Positions 1 through 64,000 of a DNA stretch of 64,000 nt are shown piece by piece. Both the position numbers and the translations under genes were made by a program. This DNA is from Thermoplasmata archaeon (GTDB lineage Archaea > Thermoplasmatota > Thermoplasmata > Thermoplasmatales > Thermoplasmataceae): NCBI GenBank assembly GCA_021810045.1, contig JAJZJR010000001.1, positions 1 to 64,000 of the forward strand, written 5' to 3'. Numbering within the stretch: position 1 is the first letter of the stretch; the number at the start of each line of letters is the position of its first letter. A model generated the notes under the pieces. That model was not told the DNA's origin, did not search any database, and saw only the letters and a list, made by a program, of their open reading frames with translations.

Positions 1-143
1 TGCCACCATACTGATCTTGCATGGCCGGATGATTTCCAGGGATGTGATGATGGCACATCCCTGTTTATTGTACATGGTGGAAATACTCTTCTGTCTGTGT
101 GAAAAATGAGTAAATGAGACTGTTGTGCAGGATGCACAACATT

Positions 144-377
144 TCACAGGATCAGTCGGTGTTTTCCATTAGCTGTTAAAACCCTCTTGTCATCAGGAAT
201 ATCATGGAACAGACCTGCAAGTTCACAGACATCCGGGTCTGCGCCTTCCTGACAGGCAACCTTTTGTGCGGTTTCAGCCACTCTCTTTGCATGAAACCAG
301 CCATGACCTGAAGTGTAACTTCCCAGTTCCTTTTCAGCCAACAATCGTGCTTCAGCAGTAATTTTCTGGATAATCAA
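144..377 (-). pseudogene. Truncated HD-domain phosphohydrolase fragment
   Basis: The 77-residue product has the start of an HD phosphohydrolase: a His in the GHGWFHAKRV helix and the paired His-Asp in LFHDIPDDK. Proteins of this kind are usually near 200 residues and carry further helices with a last conserved Asp after the HD pair. Here a TGA follows about ten residues after the motif, and none of the three frames from the stop to the window edge continues an HD fold that I can recognise. I read it as a decayed remnant; a genuine short protein cannot be excluded. Confidence 0.5.
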
Positions 378-420
378 AACATAACACTTGTAGATTCAGT
401 CATAGAATGTAAAAATAGAT

Positions 421-1092
421 TTAAAGTGGAAATTCTCCACTTGGTGAAACTTTCTTCCAGTCATCCAGGAATCTGGCCAGGCCTTCTTCTGTCTTTGGAT
501 GAGATGGAAGCTTTTTCAGAACGTCGAAAGGCAATGTAACAACATCGGCCCCAATTATCGCCGATCTGAGAACATGAACCGGATTCCTGATAGAAGCAAC
601 AAGGATTTTGGTGCTTATATCGTAGTTTGTAAACATGGTCTTGATCTGGTCAATGATCTGCATCCCATCCTCTCCAATATCGTCAAGTCTTCCCACAAAT
701 GGGGAAACGTATTCAGCTCCACTCTTGGCGGCAAGTAGGGCCTGCAGTGGATTGAATATGAGTGTGCAGTTTACGGGAATTCTCTTTTCCTTGAGGCTCT
801 TTATTGCCTTAAGGCCATCCAATGTCATTGGTATCTTTACAACTGCGTTTGACCCCAGCTGGCTTACTTTAAGTGCCTGCTTCATCATATTCTCGTAATC
901 AGTAGCAACAACTTCTACGCTTACTGGACCCGGAGTTATTGTGAGAATCTCTTTTATGACTTCTGAGAAACTCTTGCCTTTCCCCGCCTCCTTTGCTGCA
1001 AGTGTCGGGTTGGTTGTAACACCATCTACAAGTCCCAGTGCGACGCCTTCTCTTATTTCATCTACATTTGATGTATCAAGAAAAATTTTCAT
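421..1092 (-). CDS. tal: Transaldolase (TalC/FSA-like, short form)
   Basis: Class I aldolase of the short transaldolase/fructose-6-phosphate aldolase family, 223 residues as expected. It moves a dihydroxyacetone unit between sugar phosphates in the non-oxidative pentose phosphate pathway. Visible are the N-terminal FLDTSN strand, the GVTTNPTL motif at 24-31, and the Schiff-base lysine K86 in VVKIPMT. Its 5' end overlaps the 3' end of the transketolase C-terminal subunit gene by 17 bp, so the three sugar-phosphate genes form one operon read leftwards. Transaldolase rather than F6P aldolase activity is inferred from that context. Confidence 0.93.
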
Positions 1093-2041
1093 ATCTCTGT
1101 TCCTCCCTAAAACAGGCTTCTGTGAGTTTTACTATATCATCTACTCCCATATGGAAGTAATCAAAGAGTTCCCATCCTTTAGCAGATTTACCGAAGGTAT
1201 CTCTCATCCCGAGTCTCCAGACTGGTACAGGGTATTCTTCGGATGCCACTTCAGCAACTCTGCTTCCCAGGCCATTGTAAATGGAGTGTTCCTCCACGGT
1301 AACAATGTGTCCTGTTTCCCTTGCAGCTTTGATAATAGCATCTCTGTCTATTGGCTTTATTGAACTCATATTGATGACACGGGCATCTATTCCCTTGCTC
1401 TTCAGCTGCTCGGCAGCCTCGAGAGCCAGCGACACCATAATACCCATGCCGATAATTGTAACATCGCTTCCATCCTTAAATGTGCGCGATTTTCCTTGTT
1501 TGAATTCGTAATCCTTGTCGTTCAGGACTGGAAATTTTTCCCTGGTCAATCTAACAAAATTTGGCCCCCTTCCCTTTTCAGCAAGGAAATCTATGACACT
1601 TCTTGTCTCAATAGAATCAACGGGAACAGTAACTTTCATGTTTGGCAGGCCTGACATGACACCAACATCCTCTACTATCTGATGTGTGGCACCGTCCTCA
1701 CCTACAGTGATACCTGAATGGGTCACTACAAAGTTAACGTCAACGTTATTGTAACATACAGACTGCCTCATCTGTTCGTATGTCCTCATCAGGAATACTG
1801 CAAAAGTTGATGCGAAGACTTTCTTTCCACTCAAGGCCAGTCCTGCTGCAGTTGCAACCATGGACTGTTCAGCAATCCCCATGTTGAAGAATCTGTCTGG
1901 ATACGCTTTACCAAATATTGCCGTCTTTGTTGATGATGAAAGATCAGCATCCAGCACTACAAGTTCTTTGTATTTGGCTCCAAGAACCTTAAGTTCTTCT
2001 CCGTAAGCTTCTCTCAGGCTTTCAGTCTGGGTTTTGAGCAT
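1076..2041 (-). CDS. Transketolase, C-terminal subunit
   Basis: 321 residues covering the pyrimidine-binding and C-terminal domains of transketolase, encoded separately from the TPP-binding half as in many archaea. [22 protein letters not shown] carries the conserved Glu that activates the thiamine cofactor in this family. The start codon ATG directly abuts the TAA stop of the N-terminal subunit gene with no spacer, so the two chains are likely made together as a heterotetramer. With the downstream transaldolase it interconverts pentose and hexose phosphates. Confidence 0.93.
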
Positions 2042-2872
2042 TTACTCCTCACCGCCTATTTCTCTCAGTGCCTGTTCATACTCTTCCTGTGATGCAGGCG
2101 GTGCACCGTGGTATTTGGGATTGTTTTCCATATAACTTACTCCTTTCCCTTTTATTGTGTTTGCAATAATGAAAGTCGGCCTGTCTGTGCTTTTCTTTGC
2201 CTCTTCCACGGCAGATATTATTTCATCGAATCTGTGCCCGTTAATTTCTATTGTGTTCCAGCCAAAACTGGAAACCATTGCTTTTATGTTCCCCAGTGGC
2301 ATTATATCCTTTGTATAACCATCAAGCTGAACGCCGTTCTTGTCCAGAATTACAATTAAATTATTGAGCTTGTACTTTGCACCGGCCATGAGGGCTTCCC
2401 ATATACTGCCCTCCTCAATTTCGCCATCGCCCACGATGACGAAAACGTGATAGTCCTTGGAATCAAGTTTCCCGGCAAGTGCCATTCCTACACCGATTCC
2501 GAGACCCTGACCCAGTGAACCGGTTGATGCTTCGACCCCGGGAACGCCTCTGTGTACATGACCCTCGAGCTTTGAATTCAGCTTCCTGAACCCTGTTAGA
2601 AGGGATTCCGGGAAAAAGCCCCTAATCGACAAAGCCGCATAAAGGCCTGGTGACGCGTGTCCTTTACTCAGGATAAGGCGATCTCTGTCAGGATTGATAG
2701 GATCGAGAGGATCTATATTCATTTCCTTGAAATAAAGTACAGCAAGTATGTCGGCAATGCTGAGGGATCCACCCGGATGTCCGCTCTTAGCGGAATAAAC
2801 CATTTCAATTATTTTTCTTCTAATGCCGGTTGCTATGTTCTTCAGGTCAGCCTCTTTGTATTGTTCCATCAA
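2042..2872 (-). CDS. Transketolase, N-terminal (TPP-binding) subunit
   Basis: 276 residues, the TPP pyrophosphate-binding half of a split transketolase. The thiamine motif begins at GDGEIEEGS and ends near DKNGVQ, with LSKGHASPGLYAAL and GSLGQGLGIGVGMA upstream as in transketolases. First gene of a leftward operon with the C-terminal subunit and transaldolase. A TATA-like AT-rich stretch lies near 2935-2960. Two adjacent Met codons leave the start ambiguous by one residue. Confidence 0.93.
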   Translation of the reverse strand: MMEQYKEADLKNIATGIRRKIIEMVYSAKSGHPGGSLSIADILAVLYFKEMNIDPLDPINPDRDRLILSKGHASPGLYAALSIRGFFPESLLTGFRKLNSKLEGHVHRGVPGVEASTGSLGQGLGIGVGMALAGKLDSKDYHVFVIVGDGEIEEGSIWEALMAGAKYKLNNLIVILDKNGVQLDGYTKDIMPLGNIKAMVSSFGWNTIEINGHRFDEIISAVEEAKKSTDRPTFIIANTIKGKGVSYMENNPKYHGAPPASQEEYEQALREIGGEE

Positions 2873-2997
2873 TCTTACTCCAGAATTTCTCTCCTGTGTG
2901 CCATTTGCAGGTTTTCAGGGATTTTTACGTTTAGCAGTATTTTTAATAGTATTAAAAATGTTTTTTAGGTTGATAAGCAACATTGCGTTCAATCTTA

Positions 2998-4071
2998 TCA
3001 GATCATGTCAATTCCATTGTCATTATCCGGCTTGTTGTTCATACCCTGGATTTCAGAATAGCTCAGACCAGTTGCTACAACCAGAACTTCAACACTTCCA
3101 GTATATTTTGGGTCAACTGTTGCTCCCCATATTATCTGCGTGCTCTTTCCCACCTGTTTCCTGATGATCTCCGCAGCACTGCTGGATTCTTCAAGCTGAA
3201 GATCAGATCCTCCGGTGATGTTGATAATAACACCTGATGAATTGCTCATGTCAAATTTAAGGAATGGGGAATTCATTGCTTTCTGAACAGCTTCTTCAAC
3301 CCGCATGCCTGGTTCAGCACTTGACATTCCGATTCCAATCATAGCAAGGCCGGAATCCTTCACAATCGTCTTTAGATCATTGAAATCCAGATTTATGAGA
3401 CCGGGTTTTGTTACAAGATCGGAAATTCCGGTTATTGCCTTCACTATAATCTCATCAGCGAATCTGAATGCCTTCTCGAGTGGGAGATCCGGTACCAATT
3501 CCAGAAGCTTGTCGTTTGGAATTATGATAACCGTGTCAGAAAAATTGGAGAGTCTTGAAAGCCCCTGGGTAGCATTTTCCATCCTGACCTTGCCCTCCGA
3601 CTTGAATGGAAGTGTCACAACCGAAATAGTGAGTGCCCCACTGTCCTTGGCTCTAGAAGCAATATATGGTGCAGAACCTGTTCCTGTTCCGCCGCCTAGT
3701 CCTGCGGTTATGAATGCAATATCCGTGCCGGTTATGTATTTCATGATTTCCTGATCGGATTCTCTGGCAGCCTGCTCTCCAACTCTTGGGTCTGCTCCGG
3801 AACCAAGCCCCCTTGTTAGGGTCTTACCCATAAGGATCTTGTGGTTAGCCTTGGTCTTCAGGAGATGAGGTGCATCAGTGTTACAGGCAATCATTGTGGC
3901 ACCATTGATACCTTCCTTCATCAGGCGGTTAATCGTGTTGGAACCTGCTCCACCAGCCCCAAAAATCATAATCTTAACCCTTAGCTGTTCTAAATAATTC
4001 TGAAGCTCTTCATCAGATGTGCTGAAGTCATCTTCACGATCGTCAAAGCCGGGAAAGTTGGAAGGATTCAT
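2998..4071 (-). CDS. ftsZ: Cell division protein FtsZ
   Basis: Tubulin-like GTPase forming the division ring. The 357-residue protein has the glycine-rich nucleotide motif near 38-50 (GAGGAGSNTINRL), the tubulin signature GLGGGTGTG at 125-132, and the T7 synergy loop NLDFNDLK at 227-234 whose acidic residue completes the neighbour's GTPase site. An acidic N-terminal tail of about 30 residues precedes the core, and the C-terminal tail (NNKPDNDNGIDMI) is short. Monocistronic and divergent from the epimerase gene; the 142-bp gap holds both promoters. Confidence 0.96.
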   Translation of the reverse strand: MNPSNFPGFDDREDDFSTSDEELQNYLEQLRVKIMIFGAGGAGSNTINRLMKEGINGATMIACNTDAPHLLKTKANHKILMGKTLTRGLGSGADPRVGEQAARESDQEIMKYITGTDIAFITAGLGGGTGTGSAPYIASRAKDSGALTISVVTLPFKSEGKVRMENATQGLSRLSNFSDTVIIIPNDKLLELVPDLPLEKAFRFADEIIVKAITGISDLVTKPGLINLDFNDLKTIVKDSGLAMIGIGMSSAEPGMRVEEAVQKAMNSPFLKFDMSNSSGVIINITGGSDLQLEESSSAAEIIRKQVGKSTQIIWGATVDPKYTGSVEVLVVATGLSYSEIQGMNNKPDNDNGIDMI

Positions 4072-4213
4072 TTTCCTTAATGATAGTGTAAATAATGTAT
4101 TAATTTTTGTCAGGGTTTCTAAAAATTTTATCCGGAAGTTATCTGTTTTGTTGTTCAGGATCTTTTCCCAAAGACAACGACATTTTGAAAAACTTCAGAA
4201 CCATTGCCCATGC

Positions 4214-4996
4214 ATGAAGATACTTGTAACCGGCCACAAAGGGTTCATAGGTTCCATTATTTACTCAAACCTCAGGAAAAAGTACAATGATGTTGATGGT
4301 ATTGATGCAGAGGATTCCATTCCTGACAGAGATTATGACTATATTATCCATCTTGGTGCAAGAACCCTTATCAGACTCTCCAAGGATAAGCCTTACGAAT
4401 ACTTCCGTGACAACCTTGATCTTTCAATGAGAATTCTGGAACTCGCAAGGAAACATGGATCTGTTGTGATTTATCCCACTTCCGGCTCTGAAAGCGAAGC
4501 TACAAACCCGTACTCCCTGGCAAAGAAACAGGTTGTTGAATGGATAGAACTCTACAGGAACCTGTATGGTCTCAAAAGGCATGTCCTGAAATTCTATAAT
4601 ATATACGGGCCAACAAGCAGAAAGGGAGCAGTATATCTCTTCTCAAATGCAGCCCTTGGAGGAGAACCTGTTACGGTATACGGTGACGGAAACCATGTAA
4701 GGGATTTTATCCACGTTAATGACGTCTCACGCTGTATCGATTTGATTCTTGAAGGTAAAGTTGAAGAAGGCCATCACGAAATTGGAACCGGTAAAGGAAC
4801 ATCTGTTAACGAACTGCTTGGAATTGTTGAAAGAATAAGTGGCGTAAAGCTGAAAGTCAATCATGAAGAATACATTCTTCCGGAGGCTGAGTCCCTGTTT
4901 GCCAAGAAACCACTGCTCAAAGATACCATAACAATAGAAAATGGTGTAAGAGAAGTTATTGAAGAATTGAGGAAAGAGAGATCAGGCTCTCTTTAA
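4214..4996 (+). CDS. NAD-dependent epimerase/dehydratase (extended SDR)
   Basis: 260-residue nucleotide-sugar epimerase/dehydratase of the extended short-chain dehydrogenase family. The Rossmann motif TGHKGFIG lies at 6-13 and the catalytic Tyr-Lys pair at Y100 and K104 (PYSLAK), with a Ser/Thr-rich strand just before. I chose the ATG at 4214 because it begins the Rossmann strand; an upstream in-frame start would add 65 residues of unrelated sequence reaching back into ftsZ antisense. It is short for UDP-glucose 4-epimerases (about 310), lacking part of the C-terminal substrate domain. It overlaps the convergent ligase gene by 15 bp. Substrate unknown; glycan synthesis is a guess. Confidence 0.85.
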   Translation: MKILVTGHKGFIGSIIYSNLRKKYNDVDGIDAEDSIPDRDYDYIIHLGARTLIRLSKDKPYEYFRDNLDLSMRILELARKHGSVVIYPTSGSESEATNPYSLAKKQVVEWIELYRNLYGLKRHVLKFYNIYGPTSRKGAVYLFSNAALGGEPVTVYGDGNHVRDFIHVNDVSRCIDLILEGKVEEGHHEIGTGKGTSVNELLGIVERISGVKLKVNHEEYILPEAESLFAKKPLLKDTITIENGVREVIEELRKERSGSL

Positions 4997-6583
4997 CTTC
5001 TCTCTCAATACTTTTTTGTCAATTTTTCCGGTGCTTGTCTTTTCAAAACCTTCTATGGGAATGTATTCGTCCGGAAGCCAGAATTTTGCGATTCTGCCTG
5101 CATTTACAAACTGTTCCAGATGCTCCCTGAGTTTTTCCTGATCAAGCTTATCCGCTCCAGATACAAATGCAACCGGTCTTTCTCCCCATTTATCATGAGC
5201 TTTGCCTACTACCGCAACTTCACCTATTCCCGGGAAGGTGCTTATGAGATCTTCCAGAATCACCGTTGGGATAAATTCACCGCCTGATTTGACAGCATCC
5301 TTTTCCCTGTCCACAATTGAAATATAACCATGTGGTTCCACTACTGCTAGATCTCCAGTGTGCATCCATCCATCAACCCAGAGTTTCCTGGTGTTGTTCT
5401 CATCCTTGACATAACTTTCAGTGAGCCATGGGGCTCTGACAACTATTTCACCAATTGACTTGGAATCCCACTGAACATCCTTTTTGGAAGAATCGATAAC
5501 TCTCATGTCCACAAGAGGTATGGGAATTCCTGTCCTTATTTCAAAGTCTCCCTTTTCGTTTTCCGGAAGTTCGTTTACATACTTGTTGTAAGTGGCAAGT
5601 GTGAGTATTGGTGCTGTCTCAGACATCCCATATCCTGCATTCACCATTATATTCATGGATTTTGCCCTGTCTGCAAGACCCTTAGGTAATGCCCCTCCAC
5701 CCACTGTAACTCTTAGATTAAGATCCTTGAGATCCTCTTTATTTTCACTGTTCATTAGCATATACAGGATAGATGGAACCATGAAACTCACGTTCACTTT
5801 TTCTTTCTTCATTATTTTGGGAATTTCATTAAAGTCATACCTGCCTGGAAGGACATACCTCATTCCCTTGAGAATTGCAAGATACGGCATCCCCCAGGAA
5901 TGAACGTGGAACATTGGAACCAGGGGCATTGCAACATCTGTACTCTTCAGATTTATAGGTTCATCTCCCAGAGCAACTCCCATTGTGAGGGTGTGAAGTA
6001 CCAGCTGCCTGTGGGTGAAACTTACTCCCTTTGGAAGCCCGGTTGTTCCAGAAGTGTAGAATATTGTTGCGAGGTCATCTTCATTGATAATAGGAAGCTG
6101 GACCTGATCAGCTCCATCACCCAGGTGATGGTAATGATGAGCCCCATCGAGTCTTGGTTCCCCATCAGGGTGGTCTGATGAAACTATCCATCCCTTGACA
6201 AAATCAAAGAGGGCAATACTACCCTCGATCAGGGGAACAAACTCATCCCTGATTATGACATATCGGTCATCAGCATGCTGCATGGAGTAGTAGATAAGAT
6301 CCGGAGGATATCTGATGTTAACTGTATGGAGCACTCCGCCGGCCAGTGGTATTGCATAATATGCTTCAAGATACCTTAGTGAATCCCACTCCAGGACTGC
6401 AACTTTGTCACCCTTTTTCACCCCAAGTTTAACCAACCCGCGAGCAATTTCGTACACTCTTTTCCGGAACTGCTCATAGGTAACCTCTTCTTTGCCCATA
6501 TAAGAGATTATCTGGTTCGGGTTGTTCCTCACTGATGAACTAAAAATCTTGTCTATTGTAAGTTGATATTTGTCCCCAGTCAT
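4982..6583 (-). CDS. Long/medium-chain fatty-acid--CoA ligase (AMP-binding)
   Basis: Adenylate-forming ligase of 533 residues. Seen are the phosphate loop YTSGTTGLPKG near 175-186, GYGMSETAP, the ATP-binding DGWMHTGDL, and the C-terminal lysine motif STGKIDKK that contacts the acyl-adenylate. The overall pattern fits the fatty-acyl-CoA synthetase group; chain length cannot be read from sequence. I prefer ATG 6583 over an in-frame TTG three codons upstream. A TATA-like ccatataact (6611-6620, minus strand) and a perfect 18-bp palindrome (6591-6608) lie just upstream, suggesting control by a dimeric repressor. Confidence 0.88.
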   Translation of the reverse strand: MTGDKYQLTIDKIFSSSVRNNPNQIISYMGKEEVTYEQFRKRVYEIARGLVKLGVKKGDKVAVLEWDSLRYLEAYYAIPLAGGVLHTVNIRYPPDLIYYSMQHADDRYVIIRDEFVPLIEGSIALFDFVKGWIVSSDHPDGEPRLDGAHHYHHLGDGADQVQLPIINEDDLATIFYTSGTTGLPKGVSFTHRQLVLHTLTMGVALGDEPINLKSTDVAMPLVPMFHVHSWGMPYLAILKGMRYVLPGRYDFNEIPKIMKKEKVNVSFMVPSILYMLMNSENKEDLKDLNLRVTVGGGALPKGLADRAKSMNIMVNAGYGMSETAPILTLATYNKYVNELPENEKGDFEIRTGIPIPLVDMRVIDSSKKDVQWDSKSIGEIVVRAPWLTESYVKDENNTRKLWVDGWMHTGDLAVVEPHGYISIVDREKDAVKSGGEFIPTVILEDLISTFPGIGEVAVVGKAHDKWGERPVAFVSGADKLDQEKLREHLEQFVNAGRIAKFWLPDEYIPIEGFEKTSTGKIDKKVLREKLKRA

Positions 6584-6590
6584 TATAATC

Positions 6591-6608
6591 AAATGAGCAT
6601 GCTCATTT
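6591..6608. promoter_or_regulatory. Perfect 18-bp palindromic operator before acyl-CoA ligase
   Basis: The 18 bases aaatgagcatgctcattt read identically on both strands. They lie between the TATA-like element (about 6611-6620) and the start codon at 6583, spanning the expected transcription start of the acyl-CoA ligase gene. A site here would block initiation when a dimer binds, as with FadR-like regulators. The regulator is not identifiable in this window. Confidence 0.6.
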
Positions 6609-6699
6609 AAAGTTATATGGTTTTCTAAACCAATACTCTGTAAAGGAAAATAATAACAATAATGACTATAAAATACGGAAGCATTTCACAGAGAAAAAT

Positions 6700-7683
6700 T
6701 CAATCCCCACGGTAGGTCAAATACTGACTGTTAAATGAATTGAGTGAAACATACTTCTGAAGAGATATGGAAAAACTTGTGTTTAAGGAAGATGCAGCGA
6801 AGGGAAGGCCAGTAAAGTTCCATCCTGATAGGGAAACCAGAGTGTCAAACGGGATCCTGCTGCTGTTGTACTGGGAAAAGAATGCATAATTCCAGGCATT
6901 TGCCATTGCACCATTGAATGTATATTTCAATGAGTGAAGAGACATGTTGTCTATAGTGTACTCCTTACCGGAAAAAGCAACGATGGAACCATTTGAAAAA
7001 TCGTGGAATGTGCTTGTGTTTACCAGCAGATTTACCACCTCAGATGAAGTCGATGAAAATATTTCAGATTGCCCTGTAATGCCCATGGCAACCAGGCTGA
7101 CCGATGGTGTAGCCGCACTTCCAGTTATGCCAAGAGGAAGGGGGCCAAGACTGTCTGATGGCTGGTTGTTCCCATAAACCTGGAAAAGAGTTCCATCCTC
7201 AATCAGATAATTTATTGCTGTTATATACTCGGTTGAACCCAAAGTTCCCATTAAACCTGTTATATTATAGGAGAAATTTACAAAATGAGAGGAAATGACC
7301 CCGCTTGTGTTTGTGAGATTCAGCAACAGAACTGCTGAAACAGATGCGTTAAATCCGGTATCCTGAGGCAATATTGAGAATTGCGTATCCGTGGCCTGCG
7401 AAAATATGGCTACACCGGCGATGCCGAGTGGAACTGTAGAACTGATAGTGGATCCCGTGGTAATTGAAGGTGAATGAAGATTTGAAACCATGGTCCCTAG
7501 TGCAGCTTTGTTCTGAACCTCATAATGTGTTTCATTTGCTGTGGTCTGGGCAGGAATATACCACACCATGAAACTGGTGAAGAGCGTTATCAGTACAGCA
7601 AAGATAAGAATGGCACCTACCACCTCTGCTACACCCTTGTCATTTTTCTTAATTGAGATACTGAAAAAACTGCCCTTTTTCAA
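6700..7683 (-). CDS. Type IV pilin/archaellin-like secreted protein
   Basis: 327 residues with a class III (prepilin-type) signal: a short Lys-rich leader ending in KKNDKG, then a hydrophobic helix beginning VAEVVGAILIF, the pattern of archaeal pilin N-terminal domains processed by a PibD/EppA-like peptidase. The remainder is Ser/Thr/Asn-rich with many NxS/T sequons, consistent with an extracellular glycosylated domain. It is much longer than structural pilins (about 120-150), so it may be an adhesin-type minor pilin. No other pilus assembly genes are adjacent. Confidence 0.7.
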   Translation of the reverse strand: MKKGSFFSISIKKNDKGVAEVVGAILIFAVLITLFTSFMVWYIPAQTTANETHYEVQNKAALGTMVSNLHSPSITTGSTISSTVPLGIAGVAIFSQATDTQFSILPQDTGFNASVSAVLLLNLTNTSGVISSHFVNFSYNITGLMGTLGSTEYITAINYLIEDGTLFQVYGNNQPSDSLGPLPLGITGSAATPSVSLVAMGITGQSEIFSSTSSEVVNLLVNTSTFHDFSNGSIVAFSGKEYTIDNMSLHSLKYTFNGAMANAWNYAFFSQYNSSRIPFDTLVSLSGWNFTGLPFAASSLNTSFSISLQKYVSLNSFNSQYLTYRGD

Positions 7684-7800
7684 TCTCTCTTGGTATGAGC
7701 TGATTGTCTTAATAATTTATCGCATTTGGCAACGGGATTTCATTTGCCTCATAATAATGGGATCATTTTGCTTCATTTGCATGAAAAGTGTATTTAACCA

Positions 7801-8301
7801 GTGTCAATGACCCTATCATTGTCTATTCGTTGTTTAACAATTGAAGGGGGAGAACTATCAGGAATACCTCCAGGCATGAATCTCGAGGAAATGGAAGGAG
7901 AGGAAATTATGGTGTGCGACTATGACGCCATTTTCAGGGGTAAATTCAATTTCAAGCTATATGATCAGGTTGCTAAATTCTTCGAACTCATTGTTGTAAA
8001 CTTCCCTGGGAGAGTGGAAGACCTGATGGATTCACTGATATCCGGTGCTTACAGTGTTGTGCTGAATGCGGATGAAAATCAGGAGACGATTACACGAATG
8101 CTGGAAGTTTCAGAAAATATCATTCTTCCGGCAAAAAGCCTCAACCTGAGCTTCTTCCTGAACAATGGAGGTAAATTTGTTATTTCAGAAAGAGCATTGC
8201 CCTATAGGTTCAGAAAGTGTTACATAGTTGGGCCAGAAGTAAAAGGAGACAACTACGTGAATGTCATGAATTTCCCGGAAAATCTTTTGCAGTATATATA
8301 A
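7801..8301 (+). CDS. Hypothetical protein (possible degenerate TIM-barrel half)
   Basis: 166 residues, not firmly recognised. The first codon is GTG, with an ATG two codons later (7807). A TATA-like tgtatttaacc sits only about 13 nt upstream, so translation may really start further in, for example at MNLEEMEG. The segments MVCDYDAIFRGKFNF and LMDSLISGAYSVVLNA recall HisA/HisF-type barrel strands, and archaeal HisA-like paralogues exist, but this is a weak impression. Transcribed divergently from the pilin-like gene and followed by an MFS gene 52 bp on. Confidence 0.55.
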   Translation: MSMTLSLSIRCLTIEGGELSGIPPGMNLEEMEGEEIMVCDYDAIFRGKFNFKLYDQVAKFFELIVVNFPGRVEDLMDSLISGAYSVVLNADENQETITRMLEVSENIILPAKSLNLSFFLNNGGKFVISERALPYRFRKCYIVGPEVKGDNYVNVMNFPENLLQYI

Positions 8302-8353
8302 TTCAAAACTGAAGAAACCGAACACTTTTATATCAATATTTTGTAAAAGTTAA

Positions 8354-9613
8354 ATGTTGATTACTAACGGGGAGCCTTCGGAAAAAATAAACCCATTTAT
8401 ATCATCCCTGTCGGTACTTAATTTCCTTTTTGCCCTTACCATGAATGTATTTGGATACACAATATTCTATCTTCTTGAGAAAAGCAATATTTCCCTGATT
8501 TATGGTGGACTTGGGACCAGTATAGGGCAACTTATCCTCCTCTTCATTCTAATACCTCAAGGACGCTTTATAGACAAGGGGAAATCGTACACACTAATGA
8601 TTCTTGGAGCTCTTGTATACGGATTCATGATTGTTCTGATATTTATCGATTCATTGAACATTATGCTCTATTCAGGAGTTATAATGGCTGCAGGGATAGG
8701 GATAGTGCTGGTTTCACAAAACACATTCAAGTCATCCCTTTCATCGTTTATTGGAAAAGCTATAAAGCTCTCTCTCGTTGGCAGGAATTATTCAAGAATT
8801 ATTCTCATGGAAATGCTGGGAGGTACTGCTGCAATGTTTACTGTCGCCGCAGCAGTGGTTTTCTCAACATTCCGGATAATTTACCTCATATCAGGAGTCT
8901 TCCTCTTAATAGCCACTTTAGCAGCATTCTTCATCCTTTTCCCGGAAAACAGGAAAATGGTGCTTGAGTCAGAACGGAAAACAAAGAGGCCGGGGTTTAT
9001 GGAAAGCGTCCATGCACTTTCGTCAAAGAAACGTTTCGTGGTACCACTGCTTCTTACAAAAATCTTCATGGCTATTGGAGTCTATGTGGTCTCTTATTTC
9101 TTTATAATAAGCGGGCAGAAAATAGACATCTCCCCCGTATATGCAATAATAGCACTTGGAATTGGATTTGCCCTGTCTGTTCCTTTCGGCCTCTATGGGG
9201 AAAAATTTGTTGATGCACACCCAAACGTAGGTAAAGCCTACGTTGTGGTTATAGCCCTGCTGGATCTTGGGATGTATTCATTCCTTGCGGCTGCCTTCTT
9301 CCTTTCGCAACCAGTGTTATTCTATCTCTCCCTGGGATTCTCTGCCCCTGGTCCGGTATTCGTGGCAGGTGGAATGACATATGAACTGAAAATCATCGGA
9401 AAGGAAAACAGAGGGATGTTTACTGCAATCCAGAGAACCTTGGTAGGTATTACATATATCCTAATCGGAATACCTTTTGCCTTTATTTTCACCGTGGATT
9501 TCAGGTTGATATGGTACGTTCTTTTGGTGCTTTCAGTGGGAACATTATTGTTTTCACTTCTCCTCCCATCGGGAGAATACGTTAGAAAACATTTTTCTCT
9601 ACCTGAAGAGTAA
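8354..9613 (+). CDS. MFS transporter
   Basis: 419 residues with about twelve hydrophobic helices split by a central basic loop near 200 (ENRKMVLESERKTKRPGF), the layout of a major facilitator permease. QGRFIDKGKSY after helix 2 resembles the MFS loop motif. Substrate cannot be read from sequence. A TATA-like tttatatca about 25 nt upstream of ATG 8354 suggests a leaderless transcript. It is followed by a convergent tRNA-Arg gene. Confidence 0.78.
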   Translation: MLITNGEPSEKINPFISSLSVLNFLFALTMNVFGYTIFYLLEKSNISLIYGGLGTSIGQLILLFILIPQGRFIDKGKSYTLMILGALVYGFMIVLIFIDSLNIMLYSGVIMAAGIGIVLVSQNTFKSSLSSFIGKAIKLSLVGRNYSRIILMEMLGGTAAMFTVAAAVVFSTFRIIYLISGVFLLIATLAAFFILFPENRKMVLESERKTKRPGFMESVHALSSKKRFVVPLLLTKIFMAIGVYVVSYFFIISGQKIDISPVYAIIALGIGFALSVPFGLYGEKFVDAHPNVGKAYVVVIALLDLGMYSFLAAAFFLSQPVLFYLSLGFSAPGPVFVAGGMTYELKIIGKENRGMFTAIQRTLVGITYILIGIPFAFIFTVDFRLIWYVLLVLSVGTLLFSLLLPSGEYVRKHFSLPEE

Positions 9614-9697
9614 TTTTCAACCTTATCATTTTTCGCTGCAAAATACCAGTAAATATTATTCTTGATGGTGGAAGGTACTGTTTGATTTAAGTAATAG

Positions 9698-9771
9698 CGG
9701 GCCCGCTGGGATTCGAACCCAGGTCTCCGGCTTCGAAGGCCATAAGGATATCCTAGCTACCCCACGGGCCC
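9698..9771 (-). tRNA. tRNA-Arg (anticodon TCG)
   Basis: Cloverleaf on the minus strand. The acceptor arm pairs GGGCCCG with CGGGCCC, the T arm is CTGGG/CCCAG with loop TTCGAAT, and the anticodon loop CTTCGAA (plus-strand 9732-9738) gives TCG. The outermost anticodon-stem pair is an A-G mismatch and the next is T-G. No intron and no encoded CCA. Confidence 0.93.
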
Positions 9772-9815
9772 CATTTGATATATTTACGAGATATTAAAAA
9801 GCACCACTGCCCTAA

Positions 9816-10046
9816 TTAAAGAGTTTTCTGGAATCCCTCTTTCTTAGGGAAGAAAAGTTCATTGTCGTGCCTGGAATGAATAACATCCATCAGTGTATAT
9901 ACAGCCTTTGTTTTACCCTTTTCAACCACTTTGTATGGGGATGAGAAGTTAAAGCATAGGTTGCACTCTGTTGGAAATCCGGCATGGAAATAACACATTG
10001 AATTTTCATAGAACATGCACTGAGTCTGCAATGAACCTGAGGTCAT
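9816..10046 (-). CDS. Small Cys-rich protein coupled to AAA/TPR gene
   Basis: 76 residues with four cysteines and a histidine in the first third (C10, C18, H21, C28, C31), the last two as CNLC, which could hold a zinc ion or iron-sulfur centre. The start codon overlaps the stop of the upstream AAA/TPR gene by 4 bp (ATGA), so the two are translationally coupled and probably work together. I do not recognise a family. Confidence 0.65.
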   Translation of the reverse strand: MTSGSLQTQCMFYENSMCYFHAGFPTECNLCFNFSSPYKVVEKGKTKAVYTLMDVIHSRHDNELFFPKKEGFQKTL

Positions 10047-12610
10047 ACGGCTGGTCTCCTCTTCCCTATAATGTCACGGCACTTAAAATAATAGGAATAT
10101 GCATCCATTCCATCGTCCCTCATTATCCCCTCCGGGTGGATTCCCATGAGTATCATTACAGTGAGATGTACTGAGCTTTTGGGGCTCTTCTTCAGATCTT
10201 CTTCAGACAGTTCACGTTTACTGTACTTTAACAGGAGATCGGTTAGTTCCTTGTAAATGACTATGTCTTTTCCAATTATGAAACCGTTGCCTATGGCATC
10301 AGGAATCTTATCTTTCTCATCCCTGGCCAGATGTTCTATCACCTGTCCGAGTTTTGCCAGTGTGAGCCCGATTGAATCTCCAAGATTTTCAGCCGTCTGT
10401 TTTAATCTTGTAAACGCAGTGTGTGCTTTTTCAATATTTCCCTTTAAGCTGTAATGGATCCCCGAAAACAGGTACCAGGTTGGCAGGAAATCATCTGCCT
10501 CAGTAAAATCCATATCCATTATGGATTCGAGTTCACTCTGGAGAGTTTCGTTAATGGACGGTTGTGCAAGAATATAAAGCCCTCTTGCCAATTTTTCCTT
10601 TACCGGGTCGCCGATTGATCTGGAGATTTTTAGAAGCTCCTCGGCATATTTCACTCCGCTTGAGTAGCTCATCAGGCCGAAGGATGCCGCTACCGCGAAC
10701 CTGAAGAAAGGATATGCAAGATTGCTGTCTCCAAGCATCCTTACAAGGCCAGCTGCACCTGGGAAATATGAAAGAAATTCCTCATCCTTTCCTATATTGA
10801 AGTATATCTCGCAAAGGTTATAGGTTGCGTATGCCCGGGATACGAGTTCCCCTGATATATAGGACTTCTCAATAATCTCTGTAAGCATCGTTGCGGACTG
10901 ATCGAAGTCTCCAAGGTAGCTGTATATAATTGCTATATTGTTCAGTACCAGGAGTTCCCTGTCATAGAATTTCGAACCCTGGCATATTTTAAGGGCCTCT
11001 TCATACTCAACAAGTGCCCCTCTTAAATTGAATTTCTTGATCTTAAGAGTTCCCTGAATTGTATAGCCGTCAGCAAGTAATTCCAGAATGTTGTTTTCCC
11101 CGGCAACTTTCATAATTTCCTTTGCTGCCTTTTCTCCTTCTTCCAAATTGTTCAGAGAAGAATATCCGCTGGCTATTGTAAACCAGACAGATGCCAGGTC
11201 ATAAGGTTCAAGGTTCTCCTGCTTCAGGATGTCCCGGCACATTTCAATTGCTTCCCGGTAGTTGTCCATCCTCAGTGCAAGTTTTGCAATGCTGAGCTTT
11301 GTAAAAACGGGCTCATAATCAAGGAGACTGGGCTCATTAAATATCCTGATGGCTTCCTCCAGGTTTCCAAGATTAATTGCAGACTGCGCCGAAAGTATTG
11401 AAAGATGTGCCCGGGCTTCCTTGCTGTTTACTATCTTTGAAAGATTTTTGAAGATGTCAGGAGGGAAAGATACGTAACTCATCTTGTCGATGAATTTTCT
11501 CCAATTCTCATTAATAAGGATTTCAATGTTTTCCGGATCCTTTCGTAACTCGAACACCTTGAGTTTTGTTATAAAAGGAAGGTTTACGAAACCTGGTTGT
11601 TTCAGGAACGTCTCACTTATTATGTAGCCTCCGTTTGAATAAACCGATTTCATTATTATATCCGAAACACGGTTGTTGACGACACTGTAAATCATTTCCC
11701 TCTCAGTTACCAGACCCATTTCTTTGAGTTTTTCAAGTGCGTCCAGGACCAGACTTAGTTCAAGCTGTGCAAGACTTGAGATAAATTGCGGTGAGAGCTC
11801 TTCTGGAATGAGTGAAATGATCTCCATCACTTTTCTTTCTGAATCACTGAGATCCCTGATCGATTTGTCGAATCTGATCTCAGAGCTTGGTGGGATAGGG
11901 AAATATCTATATGTTACTTCTTCCAGTTCTCTATTTGAATTTATTATTCCTTGTTCCTCATAATATTTTAACGTATACGCAAGAGATCTCACATTCCCAT
12001 TGGTAAGACGGAAAAGTTCCTGCTTGAAGCTTGTGGGTAGATTATACCCCATATTCTTCAGGACTTCCTTTATGTCCTCGAGGTTGGTTCTTTCGTAATT
12101 TATGATCTGGATATCCGGTTCGGAACTGACCAGATTAAGGAAGCGGATTACTGAGTTACTGTCTTCAACATAATCCTCAGTTACTGTGCCAATTATGGAA
12201 AAGCCAAGCTTTGGTGCAAGTCTGGAGAGATAAATGAAAAGCTCCCTGGAATGCTGGGGCATGTTTTCCATCTGGTCTATTATAAAGAGGGTCTTTTGAG
12301 CCTTAGATTCGGTTAGGCTGGAGAAATCCTCCACAATCTGCGAAAGCGTCCTTTCCTTGAAAGACTTGTTCAACTGGTTCAGGAGTTCGTTGTAAACCTG
12401 ATACATAAGTGCTTCATTGGATGCGTACGATCTTGTTCTGTAAACCTTATACTCCTTTCTTTTTGCCTCTTCTTCCAGTTCATTGAGTATCTGGGTTTTT
12501 CCTGTACCTTCCTTTCCCAGGAATACAAAGGAACGTCCCGTAAGTTGACCGTTTTCAAGCATTTCAAAGAAATACTCGTGAGCACCTCTGTAATTGAAGA
12601 CCTTCTGCAT
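10043..12610 (-). CDS. AAA/STAND-like ATPase with C-terminal TPR array
   Basis: Large protein (855 residues from ATG 12610; 875 from ATG 12670). An N-terminal P-loop domain has Walker A GKEGTGKT about 30 residues in and Walker B TLFIIDQMEN about 75 residues later, followed by a winged-helix-like segment. From roughly residue 380 onward there are helical repeats typical of TPRs (for example AIEMCRDILK and GALVEYEEALKICQ). I favour 12610 because a TATA-like tatcatatac lies about 20 nt upstream and the conserved-looking sequence begins MQKVFNYRGAHEYF. This architecture fits signal-sensing STAND regulators; the partner is unknown. Coupled to the Cys-rich miniprotein downstream. Confidence 0.8.
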   Translation of the reverse strand: MQKVFNYRGAHEYFFEMLENGQLTGRSFVFLGKEGTGKTQILNELEEEAKRKEYKVYRTRSYASNEALMYQVYNELLNQLNKSFKERTLSQIVEDFSSLTESKAQKTLFIIDQMENMPQHSRELFIYLSRLAPKLGFSIIGTVTEDYVEDSNSVIRFLNLVSSEPDIQIINYERTNLEDIKEVLKNMGYNLPTSFKQELFRLTNGNVRSLAYTLKYYEEQGIINSNRELEEVTYRYFPIPPSSEIRFDKSIRDLSDSERKVMEIISLIPEELSPQFISSLAQLELSLVLDALEKLKEMGLVTEREMIYSVVNNRVSDIIMKSVYSNGGYIISETFLKQPGFVNLPFITKLKVFELRKDPENIEILINENWRKFIDKMSYVSFPPDIFKNLSKIVNSKEARAHLSILSAQSAINLGNLEEAIRIFNEPSLLDYEPVFTKLSIAKLALRMDNYREAIEMCRDILKQENLEPYDLASVWFTIASGYSSLNNLEEGEKAAKEIMKVAGENNILELLADGYTIQGTLKIKKFNLRGALVEYEEALKICQGSKFYDRELLVLNNIAIIYSYLGDFDQSATMLTEIIEKSYISGELVSRAYATYNLCEIYFNIGKDEEFLSYFPGAAGLVRMLGDSNLAYPFFRFAVAASFGLMSYSSGVKYAEELLKISRSIGDPVKEKLARGLYILAQPSINETLQSELESIMDMDFTEADDFLPTWYLFSGIHYSLKGNIEKAHTAFTRLKQTAENLGDSIGLTLAKLGQVIEHLARDEKDKIPDAIGNGFIIGKDIVIYKELTDLLLKYSKRELSEEDLKKSPKSSVHLTVMILMGIHPEGIMRDDGMDAYSYYFKCRDIIGKRRPAV

Positions 12611-12687
12611 TTCCAACAAAGTATATGATAGAATACTTAATAGTTGCTGGCGATTGTCAGCGCATGGCATATGGCCTTAAATGGAAA

Positions 12688-13431
12688 TTATAACCTGACT
12701 CTTTTTCCACTTATGCTTATCCTCTCTTTCCCGAATTCATCTGACTTCAGCAGGGCAGATTTTGGAAATACAGGTCCTTGAGTGCATAACTGTAAGCCGT
12801 CCATTGAGCACGAATCGCAAACCCCTATGCCACATTTCATATGTCTTTCCAGTGAGAAATCAGCATCGATTTCCTTGTCCGCAATGTAATCAAGTATAGA
12901 CTTAAGCATTAACTCCGGACCACAAATATACATCAGTGAAAATTCATCCAGATCAAGAGTTTTCAGGCCTTCTACTGCAAACCCTTTGGTTCCCATGCTC
13001 CCGTCATCGGTAACAATTGTAAGTTTTTCCTGTGAGAACCTGTCAGCGAAAAGCAGTTCCTCCTTCGTTCTTGCAGACACGACCCCGTGGGATTCCTGTG
13101 TGATGAGGGGCAACAAGCCTGCCATTCCTGAACCACCGCCTACGATGAGTGTTTTACCTTCTGTTTTCCTGAATGTGTTACCATAAGGTCCCCTGAAAAA
13201 AATCCTGTCTCCTGCTTTCAATTCTGTTATTGCTGTGCTAGTGGGGCCAAATTTCTTTACAGTTATTCCTTTGATCCTGCCCGTATGTGATAATGAGATC
13301 GGTATCTCCCCAACTCCAGGTATCCATAACATGACAAACTGTCCCGGAAGAACATCCTGGTCCCATGGGAACAATATTGAAACAGTAGTCGGCGTTTCCA
13401 TGTCTACTCTTTCAATTATGGAATGAATCAT
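12688..13431 (-). CDS. pyrK: Dihydroorotate dehydrogenase electron-transfer subunit PyrK
   Basis: 247-residue ferredoxin-reductase-type subunit that passes electrons from FMN-bound PyrD through FAD and a 2Fe-2S cluster to NAD. The nucleotide-binding GGGSGMAGLLPL, ICGPELML, and a C-terminal cluster motif with four cysteines (CGIGVCDSCSMDGLQLC) are visible. Its start overlaps the pyrD stop by 4 bp, as in a class 1B dihydroorotate dehydrogenase operon. Pyrimidine biosynthesis, cytoplasmic. Confidence 0.93.
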   Translation of the reverse strand: MIHSIIERVDMETPTTVSILFPWDQDVLPGQFVMLWIPGVGEIPISLSHTGRIKGITVKKFGPTSTAITELKAGDRIFFRGPYGNTFRKTEGKTLIVGGGSGMAGLLPLITQESHGVVSARTKEELLFADRFSQEKLTIVTDDGSMGTKGFAVEGLKTLDLDEFSLMYICGPELMLKSILDYIADKEIDADFSLERHMKCGIGVCDSCSMDGLQLCTQGPVFPKSALLKSDEFGKERISISGKRVRL

Positions 13432-14330
13432 TGTACAGCAACCCCCACCATATCGTTTATACTGGAAAATCCTTCAGATTCCATGAATGACGATAATCCT
13501 TTATTGATTTCTGAAAAAATGCCCTTGCCTCTTGAGTAAACTCCAGTGCCTATTTCAAGAGCTGTTGCACCTGCCATTATGTATTCAATTGCGTCTTCGT
13601 GGGTTTCGATTCCGCCAACGCCTATTATTGGCTTACCTGTTTCCTTTCTAATCTGGTAAACGTACCTTATACCCACATTTTTTATTGCCCGGCCTGACAA
13701 TCCGCCGTATGCATTGGAAAGTACTGGACGTCGCGCATATATATCTATGGCCATCCCCCTTACTGTGTTTATCAGTACAAATGCATCAGCTTTTTGTGCT
13801 GCTTCTGCAATTTTGAGAATATCTGTAACGTTTGGGCTTAACTTTGCCCACAAAGGTATTTTTATCTTTTTCTTAAGTTCACCAATTATCTCTTCCACCA
13901 GTTCCGGATCAGATCCTACCTCTGAACCAACCCCTAAAACGTGCGGACAGGAGAGGTTTAGTTCGAGTGCACTTGCTCCGTATTGTTCCATCTTTTTCCC
14001 TACATAGAGGAAATCGTCCGGAGTCCCGCCGAAAATGCTTCCTATAATTGGCTTTCCAGCCTGAAGTGCAATTTCAACCTCATGATCAAAGTTATCAATA
14101 CCAGGATTTGCCAGTCCAACTGCATTTAAAAGGCCACCCGGAATTTCTGCAATTATTGGTGGGCGATACCCTGTTCTCTCCACACGCCCTATTGATTTGG
14201 TTACTACTGCAGAAGCACCTGCCTCTAGGATTTTTTTCATCGTATATCCATTCTCATCGAGAATACCTGATGCCAGCATCAGGGGATTAGCCAGTCTTAT
14301 TCCTGTTATAATTGTATCAATGTTTGCCAT
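13428..14330 (-). CDS. pyrD: Dihydroorotate dehydrogenase (class 1B catalytic subunit)
   Basis: 300-residue FMN TIM-barrel enzyme oxidising dihydroorotate to orotate. ELNLSCPHV carries the catalytic Cys (C128) typical of class 1 enzymes, with lysines in VVTKSIG and WAKLSPN and the phosphate-binding end GVGGIETHEDAIEYI...GAT. Presence of pyrK in the same operon identifies the NAD-linked 1B type. Confidence 0.95.
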   Translation of the reverse strand: MANIDTIITGIRLANPLMLASGILDENGYTMKKILEAGASAVVTKSIGRVERTGYRPPIIAEIPGGLLNAVGLANPGIDNFDHEVEIALQAGKPIIGSIFGGTPDDFLYVGKKMEQYGASALELNLSCPHVLGVGSEVGSDPELVEEIIGELKKKIKIPLWAKLSPNVTDILKIAEAAQKADAFVLINTVRGMAIDIYARRPVLSNAYGGLSGRAIKNVGIRYVYQIRKETGKPIIGVGGIETHEDAIEYIMAGATALEIGTGVYSRGKGIFSEINKGLSSFMESEGFSSINDMVGVAVQ

Positions 14331-14357
14331 GCTATCTCCCGTGAACAGTATTGATGC

Positions 14358-14828
14358 TTATTCGTAAGAACGGCCGTATCTTACCATTATGGAGACCGAC
14401 TTGACTGTTTTGTCATCCAGAATCTTTTGAAGGTCTTTTTTGGTGAGTCCGGGTTCAAGATTCGGCTCTTGAAGCACTGCATGAAGACGGAAAACATATC
14501 TGTGAACCTTCCTTCTTGGAGGACATGGCCCATTGTATCCTATCCTGTTGAAATCATTAAGGCCCTGTGCCCAACCCTCGCTGGTTGTCTTCTCCTTTGG
14601 AACATTATCAGGAAGCTGCTTTACATCTGGTTTCAAGTTGTAGATTACCCAATGTATGAATGTCCCTCTCGGTGCATCCGGATCTTCTACCACGAGAATG
14701 AATGATTTTGTAGATGACGGTGGATCCGACCAAACCACCTCTGGAGAATAATCCTGACCATCGCAGGTATATTTTTGACTCATGCGTTCTCCATGCTTTG
14801 CAGATGGAAGCTCGATGTTGAATGTCAT
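14358..14828 (-). CDS. YbhB/YbcL-family PEBP protein
   Basis: 156 residues, the size of prokaryotic phosphatidylethanolamine-binding-protein homologues. The ligand-pocket motif DPDAPRGTFIHWVIYNL is present, as is GPCPPRRKVHRYVFRLHA. The role of these proteins in archaea is not settled. It lies 27 bp upstream of pyrD on the same strand. Confidence 0.88.
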   Translation of the reverse strand: MTFNIELPSAKHGERMSQKYTCDGQDYSPEVVWSDPPSSTKSFILVVEDPDAPRGTFIHWVIYNLKPDVKQLPDNVPKEKTTSEGWAQGLNDFNRIGYNGPCPPRRKVHRYVFRLHAVLQEPNLEPGLTKKDLQKILDDKTVKSVSIMVRYGRSYE

Positions 14829-14969
14829 TAAGAGTCATATGACATTGACGTTAAAAAAATATGTGAATCTTCTGTATTTTACAGAAGCATCGGGATTATG
14901 TATGAAATTATGCATGTTCAACAACAGGTGATAAATTTTAAATTGGCATGAGTGCTTAAAACCCTGAAG

Positions 14970-15467
14970 ATGAGAAAAATAGCAAGCCGTGAAGACAAAG
15001 CCGTCTCGCCAATTATTGCAACTGTACTTCTTGTTGGCATCACCGTTACTATGATTGCCACAGCATACACCCTCCTCGAGAATTATATTCCCAGTCCAAC
15101 ACCAGGTACTCCTTCTGCAAATCTTAAGGCAGTTTACAACCCACAAACAAGCAGCACTCCATTTTACAACAATTACACGGTTTACATAAATTCACTTAAC
15201 GGAAATGTATCCGTGAAGGACGTAAGCATAATGATAACGCTTTCAGACAATAAGGTACTCGACATCCCCCTTGAACAGGTCTATGCAAATTCAAATTCCC
15301 TCAATTATACCAGCAGTCTTTCAGTATCACTGCAGAGCAGTTCGGGATACCTGACAAGCACCAGTTCCCTGGATATCCATCTACACAACTCCCAAAGCAA
15401 GATAAACAGAATCTCGCTGGTAGACACTTTTACAGGTGGTTCCATCGGTACAGTCCTGATACCGTGA
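14970..15467 (+). CDS. Type IV pilin N-terminal domain protein
   Basis: About 165 residues. The N-terminus MRKIASREDKA followed by VSPIIATVLLVGITVTMIA is the archaeal pilin class III signal and helix. I start at the ATG at 14970; one six codons earlier (14952) is also possible. The body is Asn/Ser/Thr-rich with sequons and predicted beta structure. This is probably a pilin or pseudopilin exported to the cell surface, but no assembly ATPase is nearby. Confidence 0.78.
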   Translation: MRKIASREDKAVSPIIATVLLVGITVTMIATAYTLLENYIPSPTPGTPSANLKAVYNPQTSSTPFYNNYTVYINSLNGNVSVKDVSIMITLSDNKVLDIPLEQVYANSNSLNYTSSLSVSLQSSSGYLTSTSSLDIHLHNSQSKINRISLVDTFTGGSIGTVLIP

Positions 15468-15501
15468 GACTCCCAATATCTTAATTTTTTATTGTCCAGA
15501 A

Positions 15502-16098
15502 TTATTTTTGGCCGGTTGTGGTCCTTGTGATACCTTGATCAGGGATTGAGAAGAAAGCAATAGAAATTATTATCTGTGCAACAACCAGAAGCAGGAAACC
15601 TACCATTATTATGACTGTTATAGAGCCGATAAGATAGAACAGAGCACCGGTTTCAAACAGCGGGATATTCAGTCTGCGTGAAATTTCTCCGTAACTTTTG
15701 TGGATGAAGTATCCTGAAAGTATGAGCAGAAGCCAGGTAACAGCCAAGGCGGGGAGGATTAAGACGGCCAACCCTGCAAGGTTGACTGCCCCCAAATTCT
15801 GATACTGCTCCATCATAGCAGGATAGCCATTGGGGTAATTCAGTCCGAAATAATGCAGGAAGATTGCCACCACGAAAAAAGCTGCCAGTGCAACAGCTAC
15901 AATTGCAAAAACAATGGAAAGAATTGCATTTGTGAATATCTCCCGTTCACCCAGTCCAGTTGAAATTCTATGGATTGCAATGAGAATCAGCACAAAACCT
16001 GCAATTCCAAGAATCCAGCCAATAGACGGAACAAATGTGAGAATTACCAGTATAGATCCAATTCCACCATATATCCTGGCATCTGAATAAGGAGTCAT
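15502..16098 (-). CDS. DUF996-type membrane protein
   Basis: 198 residues with about five hydrophobic helices. The opening ARIYGGIGSILVILTF...GWILGIAGFVLILIAIHRIS matches my memory of the archaeal DUF996 membrane family. Function unknown. Convergent with the pilin-like gene, with 34 bp between the stops. Confidence 0.7.
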   Translation of the reverse strand: MTPYSDARIYGGIGSILVILTFVPSIGWILGIAGFVLILIAIHRISTGLGEREIFTNAILSIVFAIVAVALAAFFVVAIFLHYFGLNYPNGYPAMMEQYQNLGAVNLAGLAVLILPALAVTWLLLILSGYFIHKSYGEISRRLNIPLFETGALFYLIGSITVIIMVGFLLLVVAQIIISIAFFSIPDQGITRTTTGQK

Positions 16099-16286
16099 AA
16101 TAATCTCCTGTTTTTCAACCTGGTGATAAATATATACTTTAATCCTAATGGAAAAAATAATTTTTAGGAAACAGCACGAATATATTATCCATGATTTACA
16201 ATTTTCTACTGACTGGCCTTTTGCGGTTTTCCGGGTTGAGTGCTTTATCTGCCAACAATTTTATATATTAAATCATTTAAGTTTGG

Positions 16287-19200
16287 ATGAATATTAAAAG
16301 AGAAATATTTTCATTTAGAGACAGGGAAAAACTGGAAGGTTCCAGTGGCAGGAATGGAACATCCTGCTTCATAAGGTTTTTCTCTATTTTTCTCGTCTTC
16401 CTTATGGTGATCTCAACTATCAATATCATCACCCACACCAATTCAAGCAAGATTATATCGAACTCACTTTCCCCAAAAATCACCGGCACTACAGATGGCC
16501 TGTTCCATGTATCCGGAAATTTTGAAAATATTCCTTTTTTCCCGGCTTCAGTGTATAGTTCAGCAGGGGCCCAATACAACAAAACCATAGCAGTACTGGT
16601 GTCGTTCTCGCTGAACAACCAGCCTCAGCTTCAAAACCTCCTTTCAGGTCTGCAGGACCAGAAAAGCACCAATTACCACAATTACATAACAAGGTCCCAA
16701 TTTACCCAAGATTTTTCTGTATCTTCCGACATTTACAAGCAGGCAGGCATTTATTTCCATTCTTTTGCAGGAATTTCCGTTAAGAATTATTCTGACAGAG
16801 TTTCAATGAGGATAACAGGTCCTGCATCGCAGATTGGCAAAGCCCTAAACACAACCTTTTCGGCCATTAATGGTATATATCACGCAAATTCTGCACCAGA
16901 ATTGCCTTCAACCCTCGCAAATTATGTTTCCTTTATTTCAGGATTAAGCAATTCTGTTAAGTTGAAAAGTGCCATCATGGGAGGAGCCTTTTCCAGCATT
17001 CCATCTCATTACTCCAGCACTGTTCATGGCTACCCGGAACCTGTGAATAATGGCAGTTATCAGGAAATCTTTGGCACTGATATGCAGGTTGCATATGAAG
17101 AGCAATCACTCTTTAATGTGACATACGCCAACAGGGAGGTTATTGCAAACATTCTCTGGTCTGGACACGATTCTTCTGGCATGGGAGTTGGTGCTTTTTA
17201 CCCATACGATATTTCCACATACTTTAACGCCACTGTTCCATCATTTGAACCGAGGCCGCTTGTTTACGGTGTGCCAATCCAGGGTGCACCTGCTCCCGGG
17301 GCTTCAGCAGCTGGAGACATTACAGGGGCAAATCTGGCAAACACTGCAAGCCTGGAAATGATTGGAAGCATGGCGCCTGGGGCAAGTGTTTATGATGTTT
17401 ACGGTCCAAATGCAACCTTTGAATCTGTATATGCCGCCCTGGCTTCTGTGCTTAATCCAAATCCATCGGATTCCCCGTTAAACAATGTATCAGTGATTAA
17501 CAATCCCTGGCTAGGTCAGCAATATAACAGTTCCATGTGGTACTCATACATGGAGGAAGCAGCAGCCAGAGGTATAACTGTTATTTCCGGGAGCGGAAAC
17601 TCCGGGGATAACACGTCTGGCTCAAGCACATTGGATTCCCCGGGATCAATGGCTTATGACAACTTTGGAGTTACTGCAGTTGGGGGAACAGAAGTATCCC
17701 TTCGGGGAGATCTTATGCTCTACCATCAGCAGCCCTGGTACATGCATTATAAGAATCAGGTTGCAGGCAGCACTGGAGGAATAAGCAGTATTTACCCGGA
17801 GCCTGCCTGGCAGAGTTCAAGTTATGCAAATAATGTAATTGGTGGTAAGGGCAGAGGCGTGCCAGATATTTCGGCACTTGCAAACAATACAGCAATATTC
17901 TGGACAGATGATGGGATCAATCACGATTCCATGAACAACTACTATAATGTGCGTGGCACTGGAATTGCTTCATCTCTGGTCGCAGGGATTATCGGGGAAT
18001 CCGATGCTGTTCTTCATCACTATAATCAGAACAATGCCGGTTACCTCAACCCGTTTATCTACTCTATTGCTGAAAAACAGTTTAAACCGTATCCAAAAAA
18101 TACGTTTTCATACGGTTTCGAACCATCAGGAAATTATCTTTTTTCAACAGGAATGGCTGCGTTCTCTGATGTGGCAGGTGGGGGATATGGCTTGTATAGG
18201 GCAGTTTATCCATATAACCTGGTAACTGGATGGGGCTCCATAAACGCATATAATTTCACCAGTTTTATGCTCCATACAAACTATTCGGCGGATTCGTATG
18301 CTGCAAAAGGAGTGATCGATAATCTTGTTCTCAATGGCCTAAGAGTAACTTCATACAAGATCAACTACACTGACATGAAAAATGAAAATGTAAACACGGT
18401 TCTGAATGCATCAATCCAGCAGAATCTGTTCTTATCAAACCAGCTTAACGCACCAGTTTACTGGATACAGAACGTTATAGATTTCAAGGCCTTATCCAAC
18501 TCTGACTGGACCGTCTACTACAGCGAATGGGTGATGTTTCCATTCTACGGACAGTATTATCATGAGACATTCCAGTATAACTACCATTATCTCCAGAGAA
18601 ACGGACCAGTTCCTCACAATTATGACATGAAAACCTGGCTTGCAGGATCAGGTCATGGAGATAACCAGGTTATGTATTTCCAGTTTGACAACCTGCCAAC
18701 ACTGTCTTTACCCGTTCCTGGGGCTGCGTATATAATCACACAGCATAACTATACATATTCATGGAATGGGCAGACCTACTATAATGGGCCATATCCTGAT
18801 AATTCTTTACTTGGCGGCCTTGATCCGCAACTTGGTCTTGTTGGAGGGCCGACCCTAAGCAACGGGGAATTCGAATCCCCGACTTCCGGAACCATGAATG
18901 TGTCCTATGAGCCGATGTACAGCAACCACTACATCACACCCATAACCACAACATTCCACAATTCTACGGACCAAACTGGTGAAAGGGCCTCTAACCTTTT
19001 GTGGAGTCAGGCATCGCAGGGGCACTGGACTCTCGGGATAAAACAGAATTCGGGATTGCAGGGAGTGGAAATCTATTCGCCACAAGGTTATAATGTGACT
19101 TTCCACGAGAATGGATTACCCACTGGAAAACATTGGTTTGTTAATCTCAGTGGAGGCGCTTCCTTTGAATCAGACTCGAATTCCATTTCCTTCACTCTGC

Positions 19201-19439
19201 CCAATGGAACCTATACTGTGAATGTTACTGCACCGGGATACTATGTTGCCCATCCTTTCCATTATTCCTTTAACGTGACAGGAAATGTGACAGTTTCAAA
19301 AGCCGTTGTTTTCAATTATACGCCACCACAAAGCATACTTTCCCCATTTTTGCATAACAAGCTATACCTGCTTGCAGGTGGCGTGATCCTGATAGCAATA
19401 GCAGCTACCGTCTTTGGAGTCAGAAGGCGGAAAACCTAA
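16287..19439 (+). CDS. Sedolisin (S53)-like membrane-anchored protein, catalytic residues missing
   Basis: 1050 residues: N-terminal membrane helix near 32-48, a prodomain-like region, an S53 peptidase-like core (about 240-660), a long C-terminal beta-rich region, a domain starting NVTFHENGLPTGKHWFVNL as often seen in Thermoplasmata surface proteins, and a final anchor helix LYLLAGGVILIAIAATVFGV with basic tail. Aligned by eye to sedolisins, the catalytic Glu, Asp, oxyanion Asp and Ser fall at A351, S355, N438 and G559 (SGNSG for SGDSG; GTGIAS for GTSAS). It is probably not a peptidase by the usual mechanism. Many NxS/T sequons point to a glycosylated outer face. Confidence 0.75.
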   Translation: MNIKREIFSFRDREKLEGSSGRNGTSCFIRFFSIFLVFLMVISTINIITHTNSSKIISNSLSPKITGTTDGLFHVSGNFENIPFFPASVYSSAGAQYNKTIAVLVSFSLNNQPQLQNLLSGLQDQKSTNYHNYITRSQFTQDFSVSSDIYKQAGIYFHSFAGISVKNYSDRVSMRITGPASQIGKALNTTFSAINGIYHANSAPELPSTLANYVSFISGLSNSVKLKSAIMGGAFSSIPSHYSSTVHGYPEPVNNGSYQEIFGTDMQVAYEEQSLFNVTYANREVIANILWSGHDSSGMGVGAFYPYDISTYFNATVPSFEPRPLVYGVPIQGAPAPGASAAGDITGANLANTASLEMIGSMAPGASVYDVYGPNATFESVYAALASVLNPNPSDSPLNNVSVINNPWLGQQYNSSMWYSYMEEAAARGITVISGSGNSGDNTSGSSTLDSPGSMAYDNFGVTAVGGTEVSLRGDLMLYHQQPWYMHYKNQVAGSTGGISSIYPEPAWQSSSYANNVIGGKGRGVPDISALANNTAIFWTDDGINHDSMNNYYNVRGTGIASSLVAGIIGESDAVLHHYNQNNAGYLNPFIYSIAEKQFKPYPKNTFSYGFEPSGNYLFSTGMAAFSDVAGGGYGLYRAVYPYNLVTGWGSINAYNFTSFMLHTNYSADSYAAKGVIDNLVLNGLRVTSYKINYTDMKNENVNTVLNASIQQNLFLSNQLNAPVYWIQNVIDFKALSNSDWTVYYSEWVMFPFYGQYYHETFQYNYHYLQRNGPVPHNYDMKTWLAGSGHGDNQVMYFQFDNLPTLSLPVPGAAYIITQHNYTYSWNGQTYYNGPYPDNSLLGGLDPQLGLVGGPTLSNGEFESPTSGTMNVSYEPMYSNHYITPITTTFHNSTDQTGERASNLLWSQASQGHWTLGIKQNSGLQGVEIYSPQGYNVTFHENGLPTGKHWFVNLSGGASFESDSNSISFTLPNGTYTVNVTAPGYYVAHPFHYSFNVTGNVTVSKAVVFNYTPPQSILSPFLHNKLYLLAGGVILIAIAATVFGVRRRKT

Positions 19440-19577
19440 AGACCCAAGAGAGTGACAGCATTGTTTCATTTTTTTATGACTGGAACAACACATCCTATTT
19501 TTTCAGCTTTAAAGCCTATAATTCGTGACTGCCAGGGGTCCTGTGCAACCTTGTACAGAATCTCAACAGAAGAAGTA

Positions 19578-19652
19578 CGGGCCCGGTGGGATTCGAACCC
19601 ACGATCACCGACTTAGAAGGACGGTGCCTTATCCAGACTAGGCCACGGGCCC
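19578..19652 (-). tRNA. tRNA-Arg (anticodon TCT)
   Basis: Minus-strand cloverleaf: acceptor GGGCCCG/CGGGCCC, T arm GTGGG/CCCAC with TTCGAAT loop, anticodon loop CTTCTAA (plus-strand 19613-19619) giving TCT. One T-T mismatch in the anticodon stem. No intron or encoded CCA. Confidence 0.94.
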
Positions 19653-19756
19653 GTTCGCTTTAACGTTGCAAAGGACTTTAAGGTTTCGCTGAATTTGAAC
19701 TGAAAAACCATATCAGGCCTCATTGAGTTTAATAACAAATTTGTACTGTGTACAAC

Positions 19757-19990
19757 ATGAAGTTTGAGCTTTCCATAAGTATGGATAAAGCAAAGTACGG
19801 AGACTTTGTAAAAGCCATTAAACCAGATATTGCTCAAACAGTAGGCAGATCAAGAACCAAAATCAAGGAAGATGAACACAATTTTTACATTTATATATCT
19901 TCCCCAGATACCGTTGCATTAAGAGCTGCTGTCGGGTCAATTACCCGGTGGTTCAAAGTAGTAAAGGATATAATGGAGGAAATAGAGTAA
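19757..19990 (+). CDS. KEOPS complex subunit Pcc1
   Basis: 77 residues from MKFELSIS, matching the small Pcc1 subunit that dimerises the KEOPS complex for t6A modification of tRNA. The terminal pattern ISSPDTVALRAAVGSITRWFKVVKDIME is typical of Pcc1, where Ala-Leu-Arg-Ala and Ser lie on the helix. It is directly followed by prefoldin beta with a 1-base overlap (TAATG), an arrangement common in archaea. I chose ATG 19757 over 19748 because the family begins at the first beta strand. Confidence 0.85.
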   Translation: MKFELSISMDKAKYGDFVKAIKPDIAQTVGRSRTKIKEDEHNFYIYISSPDTVALRAAVGSITRWFKVVKDIMEEIE

Positions 19991-20364
19991 TGGAACCTAA
20001 TCTTAGTCAGTACATTCAAAACCAGATCAGGCAGGCACAACAGATGGAAAGCCAGATTGAACAGGTGGCAAACCAGAAGTACCAGCTTGACGTGAGAATC
20101 AAGGAACTGGACAAAACAATCAAGGAACTTGAATCAGTTTCAACAGAAACCCCGGTTTACAAAAGTGTAGGGAGTATTCTTTACCAGGTGCCGGACAAGA
20201 AAAAACTCCTCGATGATCTTGCAGAGCAGAAAGAACTCAGCGAGATAAGAATTAAAACTCTGGAGAAGCAGCAGAAGACACTTGAAGAAAAATACAAGGA
20301 GCTTGAATCTGCTATTCAGCAGAAGTATGAGGAAGAGACCAAGAGAAGAGGCTCATCCAATTGA
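19990..20364 (+). CDS. pfdB: Prefoldin beta subunit
   Basis: 124 residues: two long coiled-coil helices around a central beta hairpin (ETPVYKSVGSILYQVPDKKKLLDDL), as in the beta subunit of the hexameric archaeal chaperone that hands unfolded proteins to the thermosome. Start at ATG 19990 overlaps the pcc1 stop; its own TGA overlaps the TTG start of mptA. Confidence 0.92.
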   Translation: MEPNLSQYIQNQIRQAQQMESQIEQVANQKYQLDVRIKELDKTIKELESVSTETPVYKSVGSILYQVPDKKKLLDDLAEQKELSEIRIKTLEKQQKTLEEKYKELESAIQQKYEEETKRRGSSN

Positions 20365-21251
20365 TTGATCTTATCGATGTTCAGGCAGAAAAACCCACTT
20401 ATACGATACCTGTAAGCAGGGTCGGTGTAAGGGGTATCAAATACCCAGTAAGAGTGAAGAGGGGAGACAGGGAAATAGATCTCCTTACAGAGATAGATAT
20501 TTTTGTTAATCTGCCCTCAACGAGGAAAGGTGCCGATTTCTCAAGGAAGATAGAGGCCATTAATGAGATAATACTTGCCAGAAAGGTTGTCCCGAGCATC
20601 GAGGAACTCAGTTCAGAAATCGCCAAAAAGACACTTGAAAAACTTAACTATTCAACAAACTGTGATGTTTCTATTTCAGCAGATTATCTTGTTGAAAAGA
20701 GAAGCCCGAACAATGCACCAATTATCAAAAACTACAAGATTCTTGGAGAGACACATTCGAATAATAACGGAAAGAAAACCATGGTTGGAGTTGTGGTCCA
20801 GGGAATTAATGCCTGTCCCTGTGCAATGGAAACCACCAGAGCCCTCATTTCCAAGGATTTTCCGGGGAATGATGAATTACTTTCAAAGATACCGACCATA
20901 TCACATAACCAGAGAAATCTGGTAACATTGAAGATAGGTGTACCCACCGGAAAATCTGTGGAAGCTGACGAGCTTATAGAACTGGCAGAAAAAGTACTGG
21001 GTGGTTCACTTTATTCGCTTCTCAAGAGAATAGATGAGGGAAACCTTGTTTACAATGCACACAAGAATCCAAAATTTGTCGAGGATATCGTTAGAGAAAT
21101 AGCGATTCTTGCACTTGAAAAATACTCTGATTTCCCGGATGATACAAAACTTTACATTGAGTCAAGGAGTGAAGAGAGCATCCATCCTCATGACGCATTT
21201 GCTGCTATTGACACAGATTTTGGAGAAATAAGGAGATCGCTCAAAGCTTGA
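20361..21251 (+). CDS. mptA: GTP cyclohydrolase (MptA/FolE2 family)
   Basis: 296 residues of the COG1469 GTP cyclohydrolase type, first step toward (methano)pterin or folate. The metal/active-site Cys-containing GINACPCAMETTRALI and the opening PVSRVGVRGIKYPV are characteristic. Start codon is TTG inside TTGA, which overlaps the prefoldin stop, implying coupled translation. The pab genes at 56.6-59.6 kb would supply the p-aminobenzoate half of the same cofactor. Its end overlaps the convergent MBL gene by 11 bp. Confidence 0.92.
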   Translation: MIDLIDVQAEKPTYTIPVSRVGVRGIKYPVRVKRGDREIDLLTEIDIFVNLPSTRKGADFSRKIEAINEIILARKVVPSIEELSSEIAKKTLEKLNYSTNCDVSISADYLVEKRSPNNAPIIKNYKILGETHSNNNGKKTMVGVVVQGINACPCAMETTRALISKDFPGNDELLSKIPTISHNQRNLVTLKIGVPTGKSVEADELIELAEKVLGGSLYSLLKRIDEGNLVYNAHKNPKFVEDIVREIAILALEKYSDFPDDTKLYIESRSEESIHPHDAFAAIDTDFGEIRRSLKA

Positions 21252-21873
21252 GCGGTTCCCCGTGTCCGGGCAATATTGTCACACCAGACATTGCCATGAT
21301 TTTCTTTTTCGATTCTTCAGCCTTTTCCAAATCCAGAGAAAACTGCCTGTTAACACTGGCTTCAGAATTTTTAACGTTCACTGCATCTCCAACGAAAAGC
21401 ATTTTTTCAGGCTCAAACAAGTAAGATGTGCTCCCCGGAGTGTGACCCGGGGTTTCAATCACGGTCATCCAATCGGATGAAAACTCTTCTGCCGGCAATA
21501 CGCCTGAAACCGGATCAGTTTTTCCCATTATGGATACGAATTTGGAAAGCAGGCCTTTTGGCTGGACAGGTTTGCTCTTTCCCTCTATGACGGGTATCTC
21601 AACATTTGGTGCATATATCTCTGGTGAGAATTTTTCATGAAGCTGTGCCAGACCACCCACATGGTCAAGATGATAATGTGTGATCAGAATAATATCCGGT
21701 TTTTTTCCGATTTCGTCGTAATAACTTATGATTCTTTTTGCAGATGATTTCATCCCGGAATCTATAAGAATTATCTGGCCATCGTATTCCACAGAGTATG
21801 TGTTAACCATATTGCTGTCAATCCTTGTGACAGATTGTGATACTTTCATGCCTATCAGAAAGGAAACGAACAT
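21241..21873 (-). CDS. MBL-fold metallohydrolase
   Basis: About 210 residues (or 202 from the inner Met of MKVSQSVTRID). The binuclear metal motif THYHLDH, the later ETPGHTPGS, the bridging Asp in FVGDAV and the terminal LPGHGEP place it in the glyoxalase-II-like metallo-beta-lactamase group. Substrate unknown. Confidence 0.87.
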   Translation of the reverse strand: MFVSFLIGMKVSQSVTRIDSNMVNTYSVEYDGQIILIDSGMKSSAKRIISYYDEIGKKPDIILITHYHLDHVGGLAQLHEKFSPEIYAPNVEIPVIEGKSKPVQPKGLLSKFVSIMGKTDPVSGVLPAEEFSSDWMTVIETPGHTPGSTSYLFEPEKMLFVGDAVNVKNSEASVNRQFSLDLEKAEESKKKIMAMSGVTILPGHGEPLKL

Positions 21874-21903
21874 GAAAGTTTATAGGTTTTTATTTGCAGG
21901 AAA

Positions 21904-22335
21904 TTAGATCTGTCCTTCAATAAGTTCGTAGAGCTTCTGTCTCACTTCGGAACTGCTCTGGAATCTTTTGCCATCATATTTTGAAATTCTGACAACTTTT
22001 GTGCTCAGACCAAGTTCCCGGCACTTTTCCTCGATCTTATCTGCATCAAAATTCTGGTCATATCCAAGTGTAATGATATCCGGTTTGTTATCCAGCACTG
22101 TCTTGAAAATATCGCCTTCATGGCCGAGAATTGCTCTGTCTACAGGCTTTAGCTCGTTCACCATCTTCAGCCTTGAATTTTCGTCGAATAGAGGTTTCTT
22201 GCCGTTTCTGTGGGCAGTACTGTCTCTTGCTACAACAACCAGGAGTTCGTCTCCAAGTTTTTTGGATTCACTAAGATAATGAACATGTCCCGGGTGGAGT
22301 ATATCAAAAACGCCTGTTGCCATAATGCGAATCAT
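21904..22335 (-). CDS. ribL: FAD synthase RibL (archaeal type)
   Basis: 143 residues, the size of archaeal RibL, a nucleotidyltransferase making FAD from FMN and ATP or CTP. GVFDILHPGHVHYL contains the HxGH motif and SSSEVRQKL the C-terminal phosphate loop. Distinguished from glycerol-3-phosphate cytidylyltransferase by the KPLFDENSRL and TLGYDQNF sequences. Single gene, 30 bp downstream-facing gap to the MBL gene. Confidence 0.9.
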   Translation of the reverse strand: MIRIMATGVFDILHPGHVHYLSESKKLGDELLVVVARDSTAHRNGKKPLFDENSRLKMVNELKPVDRAILGHEGDIFKTVLDNKPDIITLGYDQNFDADKIEEKCRELGLSTKVVRISKYDGKRFQSSSEVRQKLYELIEGQI

Positions 22336-22487
22336 ATTTGGCTCTTCAGTTTATGTCAGGTAGTTGTATAAATGTTACTCATAACTATTAGAAATTACAG
22401 GTAATAGTGTATTTTGAAACCTCCCGGAGTTTTTATCTTTTGGTCTCACAATACTAAAAAATTAATATTTCATGATAAATACACAGT

Positions 22488-22940
22488 TTGTTGATTTTCA
22501 GACAATTCAAACCGGAAGATCTTGATTCCATTGTATTACTTGAGAAGAGGGCTTTTCCGGTTGGCCCATACACCAGATCAATGCTTAAGAAGGTCTTCAG
22601 TGCTAGAGATTCCTTCAATTTTGTTGCTGAGGAAAGTGGAATAATCAGGGGATATACAGTTGCCCTTCCTCTTGATGAAAAATCCGCTGATGTTGAGAGT
22701 ATTGCAGTCGACCCTGATCTTCACAGAGGTGGCCTTGGAACATTATTACTTGGGAAGATTGAGAACGCAATGAGGGAACGGTCGTTCCAGTATTCAGTTC
22801 TGGAAGTCAGAGACAAGAATGATGAAGCAATAAACTTCTACAAAAAACATGGATATGTGGCAATTACGCATATGCCCACATACTACACAGAAATATTCAG
22901 AGGATCAAGGGGGGCATACAGAATGGTCAAGAAACTGTAG
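22488..22940 (+). CDS. GNAT N-acetyltransferase, RimI-like
   Basis: 150 residues. The acetyl-CoA loop appears as DLHRGGLGTLLLGKIE and the C-terminal part as NFYKKHGYVAI, as in RimI N-terminal protein acetyltransferases. No ATG is available in frame before the conserved start; TTG 22488 (or 22491) is the best initiator, following AT-rich promoter DNA. Its stop codon touches the left edge of the dispersed repeat copy 1. Confidence 0.83.
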   Translation: MLIFRQFKPEDLDSIVLLEKRAFPVGPYTRSMLKKVFSARDSFNFVAEESGIIRGYTVALPLDEKSADVESIAVDPDLHRGGLGTLLLGKIENAMRERSFQYSVLEVRDKNDEAINFYKKHGYVAITHMPTYYTEIFRGSRGAYRMVKKL

Positions 22941-23136
22941 TTTAACCAAATAGGGCTGGGAATCCCCTTCTGAAAGGGGGGTGAGAGCGAAATCTATTTG
23001 CTGCAATGCACTCTGCCAACCAGCAGACAGAATGCAAGTGGGTCGGATCACATGTGACTCCATGCATGCCTGTGGAGGTTCCGCTGGTAACCGTAGAAGC
23101 AGGAAGCTCCCTGCGAAAGCGGTGGAGGAGGTTACA
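22939..23136. repeat. Dispersed repeat copy 1 (IS200/IS605-like end or structured RNA)
   Basis: This stretch is closely similar to 59867-60144. It begins with a shared gtttaac, carries a hairpin ccccttctgaaagggg (22964-22979), then about 100 nearly identical bases with further small hairpins (ctgc/gcag and gcagg/cctgc). Terminal hairpins followed by a conserved structured block are typical of IS200/IS605 element ends, where the tnpB 3' end and its guide RNA overlap, but no transposase core is present. It lacks 68 bp found in copy 2, exactly between 10-bp direct repeats. Its right edge reaches into the HD-hydrolase stop codon. Orientation is uncertain. Confidence 0.6.
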
Positions 23137-24295
23137 CATTTACCTTTTCAACAGTTTTCCTGACCTCTTCAAGGGACCAGGCTGGTGCGGAAATAATTAT
23201 TGTTTTGTTTTCCAGGGTTTCACGCAATGCCCTGACAAGAGGTGATACCTCTGTAATATTCATGATTCCATTTGGTGTAAGCACACTGAGATCAGACTTG
23301 ATTCTTCCGGGCCCAGAGAAGTCGAGTGGAGGGATAACATCTATTATGTAATCATACTGTCCCAGCCTGTTGTTTGTCTGGAGTGCTTCCTTGATTCTTT
23401 CCCAAAGATCCGGACTGTAAGGCAATTTGAAAATTGGTTTGAAAAGTTCCCTCTTAAGTAAGGACTGGGCAATTCTGTTATCCCTTAATCCTTTGAGAAT
23501 GTGGAATAGATCATTGTCATCCATCTTGAAAGGGTTCTGGAATAAATCTCTGTTCTCATTTATTACATAACCTGTCATGATTTGGGCGATCCTCGAGGTC
23601 TTGTGAAAATAAACTGTCCCATACATGAGAATTCGTGCAATCAAAACGGATTCCATTGTTCCGAGCCCTTTTTCCTCCACCATTATGTCGTTATTGTGCA
23701 CAAGGGCGACATTGAGAATACGCCTGTGATCAACATTTCCAATCTGTACTCCACAATAAAGTGAATCCCGGCGCATGTAATCCAGTTCATCCACATCCAT
23801 GGGGCCACTTATAAGTCTTGACAGGACACGCTGATCTGTCCTCCTGTTCAAGAGCACGGAAACAACATCTGATGGCTTTATTCCTATTGATTCGAGAATT
23901 CCGGGCAAGCTGCTGTCAGAAAAAAGACCTTTTCCCTCAATCATTGCAAGTCCGGCCTGGAGATGATCCAAACCAGTCATCTCGTCAAATATACCTTCAT
24001 TGCTGTGACTTAGTGGCGGGTGTCCAATGTCATGAAGCAGAGCTGCAACCATCACCAGTTCTTTCTCCTCCAGATCCAGAGCTTCCGAGAATAGACTGGC
24101 AAGATGCATTGTTCCCAGTGAATGTTCAAATCTGCTGTGATTGGCCCCTGGAAAAACAAGATTGCACAAACCAAGCGCCCTGATGTAACGGAGTCTTTGA
24201 AATTCTGATGAATCTATGATCTTCTGGATATCTCCAGATATTTTAACAGGGCCGTTAACAGGGTCCTGAATAATCTTGTACTCCCTGGTTTTCAT
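23132..24295 (-). CDS. HD superfamily phosphohydrolase (SAMHD1/dGTPase-like)
   Basis: 387 residues. The metal site is laid out as in the dGTPase/SAMHD1 group: HSRFEHSLGTMHLA, then LLHDIGHPPLSHSNE, and a later DVDELDYMRRDS. The likely reaction is hydrolysis of nucleoside triphosphates or another phosphoester; substrate not determinable. The last codons lie beside the dispersed repeat, so the C-terminus could have been altered by that insertion. The gene starts 30 bp downstream of the SRP RNA 3' end on the same strand. Confidence 0.85.
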   Translation of the reverse strand: MKTREYKIIQDPVNGPVKISGDIQKIIDSSEFQRLRYIRALGLCNLVFPGANHSRFEHSLGTMHLASLFSEALDLEEKELVMVAALLHDIGHPPLSHSNEGIFDEMTGLDHLQAGLAMIEGKGLFSDSSLPGILESIGIKPSDVVSVLLNRRTDQRVLSRLISGPMDVDELDYMRRDSLYCGVQIGNVDHRRILNVALVHNNDIMVEEKGLGTMESVLIARILMYGTVYFHKTSRIAQIMTGYVINENRDLFQNPFKMDDNDLFHILKGLRDNRIAQSLLKRELFKPIFKLPYSPDLWERIKEALQTNNRLGQYDYIIDVIPPLDFSGPGRIKSDLSVLTPNGIMNITEVSPLVRALRETLENKTIIISAPAWSLEEVRKTVEKVNV

Positions 24296-24324
24296 GCTTC
24301 GGCCACCAAAGTGTGATTTTAAGT

Positions 24325-24627
24325 GCCGGACACACCTGTCTCGGGCCAGATGTCCTGCCAGGTGCCCCCTGCTTCATCTCTATCCCGCACCCCTTCGGCA
24401 TCAAGAGTCCAGGACACCGGTGCTCCCTTCCGGTCCTGACGGATTCTCCTGGTAAATTATGAGATCAGGTTCCTTCGATCCTGACCTCATAAACCTTCGA
24501 TCTGAAGGGACAGAACGTCACTGACTCCACAGGGCCTGACAGAAGTCTGGTTGACCTCGACAAGCCGTCACCCCCGCATATAGACTTCGGGTCACAGAGA
24601 GAGCCTAACTCCCCGGCCAAGTCCGGC
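24325..24627 (-). ncRNA. Signal recognition particle (7S) RNA
   Basis: About 303 nt of GC-rich, non-coding minus-strand sequence. The ends pair (GCCGGAC with GTCCGGC). The 5' part has the Alu-domain sequence CTGTGACCCGAAGTC; the 3' part has the helix 8 GGAA tetraloop CAGGACCGGAAGGGAGCA (around 24421-24440) opposite the asymmetric loop. A TATA-like ttttataac lies about 25 nt upstream of 24627. Size and order of elements match archaeal SRP RNA. Exact ends are estimated from the terminal helix. Confidence 0.88.
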
Positions 24628-24702
24628 TTCTTGAGATAGGTATCTTGTTATAAAAGATTTTCAAGGATAATTTTAAAAATTTATTGATTAGGGAAAAAAT
24701 AC

Positions 24703-25674
24703 ATGTTCCCTTTAAATGTAAAGTTATATTCCTCAGCATCTGTGTCTATGGATCCTGAAACCTCTGATATTTTTCATTCCCTGCTACCTGACCTGAAAAT
24801 TGAAAAAGTTGATTATATCCCGGTAGGCTGGAATAGCAAGGTGTACATTGTGAACGATACTTTCACCGTAAAGATACCTAAAACCATGGAAGCTGAGATG
24901 GGAATAGAAAAGGAGATAGAAATATCAGAAGCTATCAGGAACAGCCTGCCCGTAAATGTTCCCCTTTATGTCTCTTCAACCAGTGTAAATGGAACCAGAG
25001 CATTTGCGTACAAATACATAAGGGGTGCGATGATGACAACAAGGCCTTTAGGAGGTGGGGTAAAAAGATTTGACCCCACAACAGTAAATGAGAGTGATAA
25101 ATATCATTCAATACAGAAACAGCTTGCAGAAATTCTGTCAGTGATTCATGGGCTGGAACTGGATAAGACAAGGGAAATTATCTATCGATACAATCATAAG
25201 ACATGGGCCACTACATATGCAGAACTTGGTGAGAAATTCAGAAGTATTCTAGATGAGGTATTCCATGGTGATGCCTTGATTTCTGCCAGGACAATTCTGA
25301 GAGATATAATTGAAAAAATTACACATTTCAGTTTTCAGGAAAAATTCATACATGGTGATTTTGGGGGCTGGAACATTATATACGATGAAGAACATTTTCA
25401 GATAAAGGGCATTCTTGATTGGGCAGACAGCAATATTGGGGACCCGGCAATTGATTTTGCGGAACTGATTTACGATTATGGAGAGAAATATGCATTTGAA
25501 GTATTCCAACTGTACAATAACATCAGTGATTCCCAATTGATGAGGCGTGCCAGCGTCTATCTGAGACTCGAGGGTTTCAGAGATATCCTTTATGGAGTTA
25601 CAACAGGTTCTTCAGAATTTTTGGAAAAGGGAAGAAAAAATATAGAAAAAATGGTAAGTGAATTTAACCACTGA
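24703..25674 (+). CDS. Aminoglycoside phosphotransferase (APH) family kinase-like protein
   Basis: 323 residues. The catalytic loop FIHGDFGGWNII and the metal-binding ILDWADSNIGDPAIDFAEL are clear, and VKIPKTMEAE holds the N-lobe lysine. This family phosphorylates small hydroxyl metabolites (choline, homoserine, sugars, antibiotics); the substrate here is unknown. A start at MDPETSDI (24748) is possible. Promoter TATA-like ttttaaaaatt lies 20-30 nt upstream of ATG 24703. Confidence 0.82.
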   Translation: MFPLNVKLYSSASVSMDPETSDIFHSLLPDLKIEKVDYIPVGWNSKVYIVNDTFTVKIPKTMEAEMGIEKEIEISEAIRNSLPVNVPLYVSSTSVNGTRAFAYKYIRGAMMTTRPLGGGVKRFDPTTVNESDKYHSIQKQLAEILSVIHGLELDKTREIIYRYNHKTWATTYAELGEKFRSILDEVFHGDALISARTILRDIIEKITHFSFQEKFIHGDFGGWNIIYDEEHFQIKGILDWADSNIGDPAIDFAELIYDYGEKYAFEVFQLYNNISDSQLMRRASVYLRLEGFRDILYGVTTGSSEFLEKGRKNIEKMVSEFNH

Positions 25675-25684
25675 AAGACAGAAA

Positions 25685-26932
25685 TTATGCTTTCTTGAGC
25701 TGATAATCCAGATCCAGATTCTTTGTCTCAACACCAGCCAGGAACCATATAGCGGCTCCAATCAGTCCAATACCCCAAAGAGCAACGTTTGTAAGTATCT
25801 GCTGATACAGAGTGAAATTGGCAAACAGATAGATTGTAAGCGGATAGGCAACCATTGGGATCACCCTTACCAGTCCTATTGCCTTCCCCCTGTTCTTTGT
25901 GGTAAACAGTTCTGGTTCAAGAGTTGTTCTTGATGCCCACGCAAACTCGCTGAATGCCATGTTTATGAATAGCAATGGAATAAAAACAAAGAGATTCTTG
26001 AGATCATTTACTGCCAGCAGGATAATCAGGACTGTTATGAAGCCACCCAAATATGCAAACATGGAGTAATTCTTCCTACCACGGGAAATCAGCCTGGCTG
26101 CAATAGGGCCGGCAATTGATGCACCGAGCAGTCCGAAAAATACAAGATAACTGACAATCACTCCAGTAAATTCGTAATATGGAATGATGTAAGCCATGAG
26201 TCCGAATGTCAGATATTGGGACAGGCCAAGGAAACCAAGAACCAAAAAGCTGATTGCAGGACTTACTTTTCTGCTTGGCATTTCACCATGGAAATCTGTC
26301 TCCAGACCAAGTGTCTCTGCTTCATTTTCAGCCTCTTTCTTCCTGCCTCTTGAATCAAGCCACCGGTAAGATTCAGGCATACTCATCCTGGCATATACTA
26401 TTATACCAATAAGAAAGAGTGAGGGGATGAATATGGCAAGTCTCTGGACAAGGATACTTGCATTACTTACTGAAACTAAGATCAGGAGACCCGCGATAAA
26501 GGCACCGCCAATATTGCTGAAATTCATTCCGTTTGTAATGAGCGAACTCATCTTCCTTCTTGGAGTATCTTCAGCCAGAAGAGCTATTGTCGGTATCTCC
26601 TCACCAGCGATTCCGAATTCTGAAAGCGCAATTCCAACCAGCAGGGATAAAATGCTGTATGAAAAGGATATTATGACAATTCCGATGATATAAATGGCCA
26701 TGGTCATAATGAATACCCGCTTTCTTCCAATAAAATCGGAAACGAATCCCATTGAAAAATTTCCTAAAAGAGCCAGTATTGGACCTGTAAGAACAAGAAG
26801 AACCACATAAGGGCCCGTAGCATTGGCAGCAAATGGCCAGGATTGGGAAAGTGGAGCGATGGATGCAAGAATTCCCCAAAGAAACATTCCGCTGAAAGTG
26901 GATGATATGAGTGCAGTTTTTGATGCCCTCAT
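25685..26932 (-). CDS. MFS transporter under TPP riboswitch (probable thiamine or precursor uptake)
   Basis: 415 residues, about twelve helices, with DFIGRKRVFIMTMAIYIIG as the MFS loop 2-3 motif and a sugar-transporter-like RGRKKEAENEAE central loop. A thiamine pyrophosphate riboswitch sits just upstream on the same strand (27016-27103), so the likely cargo is thiamine or a pyrimidine/thiazole precursor. From memory, comparative studies predicted thiamine transporters behind THI elements in Thermoplasma; this protein would be of that kind. Convergent with the APH gene, 10 bp apart. Confidence 0.82.
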   Translation of the reverse strand: MRASKTALISSTFSGMFLWGILASIAPLSQSWPFAANATGPYVVLLVLTGPILALLGNFSMGFVSDFIGRKRVFIMTMAIYIIGIVIISFSYSILSLLVGIALSEFGIAGEEIPTIALLAEDTPRRKMSSLITNGMNFSNIGGAFIAGLLILVSVSNASILVQRLAIFIPSLFLIGIIVYARMSMPESYRWLDSRGRKKEAENEAETLGLETDFHGEMPSRKVSPAISFLVLGFLGLSQYLTFGLMAYIIPYYEFTGVIVSYLVFFGLLGASIAGPIAARLISRGRKNYSMFAYLGGFITVLIILLAVNDLKNLFVFIPLLFINMAFSEFAWASRTTLEPELFTTKNRGKAIGLVRVIPMVAYPLTIYLFANFTLYQQILTNVALWGIGLIGAAIWFLAGVETKNLDLDYQLKKA

Positions 26933-27015
26933 GATACGGCACTCCCACTGAAATTCACACTAATACTCAATAACCAGACAGTTCGCTCTAATTTGCATGA
27001 AGAATGTGTTCTCAT

Positions 27016-27103
27016 TTCTTCCCTCCGCCAGCATTACCTGGATCAGGTTCCAAGGGTCGACTCGCTAAGAGTCCTCTCAGCCTTTTGGGCTCCCCGAACT
27101 TGT
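27016..27103 (-). promoter_or_regulatory. TPP (THI-element) riboswitch
   Basis: On the minus strand the sequence carries the aptamer consensus in order: GGGGAGCCC, GGCTGAGA, then GACCCTTGGAACCTGATC, GGTAATGCTGGCGGAGGGAA. The pyrimidine-sensing GCTGAGA and pyrophosphate-sensing CCTGATC...GGTAATG loops are intact. It ends about 80 nt before the MFS start codon. Mechanism (translation or transcription) is not visible; a downstream repressor stem would need folding. Confidence 0.93.
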
Positions 27104-27186
27104 ATTCGTGTATTTCTCATCAATAATTAAATTTTTTTAATTGAGACAGAAAGTTTCTGTTCATATAGGCTGGCAAGTTTAATATA

Positions 27187-27222
27187 GTGAAGTCAACTTC
27201 ACTTTATTGAAGTCAACTTCAC
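27187..27222. promoter_or_regulatory. Tandem palindromic operator before ABC importer
   Basis: Two copies of gtgaagtcaacttcac occur 20 bp apart (27187-27202, and 27207-27222 with its first base changed to t). Each has 7-bp inverted arms around a 2-bp centre. They begin right after the TATA-like tttaatata (27178-27186) and precede the ABC importer start. This placement and the nature of the operon suggest a metal-dependent repressor of the DtxR/IdeR type, but another regulator is possible. Confidence 0.7.
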
Positions 27223-27270
27223 ATCAGGTCTCTACCAATACGACCTGGTCAAGGGAAGGTGGATAAAATA

Positions 27271-28374
27271 ATGAAACGGAATATTCAGATAATCTCAGTT
27301 ATTGTTATCGTTATCATAGTAGGAGGCTCTGCATTTGGTATTGAGCACTACCTGAATAACAGCAATGCGTCAAACAGCAGCAAGAGTACTGCTGATACTT
27401 TGACTCCCGTATATAATGTAAATGTAACGGAAGCCAATGGTACAGTGGAATCATTCAATCTTTCAAATGTGGGAGGATATGCATACATTCCGTCCCCACA
27501 GAATGGCACATGGGATCTAAACCACACACTTTCACGGATTGTAACACTGATACCTTCAGTTACTGCTACGTTGTATGCATTGCATTCATACAACGACGTC
27601 ATTGGAGTAGATCAGTATTCTGTGTACCCTGCTCCCACAAAGAATGTTACAGTCTTTAATTTTGAAATCGGCAGCATACCGCTGGAATCAATTACAAACC
27701 TTACACCCGGTGTTGTTGTGGACACTTCTGGAACATTCTCAACACAGCAGCTGAACCAACTTGTCAATGTTCTTCACATACCGTATCTCGTAATCGATCC
27801 TGGCACCATATCCCAGATAGAAAACCAGACAACTTTGCTTGGATACCTGACAGGAACTTCCAATAATGCCAACATTATTAACAGCTGGATGAACTACAAT
27901 ATACAGAATCTCTCAAATGATCTCAGCAATATTTCATCAAGCTCAGAATATTCTGTATTTTATTACCTTTATCCGGCATCAGACGGCATTTATACGGCAG
28001 GCCCCGGCACCTTCATAAACCAGGAATTAAAGGATGCACACCTGAATAACATTGTCAATGTCACAGGATATCCTGTTGTGAGTGCCGCCACGGTTGCCAA
28101 TGCCAATCCAGACTATGTTCTTCTGGATCAGTATACAAACGAGACCACACTTAACCAGACAATTCAGGGTCTTCCTGCAGAGAAACAGAACCACATTGTT
28201 CAGATTGCAAATGATGATTTCTTCTCAGAGCCAAATTTCAGGATTGTATATTCTATGTACTGGCTCGCAGAACAATTTTACCCGCACAATGTCAACTTAT
28301 CCGACGTATATAGTTTCAATAAGTACACCGGATTAAACCTGTCTCAACAACCAGGTGTGGGAGTGAATTCCTAA
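27271..28374 (+). CDS. ABC importer periplasmic-type binding protein (BtuF/FhuD class)
   Basis: About 367 residues. Hydrophobic N-terminal helix (IQIISVIVIVIIVGGSAFGI) then an Asn/Ser linker, i.e. a membrane-tethered receptor. The core has RIVTLIPSVTATLYALHSYNDVIGVDQY, the class III binding-protein opening for ferric siderophores, haem or cobalamin. I start at ATG 27271, which has ggtgg about 8 nt upstream; the GTG at 27259 would put the ribosome site inside the gene. First gene of a three-gene importer operon. Confidence 0.88.
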   Translation: MKRNIQIISVIVIVIIVGGSAFGIEHYLNNSNASNSSKSTADTLTPVYNVNVTEANGTVESFNLSNVGGYAYIPSPQNGTWDLNHTLSRIVTLIPSVTATLYALHSYNDVIGVDQYSVYPAPTKNVTVFNFEIGSIPLESITNLTPGVVVDTSGTFSTQQLNQLVNVLHIPYLVIDPGTISQIENQTTLLGYLTGTSNNANIINSWMNYNIQNLSNDLSNISSSSEYSVFYYLYPASDGIYTAGPGTFINQELKDAHLNNIVNVTGYPVVSAATVANANPDYVLLDQYTNETTLNQTIQGLPAEKQNHIVQIANDDFFSEPNFRIVYSMYWLAEQFYPHNVNLSDVYSFNKYTGLNLSQQPGVGVNS

Positions 28375-29444
28375 TGGTAGATGCGGAGATTACTGAGAAT
28401 AGAAACAGGAAAATATCCCTCTTTTTCACAAAAGCATCATTACTTGTTGTCTTTCTGGTAGTTTCCGTCATTTATTCTACATTTATCGGATCTGTAACTA
28501 TACCCGTTCAAAATATTGCCAGCATTTATCTAAAACAGATACCGTTTTTCGGAAACTTTGTATCCGCAGGTTACACATATTCACAGTATGAAATTGTTGT
28601 GCTGATAAGAGAACCAGAGGTGCTGGCTGCAGTTGTGGTGGGTGCTGCACTTGCCATAGGCGGTACATCAGTGCAGAGTGTGTTCAGGAACCCGATAACT
28701 GAGCCCTACATAATCGGAATTTCCAGTGGAGCCACCCTCGGAGCAGTAATAGCACTGGCCACAAGTACAACCATATTCGGAGCTTATTCAGTGCAATTTC
28801 TTTCATTCTTCACATCAATTGCCGTCGTTTTCGTGGTATATTTCCTTTCATTCCGAACAGGAAGGGTTCCGCCCATTTACCTCCTCCTTACAGGTATTGC
28901 CATTTCTCTCTTCATATCTGCTCTGGTTGGACTCATTCTATTCTCCAGCCGCAAGCTGCAGAATGAAGCTTTTGCATGGCTTCTTGGGTCATTGAGTGGA
29001 ATAACTTGGCAGGAACTTGGACTGGTTACTCTCCTGGTTATGATTTCCAGCCTTATACTTGGCACAATATGGAAAGAACTTGACGCACTTCAGATGGGAG
29101 AACCGCACGCAAGATCCATTGGTGTAAATGTGGAAAAAACGAAGCTTATAGCCCTCACTGTTACGACAGTTGGGGTGTCTGCTGCCGTCTCCATCAGTGG
29201 CCTTATAGGTTTTGTAGGACTGGTAATACCGCATCTGGCGAGAATAGTATTCGGCGGTTCCAACAGAAAAGTACTTCCAATGTCTGCCCTCTTTGGCGGA
29301 ATTTTCCTGCTCATCTCTGATGATCTTGCACGGACACTTGTACATAATGAGATACTCCCAGTGGGAATTATAACTGGCCTGATTGGTGTGCCATTTTTCA
29401 TGTATATGCTATCGAGAATCTCAAGGGGTAATTATGTCTCTTAA
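28374..29444 (+). CDS. ABC importer permease (FecCD/BtuC family)
   Basis: 356 residues with about nine or ten helices. Family hallmarks: REPEVLAAVVVGAALAIGGTSVQSVFRNPITEPYIIGISSGA, and near the C-terminus the coupling region GLIGFVGLVIPHLARIVFG. The start overlaps the binding-protein stop (TAATG). Forms the membrane channel for iron chelates or cobalamin. Confidence 0.93.
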   Translation: MVDAEITENRNRKISLFFTKASLLVVFLVVSVIYSTFIGSVTIPVQNIASIYLKQIPFFGNFVSAGYTYSQYEIVVLIREPEVLAAVVVGAALAIGGTSVQSVFRNPITEPYIIGISSGATLGAVIALATSTTIFGAYSVQFLSFFTSIAVVFVVYFLSFRTGRVPPIYLLLTGIAISLFISALVGLILFSSRKLQNEAFAWLLGSLSGITWQELGLVTLLVMISSLILGTIWKELDALQMGEPHARSIGVNVEKTKLIALTVTTVGVSAAVSISGLIGFVGLVIPHLARIVFGGSNRKVLPMSALFGGIFLLISDDLARTLVHNEILPVGIITGLIGVPFFMYMLSRISRGNYVS

Positions 29445-30183
29445 ATTGGATCATATAGGGTATAACAGAGGTTCATTTTCACTCAGAGACATTTCTATAT
29501 CTGTACCTGAGGGCTCTATTCTTGGGATAGGTGGACAGAATGGTTCCGGCAAATCAACACTCTTGAAATTGATGTATGGTTTTTATCGGCCTGACAGTGG
29601 TAGGATATTCCTGGAAAAAAAAGCTTTATCAGAAATATCAACTCGGGAGATTTCAAGAAACATTGCTGTGGTAAACCAGGAGATTTCTGAACCTTTCAAT
29701 TTCACCGCATTGGAAGTTGTGAAACTTTCAGGTTACTCAAGAAATGATGAAACCATTTCGCCCTTAGAAGCCATGGAAAAATGTGGTATTTCCCATCTTT
29801 CAAACAGGACATTTTCAGAGTTAAGCGGAGGGGAAAAGAGGCTTGTAATAATTGCTGCTGCAGTTTACCAGGATGCAAAAATAATACTTATGGACGAACC
29901 TACCGCTTTCCTTGATGTAGATAAGGAAGAGAGAGTGAAAGCAATTATCCGTAATCTAAATGAGGATGGAAGGACACTTATTCTGGTTCTTCATGATATA
30001 AATCTTCTTAACAGCATCTGCAGCCATGTAGTACTTCTGAAGGAAGGAAGAATCATTGCAGAGGGCAAAAAAGAAACTGTACTGACGTTGGAGAATCTTG
30101 AAAACGCCTATTCAACAAGATTCAGAATATTGGAAGATGCGGGGCCTTACAAGTTTGCCCCTGCGGATTATAAACTCATGTAG
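29434..30183 (+). CDS. ABC importer ATPase (FepC/BtuD family)
   Basis: 249 residues with Walker A GQNGSGKST, signature FSELSGGEKRLV, Walker B IILMDEPTAFLD and the switch histidine in LVLHDINLL. I begin at ATG 29434, preceded by aagggg and overlapping the permease end by 11 bp; upstream in-frame sequence belongs to the permease in another frame. Its 3' end overlaps the convergent integrase-like gene by 8 bp. Confidence 0.93.
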   Translation: MSLKLDHIGYNRGSFSLRDISISVPEGSILGIGGQNGSGKSTLLKLMYGFYRPDSGRIFLEKKALSEISTREISRNIAVVNQEISEPFNFTALEVVKLSGYSRNDETISPLEAMEKCGISHLSNRTFSELSGGEKRLVIIAAAVYQDAKIILMDEPTAFLDVDKEERVKAIIRNLNEDGRTLILVLHDINLLNSICSHVVLLKEGRIIAEGKKETVLTLENLENAYSTRFRILEDAGPYKFAPADYKLM

Positions 30184-31048
30184 ACTGTTCACTTGGTACT
30201 GGAAAAGCCTGCTGATCCGTGAGATATCTCTCCATTATTTCGTTTGGAGTGGTAACTCTGTTGTCCATCCTGTTTATGATGGGCCTGTTGTTGTACCAGT
30301 ACATGAAGTTGTCAGCACTGCTGAAGGTCCATCTGAACTTGTCGTAGTTCTGCCACAGCCTTGACAGGGCAAGATGAACTCTGTTTCCGTGTTTGTCAGC
30401 TTCTACGTTTTCAATTCCCAGTTTCTTCATGTGGTATCTCAGATCTGTAGCTCCATACAGGATACTTAATACTCCGCTTCTCAGATACATGTTCTGTACC
30501 TTCAGGTTGTTATCCTGAGTGAAGTGTGACATTGAGTTAACCAGGGATTCCACTACTTCCTTTGTAATCTTCCTGGATTCGGTTATGGAAAGAATCTTCT
30601 TTGTTGCCATGTCCACACACACAACAGCATATGGATGATCCATTGCAGACTGGTGGTAATCCATATATATTGTGGAAAGTGGTTCTTCATGCATCTGTCC
30701 ACGGCCATTTTCAGAACCATTTCGCTTTGATCTGATCATGTTGTGGTTTCGCATGAAATTGTAGATCTGGTAATAGGACACGTTCTTTCCCTTACTTTTC
30801 ATAAGGTAATATATTGTTCTTGAACCAATCTTATAATTTACCCACAGATTCTCTATTTCCTTTGCTTCTTCCTGTGTAAGAGAGGTGAATTTACGCCGGC
30901 CGTTTTCTCCGCTAACATCTTCCTTCAATATCTGTTGCACCCTTCTGGGTGTCACATTGAACATCTTAGCGAGATCACTGACCTTGTATCCATTCTCGAC
31001 ACTCTTTATTATGAATCTCTTGTCGTCAGTGCTTAGCATTGATATCAA
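30176..31048 (-). CDS. Integrase-core (rve)-like protein with HTH, catalytic triad incomplete
   Basis: 290 residues. An N-terminal homeodomain-like HTH (YKVSDLAKMFNVTPRRVQQILK, 21-42), a second helical DNA-binding region, then an RNase H-like core as in IS481-type transposases. The first acidic residue is there (D130 in IYMDYHQ), but where SDNGxEF is expected the sequence is YLRSGVLS, and the terminal Glu motif reads HGNRVHLAL. The C-terminal YNNRPIINR...TPNEIMER pattern is kept. No terminal inverted repeats were found, and it overlaps the ABC ATPase gene end to end by 8 bp. A domesticated transposase or regulator is more likely than an active IS. Confidence 0.72.
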   Translation of the reverse strand: MISMLSTDDKRFIIKSVENGYKVSDLAKMFNVTPRRVQQILKEDVSGENGRRKFTSLTQEEAKEIENLWVNYKIGSRTIYYLMKSKGKNVSYYQIYNFMRNHNMIRSKRNGSENGRGQMHEEPLSTIYMDYHQSAMDHPYAVVCVDMATKKILSITESRKITKEVVESLVNSMSHFTQDNNLKVQNMYLRSGVLSILYGATDLRYHMKKLGIENVEADKHGNRVHLALSRLWQNYDKFRWTFSSADNFMYWYNNRPIINRMDNRVTTPNEIMERYLTDQQAFPVPSEQST

Positions 31049-31176
31049 GTTATCATGCCATATGTTACCTTTATGCGTTTTCTGTACAGGATTATAGAGG
31101 TTCTGCTGTACATGAGAGGTTTGTATTTATGTATCTATGATTGCAAAAGTATTTAAATGAATGCGAAATTTTTTCG

Positions 31177-31200
31177 TTCCCAGCGTTAACCCGTTTATAT
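31177..31200 (+). promoter_or_regulatory. Archaellin promoter
   Basis: A TATA box (tttatatac, from 31194) lies about 55 nt before the archaellin ATG, preceded by ttcccagcgttaac (31177-31190). The same 14 bases occur next to the TATA box of the AbrB-type gene at 34700-34713. Confidence 0.5.
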
Positions 31201-31254
31201 ACAAACATAAGGATATACATAAGCTGGTACAGGCATACATATGGGGTTAATGTA

Positions 31255-31980
31255 ATGACAATAAAGAGAAGTCTGTTTAGCCTTGCAAGATCTGTTAAAA
31301 GACAGTTCAATCTCAAGGCTGATGTAAAGGCAGAGTCGGGAATAGGCGTCCTGATCATCTTTATAGCCCTAGTATTGGTTGCTGCCGTTGCGGCATCTGT
31401 GCTTATACATACTGCAGGAATACTCCAGCAGAGAGCGCAGAGCACGGGAACATCCACGATCAGCCAGGTGTCTACAGGATTAGTTGTTAACGAAATAGTT
31501 GGATATGATAGTGCTTCTCCTGCTGAATCTGGTGGGATCAAGTACTTGGCTATTATGGTTAGCGATAATACCGGAGGAAACCCGGTAGATCTAGGCAACA
31601 CCAGTCTGACTCTTACAATCAATGGTGTAACTTCGGTGCTGGTTTACAACAGCTCAGTGTTTACCGACCTGGCAGGCTCCGGATCGAAGAATCTGTTTGG
31701 AGTTAGCCAGTGGAGTTATCTGAATAAAACAAGTAAAGACTCTACAAGCTTTGGAGTCATTGGAATAGCAGACCCGCAACACGCCCTGGATAATAACTAC
31801 CCTGTTATTACACCCGGTGCAGAAGCTGCAATCATTGTTAATGTTACAAATTCCTTTGGAACAAACCTGACCCAGAACACACAGGTTACAGGCCAACTCA
31901 CGCCTGAAACTGGAGTTTCAACCACAATAAATTTTGTGGCACCTGAAGCCTTCAACACAAATACTATCACGCTGACGTAG
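31255..31980 (+). CDS. arlB: Archaellin (archaeal flagellin)
   Basis: 241 residues. After a basic leader of about 28 residues comes the class III cleavage region KAESGIG and the archaellin helix VLIIFIALVLVAAVAASVLIHTAG, then the family's ILQQRAQSTG and a beta-rich Asn/Thr-rich body with sequons (for example NTS, NSS, NKT, NVT). ATG 31255 was chosen because the leader then has normal length; the upstream Met at 31141 would place the promoter inside the gene. No other archaellum genes are adjacent. A strong hairpin terminator follows. Confidence 0.9.
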   Translation: MTIKRSLFSLARSVKRQFNLKADVKAESGIGVLIIFIALVLVAAVAASVLIHTAGILQQRAQSTGTSTISQVSTGLVVNEIVGYDSASPAESGGIKYLAIMVSDNTGGNPVDLGNTSLTLTINGVTSVLVYNSSVFTDLAGSGSKNLFGVSQWSYLNKTSKDSTSFGVIGIADPQHALDNNYPVITPGAEAAIIVNVTNSFGTNLTQNTQVTGQLTPETGVSTTINFVAPEAFNTNTITLT

Positions 31981-31990
31981 ACACCTCGCT

Positions 31991-32028
31991 GCCTCCCATT
32001 GGCCGATGGGAGGCGCAACCTCAATTTT
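31991..32028 (+). terminator. Hairpin-T terminator after archaellin
   Basis: Nine-bp arms gcctcccat (31991-31999) and atgggaggc (32006-32014) with a 6-nt loop, followed by a T run at 32024-32028. It begins 11 bp after the archaellin stop. Confidence 0.7.
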
Positions 32029-32069
32029 TATTATGTATTAAATACGGAATTCTCATTCTGAATCATCAT

Positions 32070-32450
32070 ATGGCAATACAGTTCAGAAACAGAAATCTTG
32101 ATGCTGCCGTAGTATCTGCGGCAGGTGGCATTATTATTCTTTACGTAGGACTTATTGGCCTGAAACTCGTATTGTTTGGGGGAGATACTGCTGCATCAGA
32201 CCTTTCTGAGGTTATAGCAGGAACTCTCTGGGGCATCCTCATAATAATTTTCAGTGCTCTTTTATTTCTCGATAATAAAAGAAGTAAGATCTATGGATCC
32301 GCCATCATGGTTCTTTCCATTGCAAGCTGGTATGGAACATCAGGTGGACTTTTTATTGGCTTTGTTATAACACTCCTTGGTGGAATAATGGGGTTTGTAT
32401 GGAAACCAGGCCCTTCATCTTCATCCAGACCGGTACAAAGCAGATCATGA
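32070..32450 (+). CDS. Small four-helix membrane protein
   Basis: 126 residues with four hydrophobic segments (about 12-34, 48-66, 76-89 and 93-110), a short basic loop DNKRSKIYG and a Ser/Pro-rich cytoplasmic-looking tail (KPGPSSSSRPVQSRS). No family recognised with confidence. It follows the archaellin gene and its terminator by about 40 bp and could be an accessory surface or membrane factor. Confidence 0.65.
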   Translation: MAIQFRNRNLDAAVVSAAGGIIILYVGLIGLKLVLFGGDTAASDLSEVIAGTLWGILIIIFSALLFLDNKRSKIYGSAIMVLSIASWYGTSGGLFIGFVITLLGGIMGFVWKPGPSSSSRPVQSRS

Positions 32451-32535
32451 GTATTTCGTTGACCTGTTCCAGGCCATTTACTCATTTTACAGCTGAACCA
32501 TAATGTGTTAGATATACCAATATTAATGCTGGTGA

Positions 32536-32745
32536 ATGAAACCGTTTTCTGAAATAAGAGCTAATGGGACAAAACTGAAAAATCTGTACAGGCAAGGATA
32601 TGATAAGGGAAGAATCGAACAGCTACGGCAGGATGTTTCCATGATTGAGGATGTTATAAACAGGAGCCAGAACTATCAGGAATTTATAGAAAATTTATCG
32701 GCCGACCTCAGAAAAATAAAATTCAACATAGAATCCGGATTCTGA
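32536..32745 (+). CDS. Small hypothetical coiled-coil protein
   Basis: 69 charged residues, predicted almost wholly helical (GRIEQLRQDVSMIEDVINRSQNYQEFIENLSADLRKIKF). No signal peptide or recognised domain. Sits between the membrane protein and the RHH gene, with which it is convergent (31 bp gap). Confidence 0.5.
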   Translation: MKPFSEIRANGTKLKNLYRQGYDKGRIEQLRQDVSMIEDVINRSQNYQEFIENLSADLRKIKFNIESGF

Positions 32746-32775
32746 TTTCTGCTGAGCCAGAAGGCCAGAGATTTT

Positions 32776-33312
32776 TCAGCTAACCGTGAACTTCAGGATA
32801 AAACCGTTTTCCAGTACTTCACCTTCTGCTTCGAAGCCCGTAATCTGTCTTAGAAGACCAGAATATAATTCACAGAGATACACCGACACTTTTGGACCCA
32901 TCCTGTGAAGGAGGCTTGCTTTGTAAAAAGGTCCTTCATTCCTGACTTCCCACTCACCTATTCTTGCATATCTGGCAAATTTCTGAATAAAATCAAGAAA
33001 AGACTTCAGTCCCTTGATTTCCCATGAATACAACGCAAATTCCTTCAATATTGAGACAGAAACAGATTTGGCAAGATCAGAAAGTTCTTCTTCTTCAAGG
33101 CGGGAAATGAGTGCCACGAATGTCTCACGTGTAACGGTCATAAAACCAAATCTTTCGGCATACTTTTCCCAGTCTAGATAGCGGAATATGACAGTATTGG
33201 CTATTGTGTTCACGCTTAAATGCTGAGCTTCAGATTCCTTCTCGAGAGCTGCGATGAGCTCATCTGGCATCCGTATGGAACGAACACTGGTGGAACCTTT
33301 CTTCCCATCCAT
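32776..33312 (-). CDS. Ribbon-helix-helix-like DNA-binding protein
   Basis: 178 residues. The N-terminal TSVRSIRMPDELIAALEKESEAQHLSVNTIANTVIFRYL has the strand-helix-helix pattern of RHH/Arc repressors; the C-terminal part is a helical-beta domain I do not recognise, as in ligand-sensing regulators such as NikR. A 21-bp inverted repeat (33402-33422) lies 90 bp upstream, a plausible autoregulatory site. Confidence 0.68.
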   Translation of the reverse strand: MDGKKGSTSVRSIRMPDELIAALEKESEAQHLSVNTIANTVIFRYLDWEKYAERFGFMTVTRETFVALISRLEEEELSDLAKSVSVSILKEFALYSWEIKGLKSFLDFIQKFARYARIGEWEVRNEGPFYKASLLHRMGPKVSVYLCELYSGLLRQITGFEAEGEVLENGFILKFTVS

Positions 33313-33401
33313 CTTCGGAATATAGGATTAATGATACATAAATGTACGCTATTTGTCCTTTCATGGCAAAATTTAATATTTTAGCTAAATGGGATATATG
33401 G

Positions 33402-33422
33402 GTAATACATACAGTGTATTAC
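33402..33422. promoter_or_regulatory. Inverted repeat between RHH gene and orphan gene
   Basis: gtaataca and tgtattac are exact 8-bp inverted arms around a 5-bp centre. It lies in the divergent promoter region between the RHH gene (starting 33312, minus) and the orphan gene on the plus strand. Confidence 0.5.
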
Positions 33423-33567
33423 ATTGTAAACATACTGATTTTATAAATTCATTTTTTTAACCTTAAGGGAGGGTTGAAGTATAAACAGCTACACGTATTG
33501 GTCCATTTCCACTAAAGACCTGAAGAAGGAACTGTACAGGAATCCTGCTGCGAGAGTACTTGAAGGA

Positions 33568-33828
33568 ATGCAAAAGGGGACTAAACTGCTTATAGTTCCG
33601 CTGAGTGCGGAATATGGTGACGATGTTACAGCCCTTGGTATAAACTGCACATTCTGCGGGGAATCCTATGTAGAACTCAATGAACCTTTCCAGGGATTTC
33701 TTGAGGATTTCGATGGTGAAGTTTTGAGAATAAGGACCGAACATTATTACAACCTCAAGATTTCAGTTGCTGATGTTAAAAGTGCTGTTGAATTGCCGTC
33801 AGCTGCAGATCCAGATACTGCCCTTTAA
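33568..33828 (+). CDS. Orphan protein A (paralogue of the 34.2-kb gene)
   Basis: 86 residues from the first ATG. It shares LIV(P/V), GxNC, SVELxxxFxxxLxxFDGxxxxL and LKISVxD with the next plus-strand gene, so the two are tandem paralogues. The reading frame stays open upstream to a TGA at 33475; a strong Shine-Dalgarno-like gggaggg (33467-33473) precedes an in-frame ATA at 33481, and the paralogue aligns over that extra region, so the true protein is probably about 115 residues with an unusual start. Family unknown; the pattern suggests a small alpha/beta domain. Confidence 0.6.
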   Translation: MQKGTKLLIVPLSAEYGDDVTALGINCTFCGESYVELNEPFQGFLEDFDGEVLRIRTEHYYNLKISVADVKSAVELPSAADPDTAL

Positions 33829-34144
33829 GTGATATTGCCATCATTTTTGAACCAATTCAATCCTTTTTCGGCTTGCGAATATGTAGATATGCTGAAACTG
33901 ATTAGGGTGCAATTTCCCTGAAATTTTGTGGGGTTATATCCGGAATTATATTTTACACGTCCTTGAAGCAATTCATTTTTGCTGTATTTTAAGAAATCTA
34001 CAATTCATTTCTCATTTAATTATAGACATTGAAAACAAAATTTGTCAATTATATTATTAACCCAATTGGAATCAATTATCCCATATTGTATTTAGTGATA
34101 TTTTTCACCTTTCTATTAAAAAAGGAAAAAATTGTTAAATACCC
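33829..34144. other. 316-bp AT-rich intergenic region
   Basis: Strongly AT-rich with no ORF, tRNA or clear repeat that I can see. It ends in the TATA-like ttaaata (34133-34139) that fits a leaderless start for the downstream gene at 34163. Confidence 0.6.
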
Positions 34145-34162
34145 ATGAATGTCCATGCTCCA

Positions 34163-34462
34163 ATGGATGAATACAAATTAATCAGTAAAATATCCAATAT
34201 TAAAAAGGGAAGCAGAGTAGCAATTGTCGTCAGGCACAATGGTAAAGACACTGCTGTTGGATTTAACTGTTCATCTCCGGAAGGATATTCTGTTGAGTTA
34301 AGAGGTGCTTTCGAGGCGATTCTGCAGGAATTTGACGGTGACATCATGAAACTTTCAACCGCTTCATACCCATGTCTGAAAATCTCAGTCCAAGACTTGG
34401 GTGATGTGCTTGACCTGACTTACATGATTCAAATGGAAGGCACGAGAGAGGAGGAAATTTAA
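34163..34462 (+). CDS. Orphan protein B (paralogue of the 33.6-kb gene)
   Basis: 99 residues from MDEYKLIS (105 from ATG 34145). The core RVAIVVRHNGKDTAVGFNCSSPEGYSVELRG followed by AFEAILQEFDGDIMKLSTASYPCLKISVQDLGDVLDL matches orphan protein A. I prefer 34163 because the TATA-like ttaaata then sits about 25 nt upstream. Function unknown. The paralogue pair is next to RHH and AbrB-type regulators. Confidence 0.62.
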   Translation: MDEYKLISKISNIKKGSRVAIVVRHNGKDTAVGFNCSSPEGYSVELRGAFEAILQEFDGDIMKLSTASYPCLKISVQDLGDVLDLTYMIQMEGTREEEI

Positions 34463-34501
34463 GGATTAAAATATAAAAAATAAAGAAAAAATTCAGAAGT
34501 T

Positions 34502-34681
34502 TCATTCTCCCGGAAGTTTTTCCAGCATGATCCTTCCATCTTCGTGAGTGAAGACCAGAATGTTGTCATCTACGGTAAGCCCCATTATTTCAACCACTTT
34601 CTTCGGAAGTGTTATCCTGTAAGAGTTTCCTGTTCTTGTTGACACGTGTGTAACATCAATTATTGTTTTCCTGTCGGCCAT
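34502..34681 (-). CDS. AbrB/SpoVT-type DNA-binding protein
   Basis: 59 residues: MADRKTIIDVTHVSTRTGN, then SYRITLPKKVVEIMGLTVDD, then NILVFTHEDGRIMLEKLPGE. The swapped-hairpin AbrB pattern RITLPKKVVEIMGL...D.I.F is clear. Archaea use such proteins as small regulators or antitoxins; no toxin is adjacent. A TATA-like gttatac (34692-34699, minus strand) lies just upstream, flanked by ttcccagcgttaac shared with the archaellin promoter. Confidence 0.82.
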   Translation of the reverse strand: MADRKTIIDVTHVSTRTGNSYRITLPKKVVEIMGLTVDDNILVFTHEDGRIMLEKLPGE

Positions 34682-34980
34682 GTTATCAAATGTATAACTT
34701 TCCCAGCGTTAACAAATCTCCTCAAAATTTTTTTTACACTTTAACAGCCTGATGTAAAAAGTTGGTGGAAGCCACCATTTGCTCTCTATAAGTACTGATA
34801 GACGTTATTGTAAAAAAATAACCGCAGTTGTGCTTCAACACTCCCGGTATTCAACAACGCTTTTCACTACCTCTAAACAAGAATTAATCTTTTCATGAAA
34901 GTTATTGCATAATCTAACAAATCTGCAAGAGTGAGATATAAGAATTTATACACTGTAATCAGATTGATTGGAAATAAGGA
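34682..34980. other. Intergenic region, promoter of AbrB-type gene
   Basis: 299 bp. Contains the minus-strand promoter of the AbrB-type gene and a short ggtgg/ccacc hairpin near 34766-34778. I see no gene; six-frame reading gives only short frames without start signals. Confidence 0.5.
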
Positions 34981-35062
34981 CGCGGGGAGAGGGACTCGAA
35001 CCCTCGCTCTCATAAGAGAAACAGCTTAGCAGGCTGCCGCCGTACCACTGGGCCATCCCCGC
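34981..35062 (-). tRNA. tRNA-Ser (anticodon GCT)
   Basis: Minus-strand class II tRNA with a long variable arm (TCTCTTATGAGAG). Acceptor GCGGGGA/TCCCCGC, T loop TTCGAGT, anticodon loop CTGCTAA giving GCT. No encoded CCA. Its 5' end touches the stop codon of the small gene at 35063-35224. Confidence 0.93.
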
Positions 35063-35224
35063 TCATGCGGTGAAACGATCCTGGAGGTCATTAGCAACTT
35101 GCTCAAGAACCTCTTCAAAATCCTCGTTTTCCAGAGTAACAACTTCCCCAGAAGGAAGAATGATCTTAGCATAATACATTTCTCCATCTTTGGAGATTTC
35201 AACCTCTGCCAGTTTTTCACCCAT
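35063..35224 (-). CDS. 53-residue acidic protein directly upstream of tRNA-Ser
   Basis: The frame reads MGEKLAEVEISKDGEMYYAK, IILPSGEVVTLENEDFEEVL, EQVANDLQDRFTA. It has beta-strand then acidic helix character and looks coding: balanced composition and an ATG close to AT-rich promoter DNA. The TGA stop ends exactly where tRNA-Ser begins, so the mRNA and tRNA are likely on one transcript cut by RNase P. No family recognised. Confidence 0.68.
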   Translation of the reverse strand: MGEKLAEVEISKDGEMYYAKIILPSGEVVTLENEDFEEVLEQVANDLQDRFTA

Positions 35225-35554
35225 GATATCGAACCCTAATTTGTTTGGATATTATAGTTATTTCTTTCCCCTAGAACATATTAGCCATACATACTAGGAG
35301 TTTTTCCTGATCTTCAGGCATCTATTTTAAGTTGCCTTTTGATGTATTTACTAAATATCTCTTAAGAGTTATTTTATTTTTCATGCCACATTATGTAGAA
35401 TGCGCCGCAAATAAAAAAGATATAAATTGCTTTGAAATACAAATCTAGATTTATTATAGATACTCATTAGACACTGGATTCTACTGCGTTTCTATAACAT
35501 TCACGTTACCATTGTACCAATAAATCTCTATATACTGATTAAAATCCGAACTTT
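35225..35554. other. 330-bp intergenic promoter region of surface protein
   Basis: AT-rich, no gene seen. It ends with TATA-like ctatatac (35528-35534) about 24 nt before ATG 35555, indicating a leaderless mRNA for the surface protein. The left part holds the minus-strand promoter of the 53-residue gene. Confidence 0.6.
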
Positions 35555-37348
35555 ATGCTAAAGCAATTAGCAATGGTAGCAGTTGCTGTGATAATAGCAC
35601 TTTCAGCTGTTTCCATAGCAACTGCAGATGGTAATTCCAATTCACTCACATCGACCAATAGTGTGACGGTTGGAAATTACCTCCTAGAAAATACAACAAC
35701 AACGGGCTCATTCAACTTGAGCTATGTTAATGATAATGCCCACATTTTGGTGGCAAATTCAGTGAACGCCACTGGGCAGTCTGTAAGCACGACTAGCACG
35801 AAACTGTTCAACGCCGACAATACACACACCCTCGGAAATAATTTAACAGTCTTTACGGCAGGGAGTGAAAAGACCCTGATTCTGGCTACTCAAGGATTAA
35901 CTGCAGGAGTTACACCATCCATTACCCTGAACCTTACCTCTCCTGTATCTTCCGTGATGCTGAACCAGATGCAGAACTCATTCCTGTCAGAACACAGTAG
36001 CTCGCTTGTATCTACATTCTTCGCTAACAAGGTGTATACTGTAACAGTTGACAACATGTCATTTATGCTTTTCTCAACAGTAAAGGCAAACCTGTCAGAC
36101 TCTAACCAGACACTTACCTACAGTGGACAGAATTCCTTAACCGGAAACATCTATGTAGGCCTTGTATCAACCTCAGCTTTGCAGGATTCCTTCGAGAAAC
36201 AGCTCTCTGACCACAGAAATGCCTTCATTTACAACAACACCACTGGAGCAGTGTCAGGGAAATTCCTTTCGTTCAATTTCAACGACACAACTGGAGTTTT
36301 CACAAACTACACCTCTAATGAAACTGGCAACAGCATATTTACCTCAATGGAAGCATCAGGCAACGGTACAATCGGACTTGACAATCCAAACCCAATGTTC
36401 CCAACTGTAAGCCCAGTACTCACAGGAAACCTGTTCTTCTATGGAAACAACACTGTGGTCTATCAGATACATGACAATCCATCACTTGTCAACAACATAT
36501 ATCTGAGCAACGGAACCCTGAATCTGTCTGTTGCCAAAGGATTGAATGTAACAATATACAGACCCCAGGTAAGCGATGTTCAGCATGAGAACCTGTCCGG
36601 GAACCTGAACTACACCGGTGTGTCACTTGGTGATCAGTTCGATGTAGAGGCTTCTTCAACAATAGTGCTTCTGCACAACAGTACTTTCAGAGCATCGTTG
36701 TTTGCACACCATGCAACTGTGTCCTATAACAACACCACTGGTCAGCTATCTTTAACAACGAACGACAATGCGAAAATTACGTTTGTTGCCCCGCCAGGAT
36801 TCCAGCAAATAAACCACCACATTGCAAACGTCATCCAGTACGCAGTTGAACACGGAAAACTTGCTGCAATGGTTGTCCTTGGTGCCCCTGGAATCAACAA
36901 CTCAAACATGTCTGTCAGCTACAACAGCACGATGAACATCAACATCCAGAATGTAAATACAAACAGTGTTACCATAAAAGTTGGTTCCAAATCATCGCAT
37001 GAGGGGACAAACTTCGGTATCTTTGTTCCAAACGGAGTCATAGCCAACAATTCAAAGATTGTTGTGACATTTGACTCAAAGAACACTGTGACTGTTAGCA
37101 ACATCTCTTCTGTGATTAACGCAACAAGCAACACACAGGCTTCAATCTATAAAGTCAGCGTTAACGGCGGCACACTGATAGTCATACACGTACCCCATTT
37201 CTCAAACCACACCATACAGATTTCTGCCGTGAATTCACAGGCTGGACTCCCGGGACTACCCGGAAATGATTCCCTGTACGTTCTTGGTGGAGCAGTAGTT
37301 GTGGTCGCACTTGTTGGTATAGGCCTGGCTACAAGAAAGAGGAAGTAA
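35555..37348 (+). CDS. Large secreted, membrane-anchored surface protein (S-layer candidate)
   Basis: 597 residues. A cleavable-type signal (LAMVAVAVIIALSAVSIATA) opens the protein; a C-terminal helix LYVLGGAVVVVALVGIGLA with RKRK tail anchors it. Between them is an Asn/Ser/Thr-rich, beta-rich body with very many NxS/T sequons and no Cys, the composition of a heavily glycosylated outer-surface protein. No enzymatic motif. Strong leaderless promoter and poly-T stretch after the stop (37365-37370) suggest high independent expression. S-layer role is inference. Confidence 0.75.
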   Translation: MLKQLAMVAVAVIIALSAVSIATADGNSNSLTSTNSVTVGNYLLENTTTTGSFNLSYVNDNAHILVANSVNATGQSVSTTSTKLFNADNTHTLGNNLTVFTAGSEKTLILATQGLTAGVTPSITLNLTSPVSSVMLNQMQNSFLSEHSSSLVSTFFANKVYTVTVDNMSFMLFSTVKANLSDSNQTLTYSGQNSLTGNIYVGLVSTSALQDSFEKQLSDHRNAFIYNNTTGAVSGKFLSFNFNDTTGVFTNYTSNETGNSIFTSMEASGNGTIGLDNPNPMFPTVSPVLTGNLFFYGNNTVVYQIHDNPSLVNNIYLSNGTLNLSVAKGLNVTIYRPQVSDVQHENLSGNLNYTGVSLGDQFDVEASSTIVLLHNSTFRASLFAHHATVSYNNTTGQLSLTTNDNAKITFVAPPGFQQINHHIANVIQYAVEHGKLAAMVVLGAPGINNSNMSVSYNSTMNINIQNVNTNSVTIKVGSKSSHEGTNFGIFVPNGVIANNSKIVVTFDSKNTVTVSNISSVINATSNTQASIYKVSVNGGTLIVIHVPHFSNHTIQISAVNSQAGLPGLPGNDSLYVLGGAVVVVALVGIGLATRKRK

Positions 37349-37460
37349 CTACTTCTTCCCATTTTTTTAATTATAACTTCATTTTTCCACTATTTTTGAA
37401 ATTTCATTATGAAATCATTTTTTCGAAACAATTATAATTATTTATGAATTTATTATTTGC

Positions 37461-37823
37461 ATGAAAGGTATAGAAGTCCGCGGTAAACTTGGGAAGGGTC
37501 AAATAGCAGATATTTTTAATTCCGCAGTAGGTAATGTAGACTATGAAAAGGTGTATGGCGATGGAACAACAGAAGTCATTGTTCTGACAGGTTCCAGGTA
37601 TTTTCTGAGAAGTAACGATACCATAGGGTTTTGCCTGTTCTCATATTATAATGGAACCAGTACAAAGATCGATTTTGGCCGGATTGGAGGAGGTTCAGGT
37701 CTCCTGAACATAAGAATGGGTGCCGGCAATAAGGTTGAGAATTCCATGCTAGAAGCATTTAAGGGCGTTGCAGACTCCTCAGGAATGACGCTGACCTCCA
37801 GTGATGGCGAAGTCCCATCCTGA
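37461..37823 (+). CDS. Hypothetical protein (possible DUF6054-like)
   Basis: 120 residues, soluble, beta-rich. Distinct features are YFLRSNDTIGFCLFSYYNGTSTKIDFGRIGGGSGLLNIRMGAG. The glycine-rich GGGSGLLNI resembles the end of DUF6054 proteins as I recall them, but I am unsure. No operon partner. Confidence 0.6.
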   Translation: MKGIEVRGKLGKGQIADIFNSAVGNVDYEKVYGDGTTEVIVLTGSRYFLRSNDTIGFCLFSYYNGTSTKIDFGRIGGGSGLLNIRMGAGNKVENSMLEAFKGVADSSGMTLTSSDGEVPS

Positions 37824-37967
37824 AATCCGGGAGAAACGCATTTCATATGCAGCCTTACCCCGATATAGCTGCTTTTCAGTTAGAAGTTTCAAATTTCATT
37901 AAAAATAGTCAAAATAAAAAGGTTATATACCGGAAGAATCTTAACCATTCCGTGGAGGTGCCCCACA

Positions 37968-38036
37968 GTGCTCAGCTTCATTAAAAGGCGTGACGACGAT
38001 GATGATGAAGATTATGAAGACGATGATGAGTTGTAA
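37968..38036 (+). CDS. 22-residue acidic microprotein
   Basis: GTG-started frame encoding MLSFIKRRDDDDDEDYEDDD plus EL, then TAA. A perfect ribosome-binding site ggaggtg (37954-37960) lies 7 nt upstream and a TATA box gttatatac (37922-37930) about 25-30 nt before that. The basic-amphipathic start and Asp/Glu tail give an extreme charge split. The combination of promoter, ribosome site and immediate stop argues for a real gene; a leader peptide is an alternative, though the next gene has its own promoter-like DNA. Confidence 0.55.
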   Translation: MLSFIKRRDDDDDEDYEDDDEL

Positions 38037-38119
38037 TTTTATATTTCCTCATTTTTTCATCCAACATTCCACCCGCCAAATGGGTTTAGTTTTTATTACA
38101 AAACGTATTTAAGTATACT

Positions 38120-40855
38120 TTGGAAAAGGTAACACAGACTTCGAATGTATTCGATCTGCTCCATCCCAGGATCAGGGATCTGCTCAGAGAACGTGGGATG
38201 CTTGAACCCACTGAGCCGCAGGCGAAAGTCATTCCGCACATCCTTGAGGGAAAGGATGTCCTGCTCCTTTCTCCTACAGGTACAGGGAAAACAGAAGCAG
38301 CCATTTTTCCAATATTTCACAAAATTCTTACTCATCGGCCAGAACCTGTTTCCACAATTTTCATCACCCCTCTCAGGGCACTTAACAGAGATATGCTGGA
38401 TCGCCTGATCAAATATGGCAGGGAATTGGGGATACGTGTGCAGGTCAGGCACAGCGATATCTCCGAATCAGCAAGGAGAGAGATTGTAAATCACCCCGGA
38501 GATATTCTGATTACTACACCTGAATCCCTGCAGATCATGCTCAACGGCAAAAGACTCCGGGAAATCATAAAGAATGTAAAGTACCTGGTAGTGGATGAAC
38601 TTCATGAGGCAGCCCAGAACGAAAGAGGTTCACAGTTTGCCATAGCAGTTGAAAGGCTGAAGGAACTGGCCGGAGATTTCCAGAGAATCGGATTATCTGC
38701 CACAGTGGGTAACGCAAAGGAACTTTCACATTATCTTTCTCCCACAAAACATGCGGAGATCGTAAGATCCAGCCTGAGAAAAAAGATGGAAATTCATGTG
38801 GGAATCCCACCAAAAGCACCGGAGGAAGTGGCAGAAGTCATGGGGTGCGATGAGGGATATGCCGGAGCTATTCTATACATGTGGGACCTCATCCAGAAAC
38901 ATAAGGGGACCCTTGTTTTTGTAAACACGAGGAGTGCCGCAGAAGATATAGCTTTCAGATTGCGGTTGTACATCAACGATCCTTCCATTCAGGTGCATCA
39001 TGGTTCCCTTTCAAGAGAAGCAAGGGAAACTGCAGAGTCTGACTTCAAGGCAGGAAAAATCAAGGCACTCATCTGTACATCGTCACTGGAACTAGGTATA
39101 GACATTGGTTCCGCTGATCTTGTGCTTCAGCTGAATTCGCCAAGGCAGATCAACAAACTTATCCAGAGGGTTGGTCGCTCCGGCCACTGGATAGAGAAGA
39201 TCTCCCTGGGGAAGATCGTATGCAGTGACATTATAGAACTTGAAGAAGCCACTGCCATAGTATCTCATATCCAGACCGGACATCTCGAGGATATACTCAT
39301 AAGAAAGAACTCGCTGGCAACCCTTGCAAACCAGCTGATCCTCCAGTCAAAGTTTTTCCAGCGGATTGAACTTGATGAATTTTTCAAAGTAGTCACCGCA
39401 TCCTATCCATTCAGGGAAATGAGCCGTGAAGAATACGATCAGGTAGTTGATTTCCTGGTGTCGACAAGGAAACTCTGGAAAGAAGACAATTATGCGGGAA
39501 AGAGACGAGGCGTACTGAACTATTATATTGAAAACATCTCAATGATACCCAGCGAGAAGAACTTCAAGGTCATTGACATGGTAAACAAGAAGTTCATTGG
39601 AACACTGGATGAAAGATATGTTGTCAATGAACTGGAAGCTGGAAGTTACTTTGTTATCAAAGGGTCCACATGGAGAATTATAAGGATTGAGGGTGAAAAA
39701 ATTCTAGTTGAGCCTTTTCCCACTGCTGCCATAGCCCCCAAATGGTCCGGCGAAGATATACCCGTACTTATCGATGTTACTGGCAGAGTTTCTGAGAACA
39801 GGGAAAAGAAGGTAGTTCCTCAATTTGTGGAAGAATATTCGAGAGAGGAACTTGAAAACTGGTACAGGAAGGATACCGCAACACTGGACAGAACTATTAT
39901 TGAGAGCAAGGGCAGCGAGATAATTATCCAGGTCATGCTTGGAACCAGAGGTAACTTTGCACTAGCGGAAATTTTCTCCAGTCTTCTGGCAGGCATAACT
40001 GGAGAAAGTGTTGAGATGGATTACTCACCTTACCATATTTACGTCAGGGCATCCAGGAGAATTCCTGCAAGAGACGTAAGAAGAATTATCCTGAGCATTG
40101 AACCTTCAAAAATCCCGCAATATATTGCCGGATCAGCTAGGAGATCAAGATTCTTCAACTCAGTTTTCCTTTACGAATCCAGAAAATTTGGCATCATAAG
40201 CAACGATGCAGACATGGGGAGAATAAGACTTGAGAAGATCATAGATTCCTACAGAGATACACCACTGTACGCAGATTCCATCAGGAAACTTGTCTCTGAT
40301 TACATGGACATTGACAGTCTCAAGCACTATCTCAGAAAGGTTCAGGACCAGACTATGGAATTTGTGATGAATGATGATATTTCCGAAAGTTCGGATGTTT
40401 TCATCTCGCATTATTCCGAAAGGGTAGCTCCACTAAGGCCGACAAAGACCATACTTGAAGCTGTCAAGAAGAGGCTTATGAACGAGGAAGTAACACTGTT
40501 CTGTACCTCCTGCCAGTATGTGAGAACCATAAGAATAAAGGATATCAAAAGCATAAAATGTCCTCAATGCGGAAGTTCACTGGTAGCGTCACTTTCACCA
40601 TTCGAAAAGAATCTTCTGAATGAGGCAAGAGAAGAAACCCCGGAAGGGCTTAAGATAAGGAAGAGACTGGTGAAAAATGCACACCTCGTAAGGGAAAGGG
40701 GCATGCAGGCAGTCATGGCTCTTGCTGCAAGGGGAATTGGTCCTGAAACTGCTTCCAGAATACTTGAAGTGCTATACCACAATGAGGATGATTTCATCAG
40801 GGCAATACTTGCCGGTGAAATGGACTATGCAAAAAGCAAGCGCTACTGGGACTAG
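38120..40855 (+). CDS. lhr: Lhr-like ATP-dependent helicase
   Basis: 911-residue superfamily 2 helicase. Motifs: PTEPQAKVIP (Q-like), SPTGTGKTEA (Walker A), VVDELHEA (DExH), SATVGN (III), VFVNTRSAAED (IV), and LELGIDIGSADLV...QRVGRSGH (V-VI). The Lhr-specific winged-helix and C-terminal regions follow, plus a CTSCQYVRTIRIKDIKSIKC..CG zinc-binding segment near 795. Archaeal Lhr proteins act in DNA repair/recombination. The start is TTG 38120; promoter TATA-like tatttaagtata is very close, so a downstream start such as MLEPTEPQ is possible. Confidence 0.88.
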   Translation: MEKVTQTSNVFDLLHPRIRDLLRERGMLEPTEPQAKVIPHILEGKDVLLLSPTGTGKTEAAIFPIFHKILTHRPEPVSTIFITPLRALNRDMLDRLIKYGRELGIRVQVRHSDISESARREIVNHPGDILITTPESLQIMLNGKRLREIIKNVKYLVVDELHEAAQNERGSQFAIAVERLKELAGDFQRIGLSATVGNAKELSHYLSPTKHAEIVRSSLRKKMEIHVGIPPKAPEEVAEVMGCDEGYAGAILYMWDLIQKHKGTLVFVNTRSAAEDIAFRLRLYINDPSIQVHHGSLSREARETAESDFKAGKIKALICTSSLELGIDIGSADLVLQLNSPRQINKLIQRVGRSGHWIEKISLGKIVCSDIIELEEATAIVSHIQTGHLEDILIRKNSLATLANQLILQSKFFQRIELDEFFKVVTASYPFREMSREEYDQVVDFLVSTRKLWKEDNYAGKRRGVLNYYIENISMIPSEKNFKVIDMVNKKFIGTLDERYVVNELEAGSYFVIKGSTWRIIRIEGEKILVEPFPTAAIAPKWSGEDIPVLIDVTGRVSENREKKVVPQFVEEYSREELENWYRKDTATLDRTIIESKGSEIIIQVMLGTRGNFALAEIFSSLLAGITGESVEMDYSPYHIYVRASRRIPARDVRRIILSIEPSKIPQYIAGSARRSRFFNSVFLYESRKFGIISNDADMGRIRLEKIIDSYRDTPLYADSIRKLVSDYMDIDSLKHYLRKVQDQTMEFVMNDDISESSDVFISHYSERVAPLRPTKTILEAVKKRLMNEEVTLFCTSCQYVRTIRIKDIKSIKCPQCGSSLVASLSPFEKNLLNEAREETPEGLKIRKRLVKNAHLVRERGMQAVMALAARGIGPETASRILEVLYHNEDDFIRAILAGEMDYAKSKRYWD

Positions 40856-40894
40856 GCCAATACATTTAAATTGGTCATTTATTGTTAGACATTT

Positions 40895-41317
40895 ATGCCT
40901 GAAAATCGTGTTCTGAAAACCCTGGAAAAATACAGAATCAAAAACCAGAACATCCCGATAATCGTGGAGGGAAAAAACGATCTCAGCTGCCTGAGGTCGC
41001 TTGAATTTCAAGGCAATATCATAATCCTTAACACTGGAAACAGCCTAGTCAATTTTTCTGAGAATATTGCCGGGTCCAATGATGAAGTGATTATTCTCAC
41101 AGACTTTGACAGAAAGGGCGTAGAGATCAAGAAAAATATCCAGCGATACATGACAGGATTAGGCTGCCGTGTTGACACAGACCTTTGGGATACTCTCAGG
41201 AGATATGTACCAATCAGAACAGTTGAAGAACTTCCTTTTGCAGTTCAAAGAATAGTTGATAATCTTGAACGCAAGGAAATTGACGGGGAAAGCATAAAGA
41301 GAAGATGGAATTCTTAG
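40895..41317 (+). CDS. Toprim-domain protein
   Basis: 140 residues. The Toprim motifs are IIVEGKNDLSCL (catalytic Glu) and IILTDFDRKG (DxD), as in small archaeal toprim proteins related to RNase M5/primase DnaG. Nucleic-acid cleavage or a structural RNA role is likely. It lies 39 bp after lhr and 55 bp before the RNase Z gene. Confidence 0.87.
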   Translation: MPENRVLKTLEKYRIKNQNIPIIVEGKNDLSCLRSLEFQGNIIILNTGNSLVNFSENIAGSNDEVIILTDFDRKGVEIKKNIQRYMTGLGCRVDTDLWDTLRRYVPIRTVEELPFAVQRIVDNLERKEIDGESIKRRWNS

Positions 41318-41372
41318 GAAAAGACAAAGCTTTCCTGTTGAACCTTTTATAATCACTCCCAATTACGGGGAG

Positions 41373-42296
41373 ATGGCATCCAACATCAAGATCACGTTCA
41401 TTGGCACAGGCGGTTCCTGGCCAAGTCCGGGCCGCAGTTTACCTGCAGTTGCCATCCAGATCGATGAAATCGTAAACCTGTTCGACTGCGGAGAAGGCTC
41501 TCAAAAACAGCTCATGAAAAGCAATATTTCTTTCATGTCCATTGACAACGTATTCCTTACACACTTTCATGGGGATCATTTTCTTGGCCTTCTTGGCATG
41601 GTACAGAGCATGTCGTTCAACAACAGGTCGAAACCACTTCACATTTATGGACCTAAGGGTGCAATCAAGATCCTTTCTTCAGGCCTCAATATCGGCTATT
41701 ACAGGCCAAAATTTGAGATTCGAATCGGTGAACTTGAACCAGACAGGACTTATGACTTTGTAAAATTCCGTATTTCAACAATGAAAAACGATCACCCTGT
41801 TCCTGCACTGTCCTATAGAATTGAAGAACCCGATATGAACAAGATAGACAGAGCAAAGGCAGATGCCCTTGGAATTCCCTCAGTAAAACTGGAGGAGTTG
41901 AGAAACCAGGGTATCCTGAGTTTCCGGGGCAGCAATTACACAATTGATCAGGTTTCAGCAGGAGTGAGAAAGGGAAGGAAGATCGTTTATACCGGAGATA
42001 CGAGACCACTTGAGTCAATGGTGGAATTTGCCAGAGGTGTTGACGTACTGATACATGACACATCAACTGATTCAACGCTGGAACCAACTGTAAACGAGTT
42101 TGGCCATACATCAGCCAGGCAGGCGGCAGAGATCGCCAGGAAAGCAGAAGTTGGAAAATTCTTTCTGTTCCATTACAGCCCAAGGTATGACAGTGTAGAA
42201 ACTCTCATAAAAGAGGCTAAGGAAGTATTTCCGGAAACTGTTGCTAGCAAAGAGCTCATGGAATATGAGATACCTGTAAAACACGAACTCCAGTAA
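41373..42296 (+). CDS. rnz: Ribonuclease Z (tRNA 3' endonuclease)
   Basis: 307-residue zinc endonuclease trimming tRNA 3' trailers, needed here since none of the tRNAs encodes CCA. FIGTGGSWPSPGRSLPAV opens the fold, THFHGDHFLGL is the metal motif, and YTGDTRP plus HTSARQAAEIA complete the site. Stop is directly followed by the convergent SRPBCC stop. Confidence 0.94.
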   Translation: MASNIKITFIGTGGSWPSPGRSLPAVAIQIDEIVNLFDCGEGSQKQLMKSNISFMSIDNVFLTHFHGDHFLGLLGMVQSMSFNNRSKPLHIYGPKGAIKILSSGLNIGYYRPKFEIRIGELEPDRTYDFVKFRISTMKNDHPVPALSYRIEEPDMNKIDRAKADALGIPSVKLEELRNQGILSFRGSNYTIDQVSAGVRKGRKIVYTGDTRPLESMVEFARGVDVLIHDTSTDSTLEPTVNEFGHTSARQAAEIARKAEVGKFFLFHYSPRYDSVETLIKEAKEVFPETVASKELMEYEIPVKHELQ

Positions 42297-42728
42297 TTAC
42301 TGCGTGACTTTTATCCGGGACTCGGCTTCCAGGATTATCCTGGAAAGAGCATTCTCAGTTCCCTGCTGAAAGTGTCTTGTTAAAAACCTTTTCAGAATGA
42401 GAAGCCTGAAGGAAAGGTGTATGTCCCATTTTACCGTGATTGTTGAGCCGTTGTTATTCTCATAAATCTGAATTTTCTTGAAGCCTGTGAACGGACCACT
42501 GTGATAATTTTCTGTGCAATACATGGATTCCTGGTCGCAAAAGTATGACATCTTCCCTTCGCCTGGAAAAGCAAAACGGACCTTGAACATCCCTCCATTG
42601 GATTGAGAAATTTCCCTCATTCCATGCCAGTACTCGGGAAGACTTTTCCATTCTGATAAAACGTCAATGACATCCTCGCAGGAAGCGGTTGTGTGTGCAG
42701 AAACAGTAAATTTTACAGCCCCGATCAT
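42297..42728 (-). CDS. SRPBCC-family (START-like) protein
   Basis: 143 residues with the helix-grip pattern: KFTVSAHTTASCEDVIDVLSEWKSLPEYWHGMREI at the N-terminus, and a long C-terminal helix. Such proteins bind hydrophobic ligands or act as polyketide-cyclase-like domains; the ligand is unknown. Last gene of a leftward NCS1-dut-SRPBCC run. Confidence 0.75.
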   Translation of the reverse strand: MIGAVKFTVSAHTTASCEDVIDVLSEWKSLPEYWHGMREISQSNGGMFKVRFAFPGEGKMSYFCDQESMYCTENYHSGPFTGFKKIQIYENNNGSTITVKWDIHLSFRLLILKRFLTRHFQQGTENALSRIILEAESRIKVTQ

Positions 42729-42747
42729 ACCCTTACTATTACAGATA

Positions 42748-43221
42748 TTATTTACTTCCCTTAACCATTATCCCTCTAGATCCCTGATAATTTCCAGACC
42801 TCTGTGAATAGGTTTTCTCAGGGACGGATTCCATCCTGTGAAATACAATCTGTGCAATTCTGTCTCCCTTGGTGATTTCCAGATCTTCAGATCCGGAATG
42901 GAAGAAGGAGAGTGTAAGAGTGCCATGGTAGCCTGCATCCACTGCACCAAACGAACCAAGAATACCTCTTCTTGCATATGAAGACCTGACCCAGATCTGT
43001 CCCATTATATCATCGGGAAGCTTGAGATATTCAAGAGTGGCAACAAGGAAATGTTTGTTTGAGGATATTGTCTCATGATCCTTGTCGTTTCCGTTAATCC
43101 GTATTATGGATGCCCTGAGATCGTAGCCATTGGGAGTTACTGATTCCTCCCTGAATTCCTCTGCAATGAGTTCTCCCCTTCTTGAAAGTGAAATTATGTC
43201 CCTGTCACTTAGAGTAGACAT
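42748..43221 (-). CDS. dut: dUTPase / dCTP deaminase family protein
   Basis: 157 residues of the trimeric Dcd/Dut fold: PNGYDLRASI, IWVRSSYARRGILGSFGAVDAGYHGTLTLSF, GDRIAQIVFHRM and the terminal SGNYQGSRG. At the position where dCTP deaminases carry the catalytic Glu the sequence has Ser (LTLSFF), which resembles Pyrococcus-type archaeal dUTPases. I therefore favour dUTP hydrolysis to dUMP. 7 bp downstream of the NCS1 permease gene, so nucleobase uptake and nucleotide sanitation may be co-expressed. Confidence 0.85.
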   Translation of the reverse strand: MSTLSDRDIISLSRRGELIAEEFREESVTPNGYDLRASIIRINGNDKDHETISSNKHFLVATLEYLKLPDDIMGQIWVRSSYARRGILGSFGAVDAGYHGTLTLSFFHSGSEDLEITKGDRIAQIVFHRMESVPEKTYSQRSGNYQGSRGIMVKGSK

Positions 43222-43228
43222 TATTACC

Positions 43229-44548
43229 CTAAGGAACAGGTGATAATTGTTCTTTACGCCCGGCTGTGGAAAATTTGTTCAGGGCACTGTAAAACAGTAT
43301 GGCAAGAACAAAAGAGATGTAATAGCTTATATCCACGCCATTAAGTATTGCACCTATTGGGCCCTGAAAATAAGCTGGAGGATACATGAAAGGCACAGAG
43401 ATAAGGATTGCAAGGACATATGATATTGCACCGGAAAAGGCCCTCGGTGATTTTCCAAGTTTGCTGAGCCGTGGATTCATGATGAAATAATGTGCAAAGA
43501 GTACACCGAGCCATGGCGTTATCCAGTAATCAAGTATGAAAAGGAAGTTTTCGTAAAAACTGTAAAAGGTCCCGTAACCAATAATTCCAAGGGATACAGA
43601 TATGGCAGTACCCAGGAGAATTGGCAACCTCTTTCCATTCCTGTTCAGGGCTGTGTTGAATGAAAGACCGTTGGAATACAGATTGATCGCATTGGCCGCT
43701 ATTCCTCCAAGGAACAGGGCAACCATACCTGCGATGAAATAGCTACCCATGTAATGAGCAAGCGCTGTAGCAGGATTGGAGATAGCATCTGCTGTAAATA
43801 TTGCAACCACAAGACCAAGAATTTCAATCCAGAAAGATGCTATTGCCCCACCGAGGAATGCAAATGTGAAGGAACGGGATTTCTCACCTTTTCCACCGAC
43901 AAATCTGGAATAATCAGATGCATATGGCCCCCACGCCATAATGTATGAGAAAGATGCAGCAAGCGTAATGCCAAAACCTGCATAAACCGGTATTACAGGC
44001 GACGAAACATAAGGTATGCCCTTTCCTATGTCTATTATTGACCTTACGCTAATGGCAAAGAACAGTATACCCAAAACAACGGACATGGCAAGTTCAAACC
44101 GCCTTATTGCCTCATGTCCGTAGTAAGCAAGGATAAGTACTATAGCGGCAACAATGAGCAGGAGGAATACGTAATAAGTGCCTTTTATGATAAGTTCAAG
44201 AGCGAAGGATGCAAGTACAAGGTTAACTGTGAGCCACCCCAACGTATTTCCCCACTGAAGAAGGGCCATGATCGATGAGCCAACTTTTCCAAATGGACCA
44301 TGACTCAGTTCCATCTGAGATTTCCTTGACATGACACCTATCATGCTCATGACACCAAGGAGAGACCCACCAGTAATATTGCCGATTATAAGTGCAATGA
44401 TTGTAAGGTTCAGTGGCTGGCCTAGTGAAATAGGTATAAATCCTATGGCAAAGTCGCCAATTGTGAGATTTGCAGCAAACCATATGTAAAAGAGTGTGAA
44501 TGGTTTATGAACACGTGTGGGCCCGTTGTTTTCATATTCAGCAGTCAT
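43229..44548 (-). CDS. NCS1-family nucleobase/thiamine-type permease
   Basis: 439 residues, about twelve helices. GDFAIGFIPISLGQPLNLTIIALIIGNITGG and SRKSQMELSHGPFGKVGS are typical of NCS1 (cytosine/purine/uracil/allantoin) transporters. I start at MTAEYENNGP (44548); an upstream frame to 44629 would cover the promoter. A palindrome cgaactgtagttcg (44566-44579) lies 18 bp upstream. Nucleobase cargo fits the dUTPase neighbour, but a thiamine precursor is possible. Confidence 0.85.
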   Translation of the reverse strand: MTAEYENNGPTRVHKPFTLFYIWFAANLTIGDFAIGFIPISLGQPLNLTIIALIIGNITGGSLLGVMSMIGVMSRKSQMELSHGPFGKVGSSIMALLQWGNTLGWLTVNLVLASFALELIIKGTYYVFLLLIVAAIVLILAYYGHEAIRRFELAMSVVLGILFFAISVRSIIDIGKGIPYVSSPVIPVYAGFGITLAASFSYIMAWGPYASDYSRFVGGKGEKSRSFTFAFLGGAIASFWIEILGLVVAIFTADAISNPATALAHYMGSYFIAGMVALFLGGIAANAINLYSNGLSFNTALNRNGKRLPILLGTAISVSLGIIGYGTFYSFYENFLFILDYWITPWLGVLFAHYFIMNPRLSKLGKSPRAFSGAISYVLAILISVPFMYPPAYFQGPIGAILNGVDISYYISFVLAILFYSALNKFSTAGRKEQLSPVP

Positions 44549-44565
44549 TGTGCCATCTCCATTAC

Positions 44566-44579
44566 CGAACTGTAGTTCG
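44566..44579. promoter_or_regulatory. Palindromic operator candidate before NCS1 permease
   Basis: cgaactgtagttcg has 6-bp inverted arms with a 2-bp centre and lies 18 bp before the permease ATG. A related half site gcgaact recurs at 44658-44664 near the divergent scpB promoter (TATA-like cttatatac). Confidence 0.4.
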
Positions 44580-44692
44580 CTAACTGTTGCACTGCAATCA
44601 CGGATCAATACTTTAAACTGTTCTATCAACTATGTGCCATTTGTTGACCTCTGACAGCGAACTAAACTTATATACTGAACAGATCACAGTTC

Positions 44693-45193
44693 ATGAGCCT
44701 TGAGGAAAAGGTAGAAGCAATACTGTATGCATCAGAAAACCCACTTTCTGTTGCAGACATTGCAACCGTCCTTAATGAGAACAAAGATGAAGTTATGAAA
44801 GCTCTCAGGGCACTTACAAAGAATTATAAAAAAAGACCAACCTCACTAGACATAGTGAGAACGGGGATACGTTACAAAATGCAGCTGAAAAATGAATTTT
44901 CTGATCTTGTAACTCCTGTTTCCAAGAGGGAGATCTCCAATCTTGAACTGAAGATTCTTGGTTTTGTTGCGGCAAATCCACAGTGTATGCGTGGAGATAT
45001 TGTTCAGCACTTTGGCGATCGATCCAGGTCACCGCTGGAAGGCCTGGTCCACAGAAAGTTCCTTAATGCGAAGAAATACAGGAATACTGAGCTTTACAGT
45101 GTAACAAGAGAATTCTACAGATACTTCAACATAAACAAAAGTGAGTTGGAGTCAAGAGTCAAAAATTCAGAGGAGACCGATAAAATTGAGTAA
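44693..45193 (+). CDS. scpB: Segregation and condensation protein ScpB
   Basis: 166 residues with two winged-helix domains: EEKVEAILYASENPLSVADIATVL at the N-terminus is the ScpB signature, followed by VRTGIRYKMQLKNEF and a second wHTH. It joins SMC and ScpA in the condensin-like complex. Divergent from the NCS1 permease, TATA-like tatatac about 25 nt upstream. Overlaps the purD start. Confidence 0.88.
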   Translation: MSLEEKVEAILYASENPLSVADIATVLNENKDEVMKALRALTKNYKKRPTSLDIVRTGIRYKMQLKNEFSDLVTPVSKREISNLELKILGFVAANPQCMRGDIVQHFGDRSRSPLEGLVHRKFLNAKKYRNTELYSVTREFYRYFNINKSELESRVKNSEETDKIE

Positions 45194-46484
45194 AATCCTT
45201 CTTGTTGGTGGTGGTGGAAGAGAAGATGCCGTTGCAAGAAAAATTGTTGAAAGCGGTGGTGAGCTTTATGCTGCACTTAAGAATGAAAACCCTTCAGTTC
45301 TTGAACTGAGCAGGGAACATCTAATTGTCAATGAACTTGATTATTCAAAGATCACGGAATTCGCAGTTAAAAATAATATCGAACTCGCATTCATCGGGCC
45401 GGATCCTGTGCTTGACACACCTCTACACGAAGAACTAACCAGGAATAACATATTGGTGGCATCACCCTCAAGATCAGCTGCAAAACTGGAGACTTCCAAA
45501 TCATATATGAGAGATCTCCTAACAAAACACAATATTCCTGGTAACATTTTTTCAAGACTTTTTACAAACCAATCTGATCTTGAAGCATTCCTTACGTCCG
45601 AGAACAGGGAATTTGCGGTCAAGCCGGTTGGCCTTACAGGAGGAAAAGGGGTCAGGGTCATGGGACTGCATCTGCGGAATTCAACCGAGGCTTTGGCTTA
45701 TGCTAAGGAAATACTATCAAAGGATGGGCAGGTTATGCTTGAAGAAAGAATAACAGGTGAAGAATTCTCCCTGCAGGTTTTCACAGATGGGAATAAGGTG
45801 GCCCCAACACCACTTGCACAGGACTTCAAGCGTGCTTATGAACACGACGAGGGCCCGAACACCGGAGGAATGGGTTCAATAACCGACAGCGATGGTTTAC
45901 TCCCGTTCATTCCTGCAAAGAGCTATGATTTTGCACTTTCAGTCATGCAGAAGATAGCATCATCAATGAAGGACGATGGGAATCCGTTCAAAGGCATCAT
46001 GTATGGACAGTTCATGGAAACAGCAGATGGGCCAAAGGTAGTTGAGGTCAATGCAAGATTTGCTGATCCTGAAAGCCTTAACATATTGAGTCTTTTCAGA
46101 GGGGATTTTGTGGAACTTCTGTATTCTATAGCAGAAGGGAAACTGAGAACAGACTTTTCTTTCAGACAATCAGCCAGCGTGCTGAAATACGTTGTTCCAA
46201 AGGGATATGGCACAAAGCCTCTTCCTGGAACGATCAGTATTGATCTTGATTCAATGTCTGAAGACGTGTTACTCTATTACGCTGCTGTTTCCGGGACTAA
46301 GGAGAAAGTCCAAATGTCCACTTCAAGGTCACTTGCAGTTGTTGGCATGGCTCCTACCATAGAGGAAGCTTCAGCTAAAGTCGAGGAAAACCTCAAAAAC
46401 ATTCGTGGGGAATATTACCTTAGGCATGATATAGGCTCAAGGGAAATGATGGCAGAAAAAATGAGGAACTTCAGGAAATCCTGA
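45186..46484 (+). CDS. purD: Phosphoribosylamine--glycine ligase
   Basis: 432-residue ATP-grasp enzyme of purine synthesis. KILLVGGGGREDAVARKI is the N-domain, FAVKPVGLTGGKGV the ATP-grasp loop, HDEGPNTGGMGS and VEVNARFADPE the substrate/metal sites. Start is TTG 45186, overlapping the end of scpB; this gives the standard N-terminus. 3' end overlaps the convergent SelB-like gene by 14 bp. Confidence 0.94.
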   Translation: MSKILLVGGGGREDAVARKIVESGGELYAALKNENPSVLELSREHLIVNELDYSKITEFAVKNNIELAFIGPDPVLDTPLHEELTRNNILVASPSRSAAKLETSKSYMRDLLTKHNIPGNIFSRLFTNQSDLEAFLTSENREFAVKPVGLTGGKGVRVMGLHLRNSTEALAYAKEILSKDGQVMLEERITGEEFSLQVFTDGNKVAPTPLAQDFKRAYEHDEGPNTGGMGSITDSDGLLPFIPAKSYDFALSVMQKIASSMKDDGNPFKGIMYGQFMETADGPKVVEVNARFADPESLNILSLFRGDFVELLYSIAEGKLRTDFSFRQSASVLKYVVPKGYGTKPLPGTISIDLDSMSEDVLLYYAAVSGTKEKVQMSTSRSLAVVGMAPTIEEASAKVEENLKNIRGEYYLRHDIGSREMMAEKMRNFRKS

Positions 46485-47376
46485 TTTTTCCCTGAATTCT
46501 TGGAGTCTTGTTTGGAGTTGCAACCACAAGTTCATTTTTCATTTTAACAACGGGTTTTTCAAGAGTGAATTTATCTCTGTCCGCAACCCCTCTCTGGTAT
46601 CTCATCTGATCCGCAACAAAGATCTCGAAGCTTGCGTCATTCAGACCTTTCACGGCAGGGTGAAATTCAAATTTGCCCTGGAATTCTGTCAGGTATTCGA
46701 AGGGACCTTCTGACATGAACATTCCCCTTTCGATCTCGTCTGCATCAATATTCTTCAAGGCAAGGCCAACCCTTGTGCCGCTTTCAACGGATTCCTGATC
46801 CTCATCTTGGACCTGAATTGATTTGATCTGTGCTTCCTTGTCTGCATATGAGCACATAAGTTTCTGGTGTTTTTCCACTTTGCCCCCCAGGACAAAACCA
46901 AGTGCAACAGTACCCACACTTTTCACCTTGAAGAAGTGATCTATCACTATGGTTGGTTTTGAGAATCTTGGGACATGTTTCTCCTTGGAAAGGATATCCA
47001 TGAATTCCATGTGATTTCCAGAATAAAACCTGAAATCCTTGAGGGATGTCTTGGAAATAACAGGTTTGAGCTGATCAATCTTGCTTTCATCATCTACAAG
47101 GAAATATCCTCTTTTCAGTCCCATTAAGTCAAGTGCAATAATGACTTCACCCAGTTCCCGTGTGAGGTTATTTCCATTAACGATAGCTACATCTGCTGGG
47201 TAAATGCAGTCAGTAAGTGCCGGAATCTTTTCAGGGAAACGTGTGGGTGACAGGAACGAGAATATGTTTTCCCCGTCCTTCCTGTTGTAAAGTGTAATGT
47301 CACTTTCCGTAGCCTTTTTAGACACGGTCTTGAGAAAATCGTTAACATCGTATGTGAATATATTGAGACTATTCAT
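46471..47376 (-). CDS. EF-Tu/SelB-like protein with degenerate GTPase domain
   Basis: 301 residues. The C-terminal half has the elongation-factor domain 2 pattern (FKVKSVGTVALGFVLGGKVEKHQKL, IKSIQVQDEDQESVESGTRVGLALKNID), as in EF-Tu/SelB. The N-terminal half retains a GTPase-like outline (ADVAIVNGNNLTRELGEVIIALDLMG) but has no Walker A GxxxxGK, no DxxG and no NKxD. Such SelB-like paralogues are known in archaea that lack selenocysteine; function unclear. Starts inside the hemH 3' end (8-bp overlap), so it is in the haem operon. Confidence 0.78.
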   Translation of the reverse strand: MNSLNIFTYDVNDFLKTVSKKATESDITLYNRKDGENIFSFLSPTRFPEKIPALTDCIYPADVAIVNGNNLTRELGEVIIALDLMGLKRGYFLVDDESKIDQLKPVISKTSLKDFRFYSGNHMEFMDILSKEKHVPRFSKPTIVIDHFFKVKSVGTVALGFVLGGKVEKHQKLMCSYADKEAQIKSIQVQDEDQESVESGTRVGLALKNIDADEIERGMFMSEGPFEYLTEFQGKFEFHPAVKGLNDASFEIFVADQMRYQRGVADRDKFTLEKPVVKMKNELVVATPNKTPRIQGKIRIS

Positions 47377-48265
47377 GTTCCAATCCTGCCTCCTTGAGTA
47401 TATGATGTTTCAATAAAGAAACCATGGGCCCTGAATCATTTGGAAGTTCTGATCTTACATAAATTAGGCCATTATCCCTGACCTTGCTTCCAAACTCATA
47501 ATCAAGATCGTAAAGAATTTCGAGATGCTCGTAAATAAACCCTATTGGAACTGACAGAACATCCCTGTATCCCTTTTCCTTTATCTTTTCAAGGATATCG
47601 TATACAGATGGTTCCAGCCATGTATTACCATATTTGCCCCTGCTCTGATATCCCACGAAATATTCCTTAATTCCCAATTTTGAGGCAATGAGACTGGAAG
47701 CTTTCCTGAAGTCACCGTCATATTCACTCTCCTGGCCCCTGAAAAGAGGCAGGCTGTGTGCATCAAACAACACGGCAGTTTCCTCATCAATAGGATACTG
47801 TTTCATCAATCCGGACCATAATTCTGATAATAAATGGATATCAAATCCGTTAACAAATCTTATTTCTGCACTGAATGCCATTTCCTTCATTGCATCCATT
47901 GTTGGTTTTAGGTAGGAATTGTTGACATTTGTTGACTGGAAGGGAAACAGCGGGATTGCAATGATTTCTTCTGATCCGGATTCTTTTGATCGTTCCAGAG
48001 CATCCCTCAGGGAAGGGGTCCAGTGTTTGTTCCCGAGTATGACGTCAAACTTACCGTATTGAGAAAGTTCTTTCCTGAGTTTTTCCAATAATCTGTCTAT
48101 AATTGCGTTGGATGGTGAGACTCCATTCGCCATTGCATATTTTTCCGTATTTTCCTTGAGAGCATATTCTGGAACAGGCTTGCCTTCGTATATGCCTTCC
48201 AAATATGGTAAGACATCTTCCATTTTTGAGGGGCTCCCATAAGCCATGAGAATAACAGTGATCAT
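47369..48265 (-). CDS. hemH: Ferrochelatase
   Basis: 298 residues, inserts Fe(II) into porphyrin. ITVILMAYGSPSK opens the fold; LFDAHSLPL carries the conserved catalytic His, and FIYEHLEILYDLDYE the acidic metal path (usual form SDHxETLxExD). Together with hemE, overlapping by 4 bp, it forms a haem operon. Ferrochelatase is uncommon in archaea, most of which use the sirohaem route, but it is known in Thermoplasmatales. Protoporphyrin or coproporphyrin as substrate is not resolved. Confidence 0.9.
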   Translation of the reverse strand: MITVILMAYGSPSKMEDVLPYLEGIYEGKPVPEYALKENTEKYAMANGVSPSNAIIDRLLEKLRKELSQYGKFDVILGNKHWTPSLRDALERSKESGSEEIIAIPLFPFQSTNVNNSYLKPTMDAMKEMAFSAEIRFVNGFDIHLLSELWSGLMKQYPIDEETAVLFDAHSLPLFRGQESEYDGDFRKASSLIASKLGIKEYFVGYQSRGKYGNTWLEPSVYDILEKIKEKGYRDVLSVPIGFIYEHLEILYDLDYEFGSKVRDNGLIYVRSELPNDSGPMVSLLKHHILKEAGLEHE

Positions 48266-49284
48266 TTGTCTCTCCTGAATTGATGCACAGTTCTTACAAT
48301 TTCCCTTAATGCTTCTGGATCTGTGTCAGGCAATACCCCGTGTCCCAGATTGAAAATGTAATTGTCCTTTTCTTTCATCTTCTCCACAAGTTTCCTGGAT
48401 TGGATGACTGCGGAATCTGGTGAACGGGAAACCATAAGAGGATCAATGTTTCCCTGCAAGCCCATTTCAGTTTCAATGGTAGATGCGACGCGGGGCAAAT
48501 CAACCCTCCAATCCATACTTATGAAATCGAAGCCTGTTTTCGTCAGCTCATCGAGAATTCCACCTGTCTGTGTGCTGAAATATATTGTGCTGGTCATGGC
48601 AGAAAGCTCTTCTGCGATCTGGGAAAGATAATTATCCCTGTACCAGGAAAACATTGATGGTGACAAATATCCGGCCCAGCTGTCAAAAATCTGTATTGCG
48701 TTGGCACCAGCCTTTACCTGGGCTTTAGCATTTTCTATGACCATTTCCCTTAACATTGCAAGAATGTTTTTGATTGCCGGAGCTTCCTTATACAGGAGTG
48801 TCCTGGTTGCAGACAGGTCCTTGTCGGGTCTCCCGAGAGTCAGGTAAGATGCAATTGTGAGAGGACCTCCTGAAAAACCGATGATTGGTGTATCAGGATA
48901 CTTCTCCCTGAATTTTGATATTGCCGAATATGTGCCATAATGCATTTCGGAAGTTGAAAAATCCGTGATCCCTATAAGATCCGGGTTTGTGCTCAAAGGA
49001 TTGGATATAACTGGTCCAACGTTTTCCCTGAACTCTACATTGAAACCCATGGCCTCCAGGGGAATAGTGATATCCGAGAATATGATGGCAGCATCCACCC
49101 CAAGCAGATCTATAGGTTCCGAGGTTACCTGTACAGTCAGATCAGGATCGCGGCAAATCTCTTTTATGCTGTACTCCAGCCTCAACTTCCTATAACCTGA
49201 CAGATAACGGCCTGCCTGCCTCATGAACCACAATGGTGTGGTTTCATGCGGATGGCCCTTTATTGCAGCGAGGAAGCTGTTCAT
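48262..49284 (-). CDS. hemE: Uroporphyrinogen decarboxylase
   Basis: 340 residues converting uroporphyrinogen III to coproporphyrinogen III. The signature TPLWFMRQAGRYLSGYR binds substrate carboxylates; IIFSDITIPLEAMG and GFSGGPLTIASYL are also diagnostic. First gene of hemE-hemH-SelB-like, each overlapping the next. Confidence 0.95.
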   Translation of the reverse strand: MNSFLAAIKGHPHETTPLWFMRQAGRYLSGYRKLRLEYSIKEICRDPDLTVQVTSEPIDLLGVDAAIIFSDITIPLEAMGFNVEFRENVGPVISNPLSTNPDLIGITDFSTSEMHYGTYSAISKFREKYPDTPIIGFSGGPLTIASYLTLGRPDKDLSATRTLLYKEAPAIKNILAMLREMVIENAKAQVKAGANAIQIFDSWAGYLSPSMFSWYRDNYLSQIAEELSAMTSTIYFSTQTGGILDELTKTGFDFISMDWRVDLPRVASTIETEMGLQGNIDPLMVSRSPDSAVIQSRKLVEKMKEKDNYIFNLGHGVLPDTDPEALREIVRTVHQFRRDK

Positions 49285-49331
49285 TCTTGCCCATGAAAGG
49301 ATGAATTATGAATCTTTCCTGTTTTGCTGAA

Positions 49332-49832
49332 TCAGGCAATCTCTATCTTTACTGCCCAGTCTGTCTTGTTCTGTACAACATCAACGTTTAGATTCAACTC
49401 TTTCAGCTCTGAAACCATCTCATCAGCATCGGATTCCCTGTTGAAATGTATGTATAGGCCATCAAAACCGATTTCCGGTACTACTGGAATTTTAGGGAAA
49501 ACCGGCCCCATTCTGGCTACCACTTCCCTGAACTTTCCAATATCTGCATGAAAACTTCCGTTCTCTATCTTTTTCTGAGCCAGATCTATGAGTGCTGAAG
49601 ACATTCCTTTCTGAAGCCTGTTTTTTATCTGTCTCTCACTTGGGATGAAAAGGGAATATAACCCGATGCCAGCACCGATTACAAATGCGATAATGCTGCT
49701 TGGAATACTTTTGAAAAACAGGGCAATTATTCCAAGGATGATGAATGCGATTCCCACGATGAAGAAAGTTCGGTTCAACTTCCAACCAATACTATATTGT
49801 TTATAACCGTTTTTGGAAGAGTGGGAACCCAC
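49332..49832 (-). CDS. Hypothetical two-helix membrane protein
   Basis: 166 residues. Two adjacent hydrophobic helices (about 22-40 and 45-63) form a hairpin, followed by a soluble domain (RQIKNRLQKGMSSALIDLAQKK...DGLYIHFNRESDADEMVSELKELNLNVDVV) of ferredoxin-like appearance. No family recognised. Starts 7 bp from the asnS stop, so likely in that operon. Confidence 0.65.
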   Translation of the reverse strand: MGSHSSKNGYKQYSIGWKLNRTFFIVGIAFIILGIIALFFKSIPSSIIAFVIGAGIGLYSLFIPSERQIKNRLQKGMSSALIDLAQKKIENGSFHADIGKFREVVARMGPVFPKIPVVPEIGFDGLYIHFNRESDADEMVSELKELNLNVDVVQNKTDWAVKIEIA

Positions 49833-49838
49833 ACCCCA

Positions 49839-51143
49839 TCATGGACGTGTTCTTCTTATTGTTCTCGGATATGGTATGGCTTCCTTTATGTTGGAAAGCT
49901 TCATGATCCACATGCAAAGCCTGTCAAGTCCAAGCCCGAAACCACTGTGCGGAATGCTTCCGTATTTTCTCAAATCAAGGTACCAGTAGTAATCTTCCTT
50001 TGGTAGGTTATATTCCTCCATCCTCTCTTCCAGCTGCTTGAGGTCCCAGATCCTTTCTCCTCCACCGACAATTTCTCCGTAACCTTCCGGTGCCAGAAGA
50101 TCATGACAGAGAATTTCCGATGGATTCTCGGGATCGGGAAGATGATAGAATGTTTTCAGTTCGGTGGGAAAATGTGTAACAAAGACTGGTTTGTCAAAGT
50201 GCACTGTAATTGCACGTTCCTCGTCTGCACCGAGATCATCTCCGTACTTCAGGTCAAGGCCCCAGTCCTTTTTTGCCATTTCCATTAGCTTTGAGTATCT
50301 TATTCTCGGGAAAGGTGCTTTTATTTTTTTGAGCAATTCGATGTCTCTTCCAAGGATCTTAAGCTCCTCCTCATTATTCTTCACAACTTCGGCGACGATG
50401 TACTCAATCATCTTTTCTTCGATGTCCATCATTTCCTCATTGTGTATCCAGGCAACCTCTGCCTCTGCATGCCAGTATTCGGTCAGGTGCCTGAATGTCC
50501 TTGATTTCTCTGCCCTGAAACTTGGGGAGATTGTGTATACCTTTTCAAGACTGTATATAAAGGTCTCAAGATAGAACTGAGAACTTTGTGAAAGTGAAAC
50601 CTCTTCTCCGAAAAAGGGGACCTTGAACAGTGTTGAACCCCCCTCCGTTGCTGTTGAAACCATTATGGGTGGTTGAACCTGATAATAGCCATTCGTATTG
50701 TAAAATTCAGCAAACGCGTTGAATATTGTGGATCTGATTTTCATTACAGCAGTGAATTCCCTGCTTCTAAGCCACAGATGCCTGTTGTCAAGCATGAATT
50801 CCTCGCCAAGATCTTTTGATACCGGGTAATTCTCATTTCTCTGATAGATCCTGTAATCCTTAATCTCAATTTCATATCCAGTGGGTGCCCTCTCATCCTT
50901 ATGGATAATTCCAGACACTTCAAGGCTGCTTTCTATTGTGAGTGAAGAGAGTTCCTTGTGTTGTTCCTCGCTCATGGATCTGGTGCTGGAAAGCATTTGA
51001 ATGATGCCCGTGGAGTCCCTGAGAACAATAAAGGTAAGTTTACCGCTGCTCCTAATCCTGTAAACCCAGCCATGGACAGATACTTCTTTTCCATCCATAG
51101 AATCAATGCTGATTTCTTTGATCTGGCTCATTTTATGATTCAT
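49839..51143 (-). CDS. asnS: Asparaginyl-tRNA synthetase
   Basis: 434 residues, class IIb. OB-fold anticodon domain ([24 protein letters not shown]), motif 2 [21 protein letters not shown], and motif 3 [16 protein letters not shown] followed by [12 protein letters not shown]. The IKEAIPYPR end and absence of the AspRS-type insert favour AsnRS over AspRS. A start at MSQIKEIS, four codons in, is equally possible. Confidence 0.9.
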
Positions 51144-51179
51144 AGCACCTGATTATAATAAATTTACATGAGATGTTAA

Positions 51180-51722
51180 CTATTCCAGAATTGGGTCCAA
51201 GGTCTCAAGACTAAATTTCAATGGATATGCGAAATTCTGTGGCAATAGTCTCATTATTGCATCTCCCTGTGTTAAGTTCAACTGACTGTAGGACCTTTCA
51301 TAGACTCTTTTACCTACATCCCATTGATCCATCTGGACCTTTACCTGGGAGACTATAATGCCAATTATATCATGAATGAGTTTCTTCTTTGCTCCCGTAT
51401 TTCTTTTCCACAATTCCTCCAGTAAATTGTGCGATTCCCAGTACCTTTCCTCTTTTATCATTGCAGTCGCTTTTGAAAGTATTTCCCCCGTTCTGAGATG
51501 TGAAAAATCGTCTTCAACCCTGTTTATGTTCGTTGTTCCTAGAATAACAGAGAGTTCGGTAATTCCTGACTCATCTTGGAATCTGAAATCCAGTTCATAC
51601 CCTTCACTGTGTTTCCTTACAATCGGGTTAATAATGCCAAAAAATCTTGCCTTCTGTATCTTCTCGTCATCAAGGAATTTCGGGAAGCATATATATCGAG
51701 TCAGGGATGGATCACAATTCAT
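51180..51722 (-). CDS. DUF309-domain protein
   Basis: 180 residues. The central ERYWESHNLLEELWKRNTGAKKKLIHDIIGIIVSQV is the DUF309 signature (fWEaHExLEelW). The N-terminal 80 residues are a separate beta-rich region. Function unknown. One base separates it from the end of the pyruvate-oxidase gene. Confidence 0.8.
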   Translation of the reverse strand: MNCDPSLTRYICFPKFLDDEKIQKARFFGIINPIVRKHSEGYELDFRFQDESGITELSVILGTTNINRVEDDFSHLRTGEILSKATAMIKEERYWESHNLLEELWKRNTGAKKKLIHDIIGIIVSQVKVQMDQWDVGKRVYERSYSQLNLTQGDAIMRLLPQNFAYPLKFSLETLDPILE

Positions 51723-51723
51723 G

Positions 51724-53382
51724 TTAATCCTTTGACATGAGTTTTTCCCTGAGCATGGAAGTTACATATCCCTTCGCCTGAGAGAACGTGAGTTTCGGAG
51801 GCATTGGTTTCTCATCGGGATCAACAACCACATCAAGAACTCCGGGCCCATCATGTTTCAGGAACCTGATAATGGCATCTTGGAGTTCACCCGGCTTTTC
51901 CACCCTTTCACCGTAAAGGCCTATAGATTCCGCAAGCTTTCCAAAATGAGGGTTCAACAGATCTACGCCCCATTCCGGGTAACCCATTACTTCCTGCTCA
52001 AATTTGATCATTCCCAGTTTTGAATTGTTGAATACTATGACCTTAATTGGCCGGTTATACTTTTTCGCAGTGATAAGTTCCATCATGGTCATGGCAAAAC
52101 TACCATCTCCGACAAGGGCAACTATGGGCTTATCTGATGCAAATGAGGCCCCGACGGCCGCCGGTATTCCAACACCCATGCTGCCAAGCCAAGGAGAAAA
52201 CAGGAAGGTTCTGTTCCCATGTGTTCGAATGTTTCTCATTCCCCAAACTGTGACATTGCCTGTATCCACCACAACAACAGCATCATCGGGCATATGATCG
52301 GAAATCAGCCTGGCAACTCTTTGTGGACGAATTTTGTCGATACCCTGAGCTTCTTCCTGTTCAAGGGTTTCTATCCATTTTTTCTTCTCAGCCTGGAACT
52401 CTTTATAGTATTTGTATGATTTTTCCCGGGTGTTCAACGAGGAAAGGAATGACTTTATAGAACAGACATAAGGAAGTGTTGCAGGAAATCTTTTGCCGAT
52501 GTTTGATGGATTTATGTCAACCTGAATGGTCTTGGTTCCCTTCTTTATGAAATTGTAATACGGGAAGGATGTCCCAAGAAAAATAATAAGATCTGAACCG
52601 TCCATGGCAGAAATTGATGGTTTGGAACCCAATAGGCCAATCCCTCCCAGAACCCTGTCATCAAAATCACTGAGGAGACCTTTTCCATTGAGTGCATAAA
52701 TAACGGGAGCACCAATTTTTTCTGATAGTGCCATTACTTCCTCTTCGCAGCCCTTGATACCTCTTCCCGCCATTATGACCGGTTTTTCACTGGAATTTAT
52801 TGCCCTTTCCGCAGCAGATGGATCAATTTTGTAATCGACCTGAAAATCCGATTCCAGTTTTATTTCAAAATTTGTTTTTGATGGCATCCTTAATATATCC
52901 ACGGGAAGTGTCAGGTGAGAAACACCTTTCTTCACTTTTGCCTCCTTGCAGGCTCTCCATGTGATATAATCAGCGGAGTCGGGATGAAGGATCTGCTTGC
53001 TGTAAACTGAAACATCCTCGAAAAGCCTGTTCAGGTTTACCTCCTGGAAATAATCCCTTCCCAGCAGATCTGTTTCAACCTGGCCTGTCAATGCTATGAC
53101 AGAACAGCCGTCCATCTTAGCTTCATATAACCCATTGAGAAGATGTATGGAGCCTGGGCCAGAAGTGCCCATGCAGGCGGTTAGTTCCCCGGTGATCCTG
53201 GATTCATAGGCAGCTTCCAGGGCACCTCCTTCTTCATGCCTGACTTGCACATATTGAATTTGAGTGTTTTTTCTTATGGCATCCACCAGTGGATCAATGG
53301 AGTCACCGGGAACACCGTAGATTCGCTTTACTCCTGCAGTCACCAGCGTTTCAATAATCTGTTCTGCTACTGTCTGTGCCAT
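51724..53382 (-). CDS. poxB: TPP-dependent pyruvate oxidase/dehydrogenase (PoxB-like)
   Basis: 552 residues in the standard three-domain TPP-enzyme layout. RHEEGGALEAAYESRITGELTACMGTSGPGSIHLLNGLYEA has the cofactor-activating Glu and the PoxB-type GTSGPGSIHLLNGLYDAK motif; the TPP site is ALVGDGSFAMTMMELITAKKYNRPIKVIVFNN. The overall pattern fits pyruvate:quinone oxidoreductase, giving acetate and CO2, rather than acetolactate synthase. It lacks a clear C-terminal lipid-binding helix as in E. coli PoxB, so the electron acceptor is open. Confidence 0.87.
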   Translation of the reverse strand: MAQTVAEQIIETLVTAGVKRIYGVPGDSIDPLVDAIRKNTQIQYVQVRHEEGGALEAAYESRITGELTACMGTSGPGSIHLLNGLYEAKMDGCSVIALTGQVETDLLGRDYFQEVNLNRLFEDVSVYSKQILHPDSADYITWRACKEAKVKKGVSHLTLPVDILRMPSKTNFEIKLESDFQVDYKIDPSAAERAINSSEKPVIMAGRGIKGCEEEVMALSEKIGAPVIYALNGKGLLSDFDDRVLGGIGLLGSKPSISAMDGSDLIIFLGTSFPYYNFIKKGTKTIQVDINPSNIGKRFPATLPYVCSIKSFLSSLNTREKSYKYYKEFQAEKKKWIETLEQEEAQGIDKIRPQRVARLISDHMPDDAVVVVDTGNVTVWGMRNIRTHGNRTFLFSPWLGSMGVGIPAAVGASFASDKPIVALVGDGSFAMTMMELITAKKYNRPIKVIVFNNSKLGMIKFEQEVMGYPEWGVDLLNPHFGKLAESIGLYGERVEKPGELQDAIIRFLKHDGPGVLDVVVDPDEKPMPPKLTFSQAKGYVTSMLREKLMSKD

Positions 53383-53488
53383 AAAATCCCTTTAACATGA
53401 GATTATCAGTTAAGACCGTTTCTAAATTGAACCTATTCACATATGAATCTGAAAATTTTAAGTCCTGTGTAGTATAACAGGAATACTT

Positions 53489-53560
53489 GGATAGGTGGCA
53501 GAGCGGTTATGCGTGGGACTGCAGATCCCATCTATTAGGGTTCGAATCCCTACCTATCCT
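53489..53560 (+). tRNA. tRNA-Cys (anticodon GCA)
   Basis: Plus-strand cloverleaf: acceptor GGATAGG/CCTATCC, T arm with loop TTCGAAT, anticodon loop CTGCAGA giving GCA (53521-53523). Discriminator T. The last 14 nt and the 4 nt after them are repeated at 54748, marking an integration site. Confidence 0.95.
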
Positions 53561-53564
53561 CTTT
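53547..53564 (+). repeat. Attachment-site repeat, left (in tRNA-Cys)
   Basis: tccctacctatcctcttt, covering the 3' end of tRNA-Cys plus four bases, is exactly repeated at 54748-54765. Placement in a tRNA 3' end is typical of tyrosine-integrase att sites. Confidence 0.8.
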
Positions 53565-53639
53565 CGTTCGAGTCTGGCATTCAACTGAGGCGTTCCAACC
53601 GGAATCATTTATGATGTTTAATCATATAAAAAAGAGATA

Positions 53640-54140
53640 ATGATGGATACGCGAGTCTTGTTGAAAAAACCAAGTAAGGAAGACGTTGAAAAAATGTTTG
53701 AGATCCTGGAAAACTCGCTGAGTCAGTACCTGAGAGTCAATGATATTGCTTCAGAGAATAATCAGTTAATCGTCAACAGGGACATCGTTGAGGAATAAGT
53801 GCTAAACGACGATTATCTGTGCATTGTTGCTTTGGTTGAATCGCAAATCGCAGGATGGCTTGCAGGCAGTTGAAAAAGTACCATCCTCTCTGAGCACGGG
53901 TGCTCATTTGAAGAATTTTATATCGAAGAGATAGTGGTCGATTCTCGTTACAGAAAGTTAGGCATCGGCAGCTTTCTGTTAAGCAAAATTCGAATGGACA
54001 ATCTGAAAAGTATTGTTGTCGATACCCCATTGATTAACGAACAGGCAATTGCTTTCTATGAGCATATCGGGTTTGTGAAAGTCAATGGTTTAACGGAAGA
54101 GTTTTCCAGGAACTGGACCTGGATGTTGAAGATAGTTTGA
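53640..54140 (+). pseudogene. GNAT acetyltransferase interrupted by two in-frame stops
   Basis: A single frame runs from ATG 53640/53643 to TGA 54138 and reads as a complete GNAT protein: KKPSKEDVEKMFEILENSL, then IAGWLAGS, IEEIVVDSRYRKLGIGSFLLSKI (acetyl-CoA loop) and INEQAIAFYEHIGFVKV. Within it are TAA at 53796-53798 and TGA at 53871-53873, with no frameshift. Two independent nonsense changes are the simple reading. The gene is in an island between tRNA-Cys att repeats, so loss of function after transfer fits. Confidence 0.78.
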
Positions 54141-54165
54141 AAGCACATGAGCACATGTTTGATCT

Positions 54166-54426
54166 CTATAGATCGTCATAAACATTCTTTCTGTTTCCAA
54201 TATCAACTACGAGGATCACAAGGTGTTCTCTTTCTATGCTCATGATTATCCTGTATTTACCGGTTCTCAAACTGTAAAGCGGAACTCCCTTGAGCCGTTT
54301 GACATAGTGAAACGGATTCTTACTGACAGTACCGATTTTCTCCAGAATTCTTTCAGAGTCGACTCTGTCCAATTTTTCCAGGGTATTGACTGACGACTCA
54401 GTCCACTTGACTTCGTAATCAGGCAA
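54166..54426 (-). CDS. RelE/ParE-family toxin
   Basis: 86 residues. The fold is recognisable from YEVKWTESSVNTLEKLDRVDSERILEKI and the basic strand VKRLKGVPLYSLRTGKYRIIMSIE, ending VDIGNRKNVYDDL, where Arg/Lys and Tyr residues cut mRNA in RelE toxins. The start overlaps the antitoxin gene by 8 bp, the usual arrangement. Confidence 0.88.
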   Translation of the reverse strand: MPDYEVKWTESSVNTLEKLDRVDSERILEKIGTVSKNPFHYVKRLKGVPLYSLRTGKYRIIMSIEREHLVILVVDIGNRKNVYDDL

Positions 54427-54649
54427 TCTTTAGCCTCTTTTTGACTTCATCAGTGGTATAAACTCGCCCTTCCTTGATATCTTTCAGGGACATTTCTATT
54501 CTCTGAATAGTTTCTTTAGAAAGAGGTTCTTCATCTTCTGCGAGTTCGGATAGTCTTCTTATCACTGAGTCGTAGGATTCATTCGGGTACAATCGTAAAG
54601 AATTGAGCTTATCCTTGAGGTCCTTTTTGACCTGAATTGTTGTTTCCAT
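54419..54649 (-). CDS. RelB/VapB-like antitoxin
   Basis: 76 residues. N-terminal TTIQVKKDLKDKLNSLRLYPNESYDSVIRRLSEL is a ribbon-helix-helix DNA-binding pattern; the C-terminal EMSLKDIKEGRVYTTDEVKKRL is the toxin-wrapping helix seen in archaeal antitoxins next to RelE. Upstream gene of the pair and likely self-repressing. Confidence 0.85.
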   Translation of the reverse strand: METTIQVKKDLKDKLNSLRLYPNESYDSVIRRLSELAEDEEPLSKETIQRIEMSLKDIKEGRVYTTDEVKKRLKIA

Positions 54650-54726
54650 GATTATGTAATTATTTATATGTAGTTAAAGCTTATTACAGCTCTTTACGAA
54701 TACATATAGTACCTTATTGTTGCTAT

Positions 54727-54751
54727 CCACTTAATTAATTACACAACTCCC
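54727..54751 (+). repeat. Imperfect direct repeat, left of S41 gene
   Basis: ccacttaattaattacacaac plus tccc matches ccacttaattacacaaccc at 56521-56539 apart from an extra atta and one t. It overlaps the right att repeat. Confidence 0.45.
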
Positions 54752-54765
54752 TACCTATCCTCTTT
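54748..54765 (+). repeat. Attachment-site repeat, right
   Basis: Exact 18-bp copy of the tRNA-Cys 3' end (53547-53564). The interval between the copies (1,183 bp) holds only the broken GNAT gene and the toxin-antitoxin pair; no integrase gene is present. Confidence 0.8.
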
Positions 54766-54920
54766 ATGAATTATACTGACTGATGGCTTCATTTATGGCT
54801 ATTTAATTCCTCGTGACTTTCTGTGTCCATTCCAATGGTTGCAAGAAAGATCCTTTCGCCGCAGATGTCATATTTACATCGGGATAGATGGATTACTGAT
54901 TCTTGGTTTCTACAATTCAC

Positions 54921-56438
54921 TCATCTTGACAGTATCAGCTCTTTGGTTTCCATGAGAATTGTATTTGAATCCCATTTATGCTCTTTGAAATTCTCTACTC
55001 CTATTGATATATCGGGTTTGATGTCAAAGAATAAAGGTTCATCAGGATACTTTAACATTAATTTTGATGAGACCCAACCTTTGAGTCCTGATATATCCAG
55101 GGAGAAACGAATAGTATTCGTGAATGCATTGGCAGCTTGAGATGGAGATATCCCAATTACAGTTGCCCCACATTTTTTCAGTATGGATAAAAGATCGAAA
55201 CCTGCACTGAATGTTCGAGCAGAACATAACACATATACCCTTAAGCCACTAGCTGGATTGTAACTCTTTAGATAATTCGTAAAAGTAGGCGATAATATAA
55301 CAATATCTTCCCACTCTTTGAGGTTCATCCCCCTCTTTCCTGAGAGCCACTTATCCATTTCCTGAAAATTATATTCGTTGAAAGGGTCTACATTTCCCAT
55401 AACGTTAAATTGGTGTCTATACCATGTTGAATACCTTTCTATGTCATATCCCATATCTACTTCCAGAGCTCTGTTCCCGTAGAGAAAATATGCTAAAATA
55501 TGCGATAAGTAAGAGTTGCCGCCGTTATTCTTCTGCAGATCCACAACTATATCCTTGATACCTTTATCCCCCATAGCCTTAAGGAGCTCGATAACTGCCT
55601 CAGAGGCTGATGGAATTACAGATATGATTTCCTCAATCCCTCCATTGGTTTCAATTCCTTGTCTTGATAGAAGTTCTCTGATAAATGATTCACTGGCCCC
55701 AGATTTCAACTGTGATTCGTAGTTTTCCCGATATTTCCTCATGGAGTCGATCCTGAGATATCCGATCCTATTTTCAAGTATTCCATGTGAAATATCTGAC
55801 TCAGAGGATATGGGAAAATCCAATGAATTATTTTCCATAAGTCCACCAGGCGGTTCTTTACTGCAGGATATGGTAATCCTCTGGATTGAGTTGTTTTCAT
55901 GAGACATAATAGAGAAGATTGCCTTGTCCATATCACCGGTGCCATTTCCGGTAAGAGATGATATGATGCATGGATCCTTAAGAGCATCTGCAAGATGGAT
56001 GAGATTGTTATAGGCTCCATTCGCTCCTCTTATCCCAATGATTCTTGACAGTAAGTCTTTCAGAGGAATATCGTTGACAGCTACGAGATGATTTCCGATA
56101 AGATTGCGGTACTTACTTTCGTATACACCTATTACGATGAGTTTCTCATCTATAGGTTCAAATTCAATCCAGAAGCGTCCATTATGATACCCCATCGGAT
56201 CCATAAATGTATGGCCATCACCCACAAGTGCTGCAATTTTAGAGGCCAGGGTATGCAGTTGTGAAAGATCCAGGGTTTCCGGTAATTCTTTAAGAAATTC
56301 ATTAACCTTGATGAAAAACTTTACCTGTGAACCCACATTCAAGAAAGGGTCTGGATGTGCTTCTGTCAATATTTTGATGAGTTTTGACATATCCGATAAC
56401 ACTTCCTCTCTTGTGTACCTTAGAAGTGAGCTGCCCAT
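54921..56438 (-). CDS. S41-family peptidase
   Basis: 505 residues. An N-terminal helical region (VGDGHTFMDP typical of S41), then the protease core with IKDIVVDLQKNNGGNSYLSHILAYFL and the catalytic Ser in VLCSARTFSAGFDLLSILKK. No signal peptide, so it may be intracellular like tricorn-related peptidases. Lies between the tRNA-Cys island and an imperfect repeat at 56521, suggesting it too is accessory. Confidence 0.83.
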   Translation of the reverse strand: MGSSLLRYTREEVLSDMSKLIKILTEAHPDPFLNVGSQVKFFIKVNEFLKELPETLDLSQLHTLASKIAALVGDGHTFMDPMGYHNGRFWIEFEPIDEKLIVIGVYESKYRNLIGNHLVAVNDIPLKDLLSRIIGIRGANGAYNNLIHLADALKDPCIISSLTGNGTGDMDKAIFSIMSHENNSIQRITISCSKEPPGGLMENNSLDFPISSESDISHGILENRIGYLRIDSMRKYRENYESQLKSGASESFIRELLSRQGIETNGGIEEIISVIPSASEAVIELLKAMGDKGIKDIVVDLQKNNGGNSYLSHILAYFLYGNRALEVDMGYDIERYSTWYRHQFNVMGNVDPFNEYNFQEMDKWLSGKRGMNLKEWEDIVILSPTFTNYLKSYNPASGLRVYVLCSARTFSAGFDLLSILKKCGATVIGISPSQAANAFTNTIRFSLDISGLKGWVSSKLMLKYPDEPLFFDIKPDISIGVENFKEHKWDSNTILMETKELILSR

Positions 56439-56520
56439 ACCTCTCCATATTGGAACTGCTCCTTAAGACCTGCGTAAATATCCAATAAAAAGGTTTGGCA
56501 AAAAAGCGAGAGCACTAAAC

Positions 56521-56539
56521 CCACTTAATTACACAACCC
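56521..56539 (+). repeat. Imperfect direct repeat, right of S41 gene
   Basis: ccacttaattacacaaccc, the partner of 54727-54751, placed 80 bp upstream of the S41 start codon. Confidence 0.45.
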
Positions 56540-56637
56540 AGAAAATATACTTTAGTTGCCGGGTCACAGATTATATAGAGAACAGTTAATTACAGTCTTA
56601 AGCGATTCCATATAGCTCTAGTAAAGAACACTGGGAT

Positions 56638-58731
56638 ATGATGCACGCAAAAGGCACTTTCCAAATTGAGAGGGATTTTAAGATAAAGCCAGAAGACTTT
56701 TCTGGCATTTTTCCTATTCTCGAGAAGACCTCAAAAGGAACAGTACTGCTCGAAAGCCAGACCCCTGATGGCAACTCAATCCTTGTATGGAATCCTGTTG
56801 CAACAATAGCAGTCTATTCCGACTTTGTGGATATTCAGAATCATGGGGGTGTTGATTTGCCAAACCCTCCATTGAGGCCTTCACAGGTCCCCAAATTTCT
56901 CCAGGAGGTACTTGACCGGTACAACGTGCCAAACAACAAACCGGGTTACGAAGCGTTTCCATTTGCAGGAGGATTTGTGGGATATGTTGGATATGAATGG
57001 GCTGCAAGACAGGAAAGTACTGCAAAGCCGGATCAGGCTGGCGTTCCACCTTTGTGGTTCGGCCTTTACGACAGGGCATTGGTGTCCAATAGGAATGGAG
57101 AGGTATTTCTGGTTGCAGTACCATCCATAAGAGATGCATCGATCAGAGACGTAAAGAAACAGTTGTATGATGCAGTGTCACACAACTGGGCCCCTCCCCC
57201 CGGTGCTTCGGGATCGGGTGGAATGGTATTTTCTTATGATTTTCCAAAGGACAGGTTCGAAAACGGTGTCAGGAAAATCAGGGACCTCATAAGATCCGGG
57301 GACGTCTATCAGGTCAATATAGCACAACGGATCAGAACCCGGAGAGTTGAACCGTTGCACCTTTATTCCAGATTGAAAAGAGTCAACCCAAGCCCGTTTG
57401 GTGGAATACTTTCCACAGGAGGCTTTACAATAGTATCCAACTCCCCAGAGCGCCTTCTCAAGGTCTCTCCACCGGAAAACGGAATCCGCTGGGCTTCTAC
57501 TAGACCCATAGCTGGCACACGCCCCCGAGGATACGGACAACAGGATTTGCGCAATGAAAGGGCTTTGAGAACTTCAACAAAGGAACTAGCAGAGCACACA
57601 ATGCTGGTGGACCTCTCCCGCAATGATCTTGGAAGAGTGTCCGAGGGAGGAAGCGTGGAAGTTGATGAATTGCTGACCATCGAGCGTTATTCCCACGTAA
57701 TGCACCTGGTATCAAATGTAAGGGGGAAGCTGTCTCCCTCTACAGGGCTTCCGGATCTGTTCCGTGCGCTGATGCCTGGAGGTTCTGTAACAGGAACACC
57801 AAAGATCAATGCAAACTGCATCATCTCAGAAATTGAACCGGTTCCCAGGGGAGCTTACACGGGTTCACTTGGATATATTTCCCTCAATGGCGGCATGGAC
57901 TTCAATATCCTCATTCGCAGTGCCTATTATCCGGCGAACAGCAATGAAATGCACCTGTATGCGGGATCCGGCATTGTTCAGGACTCTGTACCAGCGAGAG
58001 AGTGGAATGAAACCAGGGAAAAAGCTAAAGCAATGCTTGAAGCTATCCTGAATGCTGAACCAAGCGGGAATACATGGAATAAACCAAATATACGATCGTC
58101 CTGGAAGCCTCCCAGTTTCAAACACAAATTCAATGATGCAAATGTTCTTCTAGTCGACAATTACGATTCTTTTACTTATAATCTTGTGCAGTACTTGGCT
58201 GCTCTTGGAGCTGGAGTTTCAGTGGTGAGGAATGATGAGTTATCCTTATCTGAGCTGAAAGCAATGAACCCAACCCACCTGGTCATTTCACCTGGACCAG
58301 GTAAACCAGAAAAATCTGGCGTTTCCATTGATGCCATTCGCGCTTTTGAAGGAATCCCCACAATGGGAGTATGTCTTGGCCATCAGGCAATAATAAAGGC
58401 TTATGGAGGTTCACTGGAACAGGCAAGGCACCCAATGCATGGCAAAACGTCGAAAACAAACCGCATCATCTTTGATGGCCTGGATGATGCCCTTAACGGA
58501 TTACCTCCATCGTTCACCGTGGGAAGATATCATTCACTCCTGGCTAGTGAGGTGCCTGAAACACTCCTTGTAACTGCAAGAACGGAAAACGGTGAAGTAA
58601 TGGCAGTTCAGCACAAGACTTTGCCAACATTCGGAGTGCAGTTTCACCCTGAATCAATACTTACGCAGCAGGGCATAAAGATCTTTGCAAATTTCCTTTC
58701 CATGTCTGGACGCGAAGAGGGCAATAAATGA
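56638..58731 (+). CDS. Fused aminodeoxychorismate synthase (PabB-PabA)
   Basis: 697 residues. Residues 1-470 are a chorismate-binding domain (GDVYQVNIAQRI, LVDLSRNDLGRV, GGSVTGTPKINA, YTGSLGYISLNG). Residues 500-690 are a glutamine amidotransferase (VDNYDSFTYNLVQYL, nucleophile C579 in GVCLGHQAI, H670 and E672 in VQFHPES). The linker is about 30 residues. The downstream PabC-like gene overlaps by 4 bp, so p-aminobenzoate for folate/pterin is more likely than anthranilate, though TrpE/G homology leaves that open. Confidence 0.88.
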   Translation: MMHAKGTFQIERDFKIKPEDFSGIFPILEKTSKGTVLLESQTPDGNSILVWNPVATIAVYSDFVDIQNHGGVDLPNPPLRPSQVPKFLQEVLDRYNVPNNKPGYEAFPFAGGFVGYVGYEWAARQESTAKPDQAGVPPLWFGLYDRALVSNRNGEVFLVAVPSIRDASIRDVKKQLYDAVSHNWAPPPGASGSGGMVFSYDFPKDRFENGVRKIRDLIRSGDVYQVNIAQRIRTRRVEPLHLYSRLKRVNPSPFGGILSTGGFTIVSNSPERLLKVSPPENGIRWASTRPIAGTRPRGYGQQDLRNERALRTSTKELAEHTMLVDLSRNDLGRVSEGGSVEVDELLTIERYSHVMHLVSNVRGKLSPSTGLPDLFRALMPGGSVTGTPKINANCIISEIEPVPRGAYTGSLGYISLNGGMDFNILIRSAYYPANSNEMHLYAGSGIVQDSVPAREWNETREKAKAMLEAILNAEPSGNTWNKPNIRSSWKPPSFKHKFNDANVLLVDNYDSFTYNLVQYLAALGAGVSVVRNDELSLSELKAMNPTHLVISPGPGKPEKSGVSIDAIRAFEGIPTMGVCLGHQAIIKAYGGSLEQARHPMHGKTSKTNRIIFDGLDDALNGLPPSFTVGRYHSLLASEVPETLLVTARTENGEVMAVQHKTLPTFGVQFHPESILTQQGIKIFANFLSMSGREEGNK

Positions 58732-59606
58732 TATTTAGAAATTCTAAGTGGCACAACGGGATACTTTATTCATGGGATATCTCGTCAATACCATCAGGCT
58801 ACAGGCTTGGTGACGGCGTCTTTGAAACCATCAGGACATATAATGGGGTGCCCTTCAGGCTGGAATCGCATGTTAAGCGTCTTATTGCAGGTGCCGGATC
58901 AATAGGCCTGAAGAACCTTCCTGCTTATGACATTGTTCTGGATCAAATCAAACAAAATTTCATTGAAGCGAGAACAGGACAGGCAGGATTAGAATGGATA
59001 TTGAGACCAACATTTTTTTCGGATAAATCAAACTGGGGTTTTGTTGTCCCGGTAGAACCATGGAATTCTCCAAACGATTTTGTAAATAACAAGGGAGTTT
59101 CTGTTGGTGCATCCGAATATCCACACCCTGGCAATTACCTTGTTCCACCTTCTACAGATCAACAGGTGAAATGGCTGTCCAGGGGACCTCTGTCACACGC
59201 ACTGCGTGAAGCCACTGTCAATGGGTGGAAAGAAGCACTCCTACTGAACCCGGAACAGAGAGTAATAGAAGGTACAAGGTCGAATATCTTAATGTTCCTT
59301 GAAGACAGAATAATTGCTCCTGGAAAACTTTCAGGTGCCTTTCCAGGCATTACAAGAGAAGTTGCCATTGAATGTGCGGGAAAAGGAGGCATGGAAGTTG
59401 AAGACCGGCCAATAACGCTGAACGAGTTGAAAAGCAGTGGAGAAATTCTCCTGACCTCAAGCCTTCTTGGTATTGTTCCAGCCATATCGGTGTCAATTCA
59501 GGGAAACACCTTCAGGAAAACATTGGGCGAAAAATCAAAGATTTTATTATCAGACTTTGAGGTCGTTGTAAAAAATGAGTGCTCTATTGATATTTCCTTA
59601 AGGTAA
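58728..59606 (+). CDS. pabC: Aminodeoxychorismate lyase-like PLP enzyme (class IV aminotransferase)
   Basis: 292 residues of fold type IV PLP enzymes. RLGDGVFETIRTYNGVPFRLESHVKRL and EGTRSNILMFLEDRIIAPG are diagnostic; the Schiff-base Lys is probably in QQVKWLSRGPL. Overlap with the fused pab gene (ATGA) supports release of pyruvate from aminodeoxychorismate. A branched-chain or D-amino acid aminotransferase is the alternative. Confidence 0.85.
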   Translation: MIFRNSKWHNGILYSWDISSIPSGYRLGDGVFETIRTYNGVPFRLESHVKRLIAGAGSIGLKNLPAYDIVLDQIKQNFIEARTGQAGLEWILRPTFFSDKSNWGFVVPVEPWNSPNDFVNNKGVSVGASEYPHPGNYLVPPSTDQQVKWLSRGPLSHALREATVNGWKEALLLNPEQRVIEGTRSNILMFLEDRIIAPGKLSGAFPGITREVAIECAGKGGMEVEDRPITLNELKSSGEILLTSSLLGIVPAISVSIQGNTFRKTLGEKSKILLSDFEVVVKNECSIDISLR

Positions 59607-59866
59607 AACACCAAATATACAGTCTCAATTGCAGAATATGAATTTAATTCAATTGTCAATATAACAAAATCATGTAGTTGCAGACTTAATTCGGCCGGTA
59701 ATGATAGTTATCTAATGGAAGAAGCGTCCCTGCTCCGCAGGAATTATTCCAGTATGCATTCAAGGCCATTCTCGCTGGTTTCTCTCAAATAAAGAATGTA
59801 CAGGTGCAAACTACATATAAGGCAATTCCTGTGGCCCAAACATAGCTATCAAAAGCCTAATGTGCC
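59607..59866. other. Intergenic DNA left of dispersed repeat
   Basis: No convincing gene. The longest candidate is a 25-codon frame from ATG 59714 (MEEASLLRRNY) without promoter or ribosome site. The base composition is AT-rich and I see no clear repeat. Confidence 0.5.
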
Positions 59867-60144
59867 AGTTTAACAAAATTGAGCGAGAAATCCCCTTCTG
59901 AAAGGGAGGGGATGAAAGCAAAATTTATTTGATGATTTGCTGCAATGCACTCTGCCAACCAGCAGACAGATTGGGAGTGGGTCGGATCACATGTGACTCC
60001 ATGCATGCCTGTGTCTGTAAAGTCGAATGGCTGAGTATGGAGGGCAAAGTACCTTCGGGCCGAGGGGAATTCATGCCTGTGGAGGTTCCGCTGGTAACCG
60101 TCGAAGCAGGAAGTTCCCTGCGAAAGCTGGGAGAGGGGGTCACA
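59867..60144. repeat. Dispersed repeat copy 2 (IS200/IS605-like end or structured RNA)
   Basis: Longer copy of the element at 22939-23136. Starts at gtttaac, hairpin ccccttctgaaaggg at 59892-59906, then tgctgcaatgcactctgcca and following bases matching copy 1. It has 68 bp extra between two catgcctgtg sequences (60004-60013 and 60072-60081), and ends near ggtcaca. Plus-strand frames give short peptides such as MPVEVPLVTVEAGSSLRK that look like a transposase-type C-terminal tail; minus-strand reading puts the hairpin at the 3' end as in IS605 right ends. No transposase core here. Confidence 0.6.
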
Positions 60145-60264
60145 AGCCAAATAAGTCCCCTCCACAGATGCAAATTTATGCCCCAATTCCTTACTATTTC
60201 CATTATGAATTTTTTGGGACAAGTACCCAGTAAAGTATTATGTACATCCATACATTAATATATA

Positions 60265-60888
60265 ATGGAACAAAGAGATTTTAAAGACTTACTGGGAATG
60301 CTCAATTCACAAAGCACTCTCTTCCTTATGGATCAGAAAATCCTCAAGCCATACGCTGTGCCTGGCACAATGACTTATAGCAAATACAGGACTAAAATAA
60401 TCAAGGACCAGTCTGGCAATGAGGTTATGAGAATAGATTATGATCCTACCACAGGTTCATCAGGAAAAGGCCTTCTGGGGAAACTGCAACAGATGGCTGT
60501 TGGACTCCTCAACTTCAAAGTGGGAGACCTGGATGGAAACTACCTGTATTCAGTCAGGGCTGATTCATTCATGACAACTACCCACCATTTCCATATATTC
60601 GACGGTGAAGAATCTGACGAAAAATACTCTGCTGTCCACAAAATGATGAACCTTGCAAAGGAATCTCTCGTTGTGTCATCCAACGATGGAACTCCTGTCC
60701 TGACAACTGAATACCGTGGATACAGGAAGTTCATAGAGTTAAAGGATGGTAGTGGCGTCCCTGTAGGTGAGCTTCATGCGCCAATCGTATCAATGAGGGA
60801 CCGATGGCAGTTGAACTTCAATGGCGATTGTGACCGGTCTCTTGCCCTAGTCATGGTTGCAATCATGAGTGAACTTGGACAGCGTTAA
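60265..60888 (+). CDS. LURP-one/scramblase-like beta-barrel protein
   Basis: 207 residues. QSTLFLMDQKILKPYAVPGTMTYSKYRTKIIKDQSGNEVMRI resembles the LURP-one-related/phospholipid-scramblase (tubby-like) fold, with repeated strand pairs such as LDGNYLYSVRADSFM and KFIELKDGSGVPVGEL. No membrane helix except a possible C-terminal hydrophobic helix (SLALVMVAIM), where tubby folds bury one. Function unknown. Confidence 0.6.
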   Translation: MEQRDFKDLLGMLNSQSTLFLMDQKILKPYAVPGTMTYSKYRTKIIKDQSGNEVMRIDYDPTTGSSGKGLLGKLQQMAVGLLNFKVGDLDGNYLYSVRADSFMTTTHHFHIFDGEESDEKYSAVHKMMNLAKESLVVSSNDGTPVLTTEYRGYRKFIELKDGSGVPVGELHAPIVSMRDRWQLNFNGDCDRSLALVMVAIMSELGQR

Positions 60889-61105
60889 TACAACAGCATA
60901 TCACCACAATTCAACTATTTTGACTGCAAATGCAGGGTTTTACAGTATAACAGGTTCCAATGGGCAGGAAATTCAAAAAATTTTGATTGGATGTGGATCA
61001 ATACAAGGGCCTTATAAAAAATACAATTCATACCGGGAGTTTCAGGAAATTTCACTTTGAATGGAAAGTAATATTTTACCCAGTATGATCTGACATGCGT
61101 TTTAC

Positions 61106-62110
61106 ATGATTAAAGTAGCCATTAACGGATACGGTACCATCGGAAAGAGAGTGGCTGACGCCGTCTCGAAGCAGAAGGATATGCAGATCGTGGGGGTTGT
61201 GAAGAGAACACCTGACTATGTTTCCAGGATTGCTGCAGATAAACACAAACTCTATGTTTCCGAGGAAAGCGGGTTAAAGGCTTTTGAGGAAAGTGGGATA
61301 AAAGTCCACGGCACAGTCGGAGATCTCCTTGATGACTGTGATATAGTTGTTGATTCAACGCCGGAAGGAATGGGCGACAAGAACAAAGAACTCTATAAGA
61401 AACACCATGTTAAAGCAATTTTCCAGGGAGGAGAAAAACCCACAGTCGGGGAAGCAAGCTTCAATGCATATGCAAACTTTGAAGAGGCAAGAGGCAAAGA
61501 ATTTGTCAGAGTGGTGTCGTGCAATACAACTGCCCTGATGAGAAGCCTGTTCCCAATTTACAGCGAACTTGGTATCAGGAAGGTCAATGTAACCCTGGTA
61601 AGAAGAGGCACTGATCCGAATGACCACAAGAAAGGACCAATGAATGCCATAGAGCCTAGTTTTTCATTCCCTTCACATCATGCTTCTGACGCAAAGACAA
61701 TAATCAGAGACCTGAACATAGATTCAATGGCACTCAAGGTCCCCACGACCCTTATGCATACGCATGTAGTTCTTCTGGACCTTGAAAAAGAGGCCTCATC
61801 AAATGATGTTCTCGATATCTGGGGAAGATACAACAGGATAAAACTCTTCAATTCGAAGGATGGATACAAATCCACTGCCCAGATTATGGATTTTGCCCGG
61901 GAACTTGGCAGGGACCGTTCAGATCTCTTCGAACTTGCCATATGGAAGGACAGTGCTCATGTAAACTCAAGCACACTTTCATATATTCAGGCTGTCCACC
62001 AGGAAAGCATTGTTGTTCCTGAAAATGTAGATGCCATAAGGGCAATGACCAGCGAAACTGGAAAAGAAGAATCCATTAAAATGACCGATTCCACTCTTGG
62101 AATCGCCTGA
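61106..62110 (+). CDS. gap: Glyceraldehyde-3-phosphate dehydrogenase (archaeal type II)
   Basis: 334 residues. Rossmann motif NGYGTIGKRVADAV, catalytic Cys C139 in VSCNTTAL, and RRGTDPNDHKKGPMNAIEP, all as in the archaeal phosphorylating GAPDH, which is distinct from bacterial enzymes. Acts in glycolysis/gluconeogenesis. ATG 61106 has an AT-rich promoter region upstream. Confidence 0.95.
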   Translation: MIKVAINGYGTIGKRVADAVSKQKDMQIVGVVKRTPDYVSRIAADKHKLYVSEESGLKAFEESGIKVHGTVGDLLDDCDIVVDSTPEGMGDKNKELYKKHHVKAIFQGGEKPTVGEASFNAYANFEEARGKEFVRVVSCNTTALMRSLFPIYSELGIRKVNVTLVRRGTDPNDHKKGPMNAIEPSFSFPSHHASDAKTIIRDLNIDSMALKVPTTLMHTHVVLLDLEKEASSNDVLDIWGRYNRIKLFNSKDGYKSTAQIMDFARELGRDRSDLFELAIWKDSAHVNSSTLSYIQAVHQESIVVPENVDAIRAMTSETGKEESIKMTDSTLGIA

Positions 62111-62118
62111 TTTTTATT

Positions 62119-63159
62119 CTAAAGTCCACCAAATACTTTTTTCTGAACTGAAACAGGCATGAACTTTGCAAGAGTCATGAGGCGGCCAATTGATTTCGCA
62201 CCGTTCTTGTTCATCCTCCTGTGCAGTTCGTGATGCTTCATGAGCCATGGCCTGATCTCATTGTTCCAGGTATTCTGGTAAAGTGAAGGATCATCCTTTA
62301 CTATTGCCCTTCCTGCAGATATCCCACTCCAGAATGCCCCCTGAAGTCCACCTGCAGTTGTGTTGAGCACAGCATTTACCATGTCACCCACATAAAGGCG
62401 GTTATCCTTGACAACAGTTTCAAATGGTGCCCCAAGAGGTATCTGATGAGCCATGGTACTCTCTATTTTTCCTTCTACCTCAGGAAACTGTTTCGTGAAT
62501 TCATCGAGAACATCCTTTGGTTTTGCAGCTCTCTTGGGGTAGTAACAGACACCAATTTTCCTTGTGTTGTCTGTATCTGCAAAATCCCAGAAGTATCCGC
62601 CTGGAGCCTTATCGCTGAACCAGAGGATCATCTCGTAATCATCCCTTCTGGGAAGCTCCCTGACTTCTTCATATGCAACCAGAACACCGTCCCTCGGTAG
62701 TTTTTCACCGAAGGAGGACTGGGGACCTGCTGCCATCACAATGTGTTTTGCAGTGAGTGTTTCATTGTCTGTTCTTACTTCGTTTCCCTCCACGGATGTG
62801 ACCCTGGTTTTCAGCTGTATGTTGAGTTCCCCTGCAAAATCCTTTGAGAGATGTTTCTCGTATGTTGTAAAATCATATACAAGACCAACAGGATGATCGT
62901 ATTTCAGGGATATGCTCTTCCCGGTGTCGGTCCTGAACCATATTGAATTTATCAATGACCTTACGATGCTTTTATCTGTAGGCATGCCAATTTTCTTGAC
63001 CCATTCCATGGATACTGCACCTGTTGATCTCACTGGAAGGCCTATTTCGTCCTTTTTGTCGAGTATAAGGTAGTTCTTGCCACCCTGTTTCAGGCCAATA
63101 CCTGCTGCGAGCCCTCCGGTTCCTGCACCTATCACTATAGCATCATAATCGTATGTCAT
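62119..63159 (-). CDS. Geranylgeranyl reductase-family flavoprotein
   Basis: 346 residues from MTYDYDAIVIGAGTGGLAAG; upstream in-frame codons to 63231 cover promoter DNA. FAD motif GAGTGGLAAG, DKKDEIGLPVRSTGAVS (PxR-like, with flavin contact), and GGYFWDFADTDNTRKIGVCY corresponding to the YxWxFP region. Probably saturates isoprenoid chains of archaeal lipids, but close relatives act on other substrates. Convergent with gap, 8 bp apart. Confidence 0.82.
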   Translation of the reverse strand: MTYDYDAIVIGAGTGGLAAGIGLKQGGKNYLILDKKDEIGLPVRSTGAVSMEWVKKIGMPTDKSIVRSLINSIWFRTDTGKSISLKYDHPVGLVYDFTTYEKHLSKDFAGELNIQLKTRVTSVEGNEVRTDNETLTAKHIVMAAGPQSSFGEKLPRDGVLVAYEEVRELPRRDDYEMILWFSDKAPGGYFWDFADTDNTRKIGVCYYPKRAAKPKDVLDEFTKQFPEVEGKIESTMAHQIPLGAPFETVVKDNRLYVGDMVNAVLNTTAGGLQGAFWSGISAGRAIVKDDPSLYQNTWNNEIRPWLMKHHELHRRMNKNGAKSIGRLMTLAKFMPVSVQKKVFGGL

Positions 63160-63249
63160 TGGTCTAGTTTGGGCTATCAATAAAGTATTATTAAGTTTAG
63201 CTTGGCTATAATACGGAAATCGAATCGTCAAAATTGAAGTGAGTGGAAA

Positions 63250-64000
63250 TTAACGTCTCACTTCAACGAGTGTCAGCTTCTGATCGTTCACGAATCCTGC
63301 CACAGCCTTCTCGAATTCTTCTTCCGTTGTGCAGAGTTCGTGATGGATGCCAAAACTCTTTGCAAGAAGTCCAAAATCAGGATTCCCGAACGAGATGTGG
63401 GATGGTTTGAATCCATTATCCAGCTGCTCCTTCTCTATAAGACTGAATTTTCCATCGTTGAATACTACTACAGCAAATTTCAGGCCAAGTCTGACTGCAG
63501 TTTCAAGCTCCTGGACATTCATCATGAAACCTCCATCACCTGATACGGCAACAACAGTGTCATTGGGGCATGCCAGTTTGGCTGCAATTGCACCCGGAAG
63601 TGAACCTCCCATCGAGGCAAATCCATTGAATACAATTGTTTTCCCTGCCTTCTTTGGATGGTACCAGCGGGAAACCCATACTTTGTGAAGCCCTACGTCT
63701 GAAATGAGCACTGTCTCTTCGGGAAGTTTTTCAGTAAGAATCCGCATAACTGCCTTGGGCATTCTTTCCCATTGATCCCTGACTTCTGTCATTTCCGTAA
63801 GCCTTCTGGACCTGATTTCATCATGAACTGTTGTGTTGTTCCTCCTTTGAACACTTTCTGAAAGAGAATCCATGGTCTGTGCGATGGATCCTGTTAAATC
63901 AAATGAGACAGGGAAATGTTCATCCAATTCCGCTTTACATGTATGAATATTGATTATTTTCCTTGCCCTGTCTTCGTTCCAGGTGATTGGATCATATTCC
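63250..64000 (-). CDS. TPP-dependent enzyme, acetolactate-synthase-like (partial)
   Basis: Only the C-terminal part is in the window; the frame stays open to the right edge, and codons there read EYDPITWNEDRARKIINIHT, so an internal TTG near 63927 is not the real start. The TPP-binding motif is VAVSGDGGFMMNVQELETAVRLGLKFAVVVFND. The central linker IINIHTCKAELDEHFPVSFDLTG resembles acetolactate synthase (AlsS/IlvB). Second large TPP enzyme of this group in the window besides the PoxB-like protein. Confidence 0.82.
   Translation of the reverse strand, partial: EYDPITWNEDRARKIINIHTCKAELDEHFPVSFDLTGSIAQTMDSLSESVQRRNNTTVHDEIRSRRLTEMTEVRDQWERMPKAVMRILTEKLPEETVLISDVGLHKVWVSRWYHPKKAGKTIVFNGFASMGGSLPGAIAAKLACPNDTVVAVSGDGGFMMNVQELETAVRLGLKFAVVVFNDGKFSLIEKEQLDNGFKPSHISFGNPDFGLLAKSFGIHHELCTTEEEFEKAVAGFVNDQKLTLVEVRR

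Follow-up and report, generated by a model that had tools for sequence, protein, structure and literature searches.

The question raised by this locus is what a secreted-type protein built like an S53 (sedolisin) peptidase may do once its catalytic residues are gone. The window is the whole stretch of DNA analysed here, 64,000 nucleotides from a Thermoplasmata archaeon (contig JAJZJR010000001.1), and the query gene and its flanks lie in it as follows:

15502..16098, - strand: DUF996 protein (Pfam), one flank of a site that is variable in the genus
16260..16267, + strand: candidate TATA-like element TTTATATA, 27 bases 5' of the ATG
16287..19439, + strand: pseudo-sedolisin fusion open reading frame (ATG start, 1050 aa, no internal stops)
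16356..16439, + strand: N-terminal hydrophobic stretch, predicted signal peptide or anchor, aa 24-51 (hydropathy)
16569..16952, + strand: S53 prodomain PF09286, aa 95-222 (Pfam)
17073..18272, + strand: S53 catalytic-like domain, aa 263-662 (phmmer, alignment, family profile)
17337..17339, + strand: A351, codon GCA, at kumamolisin Glu78 (alignment)
17349..17351, + strand: S355, codon AGC, at kumamolisin Asp82 (alignment)
17598..17600, + strand: N438, codon AAC, at kumamolisin Asp164, the oxyanion Asp (alignment)
17961..17963, + strand: G559, codon GGA, at kumamolisin Ser278, the nucleophile (alignment)
18273..19076, + strand: C-terminal domain, aa 663-930, remotely thermopsin-like and sedolisin-fused in 13/13 matches found
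19077..19316, + strand: GLP..W repeat domain, single copy, aa 931-1010 (many matches of aa ~930-1010)
19359..19424, + strand: predicted C-terminal transmembrane anchor, aa 1025-1046 (hydropathy)
19577..19653, - strand: tRNA-Arg(tct), on the 3' side, second flank of the variable site

The TATA-like element at -27 fits a leaderless archaeal transcript of the query, and the GLP..W repeat domain is found also in many long frames of related archaea. An earlier sequence-only reading had described a giant protein with an anchor and glycosylation sites. The latter features were found, as the hydrophobic stretch at aa 24-51, the anchor at aa 1025-1046 and 27 N-x-S/T sequons (x not P), while "giant" is a relative term for a protein of 1050 aa whose fused relatives span about 1040 to 1680 aa.

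The homology of the query to S53 peptidases is beyond chance. Its prodomain matches the Pro-kuma_activ model PF09286 at E 5.1e-13 (49.9 bits against a cut-off of 23.5), a phmmer search of the PDB at E <= 0.01 returned four matches, all of them kumamolisin (best E 3.6e-10, aa 323-599), and a 19-row family profile matched pro-kumamolisin 1t1e at E 2.1e-30 and tripeptidyl-peptidase 1 at E 1.1e-18. In a MAFFT alignment, kumamolisin E78, D82, D164 and S278 fall on A351, S355, N438 and G559, exactly the four replacements that had earlier been read by eye, so that the Glu-Asp-oxyanion Asp-Ser tetrad is absent from the query. The loss extends to 11 of 51 near-invariant positions, while none of the 75 other rows has lost more than 5, and nine of these eleven correspond to kumamolisin E78, L81, D82, S128, G130, A160, D164, S278 and P282. 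At S128 and G130, which we take to have a substrate-binding role, the query has P407 and L409, a further change that makes it less likely that the former substrate cleft binds a ligand. In a candidate calcium-site region near the C-terminus of the domain, at positions presumably equivalent to the S53 calcium ligands, D628 is present and G642 has changed to P; the family itself varies there. The acidic residues nearest to the lost positions, D344, E357 and D441, are Asp or Glu in 69/69, 74/74 and 51/74 active relatives, and no new Glu or Asp stands eight or fewer residues away from any catalytic position. An AlphaFold2 model of the query made from a two-row alignment had a mean pLDDT of 27.6. 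Sequencing error is disfavoured as the cause, since many separate in-frame changes would be needed, among them codon 355 (AGC), which is at least two base changes from GAT or GAC. Judged from these replacements, S53 catalysis has very probably been lost in the query.

Within the order, the query is the sole inactivated protein among the relatives gathered. Of these 96 relatives, 94 have all four positions covered, and every one of them reads E-D-D-S, which speaks against the idea that the substitutions might be conserved among Thermoplasmatales; the set takes in part of the order's weaker S53 matches, and one of its sequences, L028, reads ---S. With 0 of 94 relatives inactivated, the query could be taken for a singleton, a hypothesis overturned by class-wide sampling. 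Eight further inactivated proteins were found in another family, f15, seven of them with all four positions covered and one a fragment. Including the query, 9 of 160 proteins are thus inactivated, and all nine fuse a prodomain, a sedolisin domain and a C-terminal domain remotely similar to thermopsin (A5). The corresponding 9/72 among fused proteins describes a score-ranked sample and is not a prevalence: the 159 relatives are the best-scoring of the listed matches (L028 lies outside this set), the class search scored two candidates per genome, part of the sampling relied on a profile (A3) whose rows were inactivated proteins, the query among them, and the "not fused" class includes frames ended by a contig end, with pieces under 150 aa left out. 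The earlier account of inactivation therefore stands for the replaced tetrad of the query; it missed the fusion to a second domain and the recurrence across the class.

Strings such as "ANTA" and "GTG", shared by the query and the inactivated f15 proteins, suggested common ancestry, which we reject: once the active-site columns are masked, the two fall apart in the trees, and an AU test rejects a single origin of inactivation at p 4.7e-6 (for the f15 rows alone, p 1.6e-5), with the inactivated group defined by residues but already seen on an earlier tree. The best masked tree, which excludes L296, needs three changes; these trees are quick searches without bootstrap, in which the query branch is long and 34 of 75 rows have a deviating letter composition. 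For the f15 proteins, a loss followed by a regain (L246) could also account for the changes, in place of two losses. Six positions outside the tetrad have been lost in both lineages (hypergeometric p 0.001, with sites treated as exchangeable). The inactivated lineages have shed the same extra active-site residues and retained nearly all invariants of the prodomain and C-terminal domain. Compared with 21 other fused proteins, the query has lost none of 7 strictly invariant prodomain positions and 15 of 81 otherwise invariant positions of the catalytic-like domain, and it keeps 19 of 21 C-domain invariants; this 22-protein set is without five more divergent fused proteins (L056, L058, L062, L091 and L035). 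Other inactivated rows with letters there have lost 0-1 of 8-12 prodomain positions and 0-1 of 10 in the C-domain. The query has no close orthologue, and from the open frame and the unequal constraint we infer that selection has maintained the protein after its catalytic residues were lost. The data support a secreted-type, anchored sedolisin homologue with no residue of the catalytic tetrad and an apparently maintained open frame.

We give roughly even weight to a model in which the query, as a maintained pseudoprotease, is locked in its zymogen form and serves as a surface scaffold. The kumamolisin zymogen removes its own prodomain autocatalytically (PMC8004986). With its tetrad lost, the query would be unable to cut off its prodomain and would therefore remain a permanent, zymogen-like assembly of prodomain and sedolisin domain. 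Such an assembly may form a rigid, acid-stable ectodomain that displays the conserved C-terminal domain on the cell surface and binds rather than cuts, its ligand being perhaps a surface or S-layer protein, a peptide or an active protease paralogue. Cutting would be a dispensable layer over a non-catalytic role in this family, which would explain its loss in several lineages (three on the best tree). The structural or ligand-binding pseudoprotease proposed earlier survives here as a pseudoprotease, with binding in the old cleft made less plausible by P407 and L409. A decoy that traps substrate in that cleft is likewise disfavoured, as positions of the surrounding shell have also changed.

An unlikely alternative is a regulatory partner or decoy, with the inactive protein controlling an S53 paralogue that is still active in its cell. 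It might dimerise with the paralogue, present substrate to it or lend it an inhibitory prodomain, much as MamO promotes proteolysis by MamE (PMC4794232), a precedent that supports such a role; the retained prodomain invariants fit it as well. An active-type (E-D-D-S) S53 copy coexists with the inactivated protein in 4 of 9 genomes (G000, L038; G352, L255; G370, L260; G398, L254), but it lies on another contig in 4/4, so that no co-location backs a pair, and the G000 copy, a distant paralogue, has another kind of C-terminus. The five other genomes have no active copy among the loci taken. None of the neighbours of the query gene (pilin, DUF996, Pcc1, prefoldin, GTP cyclohydrolase) points to a binding partner.

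It is rather improbable that catalysis has moved to the C-terminal domain, which would then be a divergent thermopsin-type (A5) peptidase with the sedolisin half as its chaperone. The query has no Pfam match in this domain. When profiles of the domain were compared with thermopsins, five comparisons gave scores of 27.7-41.4 (E between 7.5e-5 and 5.7e-3), with colinear alignment along 180-206 columns and above 30 column shuffles (<=18.2) and control domains (<=21.1). The query has Q711, N713, W726, Q728 and N729 and T-G-E at 897-899, residues that by motif match thermopsin Q109, N111, Q128, D/N129 and E305, which are discussed with the Asp candidates in PMC3842238, and D846 stands at the Asp257 motif. 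Against this, PF05317 is absent from the query matches (E up to 10) and from the 25 families shown of 36 for 19 members, a PF05317 search of its own genome did not have the query locus among its matches, and hhalign probability ran from 6.5 to 62% by row set. Thermopsin membership of the domain is disfavoured by the missing PF05317 match, and a weak profile link remains. Moreover, of 26 fused relatives only 10 have Asp at the D846 position, Q896 takes the place of Asp302 (with D895 adjoining), and two inactivated f15 proteins, L249 and L253, lack W726 and Q728 as well. According to PMC3842238, thermopsin itself has no established active site.

We find little probability in a relic, that is, a functionless gene decaying after recent relaxation whose frame is open by luck. 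The terminal branch of the query is long (0.73-1.11), but its root-to-tip length lies inside the range of active relatives. The gene occurs in 1 of 6 genomes of its genus, at the variable tRNA-flanking site, and a decayed S53 copy with 5 in-frame stops exists in another genome (G012:C11). A virus origin found no backing, with no relative in viral_contigs and no PHROGs match. The query has 0 stops where roughly 8-11 are expected under neutral decay: simulated decay to 11/51 or 7/47 changed positions produced 11.5 or 8.2 stops on average, with zero stops in 0 of 300 runs, while counting the four tetrad changes alone gave zero stops in 7 of 300. Loss is concentrated in the catalytic domain with the other domains constrained, and the frames of six f15 proteins that form a clade have stayed open, up to the limits of their contigs, after the same loss. 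That the query is still a peptidase through other residues of the old site, such as S562 and S563 near position 559, is very improbable, given that no new acidic residue stands near, that S562 is common to 65/75 active relatives, that the active-site shell is altered and that the oxyanion Asp, a general acid/base in kumamolisin (PMC5935664, PMC8004986), is gone.

Returning to the maintained surface scaffold, we tentatively extend it to the class: the sedolisin/thermopsin-like surface fusions may originally have had a non-proteolytic envelope function, with the serine-carboxyl site an option that was repeatedly and convergently discarded. The resulting obligate-zymogen pseudoproteases would be the first such sedolisin set described within the open-licence literature, in which we found no study of sedolisin pseudoenzymes. 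In a survey of eukaryotes, 204 of 230 S53 hits were kept after checks of catalytic and oxyanion residues and structure, and the rest were set aside (PMC6278154). Pseudoproteases are known in several families, and convergent loss in one architecture that keeps its prodomain offers a natural test of what prodomain and fold do without cutting. Secreted proteolysis may be overestimated where it is judged by the number of S53 genes in acidophile genomes, and a widespread fusion of sedolisin with a thermopsin-like domain is exposed.

The query resembles kumamolisin and other sedolisins in PF09286, in aa 323-599 and in conserved glycines and motifs, and differs in all four catalytic positions, in the change of S128/G130 to P/L and in its extra C-terminal domain and anchor. 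To thermopsins it is linked by the weak colinear profile of aa 663-930 and the Q..N, YWxQN, GGP and TGE motifs, and it is set apart by the PF05317 result, the Gln at Asp302, the variable Asp257 counterpart and the sedolisin fusion seen in all 13 matches. Cuniculiplasma, of the Thermoplasmatales, has members of both acid peptidase families, S53 and thermopsin, that are predicted to be secreted, but its report treats them as separate predicted peptidases, and the passages considered here name no inactive or fused protein (PMC5155288). The 552-aa chain of pro-kumamolisin 1t1e, which reads GTAAVAP at the nucleophile (Ala for Ser278) and retains its prodomain, is like the state proposed for the query, although it is a man-made laboratory variant of an active enzyme and the query is natural. 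MamO has an HtrA-type protease domain without catalysis and a non-catalytic role, and such pseudoproteases arose independently in three taxa; it has a trypsin-like fold, binds metal and occurs in magnetotactic bacteria, and its family is unrelated to the query (PMC4794232).

At the level of sequence, the protein studied here is demonstrably an S53 peptidase (sedolisin) homologue that has lost all of its catalytic residues, and the loss is both restricted in pattern and recurrent. Its gene and parts are as follows.

16287-19439, + strand: intact ORF of 1050 aa
27 bases upstream of the ORF: TATA-like element
aa 24-51: N-terminal hydrophobic stretch
aa 95-222: S53 prodomain (PF09286, E 5.1e-13)
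about aa 263-662: sedolisin-like catalytic domain, with matches to kumamolisin
aa 663-930: further conserved domain (C-domain)
aa 931-1010: GLP..W repeat, single copy
aa 1025-1046: C-terminal anchor

The GLP..W repeat is also found in very long open frames of up to 4600 codons (G038:C3 and G054:C17, contigs of other genomes).

The protein matches four PDB sequences at E <= 0.01, all of them kumamolisin (best 3.6e-10). According to the consulted parts of PMC5935664 and PMC8004986, E78, D82, D164 and S278 make up the triad and oxyanion hole of kumamolisin, Asp164 is the general acid/base, and the zymogen autocatalytically cleaves its own prodomain. Alignment with kumamolisin sets these four residues against A351, S355, N438 and G559, the same positions at which the sequence-only reading had placed the replaced catalytic residues. 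Within eight residues of the lost positions we find no newly arisen substitute acid, because the acidic residues around them (D344, E357 and D441) are shared by most or all active relatives.

Among the relatives gathered inside the order Thermoplasmatales the loss stands alone. The order, together with one named contig, supplied 96 distinct relatives, a set that takes in only some of the order's weaker S53 matches, and all 94 that cover the four positions carry the intact tetrad (Glu, Asp, oxyanion Asp, Ser; E-D-D-S); the other two are contig-edge fragments whose letters agree with it. The query has lost 11 of the 51 positions at which at least 95% of relatives agree, and the next worst among 75 other rows has lost 5. 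Nine of these 11 losses correspond to kumamolisin E78, L81, D82, S128, G130, A160, D164, S278 and P282, which are the catalytic residues plus their surroundings; S128 and G130 presumably line the substrate. In a set of 22 fused proteins that includes the query (prodomain, sedolisin domain and C-domain in one ORF), the query lacks 15 of 81 catalytic-domain invariants (median 1). It has kept all 7 prodomain and all 3 repeat invariants and has lost 2 of 21 from the C-domain. The next in rank, L090 (G076:C76), is a fused sedolisin with E-D-D-S that has nevertheless lost 9 of 75 catalytic-domain invariants; its Asn-Ser-Trp-Gly has become Met-Ser-Tyr-Gly, and its specificity is possibly altered.

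The gene contains no stops, and neutral simulation at 11 of 51 codons changed gave a mean of 11.5 and a minimum of 4 (300 runs). With the tetrad left out (7 of 47 changed) the mean was 8.2 and the minimum 1. The stop-codon argument for maintenance depends on the non-tetrad losses, since 7 of 300 runs were stop-free when the tetrad alone was counted (4 of 51). The root-to-tip length of the query, 0.83, lies inside the range of active relatives (0.45-0.93), and its third-position G+C of 0.433 falls within the span of 0.332-0.466 seen in 12 other genes of the window. Full-length orthologues are absent from the other five genomes of this genus. In contrast to the intact query, an S53 gene of another genome (G012:C11:15427-17211) looks decayed, with five in-frame stop codons.

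Beyond the order, 400 genomes of the class, genus g42 (78 genomes), its family f15 (103 genomes) and fetched loci together yielded, in addition to the query, 159 distinct S53 ORFs. The tetrad is lost in eight, all in g42.

Letters at the tetrad positions of the eight g42 proteins
L248: S-E-D-A
L249: A-E-N-G
L250: A-E-N-A
L251: A-E-D-A
L252: Q-D-N-G
L253: A-D-D-G
L280: A-E-N-G
L296: fragment, Gly at the Ser position, other three uncovered

Glu and Ser are both absent from all seven that cover both positions, and the C-domain is present in all nine inactivated ORFs, the query included. Fused ORFs comprise 61 with E-D-D-S, 2 fragments with Ser and 9 inactivated; those not fused comprise 86 with E-D-D-S, 2 fragments and no inactivated ones. 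Inactivation thus goes with the fused architecture, as an association and not a rate, because sampling was non-random and contig ends cut some frames counted as not fused. One fused S53 gene, L306 (G404:C252:8500-13500), is divided between two ORFs in different frames, one holding the catalytic Glu/Asp/Asp and the other the Ser; the split is a frameshift or an assembly error.

We masked the active-site columns and built a tree from 69 fused proteins plus 6 outgroups. In it the query groups with L082, L084, L085 and L128 of its own order (SH-aLRT 93), six inactivated f15 proteins form one clade (SH-aLRT 93), and L252 pairs with the active-type L246 as its sister (SH-aLRT 100). Three changes are required, and three losses of the tetrad are the simplest reading of the tree; the alternative is two losses plus a regain in L246. 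Forcing together the eight inactivated rows (AU p 4.7e-6) or the seven from f15 (AU p 1.6e-5) is rejected. The exact placing of the inactivated lineages is less sure than their separation, since searches were quick, the query branch is long and letter make-up deviates in 34 of 75 rows. Inactivated rows have lost 9-20 of 77 catalytic-domain invariants (of 67 for L280), against an average of 1.6% and a maximum of 6.8% in active rows. In the prodomain, five of these rows have lost none of 12 invariants, L252 has lost 1 of 8 and the query 1 of 12 (L280 lacks letters for this region); in the C-domain they have lost 0 of 10, or 1 of 10 for the query. The query and the f15 clade share nine lost positions, six of them non-tetrad (T288, L354, S407, G409, L433 and P563; p 0.001), and the jointly lost set reads as residues that matter for cutting only.

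No Pfam model matched the C-domain of the query. Elsewhere the domain has 13 matches, spread over 11 of the 60 other genomes searched; every match shares a frame with a sedolisin domain (one is a contig-edge fragment with that domain's end). Five profile comparisons with thermopsins scored 27.7-41.4, colinear over 180-206 columns, whereas 30 shuffles reached no more than 18.2 and control domains no more than 21.1; PF05317 does not appear among the Pfam matches listed for 19 members. The consulted part of PMC3842238 (section 12) gives Q109, N111, Q128, D/N129 and E305 as conserved in thermopsin, and by our motif mapping several such positions have counterparts in the query. D846 falls at the Asp257 motif, where only 10 of 26 relatives have Asp, the Asp302 counterpart is Gln, and some other counterparts are lost in two inactivated f15 proteins. 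The C-domain appears remotely thermopsin-like, and we claim no activity for it. Fusions of a sedolisin and a thermopsin-like domain are widespread in the class (L053, L054, L082-L091, L205, L210-L212, L216-L218 and others).

The gene lies beside tRNA-Arg(tct), where content varies among five genomes of the genus (16099-19577 and L181-L184). In G004 the neighbours keep their order without it, with about 180 bases from DUF996 to the tRNA; in G003, G001 and G005 other genes are found, including an ABC transporter set, a DNA methylase and a primase-like gene. This side of the tRNA looks like an insertion hotspot, and the nearest relatives of the query belong to genera and families of the order other than its own. 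Repeated loss, or a gain by transfer into the tRNA-flanking site, would each account for this distribution, and transfer seems likelier. An archaeal type IV pilin (PF07790, 14952-15467) is encoded on the strand of the query gene, two genes upstream of it, and is retained in G004 and G003, both of which lack the query gene. The query genome probably makes acid proteases, as it encodes an active-type S53 paralogue (G000:C13, L038) and has five thermopsin matches that score above the Pfam cut-off (C48, C50, C59 and C77, L076-L080).

In the mechanism that we propose, the prodomain would remain attached to the sedolisin domain, and the pro-sedolisin assembly would serve as an acid-stable scaffold holding the C-domain at the cell surface, where its role may be binding. 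Pseudoproteases as such are already known, MamO being an example (PMC4794232, in part). Among the papers listed by our searches of the open-licence literature we found no study of sedolisin pseudoenzymes, and none in the consulted parts of PMC6278154, PMC7804941, PMC3158057 and PMC4658809. Nevertheless, S53 homologues without the hallmark residues are not unheard of, since 26 of 230 eukaryotic S53 hits were discarded after residue and structure checks, as described in the consulted part of PMC6278154.

Follow-up and report, generated by a model that had tools for sequence, protein, structure and literature searches.

An integrase-less toxin-antitoxin cassette between tRNA-Cys repeats in a Thermoplasmataceae archaeon, a probable unit of a family-wide array

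Streptococcal CIMEs are integrase-less, att-bounded units of 1.2-13 kb that stand in tandem at the 3' ends of tRNA and other genes (PMC7563491). Arrays of gene cassettes are also known from integrons, which have been reported in archaea too (PMC9668308), and tandem integration has been described in archaea (PMC8371274, PMC6563490). In acidophilic archaea, two reports describe islands at tRNA genes, including tRNA-Cys, with toxin-antitoxin (TA) and mercury cargo (PMC12302457; Cuniculiplasma, PMC5155288). Here, we analyzed a tRNA-Cys locus in a 64,000-nucleotide stretch (the window), located on contig C41 of the window's own genome, G000 (2.26 Mb, 81 contigs). We consider it likely that the segment behind this tRNA gene is an integrase-less cassette that a Cys-type integrase inserted in trans, that is stabilized by its TA pair and that belongs to a family-wide array.

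As presented in Table 1, the 18-mer TCCCTACCTATCCTCTTT was found at the 3' end of the tRNA-Cys gene and again, exactly, at the far side of a short segment. The repeat is 18 bp long and no more, the neighbouring bases mismatching on either side. A third copy was absent from the window even at ≤3 mismatches, a threshold at which shuffled sequences gave a mean of 0.06 matches, and the whole genome holds two exact copies, both at this locus; near-copies on contigs C48 and C52 are without the arm described below and were set aside as chance. The locus has the organization of a tRNA-targeted island, with an intact tRNA gene whose 3' end is duplicated at the far end. A sequence search returned 72-nt matches to this tRNA that were 97-100% identical in the closest relatives. 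No integrase was present between the repeats. The first-pass annotation had reported both the exact repeat and a segment with a toxin, an antitoxin and a GNAT gene but no integrase, and our analysis confirmed the two copies as well as this content. Farther to the right, positions 56638-58731 of the window encode one protein with chorismate-binding and glutamine amidotransferase domains (fused anthranilate synthase type).

Table 1. Features of the tRNA-Cys locus, in window coordinates
Feature	Position	Strand	Remarks
TPP enzyme (pyruvate dehydrogenase type, PRK06457), left neighbour	51724..53382	-	kept in same-genus G001 (84%)
tRNA-Cys (GCA)	53489..53561	+	ARAGORN; attB target for integration at its 3' end
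left att core, within tRNA 3' end	53547..53564	+	exact 18-bp repeat
integrase-less cassette	53565..54747	+	1,183 bp between repeats; unit length 1,201 bp core to core
GNAT acetyltransferase pseudogene	53640..54140	+	in-frame stops TAA 53796-53798, TGA 53871-53873
ParE/RelE-superfamily toxin, 86 aa	54166..54426	-	Pfam PF05016 ParE_toxin, E=4.3e-8, above cut-off
cognate antitoxin (DUF7557, RelB/ParD-like), 76 aa	54419..54649	-	Pfam PF24434, E=3.6e-9
conserved cassette 3' arm TATCCACTTAATTAATTACACAAC	54724..54747	+	arm+core scores 41.3 bits
right att core, second tRNA 3'-end copy	54748..54765	+	exact 18-bp repeat
S41 peptidase, chromosomal right neighbour outside the island	54921..56438	-	orthologues in G061, G010

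Within the cassette, the antitoxin gene lies upstream of the toxin gene and overlaps its start by 8 bp. With a toxin domain above the curated threshold and an adjacent antitoxin gene, the pair is a predicted type II TA system of the ParE/RelE superfamily. The toxin had previously been labelled RelE-type; its domain was recovered, as Pfam ParE_toxin, and the superfamily name describes it better. The antitoxin was also recovered, as DUF7557, and the RHH fold proposed for it is plausible, but no match at a curated threshold establishes RHH, and the NCBIfam RelB/ParD match falls under its cut-off. Both TA genes are under purifying selection, with dN/dS values of 0.04-0.18 for the window pairs of the toxin (mostly 0.04-0.2 against homologues) and 0.02-0.07 for those of the antitoxin. 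The GNAT gene is broken, as had been annotated: aligned to intact homologues, which are 166 aa long and occur in G007, G019, G053, G070, G071, G050 and G074, it shows two in-frame stops and no frameshift. Its C-terminal half matches Acetyltransf_7 above the cut-off.

To place this locus among its relatives, we compared 63 tRNA-Cys loci from the window's family, each searched with the 3' 14-mer of its own tRNA, copies being counted at ≤2 mismatches. The named relatives that share the tRNA 3' end belong to the Thermoplasmata and Thermoplasmatales, the Thermogymnomonas lineage included. Same-strand copies numbered 26 in the 523 kb downstream of the tRNA genes and 1 in the 210 kb upstream, and 3 more lay on the opposite strand. 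The downstream copies lie 0.7-14 kb from tRNA-Cys, with one weak match at 15.8 kb, and two or three follow in a row in G050, G002, G016, G017, G021 and G053; the consecutive units of G050 measure 735, 1,184 and 717 bp. Most of the genomes compared are fragmented MAGs, related cassettes are non-independent observations, and arm-bearing contigs without a tRNA-Cys were assumed to continue from one.

Same-genus and same-family genomes carry differing units between tRNA-Cys and the right flank, with breakpoints at the 3'-end core. Within one genus, G001 and G005 differ in their units but agree in the right flank, which begins to match at the last core. G061 is island-free, an S41 peptidase orthologue (56%) standing at +253 behind tRNA-Cys, and is the nearest approach to an unoccupied site that we found. 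The orthologue of Thermoplasma sp. FL (G010; 65%) stands directly behind an arm+core site. The island is sporadically present, as expected of a tRNA island. The comparison proposed in the first-pass annotation accordingly returned differently occupied sites that break at the tRNA core and one locus without an island, and the gene order conserved in close relatives that had been named as the contrary outcome was not seen in the compared loci. In 8 of the 63 loci, the contig ends 0-6 nt past the tRNA, which would fit a site that varies within the source population; assembly breaks also have other causes. G000 itself has a second tRNA-Cys on a 5.6-kb contig (C26, locus L058, 4460-4531, minus strand), 93% identical to that of the window, with an arm+core site at 2802-2832 (minus strand) and its own 1.66-kb unit carrying a methyltransferase and a PIN-domain fragment. 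This contig may be a contaminant, since its tRNA type resembles that of other genera.

Overall, 33 core-to-core units were delimited, 29 of them smaller than 4.5 kb, and none of the family integrases described below was found inside these 29. Like the window unit, the small units have the structure of CIMEs, att-bounded and without integrase or transfer genes. A TA pair or its relic was present in at least 22 of the 29 by homology to Pfam-assigned proteins, and three more (G044, G000:C26 and G046) probably contain one. The TA types comprise ParE/DUF7557, HicBA, a MazE-like antitoxin with a ParE-like toxin, and VapBC-type PIN pairs. Beyond TA genes, the units encode, among other things, GNATs, a 2'-5' RNA ligase-like protein and MFS transporters, and also a methyltransferase, a phosphorylase and an alpha/beta hydrolase. 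A cassette of G001 (L040, 12230-14368) carries a mercury-type cluster of HxlR, an HMA protein and a pyridine nucleotide-disulphide oxidoreductase, and the first unit behind tRNA-Cys in G005 (L039, 4355-6241) encodes an AriA-like ATPase together with a small TOPRIM/DUF3226-like protein, the two forming a candidate defence pair. Decay is visible in several units, namely an IS3-type transposase within that of G021, a decayed MFS gene in G013 and degenerate cores in G015 and G071. In G002, G007 and G017, units are arranged in tandem with integrase elements.

Small units close, just before the tRNA core, with a conserved arm of about 24 bp (consensus TATCCACTTAATTAAWTAAnnGAc); in an alignment of 45 sites, this reads roughly TATCCACTTAATTAA(A/T)TAAnnGA(C/A), then TCCCTACCTATCCTT. 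The resulting 40-bp arm+core site was scored with a 31-bp weight matrix trained on a subset of the scored sites, and 45 distinct sites, all in one orientation, exceeded 30 bits; among the other matches listed at ≥14 bits, two degenerate ones reached 24 and the rest stayed below 20. As an independent control, a search of 77 genomes for the arm pattern gave 38 matches, spread over 27 genomes and 11 of the 19 genera; the reversed pattern gave 0 matches in the same genomes. No exact arm+core match was found in viral contigs. An internal core of G005 (offset 2318) is without the arm and was left uncounted as a boundary. Arm sites also occur away from tRNA-Cys in two single-contig genomes, G017 and G021. 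The site in G021 (L190, 355239-355269) is 1.5 Mb from tRNA-Cys, with no recognized cassette gene near it; that in G017 (L191, around 1550275) lies beside a mercury-type cluster related to the one of G001.

The comparison of unit contents revealed the same units in different genomes and in different places. The unit of G053 is homologous to that of the window, the two aligning at 72% over 1,289 bp that span the tRNA, the cassette and the second repeat, and partial homologues occur in G005, G007, G019, G020, G021, G050, G070 and G071. Unit 2 of G021 matches unit 1 of G091 at 93.2% identity along 1,448 bp, from one core to the next; per 100 bp, identity is 87-98% within the unit and drops to about 26-45% immediately beyond either end. 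Because the rpoB DNA of these two hosts is only 75% identical, recent transfer is the simplest reading of this unit. In addition, G007 and G019 have a GNAT+TA unit in common at 91.8% behind unrelated DNA (rpoB 74%), and a 773-bp stretch that begins at the core is 96.8% identical between G001 and G021 (rpoB 77%). The GNAT+TA unit comes first behind the tRNA in the window, G021 and G053 and second in G019 and G020; G050 carries the GNAT and the TA genes in two distinct units, each bounded by att sites. Taken together, these alignments show that units have passed att-to-att between genera and stand at differing array positions.

We identified a family of tyrosine recombinases of about 440 aa encoded directly behind tRNA genes, in several genomes behind tRNA-Cys. 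Eight tRNA-Cys members were aligned, and R156, Y280/R283, H301, H310 and Y318 were invariant (roles assigned by inspection), which corresponds to the R...(H/Y)xxR...Y residues of tyrosine recombinases. A fold model of medium confidence (pLDDT 64) matched archaeal Xer (4a8e), XerD, lambda Int, Brujita Int and Cre, so that the predicted fold is also that of a tyrosine recombinase. Two scanned Cys-type integrases matched no Pfam family, and against PHROG only PHROG 1 'integrase' was hit, weakly. Genes for tRNA-Pro, -Val, -Ala and -Arg are likewise followed immediately by members of the family (L228-L247). In a tree of 28 integrases, the proteins group by the tRNA next to them (Val, Ala, Pro), and the Cys members form two separate clades. 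The elements of one Cys clade (G007, G074:C132) close with the same arm as the small cassettes; that of G074:C132 is 15.65 kb long, core-bounded and terminates in the cassette arm. At a fixed offset, the integrase elements have a common right arm, which is not general among small units. Integrase-bearing elements with the same att core, sought on the suggestion of the first-pass annotation, are present in relatives, some with the same arm, and together with the locus comparison they support its proposal of a cassette inserted by an integrase from elsewhere.

G000 carries four family integrases, of which three were placed in the tree, outside the Cys clades, and the fourth (C14) is unplaced. 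On its contig C11 (7449-14249), one family integrase and two Phage_integr_3 genes (archaeal virus type) lie within 7 kb. Relatives of the family integrase were found neither among viral contigs nor in plasmid or phage records. An SSV-type (suicidal) integrase was rejected: full-length integrases are intact beside the tRNA and the gene is not split. At a tRNA-Val (GAC) of G016 (L236, 7163-8904), a second copy of the 3' end lies 1,655 bp downstream; the interval encodes an ArsR-like HTH protein, a Cass2/GyrI-like protein and HicBA, and a Val-clade integrase follows.

Several other explanations were weighed against insertion in trans. Classical decay, which we regard as possible but rather unlikely, would make the small units deletion remnants of integrase elements (strict CIMEs) that kept their ends and TA pair and that rarely or never move alone, being carried along by an adjacent integrase element as it lands. 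The dead GNAT of the window and the damaged units of G021, G013, G015 and G071 agree with it, TA stabilization would account for what decay retained, and integrase elements are usually tRNA-proximal with small units distal, as for the CIMEs of S. salivarius (PMC7563491). However, we found no larger integrase element with contents homologous to those of the cassettes, many units come first behind the tRNA without an adjoining integrase element, and the right ends of the units are unlike the right arm of the integrase elements, which argues against a simple internal deletion. Decay also sits poorly with a unit of identical type recurring across genera with sharp att edges.

These edges also bear on ordinary homologous recombination through the tRNA, the arm and the chromosomal flanks, with att repeats that are old and no integrase acting now. 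At G021/G091, flanks at background identity leave about 40 bp of homology per end; moreover, almost every genome has a different sequence in the tRNA-proximal slot, and contig ends often coincide with the core. Although DNA uptake and recombination occur in archaea, arms and cores provide short homology and the tRNA is near-identical among close relatives, we judge this explanation improbable. It is exceedingly improbable that the repeat arose by chance or is a conserved non-mobile sequence behind tRNA-Cys; a short T-rich sequence following a tRNA could indeed be a terminator, but an exact 18-mer, so far above the shuffled expectation, copies that number 26 downstream and 4 elsewhere, the attached 24-bp arm, the distances of 0.7-14 kb and the shuffling of units all speak against both. 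A chance repeat was rejected on these grounds; overlap with a conserved gene as the source of the repeat was also rejected.

If the cassette was inserted in trans, as we consider likely, its single site, the AT-rich 3' arm plus one core copy, would have been carried on a circle and would recombine with the core in the tRNA 3' end. The putative catalyst is a tRNA-Cys-specific tyrosine integrase, acting in trans and brought by a larger integrative element; small units lack the right arm of the integrase elements, so the argument that both use one enzyme comes from the 3' arm and core that they have in common. Each insertion would keep the tRNA whole and push the old 3' end outward, and repeated insertions would build a head-to-tail array. 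Insertion would be tRNA-proximal, which the integrase elements next to the tRNA fit, as in streptococcal tandem elements (PMC7563491). The TA pair would stabilize the unit by penalizing its loss, and the GNAT would be cargo, now dead in the window unit. This unit is probably stranded at present, given the broken GNAT and an assembly in which we identified no Cys-type integrase. Mobility in trans, which concerns origin, and a stranded relic, which concerns present state, had been offered as alternatives in the first-pass annotation and do not exclude each other.

Compared with described systems, the cassettes resemble CIMEs (PMC7563491) as integrase-less att-bounded units in tandem with integrase elements, the intact ones nearest the target. 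Unlike CIMEs, they are archaeal and without an identified ICE/IME parent, have a conserved layout of cargo gene, TA pair, 3' arm and core, and recur in several genera, often without an adjoining integrase element. As to derivation, the 3' arm is common with some integrase elements, the right ends differ, and no parent with the same cargo was found. With integron arrays (PMC9668308) they have in common small head-to-tail units with one site each, a fixed anchor and TA cargo, and with CALINs the lack of a local integrase. In contrast to integrons, the anchor is a tRNA 3' end and the site a 40-bp arm plus tRNA core; read by eye, these sites are linear, without the folded RYYYAAC...GTTRRRY motif of attC, and no IntI turned up in the Pfam and PHROG scans of the Cys-type integrases. 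Judged by its recombination site, the cassette array is not an integron. The 8-16 kb units found here resemble archaeal tRNA-targeting elements with tyrosine recombinases (PMC8371274) in having an integrase beside the tRNA, att repeats derived from the tRNA 3' end and prim-pol or ATPase genes, but the small accompanying units are without integrase or replication genes. The islands of PMC12302457 and PMC5155288 come from the same broad group of organisms and agree in tRNA sites and in TA and mercury cargo; they were called by composition-based tools, and the accessible parts of these reports do not describe small att-bounded units, a shared arm or array shuffling. While tRNA islands, tandem integration and CIMEs are known, we found no account in the openly accessible literature of small units, a shared arm or such an array, and small TA-loaded units with a shared arm in a tRNA-Cys array are what we did not find described.

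More tentatively, and with considerable doubt, these loci may represent a tRNA-anchored cassette system, in which an integrase clade gathers TA-stabilized cassettes through a single asymmetric site and builds them into arrays that can be reordered, at tRNA-Cys and probably also behind further tRNA genes such as tRNA-Val; such a system would be integron-like and independent of IntI and attC. Junction PCR at tRNA-Cys offers a cheap assay target in culturable acidophiles and acid-mine communities, and the arrays provide a concrete setting for asking whether TA pairs stabilize tiny mobile units. If the cassettes move in trans, standard island or integron callers would overlook units of this size, and the Thermoplasmatales would have an integron-like means of acquiring, reordering and keeping small gene packages at a tRNA gene, among them TA pairs, defence genes and mercury resistance.
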